Shown in pieces: positions 1 through 40,844 of a stretch of DNA of 40,844 nucleotides (position 1 is its first letter; each line of letters opens with the position of its first letter). Source of the stretch: Actinomycetota bacterium (lineage in GTDB: Bacteria > Actinomycetota > Actinomycetes > Propionibacteriales > Propionibacteriaceae); NCBI GenBank assembly GCA_020161755.1, contig JAIUOS010000031.1:1-40844 (forward strand), written 5' to 3'. The position numbers were made by a program, and so were the translations under genes. The notes under the pieces are model-generated. The model was not told the origin of the DNA. It searched no databases and saw nothing but the letters and a program-made list of their open reading frames with translations.

Positions 1-521
1 ACCTCGGGGGCGACCACGTCGAGCAGGTGCCGCGACAACCGCCGCAACTCCCCCGCATTGTGTGACCCGGCCAACCCGACCAGATGCTCCGCACCCGCGG
101 TGAGGGTGTCGGCGGGCAGGTCGTCGGGCAACTCGGCCAACACCTGGGTGATCGCCTCCGCCTGCCCCGCCAACACCACACCCGACACCGCCGCCGACCG
201 GACCAGCGGGAACCGGGTCAGGCCCTGGCCGGCGCGGACCAGCCGGGCCGCTTCCCGCGGGGTCAACCGGCCGGCCTCCACCAGCCAGGTGCTGGTCGAG
301 GTGCGGTGCGCCCGCCACGCCACCTTGTCGTCCTCGACCCGGGCGGCGAGCAGTTCCGCCCACGCCCGGACCCGGCCCTCCACCCGCACCGCCGCCCCCA
401 ACAACGCCAGCAGCTCCGCATCGGTCGGCACCCGCAACCGGTCATCGGTGAGCCGGTCCAACGCAGCGTCCAGGACGGCGACCAGTTCGCCATCACCACG
501 CCCCTCGAACAGCTCCTCCAT
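1..521 (-). CDS. DUF222 domain protein (HNH endonuclease family, 13E12-repeat type), 3' end outside window
   Basis: The first 173 residues read as a DUF222 domain: MEELFEGRGDGELVAVLD at the start, then alternating Ala/Leu/Arg-rich helices with RVEDDKVAWRAHRTST and LTPREAARLVRAGQGL. In this family DUF222 is followed by a C-terminal HNH nuclease domain, which would lie to the left of the window. Such genes are multicopy in many Actinomycetota and their role is unsettled. ATG 521 was chosen because a TAGCGT hexamer (529-534) ends 7 nt upstream, suiting a leaderless message. An in-frame GTG at 530 would overlap that -10 box. Confidence 0.85.
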   Translation of the reverse strand, partial: MEELFEGRGDGELVAVLDAALDRLTDDRLRVPTDAELLALLGAAVRVEGRVRAWAELLAARVEDDKVAWRAHRTSTSTWLVEAGRLTPREAARLVRAGQGLTRFPLVRSAAVSGVVLAGQAEAITQVLAELPDDLPADTLTAGAEHLVGLAGSHNAGELRRLSRHLLDVVAPE

Positions 522-528
522 ACCGTCC

Positions 529-534
529 ACGCTA
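529..534 (-). promoter_or_regulatory. -10 box (TAGCGT) of leaderless DUF222 gene
   Basis: TAGCGT read on the minus strand ends 7 nt before ATG 521, placing transcription start at or next to the start codon. No Shine-Dalgarno sequence is visible. Inferred from sequence only. Confidence 0.5.
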
Positions 535-570
535 GACGTCGCCTCTGACAGTCCAGACCCCCGGAACTGG

Positions 571-610
571 TTATCCACAAGCGCAAACACCGTTCGTACA
601 GTTATCCACC
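571..610 (+). promoter_or_regulatory. Two DnaA-box-like sites upstream of the DUF222 gene
   Basis: TTATCCACA at 571-579 is an exact consensus DnaA box. TTATCCACC at 602-610 differs at the last base. They have the same orientation, 31 bp apart, just upstream of the presumed promoter of the DUF222 gene. No dnaA, dnaN or AT-rich unwinding region is nearby, so this is not an origin. DnaA could regulate the gene here, but that is inference. Confidence 0.45.
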
Positions 611-660
611 GAGCCCGAACTACCCATTGACACCCCCCGCACCACCAACAGGGTTCGGCG

Positions 661-744
661 GCCCTTCGTGACGCGCCCGCTCGTCCCTCACGGACGCTCC
701 CCAGGGACCGTGAGAGAGGCCTCACCGACGCTCCTGAGGGACCG
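661..744 (+). repeat. 84-bp intergenic direct repeat, copy 1
   Basis: Nearly identical to 752-836. Both copies run from GCCCTT(C/A)GTGACG through CTCACGGACGCTCC to a second CTCACC(G/A)ACGCTCCT and GAGGGACCG or CAGGGACCG. The 522-908 interval holds no supported gene, only the DnaA-like boxes, this repeat pair and the GNAT promoter. A shorter copy lies at 11256-11306. Confidence 0.75.
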
Positions 745-751
745 CGCCAGA

Positions 752-836
752 GCCCTTAGTGACGCGCCCGCTCGTTCCTCACGGACGCTCCTCAGGGACC
801 GTGGGTGAGGCCCTCACCAACGCTCCTCAGGGACCG
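752..836 (+). repeat. 84-bp intergenic direct repeat, copy 2
   Basis: Second copy, 91 bp downstream of copy 1, with scattered substitutions and one 1-nt insertion (GAGGC-CTCACC against GAGGCCCTCACC). A further degenerate half unit (GTTACTGAGGG) follows at about 845-855. Confidence 0.75.
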
Positions 837-895
837 TTGCGCACGTTACTGAGGGCCCCCGGTGGGCACTCCCCAGCGCGGCGGGCGCCGCTCGA

Positions 896-901
896 TAGGG
901 T
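896..901 (+). promoter_or_regulatory. -10 box (TAGGGT) before the GNAT-MFS operon
   Basis: TAGGGT ends 7 nt before ATG 909 and no Shine-Dalgarno is present, so the message is probably leaderless or has one leader base. Confidence 0.5.
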
Positions 902-908
902 CCCGTGC

Positions 909-1379
909 ATGGACTCCCCACTGCACGCGATCGCGGTCGGGCTGACCCCTGCCGACGCGGGCGAGGTGCTCACCCTCCAGCGGGCGGCGTACGTGAGCGA
1001 GGCCCAGCTGTACGGCGACCCCCACCTGCCGCCGCTGGTGCAGACTCTCGACGACCTGGCGCGCGAACTCGAAGGCCCGGCGCTCGGGCTCCGCCTGGGA
1101 CCCCGCCTGGTCGCCGCCGTCCGCTGGACGAGAACGGGAGACCAGGCCAACATCGGACGCCTCGTCGTCGCCCCCGACCTCCAGGGGCACGGGCTGGGCA
1201 CCACCCTGCTGCGCGCGGCCGAAGACGCCAGCGGTGCCACGCAATTCGAGCTGTTCACCGGCCACCTCAGCGAGGCCAACCTGCGCCTGTACCGCCGCGA
1301 GGGCTACGTCGAGGCCCGCCGGGAGCATCTCAGCCCTACCGTCCAACTCGTCTTCCTCGTGAAACCAGGGCGCCGGTGA
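909..1379 (+). CDS. GNAT-family N-acetyltransferase
   Basis: A 156-residue protein with a single GNAT fold. The acetyl-CoA-binding motif A is visible as IGRLVVAPDLQGHGLGTTLL (Q-x-x-G-x-G pyrophosphate loop), followed by the motif B region LYRREGYVEARREH typical of these enzymes. It should transfer an acetyl group from acetyl-CoA to a small-molecule or protein amine; the substrate cannot be predicted. In-frame codons exist upstream to 759, but they run through the intergenic repeat, and ATG 909 has a -10 box at leaderless distance. Its stop overlaps the GTG of the next gene by 4 nt, so the two are translationally coupled. Confidence 0.88.
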   Translation: MDSPLHAIAVGLTPADAGEVLTLQRAAYVSEAQLYGDPHLPPLVQTLDDLARELEGPALGLRLGPRLVAAVRWTRTGDQANIGRLVVAPDLQGHGLGTTLLRAAEDASGATQFELFTGHLSEANLRLYRREGYVEARREHLSPTVQLVFLVKPGRR

Positions 1380-3037
1380 CCCTCCCGCCAGCCCAGAGCC
1401 AATACCTCGACTCCCCGCGCGCCTGGCTGATGTGGGCGCTCGGCCTGCTGGCCTACGTGGCCGCGGTGATGCAACGCACCAGCTTCGGCGTGGCGGGCGT
1501 CCTGGCCACCGAACGGTTCGCCGTCGGCGCGTCCGTGGTCAGCCTGTTCGTCGTCGTCCAGCTGCTCACCTACGCCGCCATGCAGGTGCCCGCCGGCGTC
1601 CTCGTCGACCGGTTCGGCACCCGCATCGTGGTCAGTTGTGGTGCCGCCCTGATGTTCCTCGGCCAGCTCGACCTGGCGTTCAGCACCAGCCTGGTCTCGG
1701 CGCTCATCGCCCGCGTCCTGGTCGGCGCCGGGGACGCCATGACGTTCACCGCGGTGTTGCGCATCCTGCCGTCGTGGTTCAGCGCCGGACGCATCCCGGT
1801 GCTGAACCAGCTCACCGGCATGATCGGTCAGGGCGGCCAGCTGCTCAGCTCCATCCCGTTCGCCGCCCTGCTCGCCACCGTCGGTTGGACCCCGTCCTTC
1901 CTCACCCTCGGCATCGCCTCCGCCGTGGTGGCCGCCGTCCTCGCCACCCTCCTGCGCAACACCCCACCCGGCACCGCCCGGACGGACGCCGGCCCGCCAC
2001 CGGAGATCCGCACCCAGCTCGCCGAGGTGCTGCGCGAGCCCGCGTCCCGGCTCGCCTTCTGGATCCACTGGATGTCCGGCTTCTGGCCGATGGTGTTCGC
2101 CGCGATGTGGGGCTACCCGTTCCTGATCAACGGCCTGGGCTACCCCCAACCCGTCGCCTCCGGCCTGTTCACCGTGCTGGTGCTGGCCGGCGCACCACTG
2201 GCGCCCCTGGTCGGCGTGCTCAGCCGGCGCGCGCCGCTGCAACGCACGAACCTGGCCCTGATCGTCTCCTCCATGTGCGCGGTGCCGTGGCTGGCGATCC
2301 TGCTGTGGCCCGGCGTCGCCCCGGTGTGGCTGCTGGTCGTGCTGATGATCGGCATGGCCGCGTCCGGCCCCGGCTCGGGCATCGGCTTCGACATCGTCCG
2401 CGCCGCCAACCCGCTGCGCCACATCGGGACGGCCAGCGGCATGATCATCGTCGGCGGCTTCTTCGCCGCCCTGGTCAACATCTGGGTCATCGGCATCGTG
2501 CTCGACCTGCTCGGCGGCTACTCCCTCGACGCGTTCAAGTGGGCGATGTCCACCCAGTTCCTGTTCTGGACGATCGGCGTGGTCGGCGCCTACACCGCCC
2601 GCGCCCGCACCCGTCGCCGCGACCGCGAGCGCGGCGTCCGCCACACCCCACTGCTCACCGTGCTGCGCCGTGAGGTGTCCAACCTGCTCGTGGAGTGGCA
2701 CATCTTCCGTTCCCCGGCCTCGGTCGGCGGGACCACCGGCACCCTCCAGCTCACCCTCGACGACGAGCGGACGGTGGACGTCGCCGCCCTCATCCCCGGG
2801 ACGGCCGGACGCCTCGCGGCGATCGACGTCCCGCCCCCGGGTGCCACGGACGAGTGGTGGCGGGCCCGGGTCGGCGACTACCTCGACCTGGTGGCCACCG
2901 AGGACCTCGAGATCGGGTCGATCGAGGTCCGCTGCGCCGACAGCCCCACCACCGCTCGCGTCCGCGCCTTGGTCGCCGGCGAACTGGCCCGCCGGGACGC
3001 CGGGCTCACCTACGAGGTGGTCACCCGGGGCCACTGA
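1376..3037 (+). CDS. MFS transporter with ~145-residue C-terminal cytoplasmic extension
   Basis: 553 residues. Residues ~15-405 form about twelve hydrophobic segments, with the MFS loop 2-3 signature present as PAGVLVDRFGTRIVV. After TM12 (ending near GVVGAYTARART) comes a basic stretch RARTRRRDRERG and a soluble tail rich in Asp, Glu and Val that resembles no domain I recognise. Substrate unknown. GTG 1376 overlaps the GNAT stop as GTGA, which sets the start; the frame continues upstream only as antisense-like reading through the GNAT gene. The pairing with an acetyltransferase would suit export or modification of a toxic compound, but that is inference. Confidence 0.85.
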   Translation: MTLPPAQSQYLDSPRAWLMWALGLLAYVAAVMQRTSFGVAGVLATERFAVGASVVSLFVVVQLLTYAAMQVPAGVLVDRFGTRIVVSCGAALMFLGQLDLAFSTSLVSALIARVLVGAGDAMTFTAVLRILPSWFSAGRIPVLNQLTGMIGQGGQLLSSIPFAALLATVGWTPSFLTLGIASAVVAAVLATLLRNTPPGTARTDAGPPPEIRTQLAEVLREPASRLAFWIHWMSGFWPMVFAAMWGYPFLINGLGYPQPVASGLFTVLVLAGAPLAPLVGVLSRRAPLQRTNLALIVSSMCAVPWLAILLWPGVAPVWLLVVLMIGMAASGPGSGIGFDIVRAANPLRHIGTASGMIIVGGFFAALVNIWVIGIVLDLLGGYSLDAFKWAMSTQFLFWTIGVVGAYTARARTRRRDRERGVRHTPLLTVLRREVSNLLVEWHIFRSPASVGGTTGTLQLTLDDERTVDVAALIPGTAGRLAAIDVPPPGATDEWWRARVGDYLDLVATEDLEIGSIEVRCADSPTTARVRALVAGELARRDAGLTYEVVTRGH

Positions 3038-3099
3038 CCGTCCGTGCCCGTCGCGACACCCTCGGACGTGGAGCGCTCTCATTGCCACCCGAAAAACCA

Positions 3100-3129
3100 T
3101 TGACCGTTCGGGAATCGCGGCGTTAGGTT
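3100..3129 (+). promoter_or_regulatory. Sigma-70-type promoter for the secreted hydrolase
   Basis: TTGACC at 3100-3105 is 17 bp from TTAGGT (3123-3128); reading the -10 as TAGGTT (3124-3129) gives 18 bp. The leader is about 65 nt and carries AAGGAG at 3191-3196, 5 nt before GTG 3202. Confidence 0.6.
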
Positions 3130-3201
3130 CAGCTATCGCGCGGGGATCGACACCCGTCGTACCCCCTCGGGACACCCCATTCCCTCCCCGAAGGAGCTTC
3201 A

Positions 3202-4461
3202 GTGAAGAAGCTGCGAGTCCTGGTCGTCGCCCTGCTGGCGACACTCTCCCTGATGGCGGTCTCCGCACCGTCCGCACAGGCGCACAAGGCCCCCTCCCCG
3301 GCCAAAGGCACCTTCACCCTCAACGCCGAGGTGCTCGACGGCGGCCAGCAGGTCGTCTCGGTGACGATCGACGCCGGACGCCTGGGCATCAAGGCCTCCA
3401 GCCTCGACACCGACACGTTCACCGTGACGGCGACCGGCACCAACCCCTACACCAGCCTCGACCCGGCGACCGTGTTCGGCACCTACACCGACGTCACCCG
3501 CACGGTCACCGGCGTCCACCTCGACGGGCGCGGACGCATCGTCATCGAACTCGCCCACGGGTTCACCACCGCGGGCGCGTTCACCTTCGCGTGGGCCAAC
3601 AGCGTGGGCCGCAACATCATGCTCGACCTCACCTACACCATCACCCAGAACAAGCCGATCACCGGCCGCAACGGCGCCGAGATCACGCTGCCCGCGCTCA
3701 CCCAGGGCGCCGTCGTCGACCCCGAGGTGGACGCCTACGGCTACGGCAGGGCCGCCGGCCTGAACTACCGGCTCTACAGCCCCCGCGGCTGGGGCAAGCG
3801 TCCGCTGGTCGTGTGGCTGCACGGTGGCGGTGAGGGCGGCTGGGCCGAGGCCCAGAACAACGACCTGCCGCTGATCGCCAACCGTGGCGCGCTCGGGTTC
3901 AGCACCGCCAGGGCGCAGGCCATCTTCGGCGGCGCCTACGTGCTCGCCCCGCAGGCCACCGACTTCTGGCTGAACGACCCGGCGAAGGGCTACTCGGCCA
4001 AGCTGAAGGCCCTGATCGACTCCGTGGTGGCCAGGAACCACATCGACCGGAGCCGCATCTACGTTGTCGGCGCCTCCAACGGCGGCTACATGACCCCGCG
4101 ACTCGTCGCCGACAACCCCGGCTACTTCGCCGCCGAGGTACCGACCTGCCCGGTGCTGGTCTACAACGGCACCACGATGATCACCGACGACGAGCTCGCC
4201 GGGATCACCACCCCCACCTGGGTGGTGCAGGCCACCAACGACCCGGTGGTGCCGTTCACGCCCAACGGGAAGCACCTGGCCGCCACGGTGCCGAACGCGC
4301 TGCTGACCGCCTACGACGGCGTCGTCCGGGACGGCGTGACCTACAACGGCCACTGGTCCTGGATCTACGTCGCTCGCAACGATCCGCGCAACGACAACGG
4401 CCAGCACCTGTGGCAGTGGATGGCCAAGCAGCGCCTGGGCACGCAGCACCACCACCGCTGA
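3202..4461 (+). CDS. Secreted alpha/beta-hydrolase (esterase/peptidase, PHB-depolymerase-like)
   Basis: 419 residues with a Sec signal peptide: MKKLRVLVVALLATL, hydrophobic core, cleavage likely after SAQA near residue 27. Residues ~30-150 look like a beta-sandwich N-terminal domain rich in Thr and Asp. The C-terminal half is an alpha/beta-hydrolase: oxyanion motif HGGGEGG, nucleophile elbow GASNGGYM, acid in TNDPVVPF and a candidate catalytic His in GHWSW. This layout matches extracellular esterases and depolymerases annotated as prolyl-oligopeptidase-like. AAGGAG 5 nt upstream fixes GTG 3202. It has its own promoter and terminator. The natural substrate is unknown, probably an extracellular polymer or ester. 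Confidence 0.85.
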   Translation: MKKLRVLVVALLATLSLMAVSAPSAQAHKAPSPAKGTFTLNAEVLDGGQQVVSVTIDAGRLGIKASSLDTDTFTVTATGTNPYTSLDPATVFGTYTDVTRTVTGVHLDGRGRIVIELAHGFTTAGAFTFAWANSVGRNIMLDLTYTITQNKPITGRNGAEITLPALTQGAVVDPEVDAYGYGRAAGLNYRLYSPRGWGKRPLVVWLHGGGEGGWAEAQNNDLPLIANRGALGFSTARAQAIFGGAYVLAPQATDFWLNDPAKGYSAKLKALIDSVVARNHIDRSRIYVVGASNGGYMTPRLVADNPGYFAAEVPTCPVLVYNGTTMITDDELAGITTPTWVVQATNDPVVPFTPNGKHLAATVPNALLTAYDGVVRDGVTYNGHWSWIYVARNDPRNDNGQHLWQWMAKQRLGTQHHHR

Positions 4462-4484
4462 ACCGGCGCTGAGGCGCGGGAAAG

Positions 4485-4514
4485 GGCGGGTCGGCCTCCG
4501 GGCCGGCCCGCCTT
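4485..4514 (+). terminator. Hairpin terminator after the secreted hydrolase
   Basis: GGCGGGTCGGCC (4485-4496) pairs with GGCCGGCCCGCC (4501-4512) with one G-T mismatch and a 4-nt loop, followed by TT. It lies between convergent genes and may serve both. Confidence 0.7.
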
Positions 4515-4542
4515 GTCGCGTGGGCGGGGTTCGTGCAGCGGG

Positions 4543-5091
4543 TCAGGCGGCGATGCCGGTGCCGAAGAAGCGGCGGGTGTAGGTCTCGACGTCGACGGCG
4601 ATGGCACCCTCGAACTCGGACGGGTCGTTGGTGCACCACAGGTCGATGTCGCGGGCGGAGATCGCACCGCTCACTGGGCGCGACGCCCGGCGTCCGCGCA
4701 CGTCGACGAGCACCACGAAGTTGCGGTTCGACCGGTCGAGCTGGGCGATCTCGGGCTGGTCGAGCAAGCGGAACGCCGCCACCGGGTTCAGCCCGTCCAG
4801 CCGCTGCGAGAGCGTGCCGCGCAGGATCGACGTCGTCGTCCAGCCCAGCACGCGATAGGCGTGCCCGTCGCCCTCGTCGTCCTCGGGGTTCTGTCCGGGC
4901 GTGATCGGCCGCTCGGTCCAGGCGACCAGGCCGTCGACGGCCCGGAAGTCGTGGGAGTGCGCCTGCACCAGGTCCAGCACGGCCTGCGGGCTGAGTTCGG
5001 CGTGCGCGAAGCAGGTGGTCGCGGTGGCAGGGGCGGCGGGACCCGGCCCGGCCAGCGGTTCGTCGTGGCGATCCAGTACGGTCGTGGGCAT
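4543..5091 (-). CDS. Unrecognised ~180-residue protein, paralogue of the gene at 8286-8828
   Basis: 182 residues, soluble, no signal peptide or membrane segment. Residues ~79-127 (from YRVLGWTTT through PVAAFRLLDQPEIA to FVVL) match the 8286-8828 protein at about 35 of 49 positions by eye. The N-terminal FAHA motif and the C-terminal (I/L)DLW and FxGT segments are also shared. I do not recognise the family. ATG 5091 was chosen for its strong GAGGAGGAGAGA ribosome-binding site; an earlier in-frame ATG at 5121 precedes that site. A motif around TAAGACCC upstream (5188-5195) is shared with the paralogue. The protein is acidic and Asp/Glu-rich in the middle. Confidence 0.8.
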   Translation of the reverse strand: MPTTVLDRHDEPLAGPGPAAPATATTCFAHAELSPQAVLDLVQAHSHDFRAVDGLVAWTERPITPGQNPEDDEGDGHAYRVLGWTTTSILRGTLSQRLDGLNPVAAFRLLDQPEIAQLDRSNRNFVVLVDVRGRRASRPVSGAISARDIDLWCTNDPSEFEGAIAVDVETYTRRFFGTGIAA

Positions 5092-5160
5092 TCTCTCCTC
5101 CTCGCCCCTGCCTACGACCATCGGAGGCGGGGCGGTGGACGACTGATACGTCCGCCAACA

Positions 5161-5188
5161 ATGAAACCCCTGCTCAGCGACGTTTCAT
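5161..5188. promoter_or_regulatory. Inverted repeat ATGAAAC-N14-GTTTCAT upstream of the paralogue gene
   Basis: Seven-base perfect arms at 5161-5167 and 5182-5188, about 70 nt before ATG 5091 and immediately next to the TAAGACCC motif. Possible operator; no cognate regulator is identified. Confidence 0.4.
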
Positions 5189-5204
5189 AAGACCCCGTAC
5201 GGGC
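5188..5204 (-). promoter_or_regulatory. Shared upstream motif (TAAGACCC...TACGGGCGA), copy 1
   Basis: The plus strand reads CATAAGACCC then CGTACGGGCGACAC. The other paralogue has CATAAGACCC then ACTACGGGCGACGC at 8913-8936. TAAGACCC (5188-5195) also occurs upstream of the ligase gene at 8245-8252. Conservation between non-coding flanks suggests a common promoter or operator. Confidence 0.45.
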
Positions 5205-5223
5205 GACACGCCGACGATCTCGA

Positions 5224-5661
5224 TCAGCGCACCAGGCGACGCAGCCCCGCGCCGTACGCGACCCTGCCGAGGAGGCCGACGAGCGGGTCGAGCCAGCCCG
5301 GCAGCCACGGGATCAGCAGCTCCTGCCGCCACGTGACCACCGACCCCTGCGCGGCGGGCGCCACGGTCCAGTGGACGCGTCCGGCGACCACCCGTCCGCG
5401 CTTCGCCACCTCGACCACCCCGGGCAGGTCGCCCTCCCGGTCACCGGCCGGCGGACGCAACAGCTCGACCCGCATCGGGTCGTCGAAACCGAGCGGGCCC
5501 ACGCCCGTGCGCGCCACGAACTCCTGCCCGACACGCGGCGCACCGCTGAACCGCAGCCGGGTGAGCGGGATCGCCGCGGAGTGGGCGTCCCAGTCGGTCA
5601 GGTGGGCGAAGCAGTCGCCGGCCGGACGCGCCGAGTGCACCGTCAGCTCGAACCGGGCCAT
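5224..5661 (-). CDS. SRPBCC-fold protein (polyketide cyclase/dehydrase-like)
   Basis: 145 residues. The N-terminus MARFELTVHSARPAGDCFAHLTDWDAHSAAIP is the usual first strand and helix of START/SRPBCC proteins. A later stretch, VHWTVAPAAQGSVVTWRQELLIP, forms the antiparallel sheet of the fold. These proteins bind hydrophobic ligands in a deep cavity; the ligand is unknown here. AAGGAGA lies 5-6 nt before ATG 5661. It follows the second SRPBCC gene (5732-6160) on the same strand with a 70-nt gap. Confidence 0.8.
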   Translation of the reverse strand: MARFELTVHSARPAGDCFAHLTDWDAHSAAIPLTRLRFSGAPRVGQEFVARTGVGPLGFDDPMRVELLRPPAGDREGDLPGVVEVAKRGRVVAGRVHWTVAPAAQGSVVTWRQELLIPWLPGWLDPLVGLLGRVAYGAGLRRLVR

Positions 5662-5731
5662 CGGGTCTCCTTCCTGCGTCGCTCCCGCGTGCCCACGGCC
5701 AGCCGCGAGCCCCCTTCTCCGTCCGGAGGGC

Positions 5732-6160
5732 TCACAGGCCTTCGAGGTGGGCCTTCAGTGCCTCCAGCGCCGTCGTCCAGCTCGCCCGGGAGCGCGCGGC
5801 CTCGGCCTCGTCGGCGTTGTTGTCCTGGCTGAGGCTGAGCAGTGTCTGCTTGCTGTCGCCGGAGAGGTGGTAGACCAGCCGGTGGTAGTTCTCCGGCACG
5901 TCCGGCAGTCCGCCCAACGGGCTGAAGTGGGTCACGACCAGGGTCGTCGGCTCCAGCACCTCGACCACCTCACCGCGGTCGGCGTAGGCCCGTCCCTCGT
6001 ACTCCCCCGACCAGGTGATCGGGCTGCCCGGCGCCCAGTCGGTCACCAGGGTCGTGCCGAACATCCACGCCCGCACCTCTGCGGGATCGGTCAGCGCCGA
6101 CCACACCCGCTCGACCGGCGCGGCGACCCGTACCTCCGCCGTGGCGACCACTCCTGCCAT
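5732..6160 (-). CDS. SRPBCC-fold protein, AHSA1/CalC-like
   Basis: 142 residues. It begins MAGVVATAEVRVAAPVERVWSALTDP, the standard AHSA1-like opening, with WMFGTT and the SPITWSGEYEGRAY strand following, and ends in an amphipathic helix WTTALEALKAHLEGL. Likely a small ligand-binding or resistance-type protein; function unknown. Its ATG overlaps the TGA of the upstream membrane-protein gene by one base (TGATG), so the two are translationally coupled. A GGGGGAG ribosome-binding site lies inside the upstream gene's end. Confidence 0.85.
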   Translation of the reverse strand: MAGVVATAEVRVAAPVERVWSALTDPAEVRAWMFGTTLVTDWAPGSPITWSGEYEGRAYADRGEVVEVLEPTTLVVTHFSPLGGLPDVPENYHRLVYHLSGDSKQTLLSLSQDNNADEAEAARSRASWTTALEALKAHLEGL

Positions 6161-6672
6161 CACTCCCCCTTGTGGACGACCCGTGCTCCCGTACCCGCAT
6201 CTTCGGGCTCCATCATGAACTCCCAGGTGAGGCCGTGGGCCATCACCACCAGCAGGATCAGCGCGATGGACGCGGCCTGCAGCGGCGTCCCGCCCACCAC
6301 GGACGCGACCGGCGGCACCAGGGCGAGCAGCAGGATCACCGCGTAGACCAGCGCCACCAGCCAGCGGAACCGGCGGAACAGGCCCTGGTAGCCCTCCCCG
6401 CGCTCCAGCGACACCAACCGCAACGTGGTGACCAGGCCGATCACGGCGGCCACCGAGAAGCTCGTGCGCCACACCAGCGGGTTGCCCGCGTCCACCTGCG
6501 CGAACGTGCTCATCAGCCCGGGCAGCAGGAAGGACAGGTACACCCCGCCGGCCAGCCGCCGCCGGGTCCGGTCCTCCTTCCATTCGGGGTGGCGTTCGAC
6601 GACCGTCCACCACAGCCCGACCAGCGTGAAGCACGTGATCGACATCAGCGAGTAGAAGTCCGCGAGGTCCAT
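6160..6672 (-). CDS. Five-helix integral membrane protein of unknown function
   Basis: 170 residues with hydrophobic segments at about 6-25, 40-60, 66-87, 104-126 and 131-153. A charged loop (ERHPEWKEDRTRRRL) follows the first helix, and the C-terminus (EPEDAGTGARVVHKGE) is polar. I recognise no family. It overlaps the downstream SRPBCC gene by one base and follows the ligase gene with a gap of 54 nt, so it is probably in a unit with these genes. Confidence 0.75.
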   Translation of the reverse strand: MDLADFYSLMSITCFTLVGLWWTVVERHPEWKEDRTRRRLAGGVYLSFLLPGLMSTFAQVDAGNPLVWRTSFSVAAVIGLVTTLRLVSLERGEGYQGLFRRFRWLVALVYAVILLLALVPPVASVVGGTPLQAASIALILLVVMAHGLTWEFMMEPEDAGTGARVVHKGE

Positions 6673-6726
6673 GCTCCACCGTCGCCCGCCCGGGCGTGTG
6701 CCGTCCAGACTGCACTCTTGCCCAAC

Positions 6727-8211
6727 TCAGCGGGGCAGTTCCCAGGTGTGCACGGGTTCGTTGGAGTGCATGTTGACCGCGTACACGGCGACCATCTCGC
6801 GAAGGGCGTCGGCGCGGGACAGGCCCCTGGCCTCGAGGCGCCGGACGGTCGCCACCTGCCAGTCGGCACCGTTCTGGCCGGTCAGGCAGCGGCCCTCGAT
6901 GATGCCGAGGAGGCGGTCGCGGACAGCCGTGCTCACCCCCCACGACTCCAGGCCCTCGTGCGCCATCGGCAGCAGTTCCCGCAGCACCAGTTCGCTGGCC
7001 GGCACGCTGCCGCGTCCGGGCCAGAACAGCGCGGCGTCGATGCCGTTGCGGGCGCCGATCGCGAAGTTCTCGGTCGCCGTGCTGAACGACATCCGCGTCC
7101 AGACCGGACGGTCGTCGCTCACCATGGCGCGCAGCGTCCCGTAGTAGAACGCGGCGTTGGCCATGGTGTCGGCGATCGTCGGCCCGGCGGGCAGCACCCG
7201 GTTCTCCACCCGCAGGTGCGGCCGGCCGTTCACGATGTCGTAGATCGGCCGGTTCCAGCGGTAGATGGTGCCGTTGTGCAGGCGCATCTCGGCGAGTTTC
7301 GGGGTGCGGCCGGCGAGGAACGCCTCCTGCGGGTCCTCGGCGTCGAGCTCGGGCAGCATCGCCGGGAAGTAGCGGGCGTTCTCCTCGAACAGGTCGAAGA
7401 TGGACGTTATCCAGCGCTCGCCGAAGAACACCCGCGGACGCACGCCCTGGTTCTTCAGCTCGACCGGACGGGTGTCCGCGGCCTGCGTGAACAGCTCGAT
7501 CCGGGTCTCGGCCCACAGCTCCTTGCCCATGAAGTACGGGCTGTTCGCGCCGAGGGCCAGCTGCGGGCCGGCCAACACCTGGGCGGCGTTCCAGTGCGCG
7601 GCGAACTCGCTCGGCTGCACCTGCAGGTGCAGCTGCATCGAGGTGCACGCCGACTCCGGCGCGAGCGAATCGGCGTAGCGCCGCAGCCGCTCCCCCGAAG
7701 GACCGGCGATGTCGATGTAGATGTCCTCGCCACGGGCGGCCAGCACCGCGTCGTTCAGCGCCTGGTAGCGGGTGTTGGCGCTCATCCACTCGCCCTCGAA
7801 CGTCTCGGGCATGACTGTCGGCAGGATGCCGATCATGATGATGTGCGCCCCCAGCTCGGAGCAGCGCCGCTCGGCCTCGTTCAGGGAGCCGCGCAGGTCG
7901 GCCTCCAGTTGCACCGCGCTGTCGCCGTGGAGCCGGTGCGGCTCGACGTTGAACTCGATGTTGAACCGCGCGAGCTCGGTCTGGTAGTCAGGGCTGGCGA
8001 TCGCGGCCAGCACCTCCGCGTTGTCCGGGTTGGGCCGGTAGTCACCGTCCACCAGGTTGAGTTCGATCTCCATGCCGGTCATCGGCTCGTCGAAGTCGAA
8101 CGAGCGGCTGGCCAGCATCCGCTCGAACACGTCCAGACAGAGTTTCACCTTGTCGCGATAGCGCTGCCGCTCTTCGCGGGTGTAAGTCGCAGACTCGACG
8201 TCCCGTCCCAT
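6727..8211 (-). CDS. Glutamate-cysteine ligase family 2 (GCS2) enzyme
   Basis: 494 residues. Recognised from MTGMEIELNLVDGDYRPNP (glutamate/ATP-binding glutamates), FNIEFNVEPHRL, the central SACTSMQLHLQVQPSEFAAHW and ANSPYFMGKELW, and VRVE-like NGRPHLRVENRVLPAGPT, all typical of the actinobacterial carboxylate-amine ligases annotated as glutamate-cysteine ligase. These join glutamate to an amine, classically cysteine, using ATP. Whether the product is gamma-glutamylcysteine (for example for ergothioneine) or something else is not decidable; no egtB-E or gshB genes are nearby. ATG 8211 has a CATACT hexamer 7 nt upstream and no Shine-Dalgarno, and a TAAGACCC motif further up. It is flanked by the two unknown paralogues. 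Confidence 0.85.
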   Translation of the reverse strand: MGRDVESATYTREERQRYRDKVKLCLDVFERMLASRSFDFDEPMTGMEIELNLVDGDYRPNPDNAEVLAAIASPDYQTELARFNIEFNVEPHRLHGDSAVQLEADLRGSLNEAERRCSELGAHIIMIGILPTVMPETFEGEWMSANTRYQALNDAVLAARGEDIYIDIAGPSGERLRRYADSLAPESACTSMQLHLQVQPSEFAAHWNAAQVLAGPQLALGANSPYFMGKELWAETRIELFTQAADTRPVELKNQGVRPRVFFGERWITSIFDLFEENARYFPAMLPELDAEDPQEAFLAGRTPKLAEMRLHNGTIYRWNRPIYDIVNGRPHLRVENRVLPAGPTIADTMANAAFYYGTLRAMVSDDRPVWTRMSFSTATENFAIGARNGIDAALFWPGRGSVPASELVLRELLPMAHEGLESWGVSTAVRDRLLGIIEGRCLTGQNGADWQVATVRRLEARGLSRADALREMVAVYAVNMHSNEPVHTWELPR

Positions 8212-8226
8212 GCCGGTGAGTATGGA

Positions 8227-8252
8227 CCAGCGGCGTCGCGCTGGTAAGACCC
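8227..8252 (-). promoter_or_regulatory. Upstream region of the GCS2 gene: dyad and TAAGACCC motif
   Basis: CCAGCG (8227-8232) and CGCTGG (8239-8244) form a perfect 6-bp dyad directly upstream of the presumed -10 (CATACT on the minus strand). TAAGACCC follows at 8245-8252 on the plus strand, as upstream of the two paralogue genes. Candidate operator/promoter element. Confidence 0.4.
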
Positions 8253-8285
8253 GATTCAGCCGGGCGGGCGGGGGACGCGGTGACC

Positions 8286-8828
8286 TCAGCCGGCGAATTC
8301 GGTGCCGACGAAGCGGTGCAGGTAGGTGTCGAGGTCGAGCGCCACCGCGCCGTCGGCGTCCGTCGTGCCGGTCTCCGGCCACAGGTCCAGGTCGATCCCG
8401 GAGATGGCGCCGGCGATCTCGGGCGGCCAGTCGTTGCCCAGCCCGTGGGAGCCCCGCAGGATGACGAAGTCGTGGGTCGAGCGCGCCAGGGCGGCGATCT
8501 CGGGCTGCTCGAGGAGGCGGAACGCGGCGACCGGGTGCAAGGTGTCGAGGCGTCGCGACAGGGCCGTCCGCAGCGCGGCGGTGGTCGTCCAGCCCAGCAC
8601 GGCGTACGCGTCGCCGGCCGCCGGCTGGTCCCACGTCCCCCGCAGGTCGTGCGCCCACGCGGTGGTGCGCTGCGCCATGCGGTGGTCGAACGAGTGCCGG
8701 GCGAGGAGATGGGCGAAGGAGGACGCGGAGTGGCCGGCGTGGGCGAAGTAGTGCCCGTGCACCGTGGACACGCCGCCGACCTCGCCGGCGAGGGGAACGT
8801 CGGGTTCCCAGGTGTCGAGCTTCAACAT
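8286..8828 (-). CDS. Unrecognised ~180-residue protein, paralogue of the gene at 4543-5091
   Basis: 180 residues, predicted soluble and cytoplasmic. The core from residue ~75 (YAVLGWTTT, RRLDTLHPVAAFRLLEQPEIA, FVIL) matches the other paralogue closely, and both end with an Asp-rich strand, DLDTYLHRF or DVETYTRRF, followed by (F/V)GT. The N-terminus has YFAHAGHSASSF and several histidines (H24, H26, H30, H33 by my count). No catalytic motif or known domain is recognised. ATG 8828 has GGGAG 7 nt upstream. The conserved CATAAGACCC...TACGGGCGAC motif lies about 85 nt upstream. Confidence 0.8.
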   Translation of the reverse strand: MLKLDTWEPDVPLAGEVGGVSTVHGHYFAHAGHSASSFAHLLARHSFDHRMAQRTTAWAHDLRGTWDQPAAGDAYAVLGWTTTAALRTALSRRLDTLHPVAAFRLLEQPEIAALARSTHDFVILRGSHGLGNDWPPEIAGAISGIDLDLWPETGTTDADGAVALDLDTYLHRFVGTEFAG

Positions 8829-8912
8829 GGTTCGCTCCCAAGTGGCCCTGGCCGGCGGGGTGCCGGCGACCGGAATCTGCTCGCACCAGTGGACCCGTTG
8901 CGAGGGCTCCGA

Positions 8913-8936
8913 CATAAGACCCACTACGGGCGACGC
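8913..8936 (-). promoter_or_regulatory. Shared upstream motif (TAAGACCC...TACGGGCGA), copy 2
   Basis: CATAAGACCCACTACGGGCG at 8913-8932 followed by ACGC. It aligns with 5186-5209 with few differences although the flanks are otherwise unrelated. A tandem GGGCGACGCCC element continues to about 8952. Confidence 0.45.
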
Positions 8937-8995
8937 CCATCCGGGCGACGCCCGTTCGGGGGACGCGGGCCTCTCGGCCGCGTCCGGGTCCGGCC

Positions 8996-9880
8996 TCAGC
9001 CGCGGCCGGCGAACCGCTCCTCGCTGCTGTGGTCGAGGAAGTCGGCGACGCTGCGCGGCAGGGCCCGCTCGGTGCTCCACGCCAGCCCCAGGGTGCGGGA
9101 CCGGCGCGGCTCGAGCGGGACGTGGACCACATCCCCGCTGTCCGCGCGGGCGGGCTCGGGGAGGATCGAGACGCCGAGCCCGACGCCGACCAGGCCGCGG
9201 ATGGTGTCGATCTCGCTGGACTCGAAGGCGATCCGGACGCTGGCGCCGGCCTCGGCGAGCATGGGGTCGATCACGGTGCGCAGTTCGGTGCTGCGCGCGA
9301 AGGCGACGAAGTCCTGGCCGTCGAGGTCGGCCGGAGTGACGGACGCCCATCCGGCGAGCGGGTGACCGGCCGGGACCGCCACCGTGAGGCGTTGCTCGAC
9401 CAGCTTGCGCCAGCCGAACCCCGTACGTGCCGGGCCCGGCGCGGTCACGAACGCCACGTCGAGCGAGTCGGAGTCGATCCAGCCGTACAGGTCACGGGCA
9501 AAGCCCTGGCGCAGCTCGAACCGGCTGCCCGGGGACCGTCCCCGGAAGCTACCGACCAGGCGGGGGATGGCCCACAGCGCAGCCGACTGGAGGAAGCCCA
9601 GCCGGATCGTCCCCAGCGGCCCAGTGAGCTGACGGAGGTGACGGCGTCCGCGTTCGAACCCCTCGATGAGGGCCAGGGCGTCCACCCGGAACGCCGCGCC
9701 GGCGCGGTTCAGCTCCAGCCGCCGCCCGTGGCGGGTGAACAGCTCGGCGCCGAGCTCGTCCTCGAGGCGGGCCAGCGCGCGGGACACGTTCGACTGGTTC
9801 ACCCGCAGCAGCGCCGCCGCGTCCCTGGTGTTCTCGGTGTCGCTGAGGGTGAGGAACACCTGCAACGTCTGTTCGTCCAC
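8996..9880 (-). CDS. LysR-family transcriptional regulator
   Basis: 294 residues. The N-terminal winged helix is plain: residues ~1-60, with LRVNQSNVSRALARLEDELGAELFTRHGRRLELNRAG. The rest is the two-lobed LysR effector-binding domain (LGTIRLGFLQSAALWAIP onward). It is divergent from the MFS exporter at 9959 and is probably its activator or repressor. GTG 9880 sits exactly 6 nt after a TAGGCT -10 box (9887-9892, minus strand), so the message is leaderless. A T-N11-A palindrome at 9895-9911 lies directly behind that promoter, allowing autoregulation. Confidence 0.92.
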   Translation of the reverse strand: MDEQTLQVFLTLSDTENTRDAAALLRVNQSNVSRALARLEDELGAELFTRHGRRLELNRAGAAFRVDALALIEGFERGRRHLRQLTGPLGTIRLGFLQSAALWAIPRLVGSFRGRSPGSRFELRQGFARDLYGWIDSDSLDVAFVTAPGPARTGFGWRKLVEQRLTVAVPAGHPLAGWASVTPADLDGQDFVAFARSTELRTVIDPMLAEAGASVRIAFESSEIDTIRGLVGVGLGVSILPEPARADSGDVVHVPLEPRRSRTLGLAWSTERALPRSVADFLDHSSEERFAGRG

Positions 9881-9886
9881 CCGATC

Positions 9887-9892
9887 AGCCTA
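9887..9892 (-). promoter_or_regulatory. -10 box (TAGGCT) of leaderless LysR gene
   Basis: On the minus strand TAGGCT, then six bases GATCGG, then GTG: the canonical leaderless arrangement. Confidence 0.65.
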
Positions 9893-9894
9893 TC

Positions 9895-9911
9895 GATGCA
9901 TCTTTTGCATC
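9895..9911. promoter_or_regulatory. LysR-type operator GATGCA-N5-TGCATC
   Basis: Perfect 6-bp dyad containing a T-N11-A core (T 9897 to A 9909), in the 78-bp space between the divergent LysR and MFS genes, overlapping the expected -35 region of lysR. Confidence 0.65.
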
Positions 9912-9958
9912 ACCATAGGCGTTTGGATCATTTTGCGCATCGGAATCGCGGCGCCAGC

Positions 9959-11239
9959 ATGGTCACCGTGACCGCCGCGACCGAGCTCCCCGCCGTCAGG
10001 TTCGTGCGCCCGGACGCCGGCCACGCGGTCGGCAGCCCCGCGTACCGCCGGATCGTGGGCGCCCTGATGGCCGGCGGGCTGGCCAACTTCTCGCTGATGT
10101 ACTTCGTGCAGCCGCTGCTGCCGATGCTCGCCGCGCACTACGGGGTGAGCGCGGCCGAGTCGTCCCACGCGCTGTCGATCACCACGCTGACGATCATCGC
10201 GGGCCTGCTCGTGACCGGGCCGCTCGCCGACCGGGTGGGACGGGTGCCCGTGATGCGCTGGTCGCTCCTGGCCTCCGGCGTCCTCGGCCTCGCGTCGGCG
10301 ATGGCCCCGGACTGGACGACCCTGGTCGTCGTGCGCGGCCTGATGGGCTTCACCCTCGCGGGCCTGCCCGCCGCCGCCCTCGCCTACCTGCGGGAGGAAG
10401 TGGCCACCGGCTCGCACGCGAAGGCGAACGCCGCCTACATCGCCGGCACCGCCATGGGCGGCGCCGCCGCCCGCCTGCTGCCCGGACCGCTCGCGACGCT
10501 GGGTGGCTGGCCGCTGGCCGCCACCGTGGTCGGCCTCCTGACGGTTGCCGCGGGGGGCCTGATGGCGGTCCTGCTGCCGCCGTCGACCGGCTTCACGCCC
10601 GGACCGGTCGGCCTGCGCCAGGCGCTTCTCGGCACCCTCGCCGCGCCCGCCGACCGGGTCGTCGCCCTGCTCTGCGTGGTCGGGTTCGCCGCGATGGGCG
10701 CCTTCGTCGGGGTGTACAACGCGGTGTCGTTCCGACTCCAGGCCCCACCCTTCGAGCTGGGCGCGAGCGCGTCGCTGGTGTACCTCGCGTACCCGATCGG
10801 CATCGCGTCGCCGCTGCTCGCCCGGTGGCTCGCCGCACGCCGCGGACGCGGGCCGATCGTTGCCGCGGGTCTCGCCCTGCTGGCCGCCAGCGTGCTGCTG
10901 GTGTCACTGCCCGACCTGCCGGCCGTCGTGATCGGACTCGCTCTGCTGGGGTTCGCGTTCCTGGGCGTCCACTCGCTGCTCAGCGGCTGGGTGGTCGACC
11001 GCGCCCGTCGTCGCGGGCGCGGCACCGCCCAGGCGTCCTCGGCCTACCTGGGCACCTACTACCTCGGCAGCACCCTCGCCGGCGCGCTCGCCACGTACCT
11101 GTGGCAGACCGGCGGCTGGAGCGGTGTCGCCGTGATGGCCCTCGTCCTCACGGTGCTCGCCCTCGCCGCCAGCCGCCTCGCCGACCTCTCCGACCGCCCC
11201 GCTGCCGTCGTCGAGGACGCCGCCCCCGCCGCGCTCTGA
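9959..11239 (+). CDS. MFS transporter (YnfM-like), divergent from LysR
   Basis: 426 residues with about twelve membrane segments. The MFS signature in loop 2-3 is GPLADRVGRVPVMRW. The N-terminal segment NFSLMYFVQPLLPMLAAHYGVSAAESSHALSI resembles the YnfM/AraJ-like drug and sugar efflux group, which is commonly paired with a divergent LysR gene as here. Substrate unknown. ATG 9959 was chosen because longer in-frame versions would run back through the lysR gene. No good Shine-Dalgarno is seen. Confidence 0.9.
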   Translation: MVTVTAATELPAVRFVRPDAGHAVGSPAYRRIVGALMAGGLANFSLMYFVQPLLPMLAAHYGVSAAESSHALSITTLTIIAGLLVTGPLADRVGRVPVMRWSLLASGVLGLASAMAPDWTTLVVVRGLMGFTLAGLPAAALAYLREEVATGSHAKANAAYIAGTAMGGAAARLLPGPLATLGGWPLAATVVGLLTVAAGGLMAVLLPPSTGFTPGPVGLRQALLGTLAAPADRVVALLCVVGFAAMGAFVGVYNAVSFRLQAPPFELGASASLVYLAYPIGIASPLLARWLAARRGRGPIVAAGLALLAASVLLVSLPDLPAVVIGLALLGFAFLGVHSLLSGWVVDRARRRGRGTAQASSAYLGTYYLGSTLAGALATYLWQTGGWSGVAVMALVLTVLALAASRLADLSDRPAAVVEDAAPAAL

Positions 11240-11255
11240 TCACGCCCACCACCGG

Positions 11256-11306
11256 GCCCTTCGTGACGGTGCGCTCGTGCCTCACGAACCTCGTCAGGGG
11301 CCGTGA
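11256..11306 (+). repeat. Degenerate copy of the 661/752 intergenic repeat
   Basis: GCCCTTCGTGACG, CTCGTGCCTCACG, then GTCAGGGGCCGTGA follow the same order as the first 51 bases of the 84-bp repeats. It lies in the 268-bp gap between the MFS and DUF202 genes. Confidence 0.6.
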
Positions 11307-11367
11307 TTGGTGGCTGTTACGCGATTCGCCCTCGATCGGTCCGCAAGTTGGCCGGCCGGGCCGGAAA

Positions 11368-11394
11368 CGACCCGATCCAGTGCAGATCGGGTCG
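11368..11394. terminator. Stem-loop in the MFS-DUF202 gap
   Basis: CGACCCGATC (11368-11377) pairs perfectly with GATCGGGTCG (11385-11394) around a 7-nt loop. No U-tract follows, so it may be a terminator of the MFS gene or an operator for the DUF202 pair. Confidence 0.4.
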
Positions 11395-11507
11395 CCCGGT
11401 CGGGCGGCCGATGACCGGCATCCGGCGCACGCCGGGATCCCGCCGATCGGGGGCCGCCTCCGGTACGTTGGGAGCGACGGCGACCGACGCCGGGAACGGG
11501 GCTGATC

Positions 11508-11870
11508 ATGGCGGACGGGCGGTTCCCACGCAGCGTCTACAGCCGTGGCACCGAGCCCGACGCGCGGTTCAGCCTCGCGAACGAGCGCACCTTCCTGGCC
11601 TGGATCTCCGCCGGCCTCGCCCTGATCTCGGTCGGCGTGGGCCTGGAGTCCCTGGCGTCCGGCCTCCAGCCCGGGTTCCGCACGGCAGCGGCCGTGGTGC
11701 TGGTGATCGGCGGCATCACCTGCCCGGTCCAGGCCTGGCTGCGCTGGACCAGCGTCGAGGCCGCCCTGCGCGAGCAGCAGTCGTTGCCGTTCCCGCCCCT
11801 GGTCGCCGTCCTGCCCGTCGTGGTGGTGATCGCCGGCGTCCTGGTGGCCCTCGGACTGGTGGTGCGATGA
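11508..11870 (+). CDS. DUF202 (YidH-type) membrane protein
   Basis: 120 residues. Carries the DUF202 hallmark NERTFLAWISAGLALISVGVGLE: a conserved R-T-F-LAW before the first helix. Three hydrophobic segments are seen at about 27-47, 60-78 and 95-118. The family is of unknown function, related to the vacuolar transporter chaperone membrane domain. ATGA overlap with the next gene, also DUF202, suggests the two make a heteromer. Ribosome-binding site is weak (CGGGGC). Confidence 0.88.
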   Translation: MADGRFPRSVYSRGTEPDARFSLANERTFLAWISAGLALISVGVGLESLASGLQPGFRTAAAVVLVIGGITCPVQAWLRWTSVEAALREQQSLPFPPLVAVLPVVVVIAGVLVALGLVVR

Positions 11871-12208
11871 GCGGCGCGCAGGCCTCCCCGCGCGACCCCG
11901 GCCTCCAGCCGGAACGCACCAGCCTCGCCTGGCAACGGACGGCGCTCGCGCTGGCGGTGGTCGGCGCGGCCACCCCGCGTCTGCTGTGGCCGATGATCGA
12001 CGCCTGGGCACTCCTGCCCTGCGCCCTGGTGGTGGCCGGGGCGGCCGTCCTGTTCGTGGCCGCCGCCCGTCGCTACCGGCGGATGCTCGGCACCGTCGCG
12101 GACACGCGTCCGTTGGACGGCAGGCTGCCGCTCCTGGCGACGCTGCTGGTTCTCGTGCTGGGGCTCGTCGCCGCCGGCCTGGTGGTCGTGCCCTTCCTCA
12201 CCACGTGA
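11867..12208 (+). CDS. DUF202 membrane protein, second of pair
   Basis: 113 residues with the family motif PERTSLAWQRTALALAVVGAA and three hydrophobic segments. Paired DUF202 genes of about 120 and 110 residues are common in Actinomycetota. The ATG lies inside the stop of the first gene (4-nt overlap), so translation is coupled. It is followed 2 nt after the stop by a perfect stem-loop. Confidence 0.85.
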   Translation: MSGAQASPRDPGLQPERTSLAWQRTALALAVVGAATPRLLWPMIDAWALLPCALVVAGAAVLFVAAARRYRRMLGTVADTRPLDGRLPLLATLLVLVLGLVAAGLVVVPFLTT

Positions 12209-12210
12209 AA

Positions 12211-12255
12211 CGGATCTGGACGGCAGGCAACCAGGCCACCAGCCGTCCAGATCCG
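12211..12255 (+). terminator. Stem-loop terminator after the DUF202 pair (first of a hairpin array)
   Basis: CGGATCTGGACGGC (12211-12224) pairs perfectly over 14 bp with 12242-12255, loop 17 nt. It begins 2 nt after the DUF202 stop, as expected for an intrinsic terminator, though no U-tract follows. Confidence 0.65.
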
Positions 12256-12298
12256 ATGTGCCCACCGCCCGGGAGGGACGAAACGGCGAGCAGGTCTG

Positions 12299-12424
12299 CT
12301 GCCGCGAGGCCACCAGGACTGGCGGCTGAGTGGCCTCGCGGCAGTCCGGTCATCGCGGAGGGGCTCGCGATGACCAGTGGAGGCCGGCCGGCTCGGTGTC
12401 AGCGCGCGCTGACGATGCCGGCCT
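12299..12424. other. Array of three further stem-loops in a 327-bp gap
   Basis: The 12209-12535 gap holds no gene that I can support. After the first hairpin come three more: 12299-12313 with 12330-12344 (15 bp perfect, CTGCCGCGAGGCCAC arm); 12348-12357 with 12366-12375 (10 bp, GGTCATCGCG arm); and the palindrome GTCAGCGCGCGCTGAC (12398-12413), itself flanked by AGGCCGG and CCGGCCT. The density of perfect stems suggests a structured RNA or a protein-binding array. No known RNA family is recognised. Confidence 0.5.
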
Positions 12425-12498
12425 GCTCTGGTGGGGGGGAATCCAGGTTCTCGGTCGACCCCGGCGATGGAGAAAACCGAGTATTGCTTTCTTTCTTA

Positions 12499-12510
12499 CA
12501 TAGCGCTATG
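12499..12510. promoter_or_regulatory. Palindrome CATAGCGCTATG in the regulator promoter
   Basis: Perfect 12-bp palindrome centred about 20 bp upstream of the -10 box of the 12536 gene, in a locally AT-rich stretch. Probable operator, perhaps for autoregulation. Confidence 0.5.
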
Positions 12511-12523
12511 GAAAAACTAGCAC

Positions 12524-12529
12524 TAGATT
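12524..12529 (+). promoter_or_regulatory. -10 box (TAGATT) of leaderless regulator gene
   Basis: TAGATT, six bases, then GTG 12536. No Shine-Dalgarno. A CTAG-CA-CTAG element overlaps it (12517-12526). Confidence 0.6.
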
Positions 12530-12535
12530 GGGCGC

Positions 12536-13174
12536 GTGACCAGACCCGACCCCCAGAACGGTCCCGAACCCGTCCGTACCGACCGTCCGCGCGCCGCAGC
12601 GCTGCGCGTCCTGGCCGAGATCGTGCGTGCCGCCGGGCCGGTGACGATCGGGGTGCTCACAACGGCCCTCGGCGGGCACCCGAACACCGTAAGGGCACAG
12701 CTCCAGCTCCTCGTCGAGGACGGCTTCGCGGTCGAGGCCCCACTCCCGACGAGCGGACGCGGCCGGCCCGCGCTGGCGTACGAGGCCACCCTCGCCGGCA
12801 CCCAGGTGACGATGGAGGAACCCGGCCGCGACGACCACGCCGCCCTCGTCGAGGCCGTCGCCGAGCAGATCTCGCAGTCCCCCGACCCGGTGGCCGCAGC
12901 CCACGCGCTGGGCCGTTCCTGGGGACGCCGTGTCGCCGCGAGCGGCTCCGGCGAGCTGTTCAGCATCCTCGGCGCGCAGGGCTTCACCCCACAGGAGATC
13001 CCCGAGGGGATCGCACTGCGCACCTGCCCGCTGCTGGAGTCGGCCCGCGAGAACCCGGACGTGGTCTGCGGGATCCACCAGGGCCTGATCGACGCGCTCT
13101 CCCCCGAACCGCTGGAACTGGTTCCGTTCGCCGCCCCCGGATGGTGCCTCGTCCGGCCGCGCGCGGCCCACTGA
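12536..13174 (+). CDS. Winged-helix regulator with C-terminal Cys/His motif (COG2345/SufR-like)
   Basis: 212 residues. Residues ~18-85 are a winged helix: PRAAALRVLAEIVRAAGPVTIGVL, then GGHPNTVRAQLQLLVEDGF and the wing RGRPALAYE. The C-terminal half ends with TCPLLESARENPDVVCGIHQGL, giving Cys164, Cys178 and His181, with Cys204 beyond. This pattern is seen in COG2345 regulators, some of which (SufR) bind an iron-sulfur cluster; metal or cluster sensing is therefore possible but unproven. GTG 12536 is set by the leaderless -10 spacing. A TSUP permease gene follows 84 nt downstream with its own likely promoter. Confidence 0.85.
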   Translation: MTRPDPQNGPEPVRTDRPRAAALRVLAEIVRAAGPVTIGVLTTALGGHPNTVRAQLQLLVEDGFAVEAPLPTSGRGRPALAYEATLAGTQVTMEEPGRDDHAALVEAVAEQISQSPDPVAAAHALGRSWGRRVAASGSGELFSILGAQGFTPQEIPEGIALRTCPLLESARENPDVVCGIHQGLIDALSPEPLELVPFAAPGWCLVRPRAAH

Positions 13175-13213
13175 CCACGCCGGGGACCCTTCGGCGCGTC
13201 CCGACCCGCAGCC

Positions 13214-13253
13214 TAGACTGCCGGTGACCCTGCCCCGCTCCGTCGCCGGAGGT
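13214..13253 (+). promoter_or_regulatory. -10 box (TAGACT) and ribosome-binding site of the TSUP permease
   Basis: TAGACT at 13214-13219 could start a ~35-nt leader containing CCGGAGG (13247-13253), 5 nt before GTG 13259. Confidence 0.45.
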
Positions 13254-13258
13254 TCCGC

Positions 13259-14077
13259 GTGGACCTGTCCTCCCTGCTCCCGCCCGATCTGGGCTGGCAG
13301 GGACTGCTCGCGCTGGCACTGGTCGCGCTGGCCGCCGGGTTCGTGGACGCGGTCGTCGGCGGCGGCGGGCTGCTCCAGCTGCCGGCGCTGCTGCTGGTGC
13401 CGGGCATCACCCCCGTCCAGGCTCTGGCCACCAACAAGCTGGCCTCGATCTTCGGCACCGCCACCAGCAGCCTCACCTACTACCGCCGGGTGGGACCCGA
13501 CCTGCGCACCGCCCTGCCGATGGCCGGCTTCGCGCTCGCCGGGAGCTATCTGGGCGCCACGCTGGCCACCCTGTTGCCGGTGGCAGTGTTCAAGCCGGTC
13601 ATCGTGCTCGCCCTGCTCGGGGTCGCCGTCTTCACCGCCACCCGGCCCACCCTCGGCAGCCTGACCGAACTGAGGTTCAGCGGCGGCCACCACTACGGGC
13701 GGGCGGCCGCGATCGGCGCGGGCATCGGGTGCTACGACGGGCTGCTCGGGCCCGGCACCGGCACCTTCCTGGTGATCGCGCTGGTCAGCGTCCTGGGGTA
13801 CAGCTTCCTCGAGGCGTCCGCCAAGGCGAAGATCGTCAACTTCGCCACCAATCTGGGCGCGCTGGCGCTGTTCGTCCCTCACGGCGCGGTGCTGTGGGCG
13901 GTCGGCCTGGTGCTCGCGGTCGCGAACATGGCGGGCGGCTACCTGGGCTCGCGGACGGCGATCGCCCGCGGCACCGGCTTCATCCGGGTGGCGTTCCTGG
14001 TCGTCGTCGGCGTCCTCATCGTCAAGCTGGGCTTCGACGTGTGGGCCGAGAGCATCCAGCCGCTCATCGTCCGCTGA
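13259..14077 (+). CDS. TSUP family permease (TauE/SafE, sulfite/organosulfonate export type)
   Basis: 272 residues, about eight hydrophobic segments in two similar halves. Each half carries the TSUP glycine motif: DAVVGGGGLLQLPALLL in the first and YDGLLGPGTGTFLVIAL in the second. Members move sulfite, sulfoacetate or other anions across the cytoplasmic membrane; the substrate here is unknown. GTG 13259 follows CCGGAGG by 5 nt. The neighbouring Cys-containing regulator may control it. Confidence 0.92.
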   Translation: MDLSSLLPPDLGWQGLLALALVALAAGFVDAVVGGGGLLQLPALLLVPGITPVQALATNKLASIFGTATSSLTYYRRVGPDLRTALPMAGFALAGSYLGATLATLLPVAVFKPVIVLALLGVAVFTATRPTLGSLTELRFSGGHHYGRAAAIGAGIGCYDGLLGPGTGTFLVIALVSVLGYSFLEASAKAKIVNFATNLGALALFVPHGAVLWAVGLVLAVANMAGGYLGSRTAIARGTGFIRVAFLVVVGVLIVKLGFDVWAESIQPLIVR

Positions 14078-14129
14078 AATCCGGGCGTCCGACACCCTGT
14101 CGAAGTCGGCACAGCGCCCGGTGAATCGC

Positions 14130-14135
14130 TAGGCT
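14130..14135 (+). promoter_or_regulatory. -10 box (TAGGCT) of the ABC exporter operon
   Basis: TAGGCT about 60 nt before GTG 14195, in the 117-bp gap after the TSUP gene. No clear -35 is seen. A GAGAGGTGAG ribosome-binding site precedes the start. Confidence 0.4.
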
Positions 14136-14194
14136 GCATCCGCCGCGGCGACCTGGGGAGCGGGTCGCCGACGGCCGAGCTTGAGAGGTGAGAC

Positions 14195-14959
14195 GTGCCA
14201 ACCGCACTCGAGGCACAGGGTCTGGTGAAGGTCTTCGGCGACCTGCGCGCCGTCGACGGCGTCGACCTCTCCATCCCCCGCGGCACCTTCTACGGCATCG
14301 CCGGCCCCAACGGCGCCGGCAAGTCCACCACCCTGCGCATGCTCACTGGCCTGTTGCGGCCCGACGCCGGCAACGCCGTGGTGGACGGCCTGCCGATCTG
14401 GCCCGACCCGCTGCCGGCCAAGGCCCGGATGGGCTTCGTCCCGGACAACCCGGTGCTGTTCGACCGGCTGACCGCGCCGGAGATGCTCGAGTACGCGGGG
14501 ATGCTGCGCAAGATGGACGCCAAGGTCGTCGCCGAACGCTCGGCCGAGTTGCTGCGCGTCCTCGACCTGGCCGAGGAGGGCGAGAAGCTGATCGCCGACT
14601 TCTCCCTGGGCATGATCAAGCGCATCGGCCTCGCCGTGGCCCTGCTGCACAGCCCGCGCGTCCTGGTGCTGGACGAACCGTTCGGCGCGCTCGACCCGGT
14701 GAACACCCAGGTGATGGAGGACGTCCTCCAGCTGTACCGGCGCGGCGGTGGGACGGTGGTCTTCGCCAGCCACGTGATGGACGTGGTCCAGCGCCTGTGC
14801 GACCGCCTGGTCGTGATCGGGTCCGGACGGGTGCTCGCCGAGGGCACTGTGGCCGAGGTGGCCGGCGGCCGCAACCTCCAGGACGCGTTCGTCGAACTCG
14901 TCGGCGGCCGCGACCTCGAGGAGGGTGAGCTGTCGTGGCTCTCGTCCTTCTCCGGCTGA
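14195..14959 (+). CDS. ABC transporter ATP-binding protein
   Basis: 254 residues, one nucleotide-binding domain: Walker A GPNGAGKST (about residues 37-45), signature segment in the unusual form FSLGMIKRIGLA in place of LSGGQ, Walker B VLVLDEPFGALDP and switch His in FASHVMD. It belongs to the ABC-2/exporter-like group (COG1131). The downstream permease starts 25 nt before this gene ends, so the two form a transporter. Transported substrate unknown. GTG start has GAGAGGTGAG 2-8 nt upstream. Confidence 0.95.
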   Translation: MPTALEAQGLVKVFGDLRAVDGVDLSIPRGTFYGIAGPNGAGKSTTLRMLTGLLRPDAGNAVVDGLPIWPDPLPAKARMGFVPDNPVLFDRLTAPEMLEYAGMLRKMDAKVVAERSAELLRVLDLAEEGEKLIADFSLGMIKRIGLAVALLHSPRVLVLDEPFGALDPVNTQVMEDVLQLYRRGGGTVVFASHVMDVVQRLCDRLVVIGSGRVLAEGTVAEVAGGRNLQDAFVELVGGRDLEEGELSWLSSFSG

Positions 14960-16503
14960 GGCTCACCATCGCGCGCCGGGCGCGCGGCAACGGCAACGGC
15001 GCCCAGCTGTACTTCGCGACCTCCTGGGTGCTCGGCGGGGTCGGCGGCCTGCTGGCCGGCATGTTCAGCGCCTTCCTGGTCTCCGGCGAGGGGCCCGGCG
15101 ACCTGCTCCTGGTGAGCGCGTTCTGCGCGATCTTCCTGCCGTGGGTGGTCGGGCCGATCGTCGAGCCGACCCTGGCCGACGGGGTGGTCGACCCGCAGCG
15201 TCTCGAACAGTTCCCGCTGACCGGTTGGCAGCAGGTCAGCGGCCTGCTGCTGGGAGCGCTGGTCTCCCCCACCGCCGCCTTCACGTTCCTGTTCGCCGCC
15301 GGTGGCGTGGTCGCCATCTCCGAGACGATCCCGGTGCGCGCGGCCTCGCTGCTGATCGCGTTGCTGTACACGGTGATGTGCGTGGCGGTCTCGCGCTCCA
15401 CCCAGGCATTGCTGTCCAGCGCGCTGCGCTCACGTCGCGGCACCGACGTCGCGGCGTTCGCCGCCAGCCTGCTGGTCCTGGGCATCTACCTGTTCGCGCA
15501 GCAGGCGCGGGCGGCCACCAACGCACTGGGCGGGCAGTCGGCGGACGGCCCCCTCGGCACGGTGCTCAGCTGGCTCCCGCCGGGCGCCGCCGGTCGCGGC
15601 GTCATCAGCGCTCGGGACGGACAGTGGGCCGACTACGGGGTGCGCCTGGCCATCGTGGCGGCCACGACCGCCCTCGCGATGGCCGTCTGGGGCTGGGTGC
15701 TGACCCAACGCCTGAACGGACGGACGGCCAGCCAGCACACCGCCCGACGCCGCCACAGCGCGGAAGCGACCCTGACCCTGACCCCCGCGCCCCTGCGCGG
15801 CCTGCCCGCCGGGCCGACCCGCGCGGCCATGTCCCAGCAGTTGCGGTACTTCTTCCTGCGCTCGCCGCGGGCGATCCAGACCCTGGTGATCCCGCCGGTG
15901 ATGGGCGTCGTGGTCGCGCACGCCAGCTTCGCGAGCTACGGGCTCGCCGCCCAGTCGGCCGCGTTCGTCGCGATGTCGGTGGTGGCGGGCAGCTTCAACC
16001 TGTTCGGCTACGACGGCCAGGGGTTCACCTACTTCGTGCTCGGCGGCGCCCCGCTGCGTCGCGTCCTGCTCGGCAAGGCGCTGGCGCCGGTGCTGTACCT
16101 GCTGCCCCTGATGGTGGTGTTCACCCTCGTCGAGGGCCTGATCCGCGGCGTCCCGCCCTCGGCGCTCCTGCCGGCGCTCCTCGCCGGCACGTGCGTGGTC
16201 GCCCTCGGCGTGGGGGTGGGTTCCGCCGCGAGCGTCCTCAACCCCAGCGACCAGTCGCGCGTCGGCCAGCGCCGCGGGTCGTTCCTGAAGGTGTTCGGGT
16301 GGTTCATGGCGTTCTTCACCGTCGCCGGTATCGGCGGCGGCCTGTGGTGGGCGCTGGCGCGGTTGACCAACCCCCTGCTCACGGGCCTGCTCATGCTCGT
16401 CGCCGCGATCGCGCTCGCCCACTGGATCCTGAACTGGTCGGGACGCCGGCTCGAGGCCGACCCGTACCTGATCATCCGCAAGCTCGACCCGCGCACGGCC
16501 TGA
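14935..16503 (+). CDS. ABC exporter permease, multi-spanning membrane protein
   Basis: 522 residues with around ten to twelve hydrophobic segments split in two halves. The halves are separated by a cytoplasmic stretch near residues 255-305 (QRLNGRTASQHTARRRHSAEATL). It matches the large ABC-2-like permeases found next to COG1131 ATPases in Actinomycetota. GTG 14935, preceded by GAGGAGGGTGAG inside the ATPase gene, gives a 25-nt overlap. The gene ends 4 nt from the convergent sigma factor gene. Confidence 0.85.
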   Translation: MALVLLRLRLTIARRARGNGNGAQLYFATSWVLGGVGGLLAGMFSAFLVSGEGPGDLLLVSAFCAIFLPWVVGPIVEPTLADGVVDPQRLEQFPLTGWQQVSGLLLGALVSPTAAFTFLFAAGGVVAISETIPVRAASLLIALLYTVMCVAVSRSTQALLSSALRSRRGTDVAAFAASLLVLGIYLFAQQARAATNALGGQSADGPLGTVLSWLPPGAAGRGVISARDGQWADYGVRLAIVAATTALAMAVWGWVLTQRLNGRTASQHTARRRHSAEATLTLTPAPLRGLPAGPTRAAMSQQLRYFFLRSPRAIQTLVIPPVMGVVVAHASFASYGLAAQSAAFVAMSVVAGSFNLFGYDGQGFTYFVLGGAPLRRVLLGKALAPVLYLLPLMVVFTLVEGLIRGVPPSALLPALLAGTCVVALGVGVGSAASVLNPSDQSRVGQRRGSFLKVFGWFMAFFTVAGIGGGLWWALARLTNPLLTGLLMLVAAIALAHWILNWSGRRLEADPYLIIRKLDPRTA

Positions 16504-16507
16504 CCGC

Positions 16508-17362
16508 TCACCCGGCGAGCGTCTCGTCGCCGCTCGGGTCGAGCCGGTGGGCCAGCGGACGCAGCGCGGCGAGGGCACGCTTCTCCAGCCGGCGGACGGT
16601 GCTGAGGCTGAGCCCGAGCTGCCGGGCGATCGTGGGCAGGTCGACCGGTTCGCCGGTCACGAACCCGTACCGCAGGCCGAGCACCCCGGCCTGCTCGGGC
16701 TCCAACCGGCGCAGGAGCCCGCGGAGCTGGCGTCCGTAGATCGACGCGTCGAGGTCGTGCGGGTTCGACTCGGCGATGACCAGCTCCTCGACCAGCGGGT
16801 CGATGGCCACCGGCGGCCGGTACGCCAGCAGGTTCCGCGCGCCGGCAGCGGGCCCGCCGAGTTCGGTGACCAACTCACCGGGCTCGATCGCCCGGCCACG
16901 CTCCTGGCTGAGCGCGGCCTCCAGGCCACGGGCGCGCCGCAGCCGCAGCGCCCGGCCGGGCGGCAACCCGAGCTCACCCAACCGCGCCGCACCCACCTCG
17001 GCGAGGTGCTGCCGGATGCGGATCGTGGCGAAGGTCGAGAACTTGCCACGGTCCGCGTCGTAGCGCTGGAGGGCGCCGGCCAACGCCACGAAGCCCTCCT
17101 GGAACAGCTCGGCGACGGGCATCGCGCTGGTGCGGGCCTCGCGTCCGGCCAGCTTCCAGACCAGACGGAGATTGGCCAGCAGGAACCTCTGCCAGGCCTG
17201 CGCGCCGTCCTCGGCCACCGCGCGCAGCTCCTCGGTCGTCGCCGGAACGGGACGGGATCCCGTCGCCAACAGGTGCTCGGCGAGGACGCCGGCTTCGATC
17301 CGCCGGGCGAGCAGGCGCTCCTCGTCCGCGGTGAGCAGTGGGGTGGGCTCGGGCTTGTGCAT
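16508..17362 (-). CDS. RNA polymerase sigma factor, sigma-70 family
   Basis: 284 residues. Region 2 is clear (residues ~58-120): LANLRLVWKLAGREARTSA, then ELFQEGFVALAGALQRYDAD with GKFSTFATIRIRQHL. Region 4 (~215-275) contains DLPTIARQLGLSLSTVRRLEKRALAALR, the -35-binding helix-turn-helix. No region 1.1 is present, so it is not the full-length housekeeping factor; it resembles small group 3/4-like factors. It lies downstream of dnaG on the same strand, echoing the classical dnaG-sigma order. ATG 17362 was chosen as the first in-frame start after the dnaG terminator; the frame is open much further upstream but antiparallels no family similarity. Confidence 0.88.
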   Translation of the reverse strand: MHKPEPTPLLTADEERLLARRIEAGVLAEHLLATGSRPVPATTEELRAVAEDGAQAWQRFLLANLRLVWKLAGREARTSAMPVAELFQEGFVALAGALQRYDADRGKFSTFATIRIRQHLAEVGAARLGELGLPPGRALRLRRARGLEAALSQERGRAIEPGELVTELGGPAAGARNLLAYRPPVAIDPLVEELVIAESNPHDLDASIYGRQLRGLLRRLEPEQAGVLGLRYGFVTGEPVDLPTIARQLGLSLSTVRRLEKRALAALRPLAHRLDPSGDETLAG

Positions 17363-17435
17363 GGCCCCCACACTGCCCCCGCCGGCGCCGGATGCCGCCG
17401 GCGATCTTCGCGATGTGGAGCAACATTCGGACAAC

Positions 17436-17499
17436 ACCCGATTCCTGTGGACGGGCTCACACCCCGTCCGCCGTGCGCCGGGACGGGTGGGAATCGGGT
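17436..17499 (-). terminator. Long stem-loop between dnaG and the sigma factor gene
   Basis: ACCCGATTCC (17436-17445) pairs with GGAATCGGGT (17490-17499). An inner GGACGGG/CCCGTCC pair gives a second stem. It starts 3 nt after the dnaG stop on the minus strand and would partly separate the two genes. Confidence 0.55.
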
Positions 17500-17502
17500 C
17501 GG

Positions 17503-19371
17503 TCAGAGGGCGGGCCCGGCGGCCAGGGCGAGGAGCTCCTTGCGCTCCTTCTCCAGGTTCACCAGGGTCGCGAACATGCGGTTGTAGGACGGCTGGTCGT
17601 CCAGCGGGTTGGTGCGCTGGAGCTTCGACTTCAGGTCGGCGATGCGCCGCGACAGGGTGAGCACCCGCAGTTGGCTGCTGTACTCCCGCGCGTACGCCGT
17701 GGTCGGTTCGCGCAGCACCGGCTCGACCGCGAGCGAGACCACGAGCTGTTCGAGCACCGGGTCGGGGTTGGCCTGGAGCAGCCGCTGGGTCCAGATCCCC
17801 GGCCCCTCGCCGGCGGCCAGCACCGACTCGAACAGGGCCCGGTAGGTGGGGTGGACGAAGTCGTCGGCGGTCAGCCCGTTCCAGTCGTCCTCGAACTTCT
17901 CCGGCGCCCGGACGAGCAGGCGCAGCGTCCCCCGCTCGGCCTCGAGCCGCCGGTCGCGCGGGTCGGGCACCGGCAGGCTCGGCGCGGGCTCCGGGATGCC
18001 CGGCAGCGCCTCGTCCTGCTCGGGACGCCGCGGCGCGGCCGGACGCTCGTGGCGCCGCTGCACGGTGACCCGGACCTCGCGGCGCACCTCGTCGGGGTCC
18101 ATGCCGAGCCACTTCGCCAGCTCGCGGACGTAGCCCAGCACCAGGCTCTCGTCCCGGATGCTGCTCACCAGCGGCGCCGCGGCCCGCAGGGCGGCCAGCC
18201 GGCCGTCCACCCGGTCGAGGTCGTAGTTCGAGAGCACGTTGCGCATCACGAACTGGTACAGCGGCACCCGCCGTCCGACCAGTTCGCGCAGCGCGGCCTC
18301 GCCCTGCTGGATGCGCAGGTCGCACGGGTCGAGCCCGGTGGGCTCGACCGCGACGTAGGTCTGGGCGAGGAAGTTCTGGTCGCCCTTGAAGACCTTCAGC
18401 GCCGCCGCCTGGCCGGCCGCGTCGCCGTCGAAGGTGAAGATGACCTCCCCGCCCGCCACGTCACCGGTGCCGAGCATGCGCTGGAGCAGCCGGGCGTGGT
18501 CGTCGCCGAACGCGGTGCCGCAGGACGCGACCGCGGTGTCGACGCCGGCGAGGTGGCAGGCCATCACGTCGGTGTAGCCCTCGACCACCACGGCCTGGCT
18601 CTTCTTCGCGATGTTCTGCCGTGCCAGGTCGAGCCCGTAGAGCACGTTCGACTTCTTGTAGACCACGGTCTCGGGGGTGTTGAGGTACTTGGCCGGCATG
18701 CGGTCGTCGTCGAAGATCTTGCGGGCGCCGAAGCCGAGCACCGAACGGCCGGCGTCGCGGATCGGCCACAGCACGCGTCCCTGGAAGAAGTCCCAGCCGT
18801 TCTCGCGGATCAGGCCCGCCTTGACCAGCTCGTTGTCGGTGAAGCCGCGCGCCTTGAGGTGCTGGCCGAGGTCCTTGCCCCCGACCGGGGCGAACCCGAT
18901 GCCGAACTGCTCGGCGGCCTCCTTGCCGAAGCCGCGGCCATCCAGAAACTGGCGTCCGGGCAGGCCGGACCCCGACATCAGCTGGCCGGCGAAGAACTCC
19001 GCCGCGGCCTGGTTGGCCTCCAGCACCCGCACCCGCAGGCCGGGCTCGACCCGCTGGCCGCTGCCGTCGGAGTAGCGCAACTGGAGCCCGATCCGGTCGG
19101 CCAGGTACTCGACGGCCTCGGCGAAGCTGACGTTGTTGATCTTCTGGACGAAGGCGATCACGTCGCCGCCCTCGCCGCAGCCGAAGCAGTGGTAGAAGCC
19201 GCGGGCCGGCGTGACGTGGAACGACGGCGACTTCTCGTCGTGGAACGGGCACAGGCCGGTGAGCGATCCGCCGCCCGCGCGGCGCAGCGTGACGTACGCC
19301 CCCACGACGTCCTCGATCCGGGACCGTTCCCGGACGGTCGCCAGGTCGTCGGTGTTGATCAGTCCCGCCAC
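17503..19371 (-). CDS. dnaG: DNA primase DnaG
   Basis: 622 residues, normal length. The N-terminal CHC2 zinc-binding domain has C41-H44...C62-C65 (CPFHDEKSPSF and FYHCFGCGEGG). The TOPRIM catalytic core follows with the glutamate in VVVEGYTDVMA and aspartates in FTFDGDAAGQAA. A C-terminal helicase-binding domain is present from about residue 470. The enzyme makes RNA primers for replication. GTG 19371 is exactly 6 nt after a TAGAAT -10 box whose first three bases are the stop codon of the upstream MFS gene, so dnaG is probably transcribed as a leaderless message in addition to any read-through. Confidence 0.98.
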   Translation of the reverse strand: MAGLINTDDLATVRERSRIEDVVGAYVTLRRAGGGSLTGLCPFHDEKSPSFHVTPARGFYHCFGCGEGGDVIAFVQKINNVSFAEAVEYLADRIGLQLRYSDGSGQRVEPGLRVRVLEANQAAAEFFAGQLMSGSGLPGRQFLDGRGFGKEAAEQFGIGFAPVGGKDLGQHLKARGFTDNELVKAGLIRENGWDFFQGRVLWPIRDAGRSVLGFGARKIFDDDRMPAKYLNTPETVVYKKSNVLYGLDLARQNIAKKSQAVVVEGYTDVMACHLAGVDTAVASCGTAFGDDHARLLQRMLGTGDVAGGEVIFTFDGDAAGQAAALKVFKGDQNFLAQTYVAVEPTGLDPCDLRIQQGEAALRELVGRRVPLYQFVMRNVLSNYDLDRVDGRLAALRAAAPLVSSIRDESLVLGYVRELAKWLGMDPDEVRREVRVTVQRRHERPAAPRRPEQDEALPGIPEPAPSLPVPDPRDRRLEAERGTLRLLVRAPEKFEDDWNGLTADDFVHPTYRALFESVLAAGEGPGIWTQRLLQANPDPVLEQLVVSLAVEPVLREPTTAYAREYSSQLRVLTLSRRIADLKSKLQRTNPLDDQPSYNRMFATLVNLEKERKELLALAAGPAL

Positions 19372-19377
19372 GCCGCG

Positions 19378-19383
19378 ATTCTA
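19378..19383 (-). promoter_or_regulatory. -10 box (TAGAAT) of dnaG, overlapping the MFS stop codon
   Basis: Minus strand: TAG (stop of the 19381-20529 gene) + AAT, then CGCGGC, then GTG of dnaG. Spacing is ideal for a leaderless start. Confidence 0.65.
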
Positions 19384-20529
19384 GGACGTGCGTACCCCCC
19401 GCCGGACCCGAAGGGCGACCTGGAGCACCGCGGCGAGACCGCACAGCCCGATCAGGGCCAGAGCGAAGGCGCCCGCCGACCGATCCAGCGCCAGGCCGAC
19501 CAGGAACGGGAACACCGCTGCGCCCAGCGAGGACGCCGCGGCCTGGAAGCCGACCACCGTGTCCGCGGCGGCCACCGACGTCCGTTCGGCCGTGGTGAGG
19601 GTGAGCAGCGGGTACACCGGCGCGGCCGCCAGACCGAACAGGCCGATCGCCACCGGGCCGGCGACCGGCCCGCCGACCAGCGCGAGGCCGGCCGCCACGA
19701 GCATCCAAGCGACCGCGCCCGCCAGCACCGGCCACGGCCCGGTGCGCTCGGCGACCCAGCCGAGGACGACCCGGCCGGCGAACATCGCGACCCAGTAGCC
19801 GGACGTGAGCGCGCCGGCGAACACCGGGTCCACCCCGACGCCGGTCAGGTAGCTGAACGCCCACAGGGCCACGCTCGACTCGATCCCGGTCTGGACGGCC
19901 ACCGCCACCAGTCCGAGTGCCACGTCCGCGGCCCGGGCGGTCGTGAGCCGGCCGCCCCGGCGTCCGTCGGTCGCGTGGTTCTCGAGGCCGTCGGACGCCC
20001 AGCGTCCGCGGGTGAGCAGGAACACGATGCCGAGCACCGCCTGGATCGCGGCGATCGCCGCGTAGGCCGGACGCCAGCCCAGCCCCGACTGGACGATGGC
20101 GGTGACCAGCAGCGGCGAGGCCGCCGCCCCCAGCACGTAGGACGCGTGCAGCAGGTTGATGCGGCGCGGCCCGAACTCCCTGGCCGCGTAGGCGTTCAGC
20201 GCGGCGTCGACTGCGCCGCTGGACAGCCCGAGCACCACCACGCTGGCCAGGAACTGCGCGAAGTTCTGGCTGGTCGCGGTCAGGACGAGCGCGGCCGCGG
20301 ACAGCAGGGTGCTGACCGCCAGCAGCCGTCCCACCCCGAGCCGGGCGAGCAGGCGTCCGGTGAGGCTGGTCGCGACGAGGGTGGCGGCCACGCCGAACGG
20401 CGGCACCAGCCCGGCCGCGCTGATCGGCTGCCCGAAGTCGACGCGCATCGGGGGCCAGGCGACCCCCAGCGTCGAGTCGGGCAGGGCGATGCTGAAGAAG
20501 GCTAGGTAGGCCAGGGCGTAGAGGAACAT
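19381..20529 (-). CDS. MFS transporter
   Basis: 382 residues with about twelve hydrophobic segments. Motifs: TGRLLARLGVGRLLAV in loop 2-3, RAEFGPRRINLLHASYVLGA-like helix (AAREFGPRRINLLHAS) and GLAAAPVYPLLTLTTAERT. The last resembles FucP/NarK-like and YbjJ-type sugar/efflux carriers. Substrate unknown. ATG 20529 follows GGAGATCCCC. Its stop codon is used as part of the dnaG -10 box. Confidence 0.88.
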   Translation of the reverse strand: MFLYALAYLAFFSIALPDSTLGVAWPPMRVDFGQPISAAGLVPPFGVAATLVATSLTGRLLARLGVGRLLAVSTLLSAAALVLTATSQNFAQFLASVVVLGLSSGAVDAALNAYAAREFGPRRINLLHASYVLGAAASPLLVTAIVQSGLGWRPAYAAIAAIQAVLGIVFLLTRGRWASDGLENHATDGRRGGRLTTARAADVALGLVAVAVQTGIESSVALWAFSYLTGVGVDPVFAGALTSGYWVAMFAGRVVLGWVAERTGPWPVLAGAVAWMLVAAGLALVGGPVAGPVAIGLFGLAAAPVYPLLTLTTAERTSVAAADTVVGFQAAASSLGAAVFPFLVGLALDRSAGAFALALIGLCGLAAVLQVALRVRRGVRTS

Positions 20530-20781
20530 GGGGATCTCCGGCGAGTTGGACGTGTGGGTCGGTCTCGGGTCGCCGACCGCGCTCGCTGTGCCGCTGACCG
20601 GTGGCGGTCAGTTCCGGATGTGGGCAGGCACGCGTCTGTCGGTCAGCGCGTGCCCGGTGCGCCGGGAGAATCCTTCATGGCCGTCAGGCTAGCCCACCGG
20701 TGACGCGATTCGACCACTCCCTGCGTCCCTCCGTGCGCACGCGCCCCTCCGGCGGCCTCGGTTGGACGAATCGCGACAGCC
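20530..20781. other. 252-bp gap between MFS and HD-hydrolase genes
   Basis: Upstream region of the MFS gene on the minus strand. It contains one short dyad, CTGACC-N6-GGTCAG (about 20595-20612), and no gene I can support. An 8-codon reading frame (MAVRLAHR) at about 20677 has no ribosome-binding context. Confidence 0.4.
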
Positions 20782-21906
20782 TCAGGCTCCGCGGCCGATG
20801 CCCTTGGGCAGCCGGTCGGGGTCCCAGCCGAGCAGGTCGACCGCGGTGTCGAACGCGAACCGGTCGGTCATGCCAGCCACGTAGGTGACCGCCGCGCGGA
20901 CGCGTCCGTCGGCGCCCTGGTCGGGGGCGACGAACGCCAGCGGCAGCGACAACGGGTGCTCGACGTAGAACTCGACCAGCCCGTGCAGCACCGCGATCAC
21001 CGCCTCGGACTGCGCGAGGGAGTCCGGACGGGTGTAGATCCGCTCGTAGTTGAACGCCCGCAGGGACGCCAGCGCGGCGGCCGGTTCCTCGGCCATGCCG
21101 ATCGAACCGGTGCGCGTCGCGGTCGCGATCACCGCCCGGACGAAGGTGCCCAACTGCTGGCGCCGGGTGCGTCCGGTCAGGTCGGCGACCTCGGCGGGCA
21201 GGTCGTCGAGGCTGACGATGCCGGCGCCGGCCGCATCCTCCAGGTCGTGCGCGCAATAGGCGATCCGGTCGGCCCAGCTGACGATCTCGCCCTCGATGGT
21301 GGCCGGCACCGGGCGCGACCAGGAGTGGTTGCGGATACCGTCCAGGGTCTGGGCGCACAGGTTGAGGTTGGTCAGGACCACGTCGGCGCCCCACGGGCCG
21401 TGGTCGTAGCCCTCGCTGAGGAAGGCGTCGAAGGCGTCCTCGCTGGCGTGGCCGCCGGGGCCGTGGCCGCAGTCGTGGCCGAGGGCGATCGCCTCGGCCA
21501 GGGTGACGTTCGCGCCGACACCGCGAGCGATCGAGGTGGCGACCTGCGCCACCTCCAGCGCGTGGGTGAGGCGGGTGCGCTGGTGGTCGCTGGGGAACAC
21601 CACCACCTGGGTCTTGCCGGCCAGGCGCCGGAACGCCGCCGAGTGCACGATCCGGTCCCGGTCGCGCTCGAAGCAGGTGCGCTCCGGGTCGGGCTCCTCG
21701 CGGATCGCCCGCTCCCCCGCGCCCACTGCCAGCGCCGCCCCCGGACGGAGTTCGGCCGCCTCCCGCTGCTCACGTTCCTCGCGGAGCACCGGGGCCCGGG
21801 ACGCCAGGCGTCCGCCGGCCTGCTCGTGGGCACGCACCAGTCGGTCACCGGAATGTCCGGCCATGGTCTGGGCCCACGCGATCGCGCGCGGTGGGAGGTC
21901 TGGCAC
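20782..21906 (-). CDS. dGTPase-like HD-domain nucleotide triphosphohydrolase
   Basis: 374 residues from GTG 21906 (360 from ATG 21864). HD-domain motifs: H in [22 protein letters not shown] in [20 protein letters not shown] and a distal D in [19 protein letters not shown]. The flanking [21 protein letters not shown] region is typical of deoxyguanosine triphosphate triphosphohydrolases, which release tripolyphosphate from dNTPs. The GHDCGH variant groups it with dGTPase-like HD proteins rather than canonical Dgt, so substrate range is uncertain. GTG 21906 has GGAG only 2 nt upstream; the start is not certain. It is divergent from the 22015 gene. Confidence 0.9.
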
Positions 21907-22001
21907 GGCTCCATCTTGGCAGTCGCCGGGACGCGCCCGCGCGGCGGCAGTCCACGGCGGTGTCGCGGGGCTGTTCGCCGGGGATTGCGGCCGCCCGGCG
22001 C

Positions 22002-22007
22002 TACCCT
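22002..22007 (+). promoter_or_regulatory. -10 box (TACCCT) of leaderless gene
   Basis: TACCCT ends 7 nt before ATG 22015 and there is no Shine-Dalgarno. Confidence 0.5.
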
Positions 22008-22014
22008 TTCTGAC

Positions 22015-22779
22015 ATGTCGAACGAGCAGCCGGCGCAGCCGCAGCACCCAGGGCAGTATCCCGGCCAGCAGGGCCAGCAGCCCGCCCCGCAGGCCTACCC
22101 GGCGCAGGGCCAGCCCGGCTACGGCCAGCAGCCCTACGGACAGCAGCCGGCGTACGGCCAGCAGCCCGGGTACGGCCAGCAGCCCGGGTATGGCCAGCAG
22201 CAGCCCGGGTATGGCCAGCAGCAGCCCGGCTACGGACAGCAGCCCGGCTACGGGCAGCAACAGCAGCCGTACGCGCAGCAGCCTGCCGCGCAGGAGAACC
22301 CGTACCAGATCACCCACTACTCCCAGCTGTACGCCAATCAGGGCCAGCAGCAGCCGGCGCCCTACCCGCCGACGGCTCCCGCGCAGGGCTGGACCCCCAG
22401 CGCGCCGGTGACCAAGAGCCCGATCCTCGGCATGATCAGCCTCGGCCTGGTGCTGCTGTCGGTCGTGGTGAGCTCGGTGGCGATGTACCAGATCATGGAC
22501 GTCGTGGTGAACGCCGTCATCGCCGCGGGTGGGACGGCCACCATCGACCAGGCCACGCTGCAGGCCCAACTCGAGTCCCAGTACCCGCTCCAGACAATGG
22601 CGTTCGGCCTGGCCAGCCCCGTGGGCCTGATCGGCTGGGTCCTCGGCTGGGTCGCGGCCATCGGCAACCGCGGACGCGTCTGGGGCGTGCTGGCGATCGT
22701 CCTCGGCGTCCTCGCCATCCCGATCCTGATCGGCGTCGTGCTCGCCGCCATGGGCCCCGCCCTGGACGCCCTTCGCTGA
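22015..22779 (+). CDS. Q/G/Y-rich low-complexity membrane protein
   Basis: 254 residues. Residues ~1-120 are disordered and composed of tandem [13 protein letters not shown] units (about ten copies, DNA unit GGCTACGGCCAGCAGCCC and variants). They are followed by two to three hydrophobic segments: [42 protein letters not shown] and [23 protein letters not shown]. Similar Gln-rich heads occur on DUF4190-like and other small actinobacterial membrane proteins. The function is unknown. The longer open frame upstream is antisense to the HD-hydrolase gene; ATG 22015 is set by the -10 spacing. Confidence 0.85.
22120..22265 (+). repeat. Tandem coding repeat (YGQQPG units)
   Basis: Imperfect 15-21-bp units GGCTACGGCCAGCAGCCC and GGGTATGGCCAGCAGCAG in tandem, in frame; they encode the Tyr-Gly-Gln-Gln repeat. 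Confidence 0.85.
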
Positions 22780-22811
22780 CCCGCCGGGCGGCCTCCCGTC
22801 CCGCTCCCACA

Positions 22812-22879
22812 CAGACGCCCCCGAAACTCACAGACGCCCCCGAAATTTCGGGGGCGTCTGTGAGCTTCGGGGGCGTTTG
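22812..22879. terminator. 68-bp palindrome, bidirectional-looking terminator
   Basis: Centred between 22845 and 22846, perfect apart from two mismatched pairs. Each arm contains two direct copies of GACGCCCCCGAAA. It lies 33 nt after the stop of the 22015 gene. No U-tract follows. Within the 244-bp gap before the ROK operon the rest is upstream promoter sequence. Confidence 0.65.
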
Positions 22880-22997
22880 CGGAAGGGGCCCCGGCAAGCG
22901 GCCGGGACACCCTGGTGGCGGCGCGCTCATCCCACGTACACCCGGCCGCCGAAAGATAACGACTGGGTAACGATCCGGGAGAATCGCTTCGGTCCAC

Positions 22998-23022
22998 TTG
23001 GTTAGTAAGGTTTACTAACCAA
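22998..23022. promoter_or_regulatory. ROK-repressor operator overlapping the sugar operon start
   Basis: TTGGTTAGTAA (22998-23008) and TTACTAACCAA (23012-23022) are perfect 11-bp inverted arms around GGT. The right arm ends 1 nt before ATG 23024, and TAAGGT (23006-23011) inside the dyad could be the -10 box, so bound repressor would block initiation. The TTAGTAA/TTACTAA halves resemble operators of NagC/XylR-type ROK repressors. Confidence 0.8.
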
Positions 23023-23023
23023 C

Positions 23024-24130
23024 ATGCACTACCCGATCAGACGCAAGCTGCGCCCCGAGGACGCCCGTCGCAGCAACCTCGCGCTGGTGCTCCAGGCGAT
23101 CTACGAGGACTCGCAGCTCTCCCGCGCCGACCTGGCGCGGGCGACCGGCCTCACCAAGGTCACCGTCTCCGATCTCGTGGCCGAACTGATCTCGGCCGGG
23201 CTCGTGCTGGAGTCGGGCACCAGCGAGATCCAGCGTCCGGGCAAGCCCTCCACCCTGCTCGCCTTCCGCGCCGACGCCCGCGACATCCTCGCGATGGACC
23301 TCTCGGCACGCGACCAGCTGCGCGGCTCCGTCCTCAGCCTGCGCGGCGAGCCGCTGCTCACCACCGTCCGCCCGCTCGACGGCGCGGTCGGCGACGACGC
23401 GCTCGCCGCGGCCCGCGAACTCGCCCGCGACCTGGCGAAGGCCGCGACCCACCCGATCCTCGGCCTCGGTGTCGGCACCCCCGGCACGGTGAACGCCGCC
23501 GGCACCGTGCTGTCGGCCCCCAACCTGCACTGGCACAACCTGCCGCTCGCCGAACTGCTCCACGACGACCTCGGCCTGCCGGTGCGGGTCGAGAACGACG
23601 CCAACGTGGCCGTCCTCGCCGAACGCCGGTTCGCCGGTGGCGCCGACGACCTGGTCCGCGTCCAGCTGTCCCGCGGCGTGGGCGCCGGCCTCCTGGTCGG
23701 TGGCCAGCTGGTCCGTGGCGCGGCCAGCGACGCCGGTGAGATCGGGCACGTCGTGATCGACGAGTCCGGCGCGACCTGTGGCTGCGGCAAGGTGGGCTGC
23801 CTGGAGACCTGGACGTCCGTCCCGGCCCTCACCTCGCGCATCGCCGTCGAGCCGGCCCGCCGCGACGAGCTGCTGGCCGAGGCCGGTCACCGCCTCGGGC
23901 TCGCGCTCGCCCCCGTCGTCGGCATGCTCGGCCTCGCCGACATCGTGATCGGCGGCCCCGTCGACATCGTCACCCCCGCCCTCCTGGACGCGGCCCGCGA
24001 CTGCATCGCCGACCGCACCCGCTCCGAGTTCCGCCCGGAACTCGACCTGATCGCCAGCTCGCTCGGCACGGACGCCGTCCTGCTCGGCGCGGCAGCACTC
24101 GTGCTGCTGAACGAACTCGGGGTCGGTTGA
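23024..24130 (+). CDS. ROK-family transcriptional repressor
   Basis: 368 residues. N-terminal winged helix (~15-65): ARRSNLALVLQAIYEDSQLSRADLARATGLTKVTVSDLVAELISAGLV. The ROK domain follows, with the zinc motif GEIGHVVIDESG, then CGCGKVGCLE. The ATP-phosphate loop DxGGTK of ROK kinases is replaced by AMDLSARDQL, so it should be a sensor rather than a kinase. It is the first gene of the sugar operon and should repress it, including itself, through the palindrome at its start. The inducer is probably the imported sugar or its phosphate. ATG 23024 is the only start consistent with the operator. Confidence 0.92.
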   Translation: MHYPIRRKLRPEDARRSNLALVLQAIYEDSQLSRADLARATGLTKVTVSDLVAELISAGLVLESGTSEIQRPGKPSTLLAFRADARDILAMDLSARDQLRGSVLSLRGEPLLTTVRPLDGAVGDDALAAARELARDLAKAATHPILGLGVGTPGTVNAAGTVLSAPNLHWHNLPLAELLHDDLGLPVRVENDANVAVLAERRFAGGADDLVRVQLSRGVGAGLLVGGQLVRGAASDAGEIGHVVIDESGATCGCGKVGCLETWTSVPALTSRIAVEPARRDELLAEAGHRLGLALAPVVGMLGLADIVIGGPVDIVTPALLDAARDCIADRTRSEFRPELDLIASSLGTDAVLLGAAALVLLNELGVG

Positions 24131-24174
24131 TCCCCGTGACTTCTCGCTCCCACCGCACCACCGAAAGGAATGCA

Positions 24175-25527
24175 ATGAAGAAGATGCTGTCGGCAATCGC
24201 CCTGGCGACCGCCTCAGCGCTGGCTCTCACCGGATGTGCCTCCGGCACGGCCAGCAATCCGTCCGCGAGCACGTCGGCCACGTCCGCCGGCCCGCAGAAC
24301 ATCACGATGTGGGTCGCCGGCGGCGACACTCCCCAGGAACTGCGCGACTACCTGAAGACCACCTACAACACCAAGACGGGCGGCACCCTCACCATTGAGG
24401 AGCAGTCCTGGGGCGACCTGGTCACCAAGCTGACCACCGCGCTGCCGGACGCCAACAACACCCCGGACGTGGTCGAGGTCGGTAACACCCAGTCGCCCAC
24501 CTTCACCAACGTCGGCGCCTTCGCCGACATCTCCGACATGTACGCCGAACTGGGCGGCGACAAGCTGCTCCAGTCGTTCGTCGAGGTCGGCAAGGTGGAC
24601 GGCAAGAACTACACGCTCCCCTACTACTTCGGCTCCCGCTACGCGTTCTACCGCAAGGACGTCTGGAAGGCCGCCGGCGTCGAGGTTCCCAAGACCCTCG
24701 ACGAGTTCAACACCGCGGTGAAGGCCATCGCCGAGAAGAACCCGAAGAACATCAAGGACTTCTCCGGCTTCTTCATCGGCGGCCAGGACTGGCGCAACGG
24801 CATCTCCTGGATCTTCGCCAACGGCGGCGACCTCGCCAAGAACGAGGGCGGCAACTGGACGTCCACCCTGTCCGACCCGAACAGCATCAAGGGCCTGACC
24901 CAGCTCCAGGAGATCCAGAAGGTCGCCTCGCGCGCCCCGAAGACCGCCAAGGACGAGTCGCCGTGGCTCTACATCAACGACTCCGACAAGATCATGGACG
25001 GCGACAAGGTGTCCGGCAAGACCAGCCTCGCCGCGGCCACGATCATGGCTCCGGGCTGGGCGCACTGGTCGATCGGCGACCTGGTGAAGAAGGACGGCAA
25101 GGAGGTCCGCGCCTGGAACGACGACAAGTTCGGTGTCTTCGCCCTGCCCGGTAACGACGGCAAGCCCGCTCCGGTCTTCGCCGGCGGCTCCAACATCGGC
25201 ATCTCGGCGGCCTCCAAGAACCAGGCCGGCGCCCGCGAGCTGATGAAGATCATCTTCAGCTCCGAGTACCAGCAGATGCTGGGCAAGAACGGCCTCGGCC
25301 CGGCCAACTCCGACTACGTGTCCAGCCTCGGCGACGACCAGTTCGCGAAGGCCCTGATCGAGTCGGCGTCCAACTCCAAGCTCACCCCGGCGGCCCCGGG
25401 CTGGGCCGGCGTGGAGGCCTCCGGCAAGCTCGAGGAGTTCTTCTCCAAGGTCGCGGACGGTGGCGACGTCACCGCTCTGGCCGCGGAGTACGACGCCCTC
25501 CTAACCCCGATGCTGAACGCCAAGTAG
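24175..25527 (+). CDS. ABC transporter sugar-binding lipoprotein
   Basis: 450 residues. Lipoprotein signal MKKMLSAIALATASALALTGC with the lipobox LTGC, then a Ser/Thr linker. The mature part is a family 1 extracellular solute-binding protein (COG1653): NITMWVAGGDTPQELRDYLKTTYN, DVVEVGNTQSPTF, YYFGSRYAFYRKDVWKAAGV and PVFAGGSNIGISAASKN. It captures an extracellular sugar for the two permeases downstream. GAAAGGAA lies 5 nt before ATG 24175, and the gene starts 44 nt after the repressor gene. A long hairpin follows before the permeases. Ligand unknown; the downstream GH3 enzyme points to an N-acetylhexosamine-containing sugar. Confidence 0.95.
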   Translation: MKKMLSAIALATASALALTGCASGTASNPSASTSATSAGPQNITMWVAGGDTPQELRDYLKTTYNTKTGGTLTIEEQSWGDLVTKLTTALPDANNTPDVVEVGNTQSPTFTNVGAFADISDMYAELGGDKLLQSFVEVGKVDGKNYTLPYYFGSRYAFYRKDVWKAAGVEVPKTLDEFNTAVKAIAEKNPKNIKDFSGFFIGGQDWRNGISWIFANGGDLAKNEGGNWTSTLSDPNSIKGLTQLQEIQKVASRAPKTAKDESPWLYINDSDKIMDGDKVSGKTSLAAATIMAPGWAHWSIGDLVKKDGKEVRAWNDDKFGVFALPGNDGKPAPVFAGGSNIGISAASKNQAGARELMKIIFSSEYQQMLGKNGLGPANSDYVSSLGDDQFAKALIESASNSKLTPAAPGWAGVEASGKLEEFFSKVADGGDVTALAAEYDALLTPMLNAK

Positions 25528-25535
25528 TAGTCCCA

Positions 25536-25599
25536 CCTCCCCGAGTTGTCAGAACCACAGGTCGCTATAGCGGCTCCAGGTTCTGACAACTCGGGGAGG
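25536..25599. terminator. Perfect 21-bp inverted repeat between binding-protein and permease genes
   Basis: Left arm 25536-25556 and right arm 25579-25599 pair without mismatch. The 22-nt loop carries its own small dyad around GCTATAGC. It starts 8 nt after the stop of the lipoprotein gene. In sugar operons such stem-loops often reduce read-through or protect the upstream message, so that binding protein exceeds permease. No U-tract follows. Confidence 0.75.
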
Positions 25600-25686
25600 C
25601 CACCCTTCGCCGGCGCTGGTCGGCACCTTCGGTCGAGCCCCTCGGCTCCCGGCACTCGCTCGCCCTCCGATGAGAGGCTCATTCCC

Positions 25687-26631
25687 ATGACCGCTGTTTC
25701 CACGCCTGCCCGGACGCGGCAGGACTCGCCGCCCCAGCAGGTACGGCACCGGCGACGTCCGGTGGCGCCCTACCTGCTGCTGGTGCCCACCATCGCGATC
25801 CTGCTGCTCGCGCTGGGCTACCCGCTGGCCTGGCAGTTCTGGACCTCGACGCAGAAGTTCGGACTCGCCCAGCAGTTCGGCAAGCCGCCGGAGTTCGTCG
25901 GCATGGCCAACTACGTCCAGCTGTTCACCGATCCCCAGACCTGGGCCGTGGTCGGACGCTCGATCGCGTTCTGCCTGGTCAACGCGGCCGTCACCGTCAT
26001 CGTCGGGGTGCTGGTCGCGCTGCTGATGAACGCCGTCGGCGCGGTCACCCGGCTGATCCTCCAGATCGCCATGCTGCTCGCCTGGGCGATGCCGGTGATC
26101 GCCACCATGACCGTCTGGATCTGGCTGTTCGACTGGCACCGCGGCATCGTCAACTGGGCGCTGACCTCGCTCGGCTTCGACTTCACCAACCACAACTGGC
26201 TGGAGCAGCCGCTCAGCTTCTACTTCGTCGCCACCGTGATCGTGGTCTGGATGTCGGTGCCGTTCGTGGCCTTCTCGGTCTACGCCGGCCTCACCCAGAT
26301 CTCGGAGGAGGTCATGGAGGCCGCCGCGTTGGACGGGGCGACCCCGCGGCAGCGGTTCTTCTCGATCATCCTGCCGATGATCCGCCCGGTGCTGATGATC
26401 ATCACCCTGCTGCAGGTCATCTGGGACCTGCGCGTCTTCGCCCAGATCAAGATGCTCCAGGACGCGGGCGCGCCGCTGGCGTCCACCGACCTGCTGGGCA
26501 CCTACATCTACCGGCTCGGCGTCGGCTCGTCCGACTTCGGCATGGCGTCGGCACTGTCGATCTTCGTCCTCGTGCTGACCGTCGCGCTGAGCTTCTTCTA
26601 CGTTCTGCACCTCATGAAGGAGGACTCGTGA
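25687..26631 (+). CDS. ABC sugar transporter permease (MalF-like)
   Basis: 314 residues, six or seven membrane segments beginning at APYLLLVPTIAILLLALGYPLA. The EAA loop that contacts the ATPase is EEVMEAAALDGATPRQRFFSIILPMIRP. ATG 25687 follows a GAGAGG ribosome-binding site. The start lies 159 nt after the binding-protein gene, behind a long hairpin. Its stop overlaps the next permease by 4 nt. Confidence 0.95.
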   Translation: MTAVSTPARTRQDSPPQQVRHRRRPVAPYLLLVPTIAILLLALGYPLAWQFWTSTQKFGLAQQFGKPPEFVGMANYVQLFTDPQTWAVVGRSIAFCLVNAAVTVIVGVLVALLMNAVGAVTRLILQIAMLLAWAMPVIATMTVWIWLFDWHRGIVNWALTSLGFDFTNHNWLEQPLSFYFVATVIVVWMSVPFVAFSVYAGLTQISEEVMEAAALDGATPRQRFFSIILPMIRPVLMIITLLQVIWDLRVFAQIKMLQDAGAPLASTDLLGTYIYRLGVGSSDFGMASALSIFVLVLTVALSFFYVLHLMKEDS

Positions 26632-27530
26632 GCACCGCCACCGTCACCGAGAAGGCGGTGAGCACGGCGCCGGCCACCAGGCCCGCCACCCGCCGCCGCT
26701 TCCGCCCGGGCCGGGCGCTCGCCACCGTGGTCGCGATCGTGGTCGCGCTGGCCTGGGTGTTCCCCGTCTACTGGATGCTGAACTCCTCGCTGCTGCCGAA
26801 CGTGGTGCTCACCTCGACCACCCCGCGCTTCCTGCCCACCGGCGGCTCGTTCGACAACTTCGTCGCCGTCATCTCCCAGGGCACGTTCTGGCCCGCGCTG
26901 GGCATGAGCCTGGCGATCACGCTGACCACCGTCGTGTTCTGCCTGCTGTTCGCGTTCCTCGCTGCGCTGGCGATCAGCCGGTTCCGGTTCCGCGGGCGTG
27001 CGTCCTTCGTGCTGGCGGTGCTGTTCATCCAGATGCTGCCCGCCGAGGGCCTGTTCATCGCGCAGTACAAGCTGATGAGCTCGCTGAACCTGTTGAACTC
27101 GGTGGCCGGGGTGTCGATCCTGTACATCGCCGGCGTGGTGCCGTTCACGGTCTGGATGCTGCGCGGATTCGTCGCCGGCGTGCCGATCGAACTCGAGGAG
27201 GCCGCGATGGTGGACGGGCTGAGCCGCACCCAGGCGTTCTTCCGGATCACGTTCCCGCTGCTGGCGCCGGGCCTGGTCGCGTCCGGGGTGTACGCGTTCC
27301 TCCAGGCCTGGAACGAGTTCACGATCGCGCTGGTGATCCTCCAGAAGGAGGAGTACCGGACGCTCCCGCTGTGGCTGCGCGGCTTCGTGCAGGCCAGCGC
27401 GAACCGGGCCACCGACTGGGGCCAGGTGATGGCCGCGTCCACCCTCGTGGCGGTGCCGGTGATCATCTTCTTCCTGATCGTCCAGGGACGGCTGACGTCC
27501 GGCCTGGTCGCCGGCGCGGTCAAGGGCTGA
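26628..27530 (+). CDS. ABC sugar transporter permease (MalG-like)
   Basis: 300 residues, six membrane segments, EAA motif IELEEAAMVDGLSRTQAFFRITFPLLAPG. It forms the heterodimeric channel with the 25687 product. GTG 26628 overlaps the upstream stop as GTGA with GAAGGAGGA just before it. The operon has no ATPase gene, so a shared MsiK-type ATPase elsewhere would be needed. Confidence 0.95.
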   Translation: MSTATVTEKAVSTAPATRPATRRRFRPGRALATVVAIVVALAWVFPVYWMLNSSLLPNVVLTSTTPRFLPTGGSFDNFVAVISQGTFWPALGMSLAITLTTVVFCLLFAFLAALAISRFRFRGRASFVLAVLFIQMLPAEGLFIAQYKLMSSLNLLNSVAGVSILYIAGVVPFTVWMLRGFVAGVPIELEEAAMVDGLSRTQAFFRITFPLLAPGLVASGVYAFLQAWNEFTIALVILQKEEYRTLPLWLRGFVQASANRATDWGQVMAASTLVAVPVIIFFLIVQGRLTSGLVAGAVKG

Positions 27531-27533
27531 GCC

Positions 27534-29288
27534 GTGGACCTGGAACTGCGACGGGCGGTCAACGCCACCCTCATGCCCGGCTTCGCCGGATCGGAACTGC
27601 CCGCCTGGCTGGCGACCGAGCTCGAGGACGGGCTCGGCTCGGTCTGCCTGTTCAGCACCAACATCGTCGACGGCGAGCAGCTGCGGACGCTCACCACCGC
27701 CCTGCACGCGGCCAACCCCGACGTGCTGGTCGCCACCGACGAGGAGGGCGGGGACGTCACCCGACTGCACCACCGCACCGGATCGCCGTACCCGTCGATG
27801 GCCTACCTGGGGAGCCTGGACGACGTCCGCGTGACCGAGAGAGTGGGCCATGGCATCGGCCGCGAGCTGCGTGCGGCCGGGATCGACCTGAACCTGGCGC
27901 CGGACGCGGACGTCAACTCCAACCCGCGTAACCCGGTGATCGGGGTGCGCAGTTTCGGCGCCGACCAGGAACTGGTGGCGCGCCACGTCGCGGCCTGCAC
28001 CCGCGGCATCCAGTCGGCCGGGACGGCCGCCTGCGCCAAGCACTTCCCCGGGCACGGCGACACCGCCACCGACTCCCACCTCGCCCTGCCCACCATCACG
28101 GCCAGCGCTGCGGAACTCGCGGCCCGGGAGCTGGTGCCGTTCGGCGCCGCCGTGGACGCCGGCACGCTAGCGGTGATGACGTCGCACATCCTGGTGCCGT
28201 CGATCGACCCGGAACTGCCGGCGACGCTGTCGGGACGCGTGCTGCGGGTGCTGCGGGAGGACCTCGGGTTCACCGGCGCCATCGTGAGCGACGCCCTCGA
28301 CATGGCCGGGGCCAGCCGCGGCCGCGGCATCCCGGAGGCCGCCGTGCTCGCGCTGGCCGCGGGCGTGGACCTGCTCTGCATCGGCACCGACAACACCGCC
28401 GACCAGTTGGCCGAGATCCGGGAGCACATCCTCGCCGCCGTGCAGGACGGCCGCCTGCCGGCCGACCGGGTGTTCGACGCCGCGTCCCGGGTGGCGGCGC
28501 TGGTCGCCGGCGTCCGCGAGCTCCGAGCGTCCGGCGGCCCCGGTGCGTGGGACGTTCCCTGCGAGGCCGCGGACGTTCCCGTCCCGCCCACCGCGTCCCG
28601 TCGGCGCACCTGCTCCCCTGCCCCCGAGACCCCGGGGACGGTTCTCAAATCCGCCGAAATCTGGCGGGAATCGGGGACGGTTCCTCGATCCGCCGAAATC
28701 TGGCGCGAAACGGGGACGGTTCCTCGATCCGCCGAATTCTGGCGCGAATCGGGGACGGATCCTGATGACGGTGCCGAGTCCGGCACCGCGTACCCCGACG
28801 ACGTCCGCACCCCGTCATCGCCGCAGACACCGGGCGGCTGCTCGTTCGCCCCGCTCTCCCCCGCCGGCTTCTGGCTCCGCGGGCCGATCGCCCCGCTGAC
28901 CGCCCCGGTCTTCCTGCGGCTGCGCACCGCCACCAACATCGCCGCGGGCGAGGGGACGCCGTGGGGCGTCGGCGAACACCTGCGCAACGAGCTCAACCGG
29001 CAGCTGCCCGGCGCCGTCGTGGTCACTGCGTTCGACCTGGAGGGAGTGGCGGCCGTGCTGGCTGCGAACCGTGACCGTCCGCTGGTCGTGCAGGGCCGCG
29101 ATCTGGCACGGGTGGAGTTCCTGGTGGCCGCGACCGCTATGGTGCACCAGCGGCGTCCCGACGCCCTGCTGGTCGACCTCGGCTGGCCGGAGCTGCCGGG
29201 CGACCCGCCGATCGACATCGCCACCTTCGGAAGCGGCCGGGGTGCGGCGTCCGGTCTGATCGCACTGCTTGCAGAGGGGACGAGATGA
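27534..29288 (+). CDS. GH3 beta-N-acetylhexosaminidase (NagZ-like) with an inserted 13-residue repeat
   Basis: 584 residues, no signal peptide, so cytoplasmic. Catalytic motifs of NagZ-type GH3 enzymes: ATDEEGGDVTRL, KHFPGHGDTATDSHLALPTI (K169, H170, H173, D175; the His-Asp acid/base dyad) and nucleophile D253 in IVSDALDMAGA. The barrel ends near residue 330. Residues ~345-430 are a low-complexity linker holding three and a third copies of GTVPRSAEIWRES, encoded by the 39-bp genomic repeat. A second alpha/beta domain (~430-584) follows. It should hydrolyse an imported beta-N-acetylhexosaminide. It starts 3 nt after the permease gene and overlaps the kinase gene by 4 nt. Confidence 0.9.
   Translation: MDLELRRAVNATLMPGFAGSELPAWLATELEDGLGSVCLFSTNIVDGEQLRTLTTALHAANPDVLVATDEEGGDVTRLHHRTGSPYPSMAYLGSLDDVRVTERVGHGIGRELRAAGIDLNLAPDADVNSNPRNPVIGVRSFGADQELVARHVAACTRGIQSAGTAACAKHFPGHGDTATDSHLALPTITASAAELAARELVPFGAAVDAGTLAVMTSHILVPSIDPELPATLSGRVLRVLREDLGFTGAIVSDALDMAGASRGRGIPEAAVLALAAGVDLLCIGTDNTADQLAEIREHILAAVQDGRLPADRVFDAASRVAALVAGVRELRASGGPGAWDVPCEAADVPVPPTASRRRTCSPAPETPGTVLKSAEIWRESGTVPRSAEIWRETGTVPRSAEFWRESGTDPDDGAESGTAYPDDVRTPSSPQTPGGCSFAPLSPAGFWLRGPIAPLTAPVFLRLRTATNIAAGEGTPWGVGEHLRNELNRQLPGAVVVTAFDLEGVAAVLAANRDRPLVVQGRDLARVEFLVAATAMVHQRRPDALLVDLGWPELPGDPPIDIATFGSGRGAASGLIALLAEGTR
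28634..28763 (+). repeat. 39-bp repeat, three full copies plus a partial, in frame within the GH3 gene
   Basis: Full units at 28634-28672, 28673-28711 and 28712-28750, each GGGGACGGTTC...CCGCCGAAATCTGGCG...GAA, then a 13-nt partial copy. Because 39 is a multiple of 3 the frame stays open. The same unit forms the inverted cluster at 32143-32349. Confidence 0.95.
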
Positions 29289-30238
29289 CGCACCAGGGGG
29301 CCCAGCAGCCGACCCTCGGCATCGACATCGGCGGTACCAAGACCCACGCCATCCTGCTGTCCGCGTCCGGTCAGGTGCTCGCCCAACGCGTGCGGCCCAC
29401 CGAGGTCGGCACGGACGGCGTGATCGCCGCGGCGCTGGCGGCGGCCGACGACTGCCTCGGGAGCACCGGCCTGGTCCGCAGCGACCTGGCGTGCGTGGGC
29501 GTGGGCATCCCCGGTCAGGTCGACCATCGCACCGGTGAGGTGCGGACGGCCGTGAACCTCGGTATCGAGCGCCTCGACCTCGGGGCGCGCCTCAGCAGCG
29601 AGTTCGGCGTGCCGGTGAGCGTGGACAACGACGTGAAGGCGGCCGCCCTGGGCGCCGCCGCGCACCTGGGCATCGGCGATCTCTCCTACCTCAACGTCGG
29701 CACCGGCGTGGCCGCTGCCACGCTGGCCGAGGGACGCCTGGTGCGGGGCCCGGGCAACCTGGCCGGCGAGATCGGGCACATCCCGGTAGCACCCGGCGGC
29801 GTGCGGTGCGTGTGCGGGCAGCTCGGCTGCCTCGAGGCCGTCGTCGGCGGCGGACGCATCGCCGCCCGGCTCGCGCCGCTGGCGCCCGCGGTGACCCTGC
29901 CCACGCTGGTGGCCGCCGCGGCCGCCGGCGACCCGGACGCGGTCGCGGAGGCCGGCGTGATCAGCGCCGGCATCGCCACCGCCGTGCAGCTGCTGGTGCT
30001 CACCCAGGGCTCGGCCCTGGTCGTGCTGGGCGGTGGCGTCATCCACACCTGCGTCGGGCTGGTCGACCTGGTCCGTCGCGAACTGGCCGCGCGCGCCAAC
30101 GGCTCGGACTTCCTGGCCTCCGTCGACCTCGCCGGACGCGTGGCGGAACTCCCGTCCGACTACCCGGTGGCCGCGATCGGCGCCGCCATGGTCGCCCGCG
30201 CGGACGCCGAGGCCGCCGCGCCCGCGTCCCTGGGCTGA
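29285..30238 (+). CDS. ROK-family sugar kinase
   Basis: 317 residues. ATP-binding loop LGIDIGGTKTHAIL at the N-terminus, VGVGIPGQVDHRTGEV, a catalytic-Asp motif VDNDVKAAALGAA, and the ROK zinc motif GEIGHIPVAPGG followed by VCGQLGCLEA. Unlike the repressor at 23024, it lacks a winged helix and keeps an intact DIGGTK loop, so it is an active-type kinase. It probably phosphorylates the monosaccharide released by the GH3 enzyme (for example N-acetylglucosamine or glucose). ATGA overlap with the GH3 gene; last gene of the operon. Confidence 0.92.
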   Translation: MTHQGAQQPTLGIDIGGTKTHAILLSASGQVLAQRVRPTEVGTDGVIAAALAAADDCLGSTGLVRSDLACVGVGIPGQVDHRTGEVRTAVNLGIERLDLGARLSSEFGVPVSVDNDVKAAALGAAAHLGIGDLSYLNVGTGVAAATLAEGRLVRGPGNLAGEIGHIPVAPGGVRCVCGQLGCLEAVVGGGRIAARLAPLAPAVTLPTLVAAAAAGDPDAVAEAGVISAGIATAVQLLVLTQGSALVVLGGGVIHTCVGLVDLVRRELAARANGSDFLASVDLAGRVAELPSDYPVAAIGAAMVARADAEAAAPASLG

Positions 30239-30258
30239 CCGGTTTCTTCCCGCCGGGC

Positions 30259-31404
30259 TCAGCCGCCGGAGGCGTCCGACTCGGCCCCGACCAGGTCGGC
30301 GTCCCCGAGCTCGGTGGAATCCAGCCAGCCGTAAGGCAGCACCACCTTGTCGCGCGGGGTGCCCTGGCGTCCGCGCGGGGCGCCGAGCTCGCTGGCCGGG
30401 AACGGCGCGGACGGGTCGAGCTCGGCGAGCTGGGCGTCCAGTTCGGCGAAGGACGACACCATCGCCAGCGCGCGGCGGTGGTCGCCGCCGACGGGGAAGC
30501 CCTTGAAGTACCACGCCATGTGCTTGCGGAGGTCGGTGAGGCCGTGCTTCTCGCCGTACAGGCCGGCGAGCAGTTCCGCGTGGCGGCGCACCATCGCGGC
30601 CACCTCGCCCAGGGTCGGCAGCGTGCGGGTGTCGCGTCCGGTGAAGGCGTCGGCGAGGTCGCGGAACAGCCAGGGCCGGCCGAGGCAGCCGCGTCCGACG
30701 ACGACGCCCGCGCAGCCCGTCCGGGCGACCATCTCGAGCGCGTCGGACGCCTCCCAGATGTCGCCGTTGCCGAGCACCGGGATGTCCAGCCGCTCGACGA
30801 GGGTGGCGATTGTCTCCCGGGCGGCGTGCCCGGAGTAGGCCTGTTGCACCGTGCGTGCGTGCAGGGCGATGGCCGCGCAGCCGGCGTCCTGGGCGATCCG
30901 GCCGGCGTCGAGATAGGTCAGGTGGTCGGCGTCGATACCGAGGCGTGTCTTCATGGTCACCGGGACGCCGTGGCGGTCGGCCGCGGCCACGGTGGCGCGC
31001 AGGATGGCGTCCAGCCGGTCGCGCTTCCAGGGCAGTACCCCGCCGCCGCCGCGTCGGGTGACCTTCGGCACCGGGCACCCGAAGTTCAGGTCGACGTGGC
31101 GGACGCCGAACTCGACGCACAGGATCTCGGTGGCCTTCGCCATCACCGCCGGGTCGACGCCGTAGAGCTGCACCGAGCGGACGCTCTCCCCCGGGTCGAA
31201 CCGCAGCATGTCGAAGGTCTTGGGGATGCGCTCGACGATGCCGCGGCTGGTGATCATCTCGCAGACGTACAGCCCGGCACCCTGTTCGCGGCAGAGCTGG
31301 CGGAAGGCGGCGTTAGTGATGCCGGCCATCGGGGCGAGCACGACCGGCACGGCCACCTCGACGGTGCCGCCGGACGGCGCCACCAAGCGCAACGGCTCGA
31401 CCAC
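30259..31404 (-). CDS. tRNA-dihydrouridine synthase (DusB-like)
   Basis: 381 residues. FMN-dependent TIM-barrel enzyme that reduces uridine in tRNA D-loops. Seen: VVLAPMAGITNAAFRQLC, VQLYGVDP, DLNFGCPVPKVTRRGGGG with catalytic Cys110, the MKTRLGID motif, ALHARTVQQAYSG, LGNGDI and GVVVGRGCLGRPWLF (FMN phosphate site). GTG 31404 is preceded by AGGAAGGGG; the open frame continues 102 nt further but has no family similarity. Its 3' end is 20 nt from the convergent ROK kinase gene. Confidence 0.95.
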   Translation of the reverse strand: MVEPLRLVAPSGGTVEVAVPVVLAPMAGITNAAFRQLCREQGAGLYVCEMITSRGIVERIPKTFDMLRFDPGESVRSVQLYGVDPAVMAKATEILCVEFGVRHVDLNFGCPVPKVTRRGGGGVLPWKRDRLDAILRATVAAADRHGVPVTMKTRLGIDADHLTYLDAGRIAQDAGCAAIALHARTVQQAYSGHAARETIATLVERLDIPVLGNGDIWEASDALEMVARTGCAGVVVGRGCLGRPWLFRDLADAFTGRDTRTLPTLGEVAAMVRRHAELLAGLYGEKHGLTDLRKHMAWYFKGFPVGGDHRRALAMVSSFAELDAQLAELDPSAPFPASELGAPRGRQGTPRDKVVLPYGWLDSTELGDADLVGAESDASGG

Positions 31405-31564
31405 CCGATCCCCTTCCTGCGACCGTGACGCGATTCCGCGGCTTGTTCTGCGCACCGCGCGGCACGCGCTCAGCCGGAGCCATCTGGCAGAGAATTCGCG
31501 CCACACGGCCCCGACAGCCTACTCAGGTCTTGTGCGAGACCCACCGTCCGGTGTGCGCTGGGGT

Positions 31565-32140
31565 ATGAGCACCGAGCACAGCAGGGTGCTGGCGGCACTG
31601 GCGGCCACACCTCGAGCGAAGTTCCTGCCCGCGTCGGTGCGTGCCCGCGCAGCGCTCGACGAGCCGTTGCCGATCGGCCACGGCGCCACCAACTCCCAGC
31701 CGTGGACCGTGCAGTTCATGCTCGAACTGCTGCACGTCCCGGAGGGCTCCCGGGTGCTCGACGTCGGCAGCGGCTCGGGCTGGACGACGGCGCTGCTCGC
31801 TGCGTTGACCGGGCCGTCCGGCTCGGTGCTCGGGCTGGACGTCGTGCCCGAACTCGTCAGGATGGGACGGGAGAACCTGGCCGCGTTCACGCTGCCGTGG
31901 GCGGCTGTCGAACCGGCCGAACGCGGCGTCTTCGGACGGCCCGCCGAGGCGCCTTTCGACCGCATCCTGGTCTCGGCGGACGCCGGTGGCATCCCCGCCG
32001 AGCTGGAGGCCCAGCTGGCCGTGGGCGGCCGGCTGGTGCTCCCCGCGTCCGGCGTGATGTGGGTCGTCGACCGCGACCACGAGGGCTGGCACCGCGAGCC
32101 CGTCACCGGCTACCGCTTCGCCTTCGTCCCCCTCCTCTGA
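31565..32140 (+). CDS. PCMT-like SAM-dependent methyltransferase
   Basis: 191 residues. It resembles protein-L-isoaspartate O-methyltransferase: FLPASVRARAALDEPLPIGHGATNSQPWTVQFML matches the substrate-side motif (usual form IGxGxTxSQP), and the SAM loop is VLDVGSGSGWTTALLAAL (~64-81). It is shorter than typical Pcm and lacks some C-terminal elements, so it may be a divergent repair enzyme. ATG 31565 begins the similarity. No clear ribosome-binding site is visible. The upstream gap overlaps the dus promoter region. Confidence 0.8.
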   Translation: MSTEHSRVLAALAATPRAKFLPASVRARAALDEPLPIGHGATNSQPWTVQFMLELLHVPEGSRVLDVGSGSGWTTALLAALTGPSGSVLGLDVVPELVRMGRENLAAFTLPWAAVEPAERGVFGRPAEAPFDRILVSADAGGIPAELEAQLAVGGRLVLPASGVMWVVDRDHEGWHREPVTGYRFAFVPLL

Positions 32141-32351
32141 CCGGGGACGGTTCTTCCATCCGCCGAAATCTGGCGGGAATCAGGGACGGTTCCTGAATCC
32201 GCCGAAATCTGGCGCGAAACGGGGACGGTTCTTCGACCCGCCGACGTCGGTCGGACGAGGATACGTCCCCCCTTACCCGCCGAAATCTGGCGGATCGAAG
32301 AACCGTCCCCGATACCCGCCGAAATCTGGCGGATCGAAGAACCGTCCCCGG
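32141..32351. repeat. Inverted cluster of the 39-bp repeat between convergent genes
   Basis: Forward units 32143-32181, 32182-32220 and a partial from 32221; inverted units 32275-32310 and 32314-32349, also with 39-nt spacing. The outer ends (CCGGGGACGGTTCTT and its complement at 32337-32351) could pair as a long cruciform. It touches both stop codons (PCMT-like 32140, glyS 32353), so it fills the whole gap and may act as terminator for both. Confidence 0.9.
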
Positions 32352-32352
32352 G

Positions 32353-33732
32353 TCAGCAGCCGAGGAGGCGGGCGCCGAGGTAGGACTGCACCTGGTCGAG
32401 GGCGACGCGTTCCTGGCTCATCGTATCGCGCTCGCGGATCGTGACAGCGTCGTCCTCGAGGGTGTCGAAGTCGACGGTCACGCAGTACGGGGTGCCGATC
32501 TCGTCCTGGCGCCGGTAGCGGCGTCCGATCGCCTGGGCGTCGTCGAACTCGACGTTCCAGACCTTGCGCAGCTGGGCGGCGAGGTCACGGGCCTTGGGCG
32601 ACAGGTCGGCGTTGCGCGACAGCGGCAGCACGGCCACCTTGACCGGGGAGAGCCGCGGGTCGAGCTTGAGCACCGTGCGGGTGTCCACACCGCCCTTGGC
32701 GTTGGGCGCCTCGTCCTCGGTGTAGGCCTCCACCAGGAACGCCATCAGCGACCGGGTCAGGCCCGCGGCCGGCTCGATCACGTACGGCAGGTAGCGCTCG
32801 CCGGTGGCCTGCTCGAAGTAGCTCAGGTCGGTGCCGGAGTGGGACGAGTGCGTGCCGAGGTCGAAGTCGGTGCGGTTCGCGATGCCCTCGAGCTCGCCCC
32901 AGCCGTCACCGCCCGCGAAACCGAAGTTGTACTCGATGTCGACGGTGCGCTTGGAGTAGTGCGACAACTTCTCCTTGGGGTGCTCGTAGTGCCGCAGGTT
33001 CTCCGGCGAGATGCCGAGGTCGGTGTACCAGGACGTCCGCGCGTCGATCCAGTGCTGGTGCCACTCCTCGTCGGTGCCCGGCTTGACGAAGAACTCCATC
33101 TCCATCTGCTCGAACTCGCGGGTGCGGAAGATGAAGTTGCCCGGCGTGATCTCGTTGCGGAAGCTCTTGCCGACCTGGCCGATGCCGAACGGCACCTTCA
33201 TCCGGGACGTGTTCTCGACGTTCTTGAAGTTCACGAAGATGCCCTGCGCGGTCTCCGGACGAAGGTAGTGCAGCCCCGACTCGTCCTCGATCACGCCGAG
33301 GTAGGTCTTGAGCATCATGTTGAAGTCGCGAGGCTCGGTGAACCGGCCGAGCGTCCCGCACTCGGGGCAGTTGATCTCCTCCAGGCCGGACGGCTTGCGT
33401 CCCTTTTTGTGCTCGAAGTTCTCCTCCAGCTGGTCGGCGCGGAACCGCTTGTGGCAGCTCAGGCACTCGGTCAGCGGGTCGGAGAACACCCCGACGTGGC
33501 CGGACGCGATCCAGACCTGGCGCGGCAGGATGATCGAGGAGTCCAGGCCCACCACGTCATCGCGGCCCTGCACCACCGAACGCCACCACTGGCGCTTGAT
33601 GTTCTCCTTGAGCTCGACGCCGAAGGGGCCGTAGTCCCAGGCCGCCCGGGTGCCGCCGTAGATCTCACCGCAGGGGTACACGAACCCCCGGCGCTTGGTC
33701 AGGCTGATCACGTTGTCCAGGCGGCTGGCCAC
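32353..33732 (-). CDS. glyS: Glycine-tRNA ligase, homodimeric (GlyQS) type
   Basis: 459 residues, class II synthetase that charges tRNA-Gly. Motif 1/2/3 regions are readable ([49 protein letters not shown], and [15 protein letters not shown], with [18 protein letters not shown] as motif 3). A zinc-ribbon insertion has C90-x2-C93 and C122-x2-C125. The C-terminal anticodon-binding domain starts near residue 375. GTG 33732 has GAGGAG 6 nt upstream. The preceding in-frame residues (from 33951) run into the neighbouring gene and are not part of it. Confidence 0.98.
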
Positions 33733-33779
33733 TGCGTACTCCTCGTCGTTGCGACAGGCTGCCCGGCTGGCAGCCCCGC

Positions 33780-34091
33780 CTAGCTTAGTGTTCCCCGCGG
33801 CCGGTTCTCGCCGACGGACGACGGCTCGGCGAACGCGCTCGGCTCGTCGATCGCCAACGACAACAGCGGGATGAGAACGAGTTTCGCCTCGGTGCCGCTG
33901 AACGCCCGCCGGTACGACCCGACGTCGGCCCAGCGGCTGACGATCGCCCACAGCTCGGGGTCGTCGAGGTTCTGGACGAGTTCGGCGCCCAGGCTCCCCG
34001 GCGAGGACGCGAACTGCGCCACCACCGCGTCCGCCCCGGCCCGGAACGCCGAGCCGTCGCCGGGGACTCGGAACCTGCTGATCGCGATCAT
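33780..34091 (-). CDS. Antibiotic biosynthesis monooxygenase (ABM)-fold small protein
   Basis: 103 residues. [66 protein letters not shown] follows the ferredoxin-like beta-alpha-beta pattern of ABM proteins (heme or quinone monooxygenases and stress proteins). Function unknown. ATG 34091 follows TAGCAT by 7 nt (leaderless); GTG 34097 is an in-frame alternative. It sits 47 nt upstream of glyS on the same strand. Confidence 0.8.
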
Positions 34092-34175
34092 GGCCACGAT
34101 GCTAGGTCACTGCGGGGATCCGGGCCTTCGCCGGGAGGACGGGGCGGGCCCGCCGGGTGAACGGTCCCCGTCCGC

Positions 34176-35669
34176 TCAGAAGCCGAGGGCCAGGCGGTGG
34201 TAGGCGTTGGTCCAGCGCAGTTCCTTGATGAACTGGTTGGTGGTGGTGCCCTCACCGATCAGGGCGAGCTCGGTGCCGAGCATCTCGGCCAGGTCGGTGA
34301 GGTGCTCGGACGTCAGCGCCGTCGACAGCACGGTGTGGTGCGGTCCGCCGGCGGACAGCCAGCACTCGGTGGACGTGGCGAAGTCGGGCCTGGCCCTCCA
34401 CACGGCGCGCGCGACGGGCAGCTTCGGCATCTCTGCCGGCGGCGTCACCACGGTCACCTCATTGGCGACCATCCGGAACCGGTCACCCAGGTCGCACAGG
34501 CCGAGCACCACACCGTCCCCCGGCGCGGCGTTGAACACCATGCGGACGGGGTCCTCGCGTCCGCCGATCCCAAGCGGGTGGATCTCAATCCGCGGGGTGC
34601 CGGCGGCGATGTCGGGGCTGACCTCGAGCATGTGCGCCCCGAGGCTGAGCTGGTTGCCGGGCTCCAGGTGGTAGGTGTAGTCCTCCATGAACGAGGTGCC
34701 GCCGGGCAGCCCGGCAGCCATCACGCCCAGCGTCCGGCCCAGGACGGCGGTCTTCCAGTCGCCCTCCCCGGCGAACCCGATACCCTCCCCCATCAGCCGC
34801 TGCACGCCCAGGCCCGGCAGCTGGCGCAGCGCGCCCAGGTCCTCGAAGTTGGTGGTGAACGCGCCGTAGCCGCCGTCGATCACGAACCGTCGCAGCGCGG
34901 CCTCGATCCGGGCCCCGTAGCGCAGCGACTCGTGCCGGTCGGCGCCCGGACGCAGCTCCGCGGCCACGTCGTAGCGGTCGAGGTACTCGGTGACGAGCGC
35001 GTCGACCTCGTCCTCGCCGACCTGGTTCAGCACGTCCACCAGGTCGTTCACGCCGTAGGTGTTCACCGACACCCCGAACCGGCGCTCTGCCTCGACCTTG
35101 TCGCCCTCGGTCACCGCGACGTTGCGCATGTTGTCGCCGAAGCGCACCAGCTTCAGGGTCCGCAGCTCCGCCCAGGCCAGCGCAGCCCGCGCCCACGCGC
35201 CGATCCGTGCGACCACGCTCGGGTCGGAGACGTGGCCGGCCACCGTCTTGCGCGGCACGCCCAGCCGGGTCGCGATGAACGCGAACTCGCGGTCGCCGTG
35301 GGCGGCCTGGTTCAGGTTCATGAAGTCCATGTCGATCGTTGCCCACGGCAGGTCGACGTTCACCTGCGTGTGCAGGTGCAGGAACGGCTTGCGCAGCGCG
35401 TCCATGCCGCCGATCCACATCTTGGCCGGCGAGAACGTGTGCATCCACGCGATCACGCCCACGCAGTCGTCGTCGGCGTTCGCCTCCAGCATCACCCGAC
35501 GGATCGCGCCCGCGTCCGTCAGCAGCGGTTTGGCCACCACCTGCGCCGGGATCTCCGCGGCCGCGGCCAGCACGTCCGAGAGCCGGGACGACTGGTCGCG
35601 CACCTGTTCGAGGACGTCGTCCCCGTACAGGCCCTGCGAACCGGTCAGGAACCAGATCTGCTTGCTCAC
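34176..35669 (-). CDS. araA: L-arabinose isomerase
   Basis: 497 residues, full length. Converts L-arabinose to L-ribulose. Recognised from [80 protein letters not shown] and [12 protein letters not shown], including the metal-binding glutamates and the histidine in the last block. GTG 35669 overlaps the araD stop by 4 nt (GTGA), giving the order araD-araA. Under the control of the LacI-type operators at 36440-36485. Confidence 0.98.
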
Positions 35670-36355
35670 GAGTCACTTCCTTGTCCGTAGACGTTCTGGT
35701 ACCGGTCGAAGAGCCGGTCGATGTCGGCCGGTGGGATCGGCACCGGTTCGCCGAGTTGCCGGGCCAGGTGGACGGTGCGCGCCACGTCCTCGACCATCAC
35801 CGCGGCCTTCACCGCGTCCCGGGCGTCGGAGCCGATCGTGAACGGCCCGTGGTTGGCCATCAGCACCGCGCGCGAGCGGCTGTGGCGCAGGGTCTCGACG
35901 ATGCCGCGTCCGATCGAGTCGTCGCCGATCAGCGCGAACGGCCCGACCGGGATGTCGCCGCCGAACTCGTCGCCCATCATGGTCAGCACGCACGGGATCG
36001 GCTCGCGGCGGGCCGCCCACGCGGTCGCGTAGTCGGAGTGGGTGTGCACGACGCCGCCGACCTCGGGCATGTGCGCGTAGACGTAGGCGTGGGCCGCGGT
36101 GTCGGACGACGGGCTGCCGGTGCCCTCGACCAGGTGGGCGTCGAAATCGCACACCACCATCGACTCCGGGGTCAGGTCGTCGTAGGAGACGCCGGACGGC
36201 TTGATCACAAGCAGGTCGGCGCCGGGGACGCGGGCCGAGATGTTCCCGGCCGTCCACACCACGAGTTGGTTGCGCGGTAGTTCGGCGTGCAGTGCGGCCA
36301 CCTCGACCTTCAGGGCCGCCACCACCTCACGGAGTTCGGACGGGATGCCGCTCAT
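35666..36355 (-). CDS. araD: L-ribulose-5-phosphate 4-epimerase
   Basis: 229 residues, class II aldolase-like fold. Motifs [32 protein letters not shown] (zinc histidines) and [12 protein letters not shown], followed by a C-terminal AVMVEDVAR helix with the third histidine in RTVHLAR. Converts L-ribulose-5-phosphate to D-xylulose-5-phosphate, the last step of the arabinose pathway. ATG 36355 has GGGGGACAGG upstream; the longer frame to 36811 is antisense to recO. First gene of araD-araA. Confidence 0.97.
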
Positions 36356-36439
36356 CGCCTGTCCCCCGGGCACGCCGCGCTCACGATTCGTTCCCTGACG
36401 AGCTGTTCCACGATCCGTCACCCCGCTGTGCATCCTCGG

Positions 36440-36485
36440 TGTTAGCGGAAACACCCCGCCGACAGGAGGAATGTTACCGGTATCA
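36440..36485. promoter_or_regulatory. Two LacI-type operators upstream of araD-araA
   Basis: TGTTAGCGGAAACA (36440-36453) and TGTTACCGGTATCA (36472-36485) resemble the LacI-family palindrome TGTTAGCGCTAACA. Their centres are 32 bp apart, about three helical turns, on one DNA face. They lie 85-130 bp upstream of araD. A related site precedes araB. Confidence 0.65.
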
Positions 36486-36531
36486 CCGGGGACTGCAAAG
36501 GGGCCGGCCGGGAACTGCGTGGCGTCACGAC

Positions 36532-37287
36532 TCAGGCGGACGGCTGCGACCTGTCCACGTGCCCGAGGGCGCGCAGCCCGCGGTCGAGGTGCCAGCCGAT
36601 GAAGGCGGCGACCAGGCCGCTCCCCTGGCGCTGGGTCGCGTCCGCCACCCCACGGGTCGCCGGCCAGTCCCCCACCAGCAGCGCCGCGAGGTAGCTGACC
36701 GTCGCCGGGGCGGGGTGCGCCGAACCGGGCGGACGGCACCGGCGACACACCATGCCGCCCAACTGCGGCGAGAACGCCTCGTGCGGGCCGGACGCGCCGC
36801 AGCGCGCGCAATCGGTGAGCGTCGGCGCGTAGCCGGCGAGCGCCACCGCCCGCAGCAGGTAGGCGTCCATCACCATCGCCGGTGGGCGTGGCCCGTCCGA
36901 GGATCCGGCGGTGAGCGCGTGCAGGGCGCCGACCAGCAACTGGTACTGCTGGAGGGCCGGCTCGCCCTCCTCGGTGACCAGGCGGTCGGCCGTCTCGATC
37001 ATCACCTGTCCGGTGGTGTAGCGCTCGTAGTCGTGGGCGAGCGGCTCCGAGTACGGGTACAGCGTGACGGCCTGGGTGATCACGTCCAGGGTGCGTCCGG
37101 TGGCGAACTGGAGGTCGACGTGGCTGAACGGCTCCAGCCGGGCGCCGAACTTCGACGACGTCCGGCGGACGCCGCGCGCGACGGCACGCACCTTGCCGTG
37201 CTGCCGCGACAGCATGGTGATGATGCGGTCGGCCTCGCCCAGCTTGTGGGTCCTCAGGACGACCGCCTCGTCACGATAGGTCGGCAC
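36532..37287 (-). CDS. recO: DNA repair protein RecO
   Basis: 251 residues. N-terminal OB fold beginning VPTYRDEAVVLRTHKLGEADRIITMLSRQHGKVRAVARGVRRT, then the helical domain, and a zinc site C160-x2-C163...C181-x2-C184 (DCARCGASG and VCRRC). RecO helps load RecA during recombination repair. GTG 37287 has GGAGAATGG upstream; the reading frame to 37359 has no family similarity. It is inserted between araB (divergent) and araD (same strand, 176 bp downstream), so arabinose and repair genes are interleaved. Confidence 0.97.
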   Translation of the reverse strand: MPTYRDEAVVLRTHKLGEADRIITMLSRQHGKVRAVARGVRRTSSKFGARLEPFSHVDLQFATGRTLDVITQAVTLYPYSEPLAHDYERYTTGQVMIETADRLVTEEGEPALQQYQLLVGALHALTAGSSDGPRPPAMVMDAYLLRAVALAGYAPTLTDCARCGASGPHEAFSPQLGGMVCRRCRPPGSAHPAPATVSYLAALLVGDWPATRGVADATQRQGSGLVAAFIGWHLDRGLRALGHVDRSQPSA

Positions 37288-37344
37288 CCGCCCATTCTCC
37301 CCGACGGCGGCACGGTCCCTGCCGAGGCCGGCCCGGCGCGCCGT

Positions 37345-37358
37345 TGTTAGCGCACACA
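37345..37358. promoter_or_regulatory. LacI-type operator upstream of araB
   Basis: TGTTAGCGCACACA matches TGTTAGCGCTAACA at 12 of 14 positions, 74 bp before araB. Probably bound by the same regulator as the sites before araD. No LacI-family gene is in the window. Confidence 0.65.
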
Positions 37359-37431
37359 TCGGGCTGCCATGATGGGACGGTCGTCCGCACGGGCCAGTGC
37401 GTAGCGGCGACCACCGAGGAGAGGATCAACG

Positions 37432-39039
37432 ATGATCGACGACCAGGCTGCGAGCGTCCGCGCAGCCATCGCTGAGGGCCGGACCGCGCTGGGCATCGAG
37501 TTCGGCTCGACCCGCATCAAGGCGGTGCTCACCGGTGCGGGGAACGTCCCCGTCGCCACCGGCGGCCACGACTGGGAGAACCAGTTCGTCGACCGGATCT
37601 GGACCTACTCCCTCGACGCGGTCTGGGCGGGGTTGCGGGAGGCGTTCGCCTCGCTGGCCGCGGACGTCCGAGCCAAGTATGACGTTGAACTACAAACCGT
37701 CGGTGCTCTGGGCGTGTCGGCGATGATGCACGGCTACCTGGCCTTTGACGCGTCCGGGGAGCTGCTGGTGCCGTTCCGCACCTGGCGCAACACCATCACC
37801 GGGCCGGCCAGCGAGCAGCTGACCGCGCTGTTCGGCTACAGCATCCCCCAGCGCTGGTCGATCGCCCACCTCTACCAGGCCGTCCTCAACGGCGAGGAGC
37901 ACGTCGGACGCATCGCGCACCTGAACACCCTCGCCGGCTACGTCCACTCCCGGCTCACCGGACGGCGGGTGCTGGGCGTCGGCGACGCGTCCGGCATGTT
38001 CCCGATCGACACCGCCACCGGCACGTGGAACGCCACGATGCTCGGCCAGTTCGACGACGCGGTCGCCGAGCGTGGCGTGGGCTGGAAGCTCGGCGACATC
38101 CTGCCGACCGTGCTCGCCGCCGGTGAGCCGGCGGGCACCCTGACCGCCGAGGGTGCCGCGCTGCTCGACCCGTCCGGCACGCTCGGCGCGGGCGTCGTGT
38201 TCTGCCCGCCGGAGGGCGACGCCGGCACCGGCATGGTCGCGACCAACTCCGTGGCCCCGCGCACCGGCAACGTGAGCGCGGGCACGTCCATCTTCGCGAT
38301 GGTGGTGCTGGAGAGCGAGCTGTCGCGGATGCACCCCGAACTCGACCTGGTCACCACCCCGGCCGGCGACCTCGTGGCGATGGTGCACTGCAACAACGGC
38401 GCCAGCGAGCTGAACGCGTGGGTGGGCCTGTTCGCCGAGTTCGCCGACCGGCTCGGCGCCGGCGCCGACACCTCGACGGTGTTCGAGAGCCTGTTCACCG
38501 CCTCCCTGGACGGAGATCGCGACGCCGGCGGGCTGCTGGCCTACAACTACCTCTCCGGGGAGCACATCACCGGGCTCGAGGAAGGCCGTCCGCTGTTCGT
38601 GCGGACGCCGGACAGCCGGTTCACGCTCGCCAACTTCATGCGCGCCCACCTGTTCGCCGCCCTCGCCACGCTGCGGATCGGCATGAACGTGCTGCTGAAG
38701 GAGGAGGCGGTCGGCCTCGACACACTGTTCGCCCACGGCGGCCTGTTCAAGACCCGCGGGGTCGCGCAGCGCTACCTCGCGGCCGCCGTCGACGCGCAGG
38801 TCTCGGTCGGCGACATCGCCGGCGAAGGCGGTGCCTGGGGCATCGCGGTGCTGGCCGCGTTCACCCGCGACCGCGCCGAGGGGCAGTCGCTGGCCGACTA
38901 CCTCAACCGGGCGGTGTTCGCCGGGGCCGGGCTCGAGACCGTCGACCCCGACCCGCTGGACGTGGCCGGCTTCGACGCCTACGTCCAGCGCTTCAGTACC
39001 GGCCTGCCGATCGAGCGCGCGGCCGTCGCCCACACCTGA
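37432..39039 (+). CDS. araB: L-ribulokinase (FGGY family)
   Basis: 535 residues. N-terminal ATPase domain [13 protein letters not shown], substrate-side motifs [16 protein letters not shown] and [10 protein letters not shown], and the C-terminal FGGY domain with [11 protein letters not shown] and [19 protein letters not shown]. Phosphorylates L-ribulose. The call as AraB rather than another FGGY kinase rests on the araA/araD neighbours and the shared operator type. GAGGAGAGG lies 6 nt before ATG 37432. Confidence 0.92.
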
Positions 39040-39041
39040 GC

Positions 39042-39111
39042 CCGAACGCCACCGTTCCGGTCATACGCCCCACCCTGCGCGGTGGCGTTTGACCGGAACG
39101 GTGGCGTTCGG
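39042..39111. terminator. 22-bp perfect stem-loop after araB
   Basis: Arms 39042-39063 and 39090-39111 are perfectly complementary (CCGAACGCCACCGTTCCGGT...). The 26-nt loop contains a second partial stem (ACGCC/GGCGT). It starts 2 nt after the araB stop. No U-tract. Confidence 0.8.
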
Positions 39112-39132
39112 CGCTTTCGGGTGTGGCTGCAA

Positions 39133-39138
39133 TACGCT
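39133..39138 (+). promoter_or_regulatory. -10 box (TACGCT) of leaderless SIMPL gene
   Basis: TACGCT, six bases CGGCGC, then ATG 39145. Confidence 0.6.
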
Positions 39139-39144
39139 CGGCGC

Positions 39145-39774
39145 ATGGGAATCCTGCGGATCACCGTCGACCACACCGTCCGGATCACGGCCGAGTCGGC
39201 CCGGGTGCACGTCCTGGTGCGCGGCTCGTCCAGCCTGTCCGGTGACGTCGCGGCCAAGAAGGCCGCCGTCGTCCGCGAGATCGTCGCCGACCTCGCCACC
39301 TTGGGCGTGCCCGAGGACGCGATCGAGGTGACCGGCGTCCGGCTGGCCACCCGCGAGGGCAAACTGCTGAACACCTCCAGCGTCGAGATCCAGCTGGTGG
39401 TGACCGCCGCGGCCGACCAACTCCCGGACGTCCTGGGGGCGCTCGCCGCGCGGGCGGGCGTGAGCGTCGACCACCTGGAATGGGTGTTCCGGGACTTCGA
39501 GGCCAGCATCCCGGCCACCGCGGACGCGATGACGATGGCCCGGCGCAAGGCGGACGCGGTCGCCGCCGCGGCCGGCCTGGAGGTGACCGGCATCGAGAAC
39601 GCGTCCGACTCCTGGAGCATGCCGATGCCCCGCGCCGAGCTGGCCGCGCAGTCGGACATGATGTTCGCGGCGAGGTCCGCGAAGGCGTCCGAACCGCTCG
39701 ATCTCGGCATCGAACTGAACGCAACCAGTGAACTCTCTGTGCATCTGAGCGTGGATTTCGCGTTGTCCTCCTAG
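39145..39774 (+). CDS. SIMPL-domain (DUF541) protein
   Basis: 209 residues, no obvious signal peptide. Pattern of the SIMPL/DUF541 family: strands such as ARVHVLVRGSS, helix KKAAVVREIVADLATLGVP, AIEVTGVRLATREG, then the ARRKADAVAAAAGLEVTGIEN helix and a final beta hairpin. The family is widespread and mostly of unknown function. Leaderless start. Its TAG stop (39772-39774) forms the first half of the next gene's -10 box. Confidence 0.78.
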   Translation: MGILRITVDHTVRITAESARVHVLVRGSSSLSGDVAAKKAAVVREIVADLATLGVPEDAIEVTGVRLATREGKLLNTSSVEIQLVVTAAADQLPDVLGALAARAGVSVDHLEWVFRDFEASIPATADAMTMARRKADAVAAAAGLEVTGIENASDSWSMPMPRAELAAQSDMMFAARSAKASEPLDLGIELNATSELSVHLSVDFALSS

Positions 39775-39777
39775 GCT
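39772..39777 (+). promoter_or_regulatory. -10 box (TAGGCT) of the aldo/keto reductase gene, starting at the upstream stop codon
   Basis: TAGGCT begins with the TAG stop of the SIMPL gene, then GTGGGC (6 nt), then ATG 39784. Same arrangement as before dnaG. Confidence 0.65.
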
Positions 39778-39783
39778 GTGGGC

Positions 39784-40722
39784 ATGCACCGCATCTCAAC
39801 GCTGAGAGTGTCGCCGCTCTGCCTCGGCGGCAACGTCTTCGGCTGGACGGCCGACCCGTCGACCTCGGAGGCGATCCTCGACGCGTACGCGGAGGCGGGC
39901 GGCAACTTCATCGACACCGCGGACGTGTACTCGGCGTGGGTGCCCGGCCACCGCGGCGGGGAGTCCGAGACGATCATCGGCGCGTGGCTGCGCCACCACG
40001 GCGGGCGGGCGAACATCGTGGTCGCCACCAAGGTGTCCAAGCACCCCACGCACCGGGGGTTGCGTCCGGCCAACATCAAGATCTGCCTGGACGGCTCGCG
40101 CCGGCGCCTCGGCCTCGAGACCATCGACCTGTACTACGCGCACGAGGACGACCCGCACGTGCCGACCGCCGAGTGGCTGGGCGTGTTCGACCAGCTCATC
40201 GAGACCGGCGCGATCCGGCACTACGGGCTGTCGAACTTCACCCCGGAGCGGGTCGCAGAGGTGATCGAGGTCGCCGGGCAGGAGGGTTTCGCGCTGCCGG
40301 TGGCCGTGCAGCCGCAGTACAACCTCGTGCACCGCGCGGAGGTCGAGAGCTCCGGCCTGGGCGCGCTGTGCGCCGAGCACCACCTGGCGCTGGTGCCGTA
40401 CTACGGGCTGGCGGCCGGCTTCCTGACCGGAAAGTACGCGCGCGGTGAGACGGCGCACGGCGCCCGCGCGGCCCGCGTCCGCAGTTTCGCCACCGACGAG
40501 GGCTTCGACGTGGTGGACGCGGTGGTGGCCGTCGCGGACGAGGTCGGCGCCGAGCCGGCCACGGTGGCGCTGGCCTGGCTCGCGCACCAGCCGGGCGTGA
40601 CCGCGCCGATCGCGTCCGTCAGCTCGGTGGAGCAGCTGCCGGCGGTGATGGCCGCCACCACCCTCAAGCTGTCCCGCTCCCAGCTGAACCGGCTGACCAA
40701 GGCGTCCGCGCCCTTCGCCTGA
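39784..40722 (+). CDS. Aldo/keto reductase
   Basis: 312 residues. NADPH-dependent (beta/alpha)8 barrel. Catalytic tetrad seen as D44 and Y49 (FIDTADVYS), K83 (VVATKVSK) and H120 (DLYYAHEDDP). Cofactor-side motifs GLSNFTPERV, PQYNLVHR and the C-terminal IASVSSVEQL are typical of the YajO/YeaE-like group. The substrate is an unknown carbonyl compound. ATG 39784 fits the leaderless -10; an in-frame GTG 39778 would lie inside the spacer. Confidence 0.93.
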   Translation: MHRISTLRVSPLCLGGNVFGWTADPSTSEAILDAYAEAGGNFIDTADVYSAWVPGHRGGESETIIGAWLRHHGGRANIVVATKVSKHPTHRGLRPANIKICLDGSRRRLGLETIDLYYAHEDDPHVPTAEWLGVFDQLIETGAIRHYGLSNFTPERVAEVIEVAGQEGFALPVAVQPQYNLVHRAEVESSGLGALCAEHHLALVPYYGLAAGFLTGKYARGETAHGARAARVRSFATDEGFDVVDAVVAVADEVGAEPATVALAWLAHQPGVTAPIASVSSVEQLPAVMAATTLKLSRSQLNRLTKASAPFA

Positions 40723-40751
40723 ACCGAAAGGGGACAGTCCCCTTTCGGTTC
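40721..40751. terminator. 31-bp palindrome overlapping the reductase stop codon
   Basis: GAACCGAAAGGGGAC (40721-40735) and its complement (40737-40751) around a single A. It includes the last two bases of the stop codon. GGGGACAGTCCCC is similar to palindromes seen beside REP-associated (RAYT) elements. The 40752-40844 stretch after it holds no feature I can support. Confidence 0.7.
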
Positions 40752-40844
40752 ACCAGGCAGGCGGTCCCCTAGATCAGTAAGTCCAAGGGTGCGGACGGCG
40801 TGGCGTGCCCGGAGGTGGGTGAGGGTGTCCAAGAGTCGGTGTTG

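Follow-up and report, generated by a model that had tools for sequence, protein, structure and literature searches.

The window analysed here (40,844 nucleotides of contig JAIUOS010000031.1, from an actinobacterium of the family Propionibacteriaceae) carries on its + strand, at 27534..29288, a GH3 gene that encodes a NagZ-like beta-N-acetylhexosaminidase of 584 amino acids. This assignment draws on Pfam, a PDB match and an AlphaFold model: PF00933 spans residues 32-322 (1.8e-69), the best PDB match is the GH3 beta-N-acetylglucosaminidase 6k5j (1.7e-65), and a second alpha/beta domain starts at about residue 445 of the model. The catalytic domain resembles those of NagZ-like beta-N-acetylglucosaminidases and scores 196 bits against the NCBIfam model, below its cut-off of 207. 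The neighbouring genes resemble components of sugar ABC transporters (all scores are below cut-off), and a ROK-family gene lies downstream. Upstream, between a substrate-binding-protein-like gene and a permease-like gene, there is a 64-bp inverted repeat (25536-25599) with 32-nt arms that are 84% complementary and have no spacer.

Within the GH3 gene, three full units of 39 bp and a partial fourth form a tandem array at 28634-28763 (unit period 39 bp, TRF score 211), as the initial annotation of this DNA had described. Unit 1 (28634..28672) has the head GGGGACGGTTC followed by a hairpin of the form CCGCC..GGCGG, and it encodes GTVLKSAEIWRES. Unit 2 (28673..28711) encodes GTVPRSAEIWRET, unit 3 (28712..28750) encodes GTVPRSAEFWRES, and the partial unit 4 (28751..28763), which has one mismatch in its head, encodes GTDP; all are on the + strand. 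The open reading frame (ORF) at 27534-29288 stays open through the array and reads the units as 13-residue repeats with the predicted pattern GTVxxSAExWREx, so the claim that the frame is kept is borne out. On either side of the array, the linker insert is non-repeat. Its left part (28524..28633, +), which has weak host codon usage, was delimited by a genome self-search and a retrained codon model, and its right part (28764..28862, +) by the self-search and an alignment of linkers.

The repeat family in the window and the genome

The same family also occurs between genes, 3.4 kb from the GH3 array, where an inverted cluster had been reported and was found at about 32143-32350. The cluster consists of an array of three heads on the + strand (32143..32231), 5 bp past the coding segment of an upstream PCMT-family methyltransferase, and an array of two heads on the - strand (32300..32349), 9 bp from the end of a converging coding segment. 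With up to 3 mismatches, CCGCCGAAATCTGGCG matches the window 8 times (1.12 expected), and none of 100 shuffles reached 8. By itself, the 11-base head was not in excess in the window when as many as 2 mismatches were allowed (39 matches versus 31.0 expected; 7 shuffles reached this number).

Across the genome (G000; 4.08 Mb in 61 contigs), there are 182 copies (91 + 91) of the exact 12-mer head CGGGGACGGTTC and no copies of the reversed-pattern control. This control and the shuffles of the window rule out a chance origin of the repeat. We also considered that the unit might be specially designed to leave all six frames open, which proved a weak idea: 3.5-8.8% of shuffles are equally open, and one of the six frames is closed in 2 of the 5 units tested.

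We defined a run as at least 2 heads, each with at most 1 mismatch and no more than 60 bp apart; single heads are excluded from the run counts, and the stretches examined in G000 cover all 182 head copies. Under our first codon model, by which 91% of the window is coding, 71 of the 72 runs in G000 lie between genes, which leaves the GH3 run as the sole intragenic one. The expectation that the unit would be found at many intergenic sites was therefore correct. The runs are arranged head to tail and mostly begin a few bases past stop codons: in 58 of the 71 intergenic runs, the head faces the 3' end of a gene on the same strand (the other 13 are placed otherwise), and 50 of these 58 are within 40 bp of the gene end (median 13 bp). 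We compared 104 units that have an exact head and a further head after them: CCGCC and GGCG hardly vary, and the loop and spacer are variable. A further repeat family in G000 has a spacing of 34 bp and a different tail (like CCCAACTCGGTCC), and its runs reach 8 heads (L206, L211, and L215). The tail of this second family resembles that of a relative (G024), and among the heads listed, it flanks neither of the Y1 genes of G000.

The placement of these runs raises the possibility that the units in the GH3 gene are putative RNA hairpins that tune mRNA stability in the operon, or polar effects on the ROK-family gene that follows, in the way proposed for REPs at gene ends. Consistent with this, units do fold into hairpins, at -12.3 to -13.1 kcal/mol for three of them (raw values without a shuffle control). 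However, the GH3 array sits inside an open frame, where translating ribosomes are expected to melt hairpins. We consider such a role in the GH3 gene to be rather unlikely.

A Y1 transposase and its flanking repeats

G000 carries two Y1_Tnp genes. One of them (C10:42497-42829; PF01797, 1.0e-13) has 3 GGGGAC heads upstream, on the + strand, and 5 downstream, on the - strand; 2 and 4 of these, respectively, are the full GGGGACGGTTC. The second Y1 transposase (L051, at C10:95424-95750) has a GGGGACAGTCCCC-type repeat upstream. In the genus as a whole, the HUH histidines and Y118 are invariant in all 21 Y1 genes. Inverted GGGGAC heads are found on both sides of 17 of these 21 genes and on one side only of the other 4. 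As a control, we took 2,000 random gene-length stretches from the same-genus GH3 loci, and 62 of them had inverted heads on both sides within 300 bp. The initial annotation had called the repeat mobile-looking, and this impression is strengthened by the finding that the unit flanks a Y1 gene here and that, in relatives, such genes are flanked by GGGGAC-headed repeats.

Y1_Tnp is present in 14 of the 30 genomes from the genus (21 genes), and 14 of the 30 have at least one tandem-head place. With thresholds that were picked post hoc, and with statistics that ignore kinship, at least two tandem-head places occur in 11 of the 14 genomes with Y1_Tnp and in none of the 16 without it (Fisher p = 6.7e-6), and at least one such place occurs in 11 of 14 versus 3 of 16 (p = 0.0027). 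Three genomes (G017, G021, and G027) have Y1_Tnp and no tandem GGGGACGGTTC place.

The head is common to the repeats of the genus, and the commonest tail varies by genome. At 8 of the 10 loci tested (of 21), the tails beside the transposase are closer to the dispersed copies of their own genome than to those of other genomes, when the transposase-bearing loci L217, L300, L331, and L351 are excluded from the tail sets. One of these wins was narrow (0.82 versus 0.80 at L250), and at L262 and L253 the tails were slightly closer to those of another genome.

This is the arrangement of the TIRYTs or TIRtrons, in which a Y1 HUH transposase lies between inverted repeats (Di Nocera et al. 2013, PMC3733652); Quentin et al. 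assign most TIRYTs to their subclass 2.1 (2018, PMC6006769). The motif GGGGWSAS is described for some or most TIRs, not all (PMC3733652). The main family here, GGGGACGG, fits 7 of its 8 positions, and GGGGACAG, at L051, L255, L256, and L261, fits all 8. The transposase is about 260 amino acids long and continues well past the Y1_Tnp domain (residues 13-123), with no Pfam match in the extension, where a subclass 2.1 protein would have its C-terminal helix-turn-helix. Against the NCBIfam model for REP-associated tyrosine transposases (NF047646), it scores 66.6 bits, under the cut-off of 80, and a PDB search with it returned nothing at E <= 1. Because the NF047646 score is below the cut-off and Pfam finds no C-terminal HTH, we judge from sequence that membership of the transposase and its repeat in the TIRYT type is likely, not proven.

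The linker array and its origin

Between anchor residues 324 and 517, the linker of the window protein is 193 amino acids long. Between the same anchors there are 94-117 amino acids in 10 same-genus orthologues and 77 and 82 in two same-order ones. We aligned 79 of 80 related-locus sequences and 12 further loci: the other 91 sequences have a median linker of 100 amino acids and a maximum of 181, and the range over all 92 is 66-193. None of the 10 same-genus orthologues aligned carries the insert, which agrees with the initial annotation. The opposite picture, a linker that is conserved among orthologues and a unit that is absent elsewhere in the genome, is excluded by the orthologue and genome comparisons. 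The nearest GH3 orthologue is 78% identical, too distant to serve as a strain-level empty site, so the insertion point and the insertion event are not seen.

The claim that the linker was lengthened by 13-residue repeats is correct in part. About 43 amino acids are repeat, but the total gain is 76-99 amino acids relative to the same-genus orthologues, and the rest is non-repeat. In a search of the genome with 28533-28860, the non-repeat parts of the linker had no strong second copy: all 71 matches overlap the array, most are confined to 28628-28761, and a few weaker ones (73-78% identity) extend from 28591 or to 28783. As every match overlaps the array, we rejected the idea that the non-repeat linker is captured neighbouring DNA.

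The gene sequence on both sides has a clear codon preference; in the left stretch of the insert and in the array, this preference is weak. When intragenic runs were scored by the ORFs on both their sides, most of the 13 rows obtained were doubtful antisense frames and the GH3 array was not among them, so we used a retrained six-frame codon model instead. The retrained model labels 28524-28766 as non-coding and therefore counts 0 of 73 runs in G000 as lying in genes; despite this label, the GH3 ORF is open through the insert. In the AlphaFold model (28 sequences, mean pLDDT 80), pLDDT falls below 50 at residues 337-444 only, and the insert is predicted to be disordered.

If the linker were adaptive, then selection would have acted on how the 13-residue repeats are spaced or charged, for example to reach a substrate or to bind a partner. 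The frame is kept through the array, copy number could shift in 13-residue steps, and some distant homologues also have long linkers (181 amino acids in L135 and 175 in L143; lengths alone were compared). However, the same unit is spread between genes, the retrained model takes the insert for non-coding DNA, the insert is predicted to be disordered, and the 10 same-genus orthologues aligned do without it. We think that selection for this linker is improbable. It is very improbable that the array reflects a misassembly, or a decaying gene whose parts were joined at repeats: the genome is in draft form (61 contigs, completeness 95.9%, contamination 3.66%) and repeats invite misjoins, but the array is flanked by two halves of one conserved gene, in a single frame and with host codon usage on each side, and the ROK-family gene comes next. 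That relatives lost a long linker which their ancestor already had is scarcely credible, as linker length does vary in the family but the 10 same-genus and 2 same-order orthologues are all short (77-117 amino acids) and the GH3 units are closest to this genome's own repeat type.

The copies across the genome, the intergenic runs, the short linkers of the orthologues, the low pLDDT, and the flanked Y1 gene therefore make it most likely that the 39-bp unit is the terminal repeat of a RAYT-like HUH (Y1) transposase of the TIRYT type, and that the array was moved or copied into the GH3 gene, grew there, and is tolerated as a disordered linker. The RAYT-like enzyme would have copied or moved the unit into the coding sequence of the linker, probably by single-strand transposition, and the array would have grown locally by slippage or recombination. 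Three properties may explain why the site tolerated the array: it lies in a flexible linker between domains, a unit of 39 bp (3 x 13) leaves the frame intact however many copies there are, and the frame used contains no stop. The effect would be a disordered tether that is 76-99 amino acids longer than in relatives, presumably with little effect on the catalytic domain. The points against this explanation are that the insertion itself is not seen, that about half of the extra linker is non-repeat, that the tails at L262 and L253 fit another genome slightly better, that G017, G021, and G027 have Y1_Tnp and no tandem place, that the transposase is below the cut-off of NF047646, and that some distant homologues have long linkers too.

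In-frame arrays in relatives and known systems

We examined 141 runs in seven relatives: 41 in G028, 32 in G015, 22 in G024, 20 in G008, 16 in G007, 8 in G022, and 2 in G014. These are the stretches around the tandem-head places listed, with G008 covered in part and with G001, G002, G004, G005, G009, and G025 outside the set. By the retrained model, 6 of the 141 runs, at 4 loci, are inside coding sequence with no in-frame stop (2 each in G028, G008, and G022). By the first codon model, 7 of the 141 are inside coding sequence, and these are partly different runs (3 in G028, 2 in G015, and 2 in G008).

One array is at the sirC-cbiC junction of G028 (L278:1184-4000), where one ORF extends over two cobalamin-pathway genes. 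In G014, G017, G026, and G022, the first gene, sirC, terminates at a stop codon and cbiC then lies in a different frame. In G028, a single open frame crosses both genes, and there is still an ATG before cbiC. Arrays also occupy one and the same loop in a phosphotransferase-aminotransferase protein of G022 (L371:482-3565) and in its G008 orthologue (L357:467-3715). This loop has a single head in G007 and G025 and none in G028 and G014; the same stretch, with no array, contains one CCGTCCCC 8-mer in G018 and in G003 and two GGGGACGG 8-mers in the distant G026. With L357 and L371 excluded from the tail sets, the tails in the loop are closest to the other repeats of their own genome in G008 and G007, and not clearly so in G022. 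Finally, G028 has an in-frame array in a P-loop ORF with no Pfam match (L286:1857-2744), and the orthologue from G021 is shorter at the array site.

We tentatively suggest that the TIRYT-type repeats of this genus could repeatedly have given rise to gene fusions and protein linkers. Arrays lie in frame in the loops or linkers of several proteins, some of them with the tail of their own genome, and the sirC-cbiC array of G028 removes the stop and the frame break of four relatives to give one ORF. The surprise is this recurrence, with in-frame arrays at four loci in relatives, one of which yields a single ORF over two cobalamin-pathway genes. The conversion of non-coding mobile DNA into protein sequence can be put to the test here, since the genome that carries the array also encodes a candidate mobilising enzyme. 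The genus also offers natural replicates, which share the head and differ in tails and unit lengths and involve several target genes, and the entry of repeats into genes, the keeping of the frame, and the joining of neighbours are open to direct study in it.

In the literature that we searched, there was no description of TIRYT-type repeats as in-frame arrays, of their recurrence in one genus, or of an ORF joined via such an array, and a search on RAYT and REP sequences in Actinobacteria found nothing. The principle of intragenic, in-frame palindromic repeats is known: REPs inside genes and Rickettsia elements inserted in frame have both been published (PMC3733652; PMC10969869).

The system described here is like the TIRYTs or TIRtrons in that a Y1 HUH gene is flanked by inverted GGGG-motif repeats that are also dispersed as singles, dimers, and groups (PMC3733652; PMC6006769). 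It differs from them in its tandem runs of 2-8 heads, its constant head and genome-specific tail, and its copies inside genes. The intragenic cases given in PMC3733652 are instead GTAG and CGTC REPs, which are found inside ORFs alone or clustered, and whose clusters encode 43-82 amino acids in Thauera and R. conorii. Like the family here, these REPs are small and palindromic, with some intragenic copies and the others mostly intergenic near the 3' ends of genes (PMC3733652). In contrast, the arrays here run head to tail and lack the GTAG tag, which is absent from either strand of the 104-unit consensus. The letters CGTC appear solely within the reversed head, at a distance from the CCGCC/GGCGG stem, and not as the tag of a CGTC REP; furthermore, the CGTC REPs have no linked transposase, whereas the repeat here has one. 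The Rickettsia palindromic elements, of about 150 bp, lie in frame in unrelated protein genes (MITE review, PMC10969869), and they share with our arrays the insertion of palindromic repeats, in frame, into unrelated protein genes. Here, however, the inserted repeat is a 39-bp tandem unit beside a RAYT-like gene rather than an element of about 150 bp, a distinction that is drawn by size and not by sequence.
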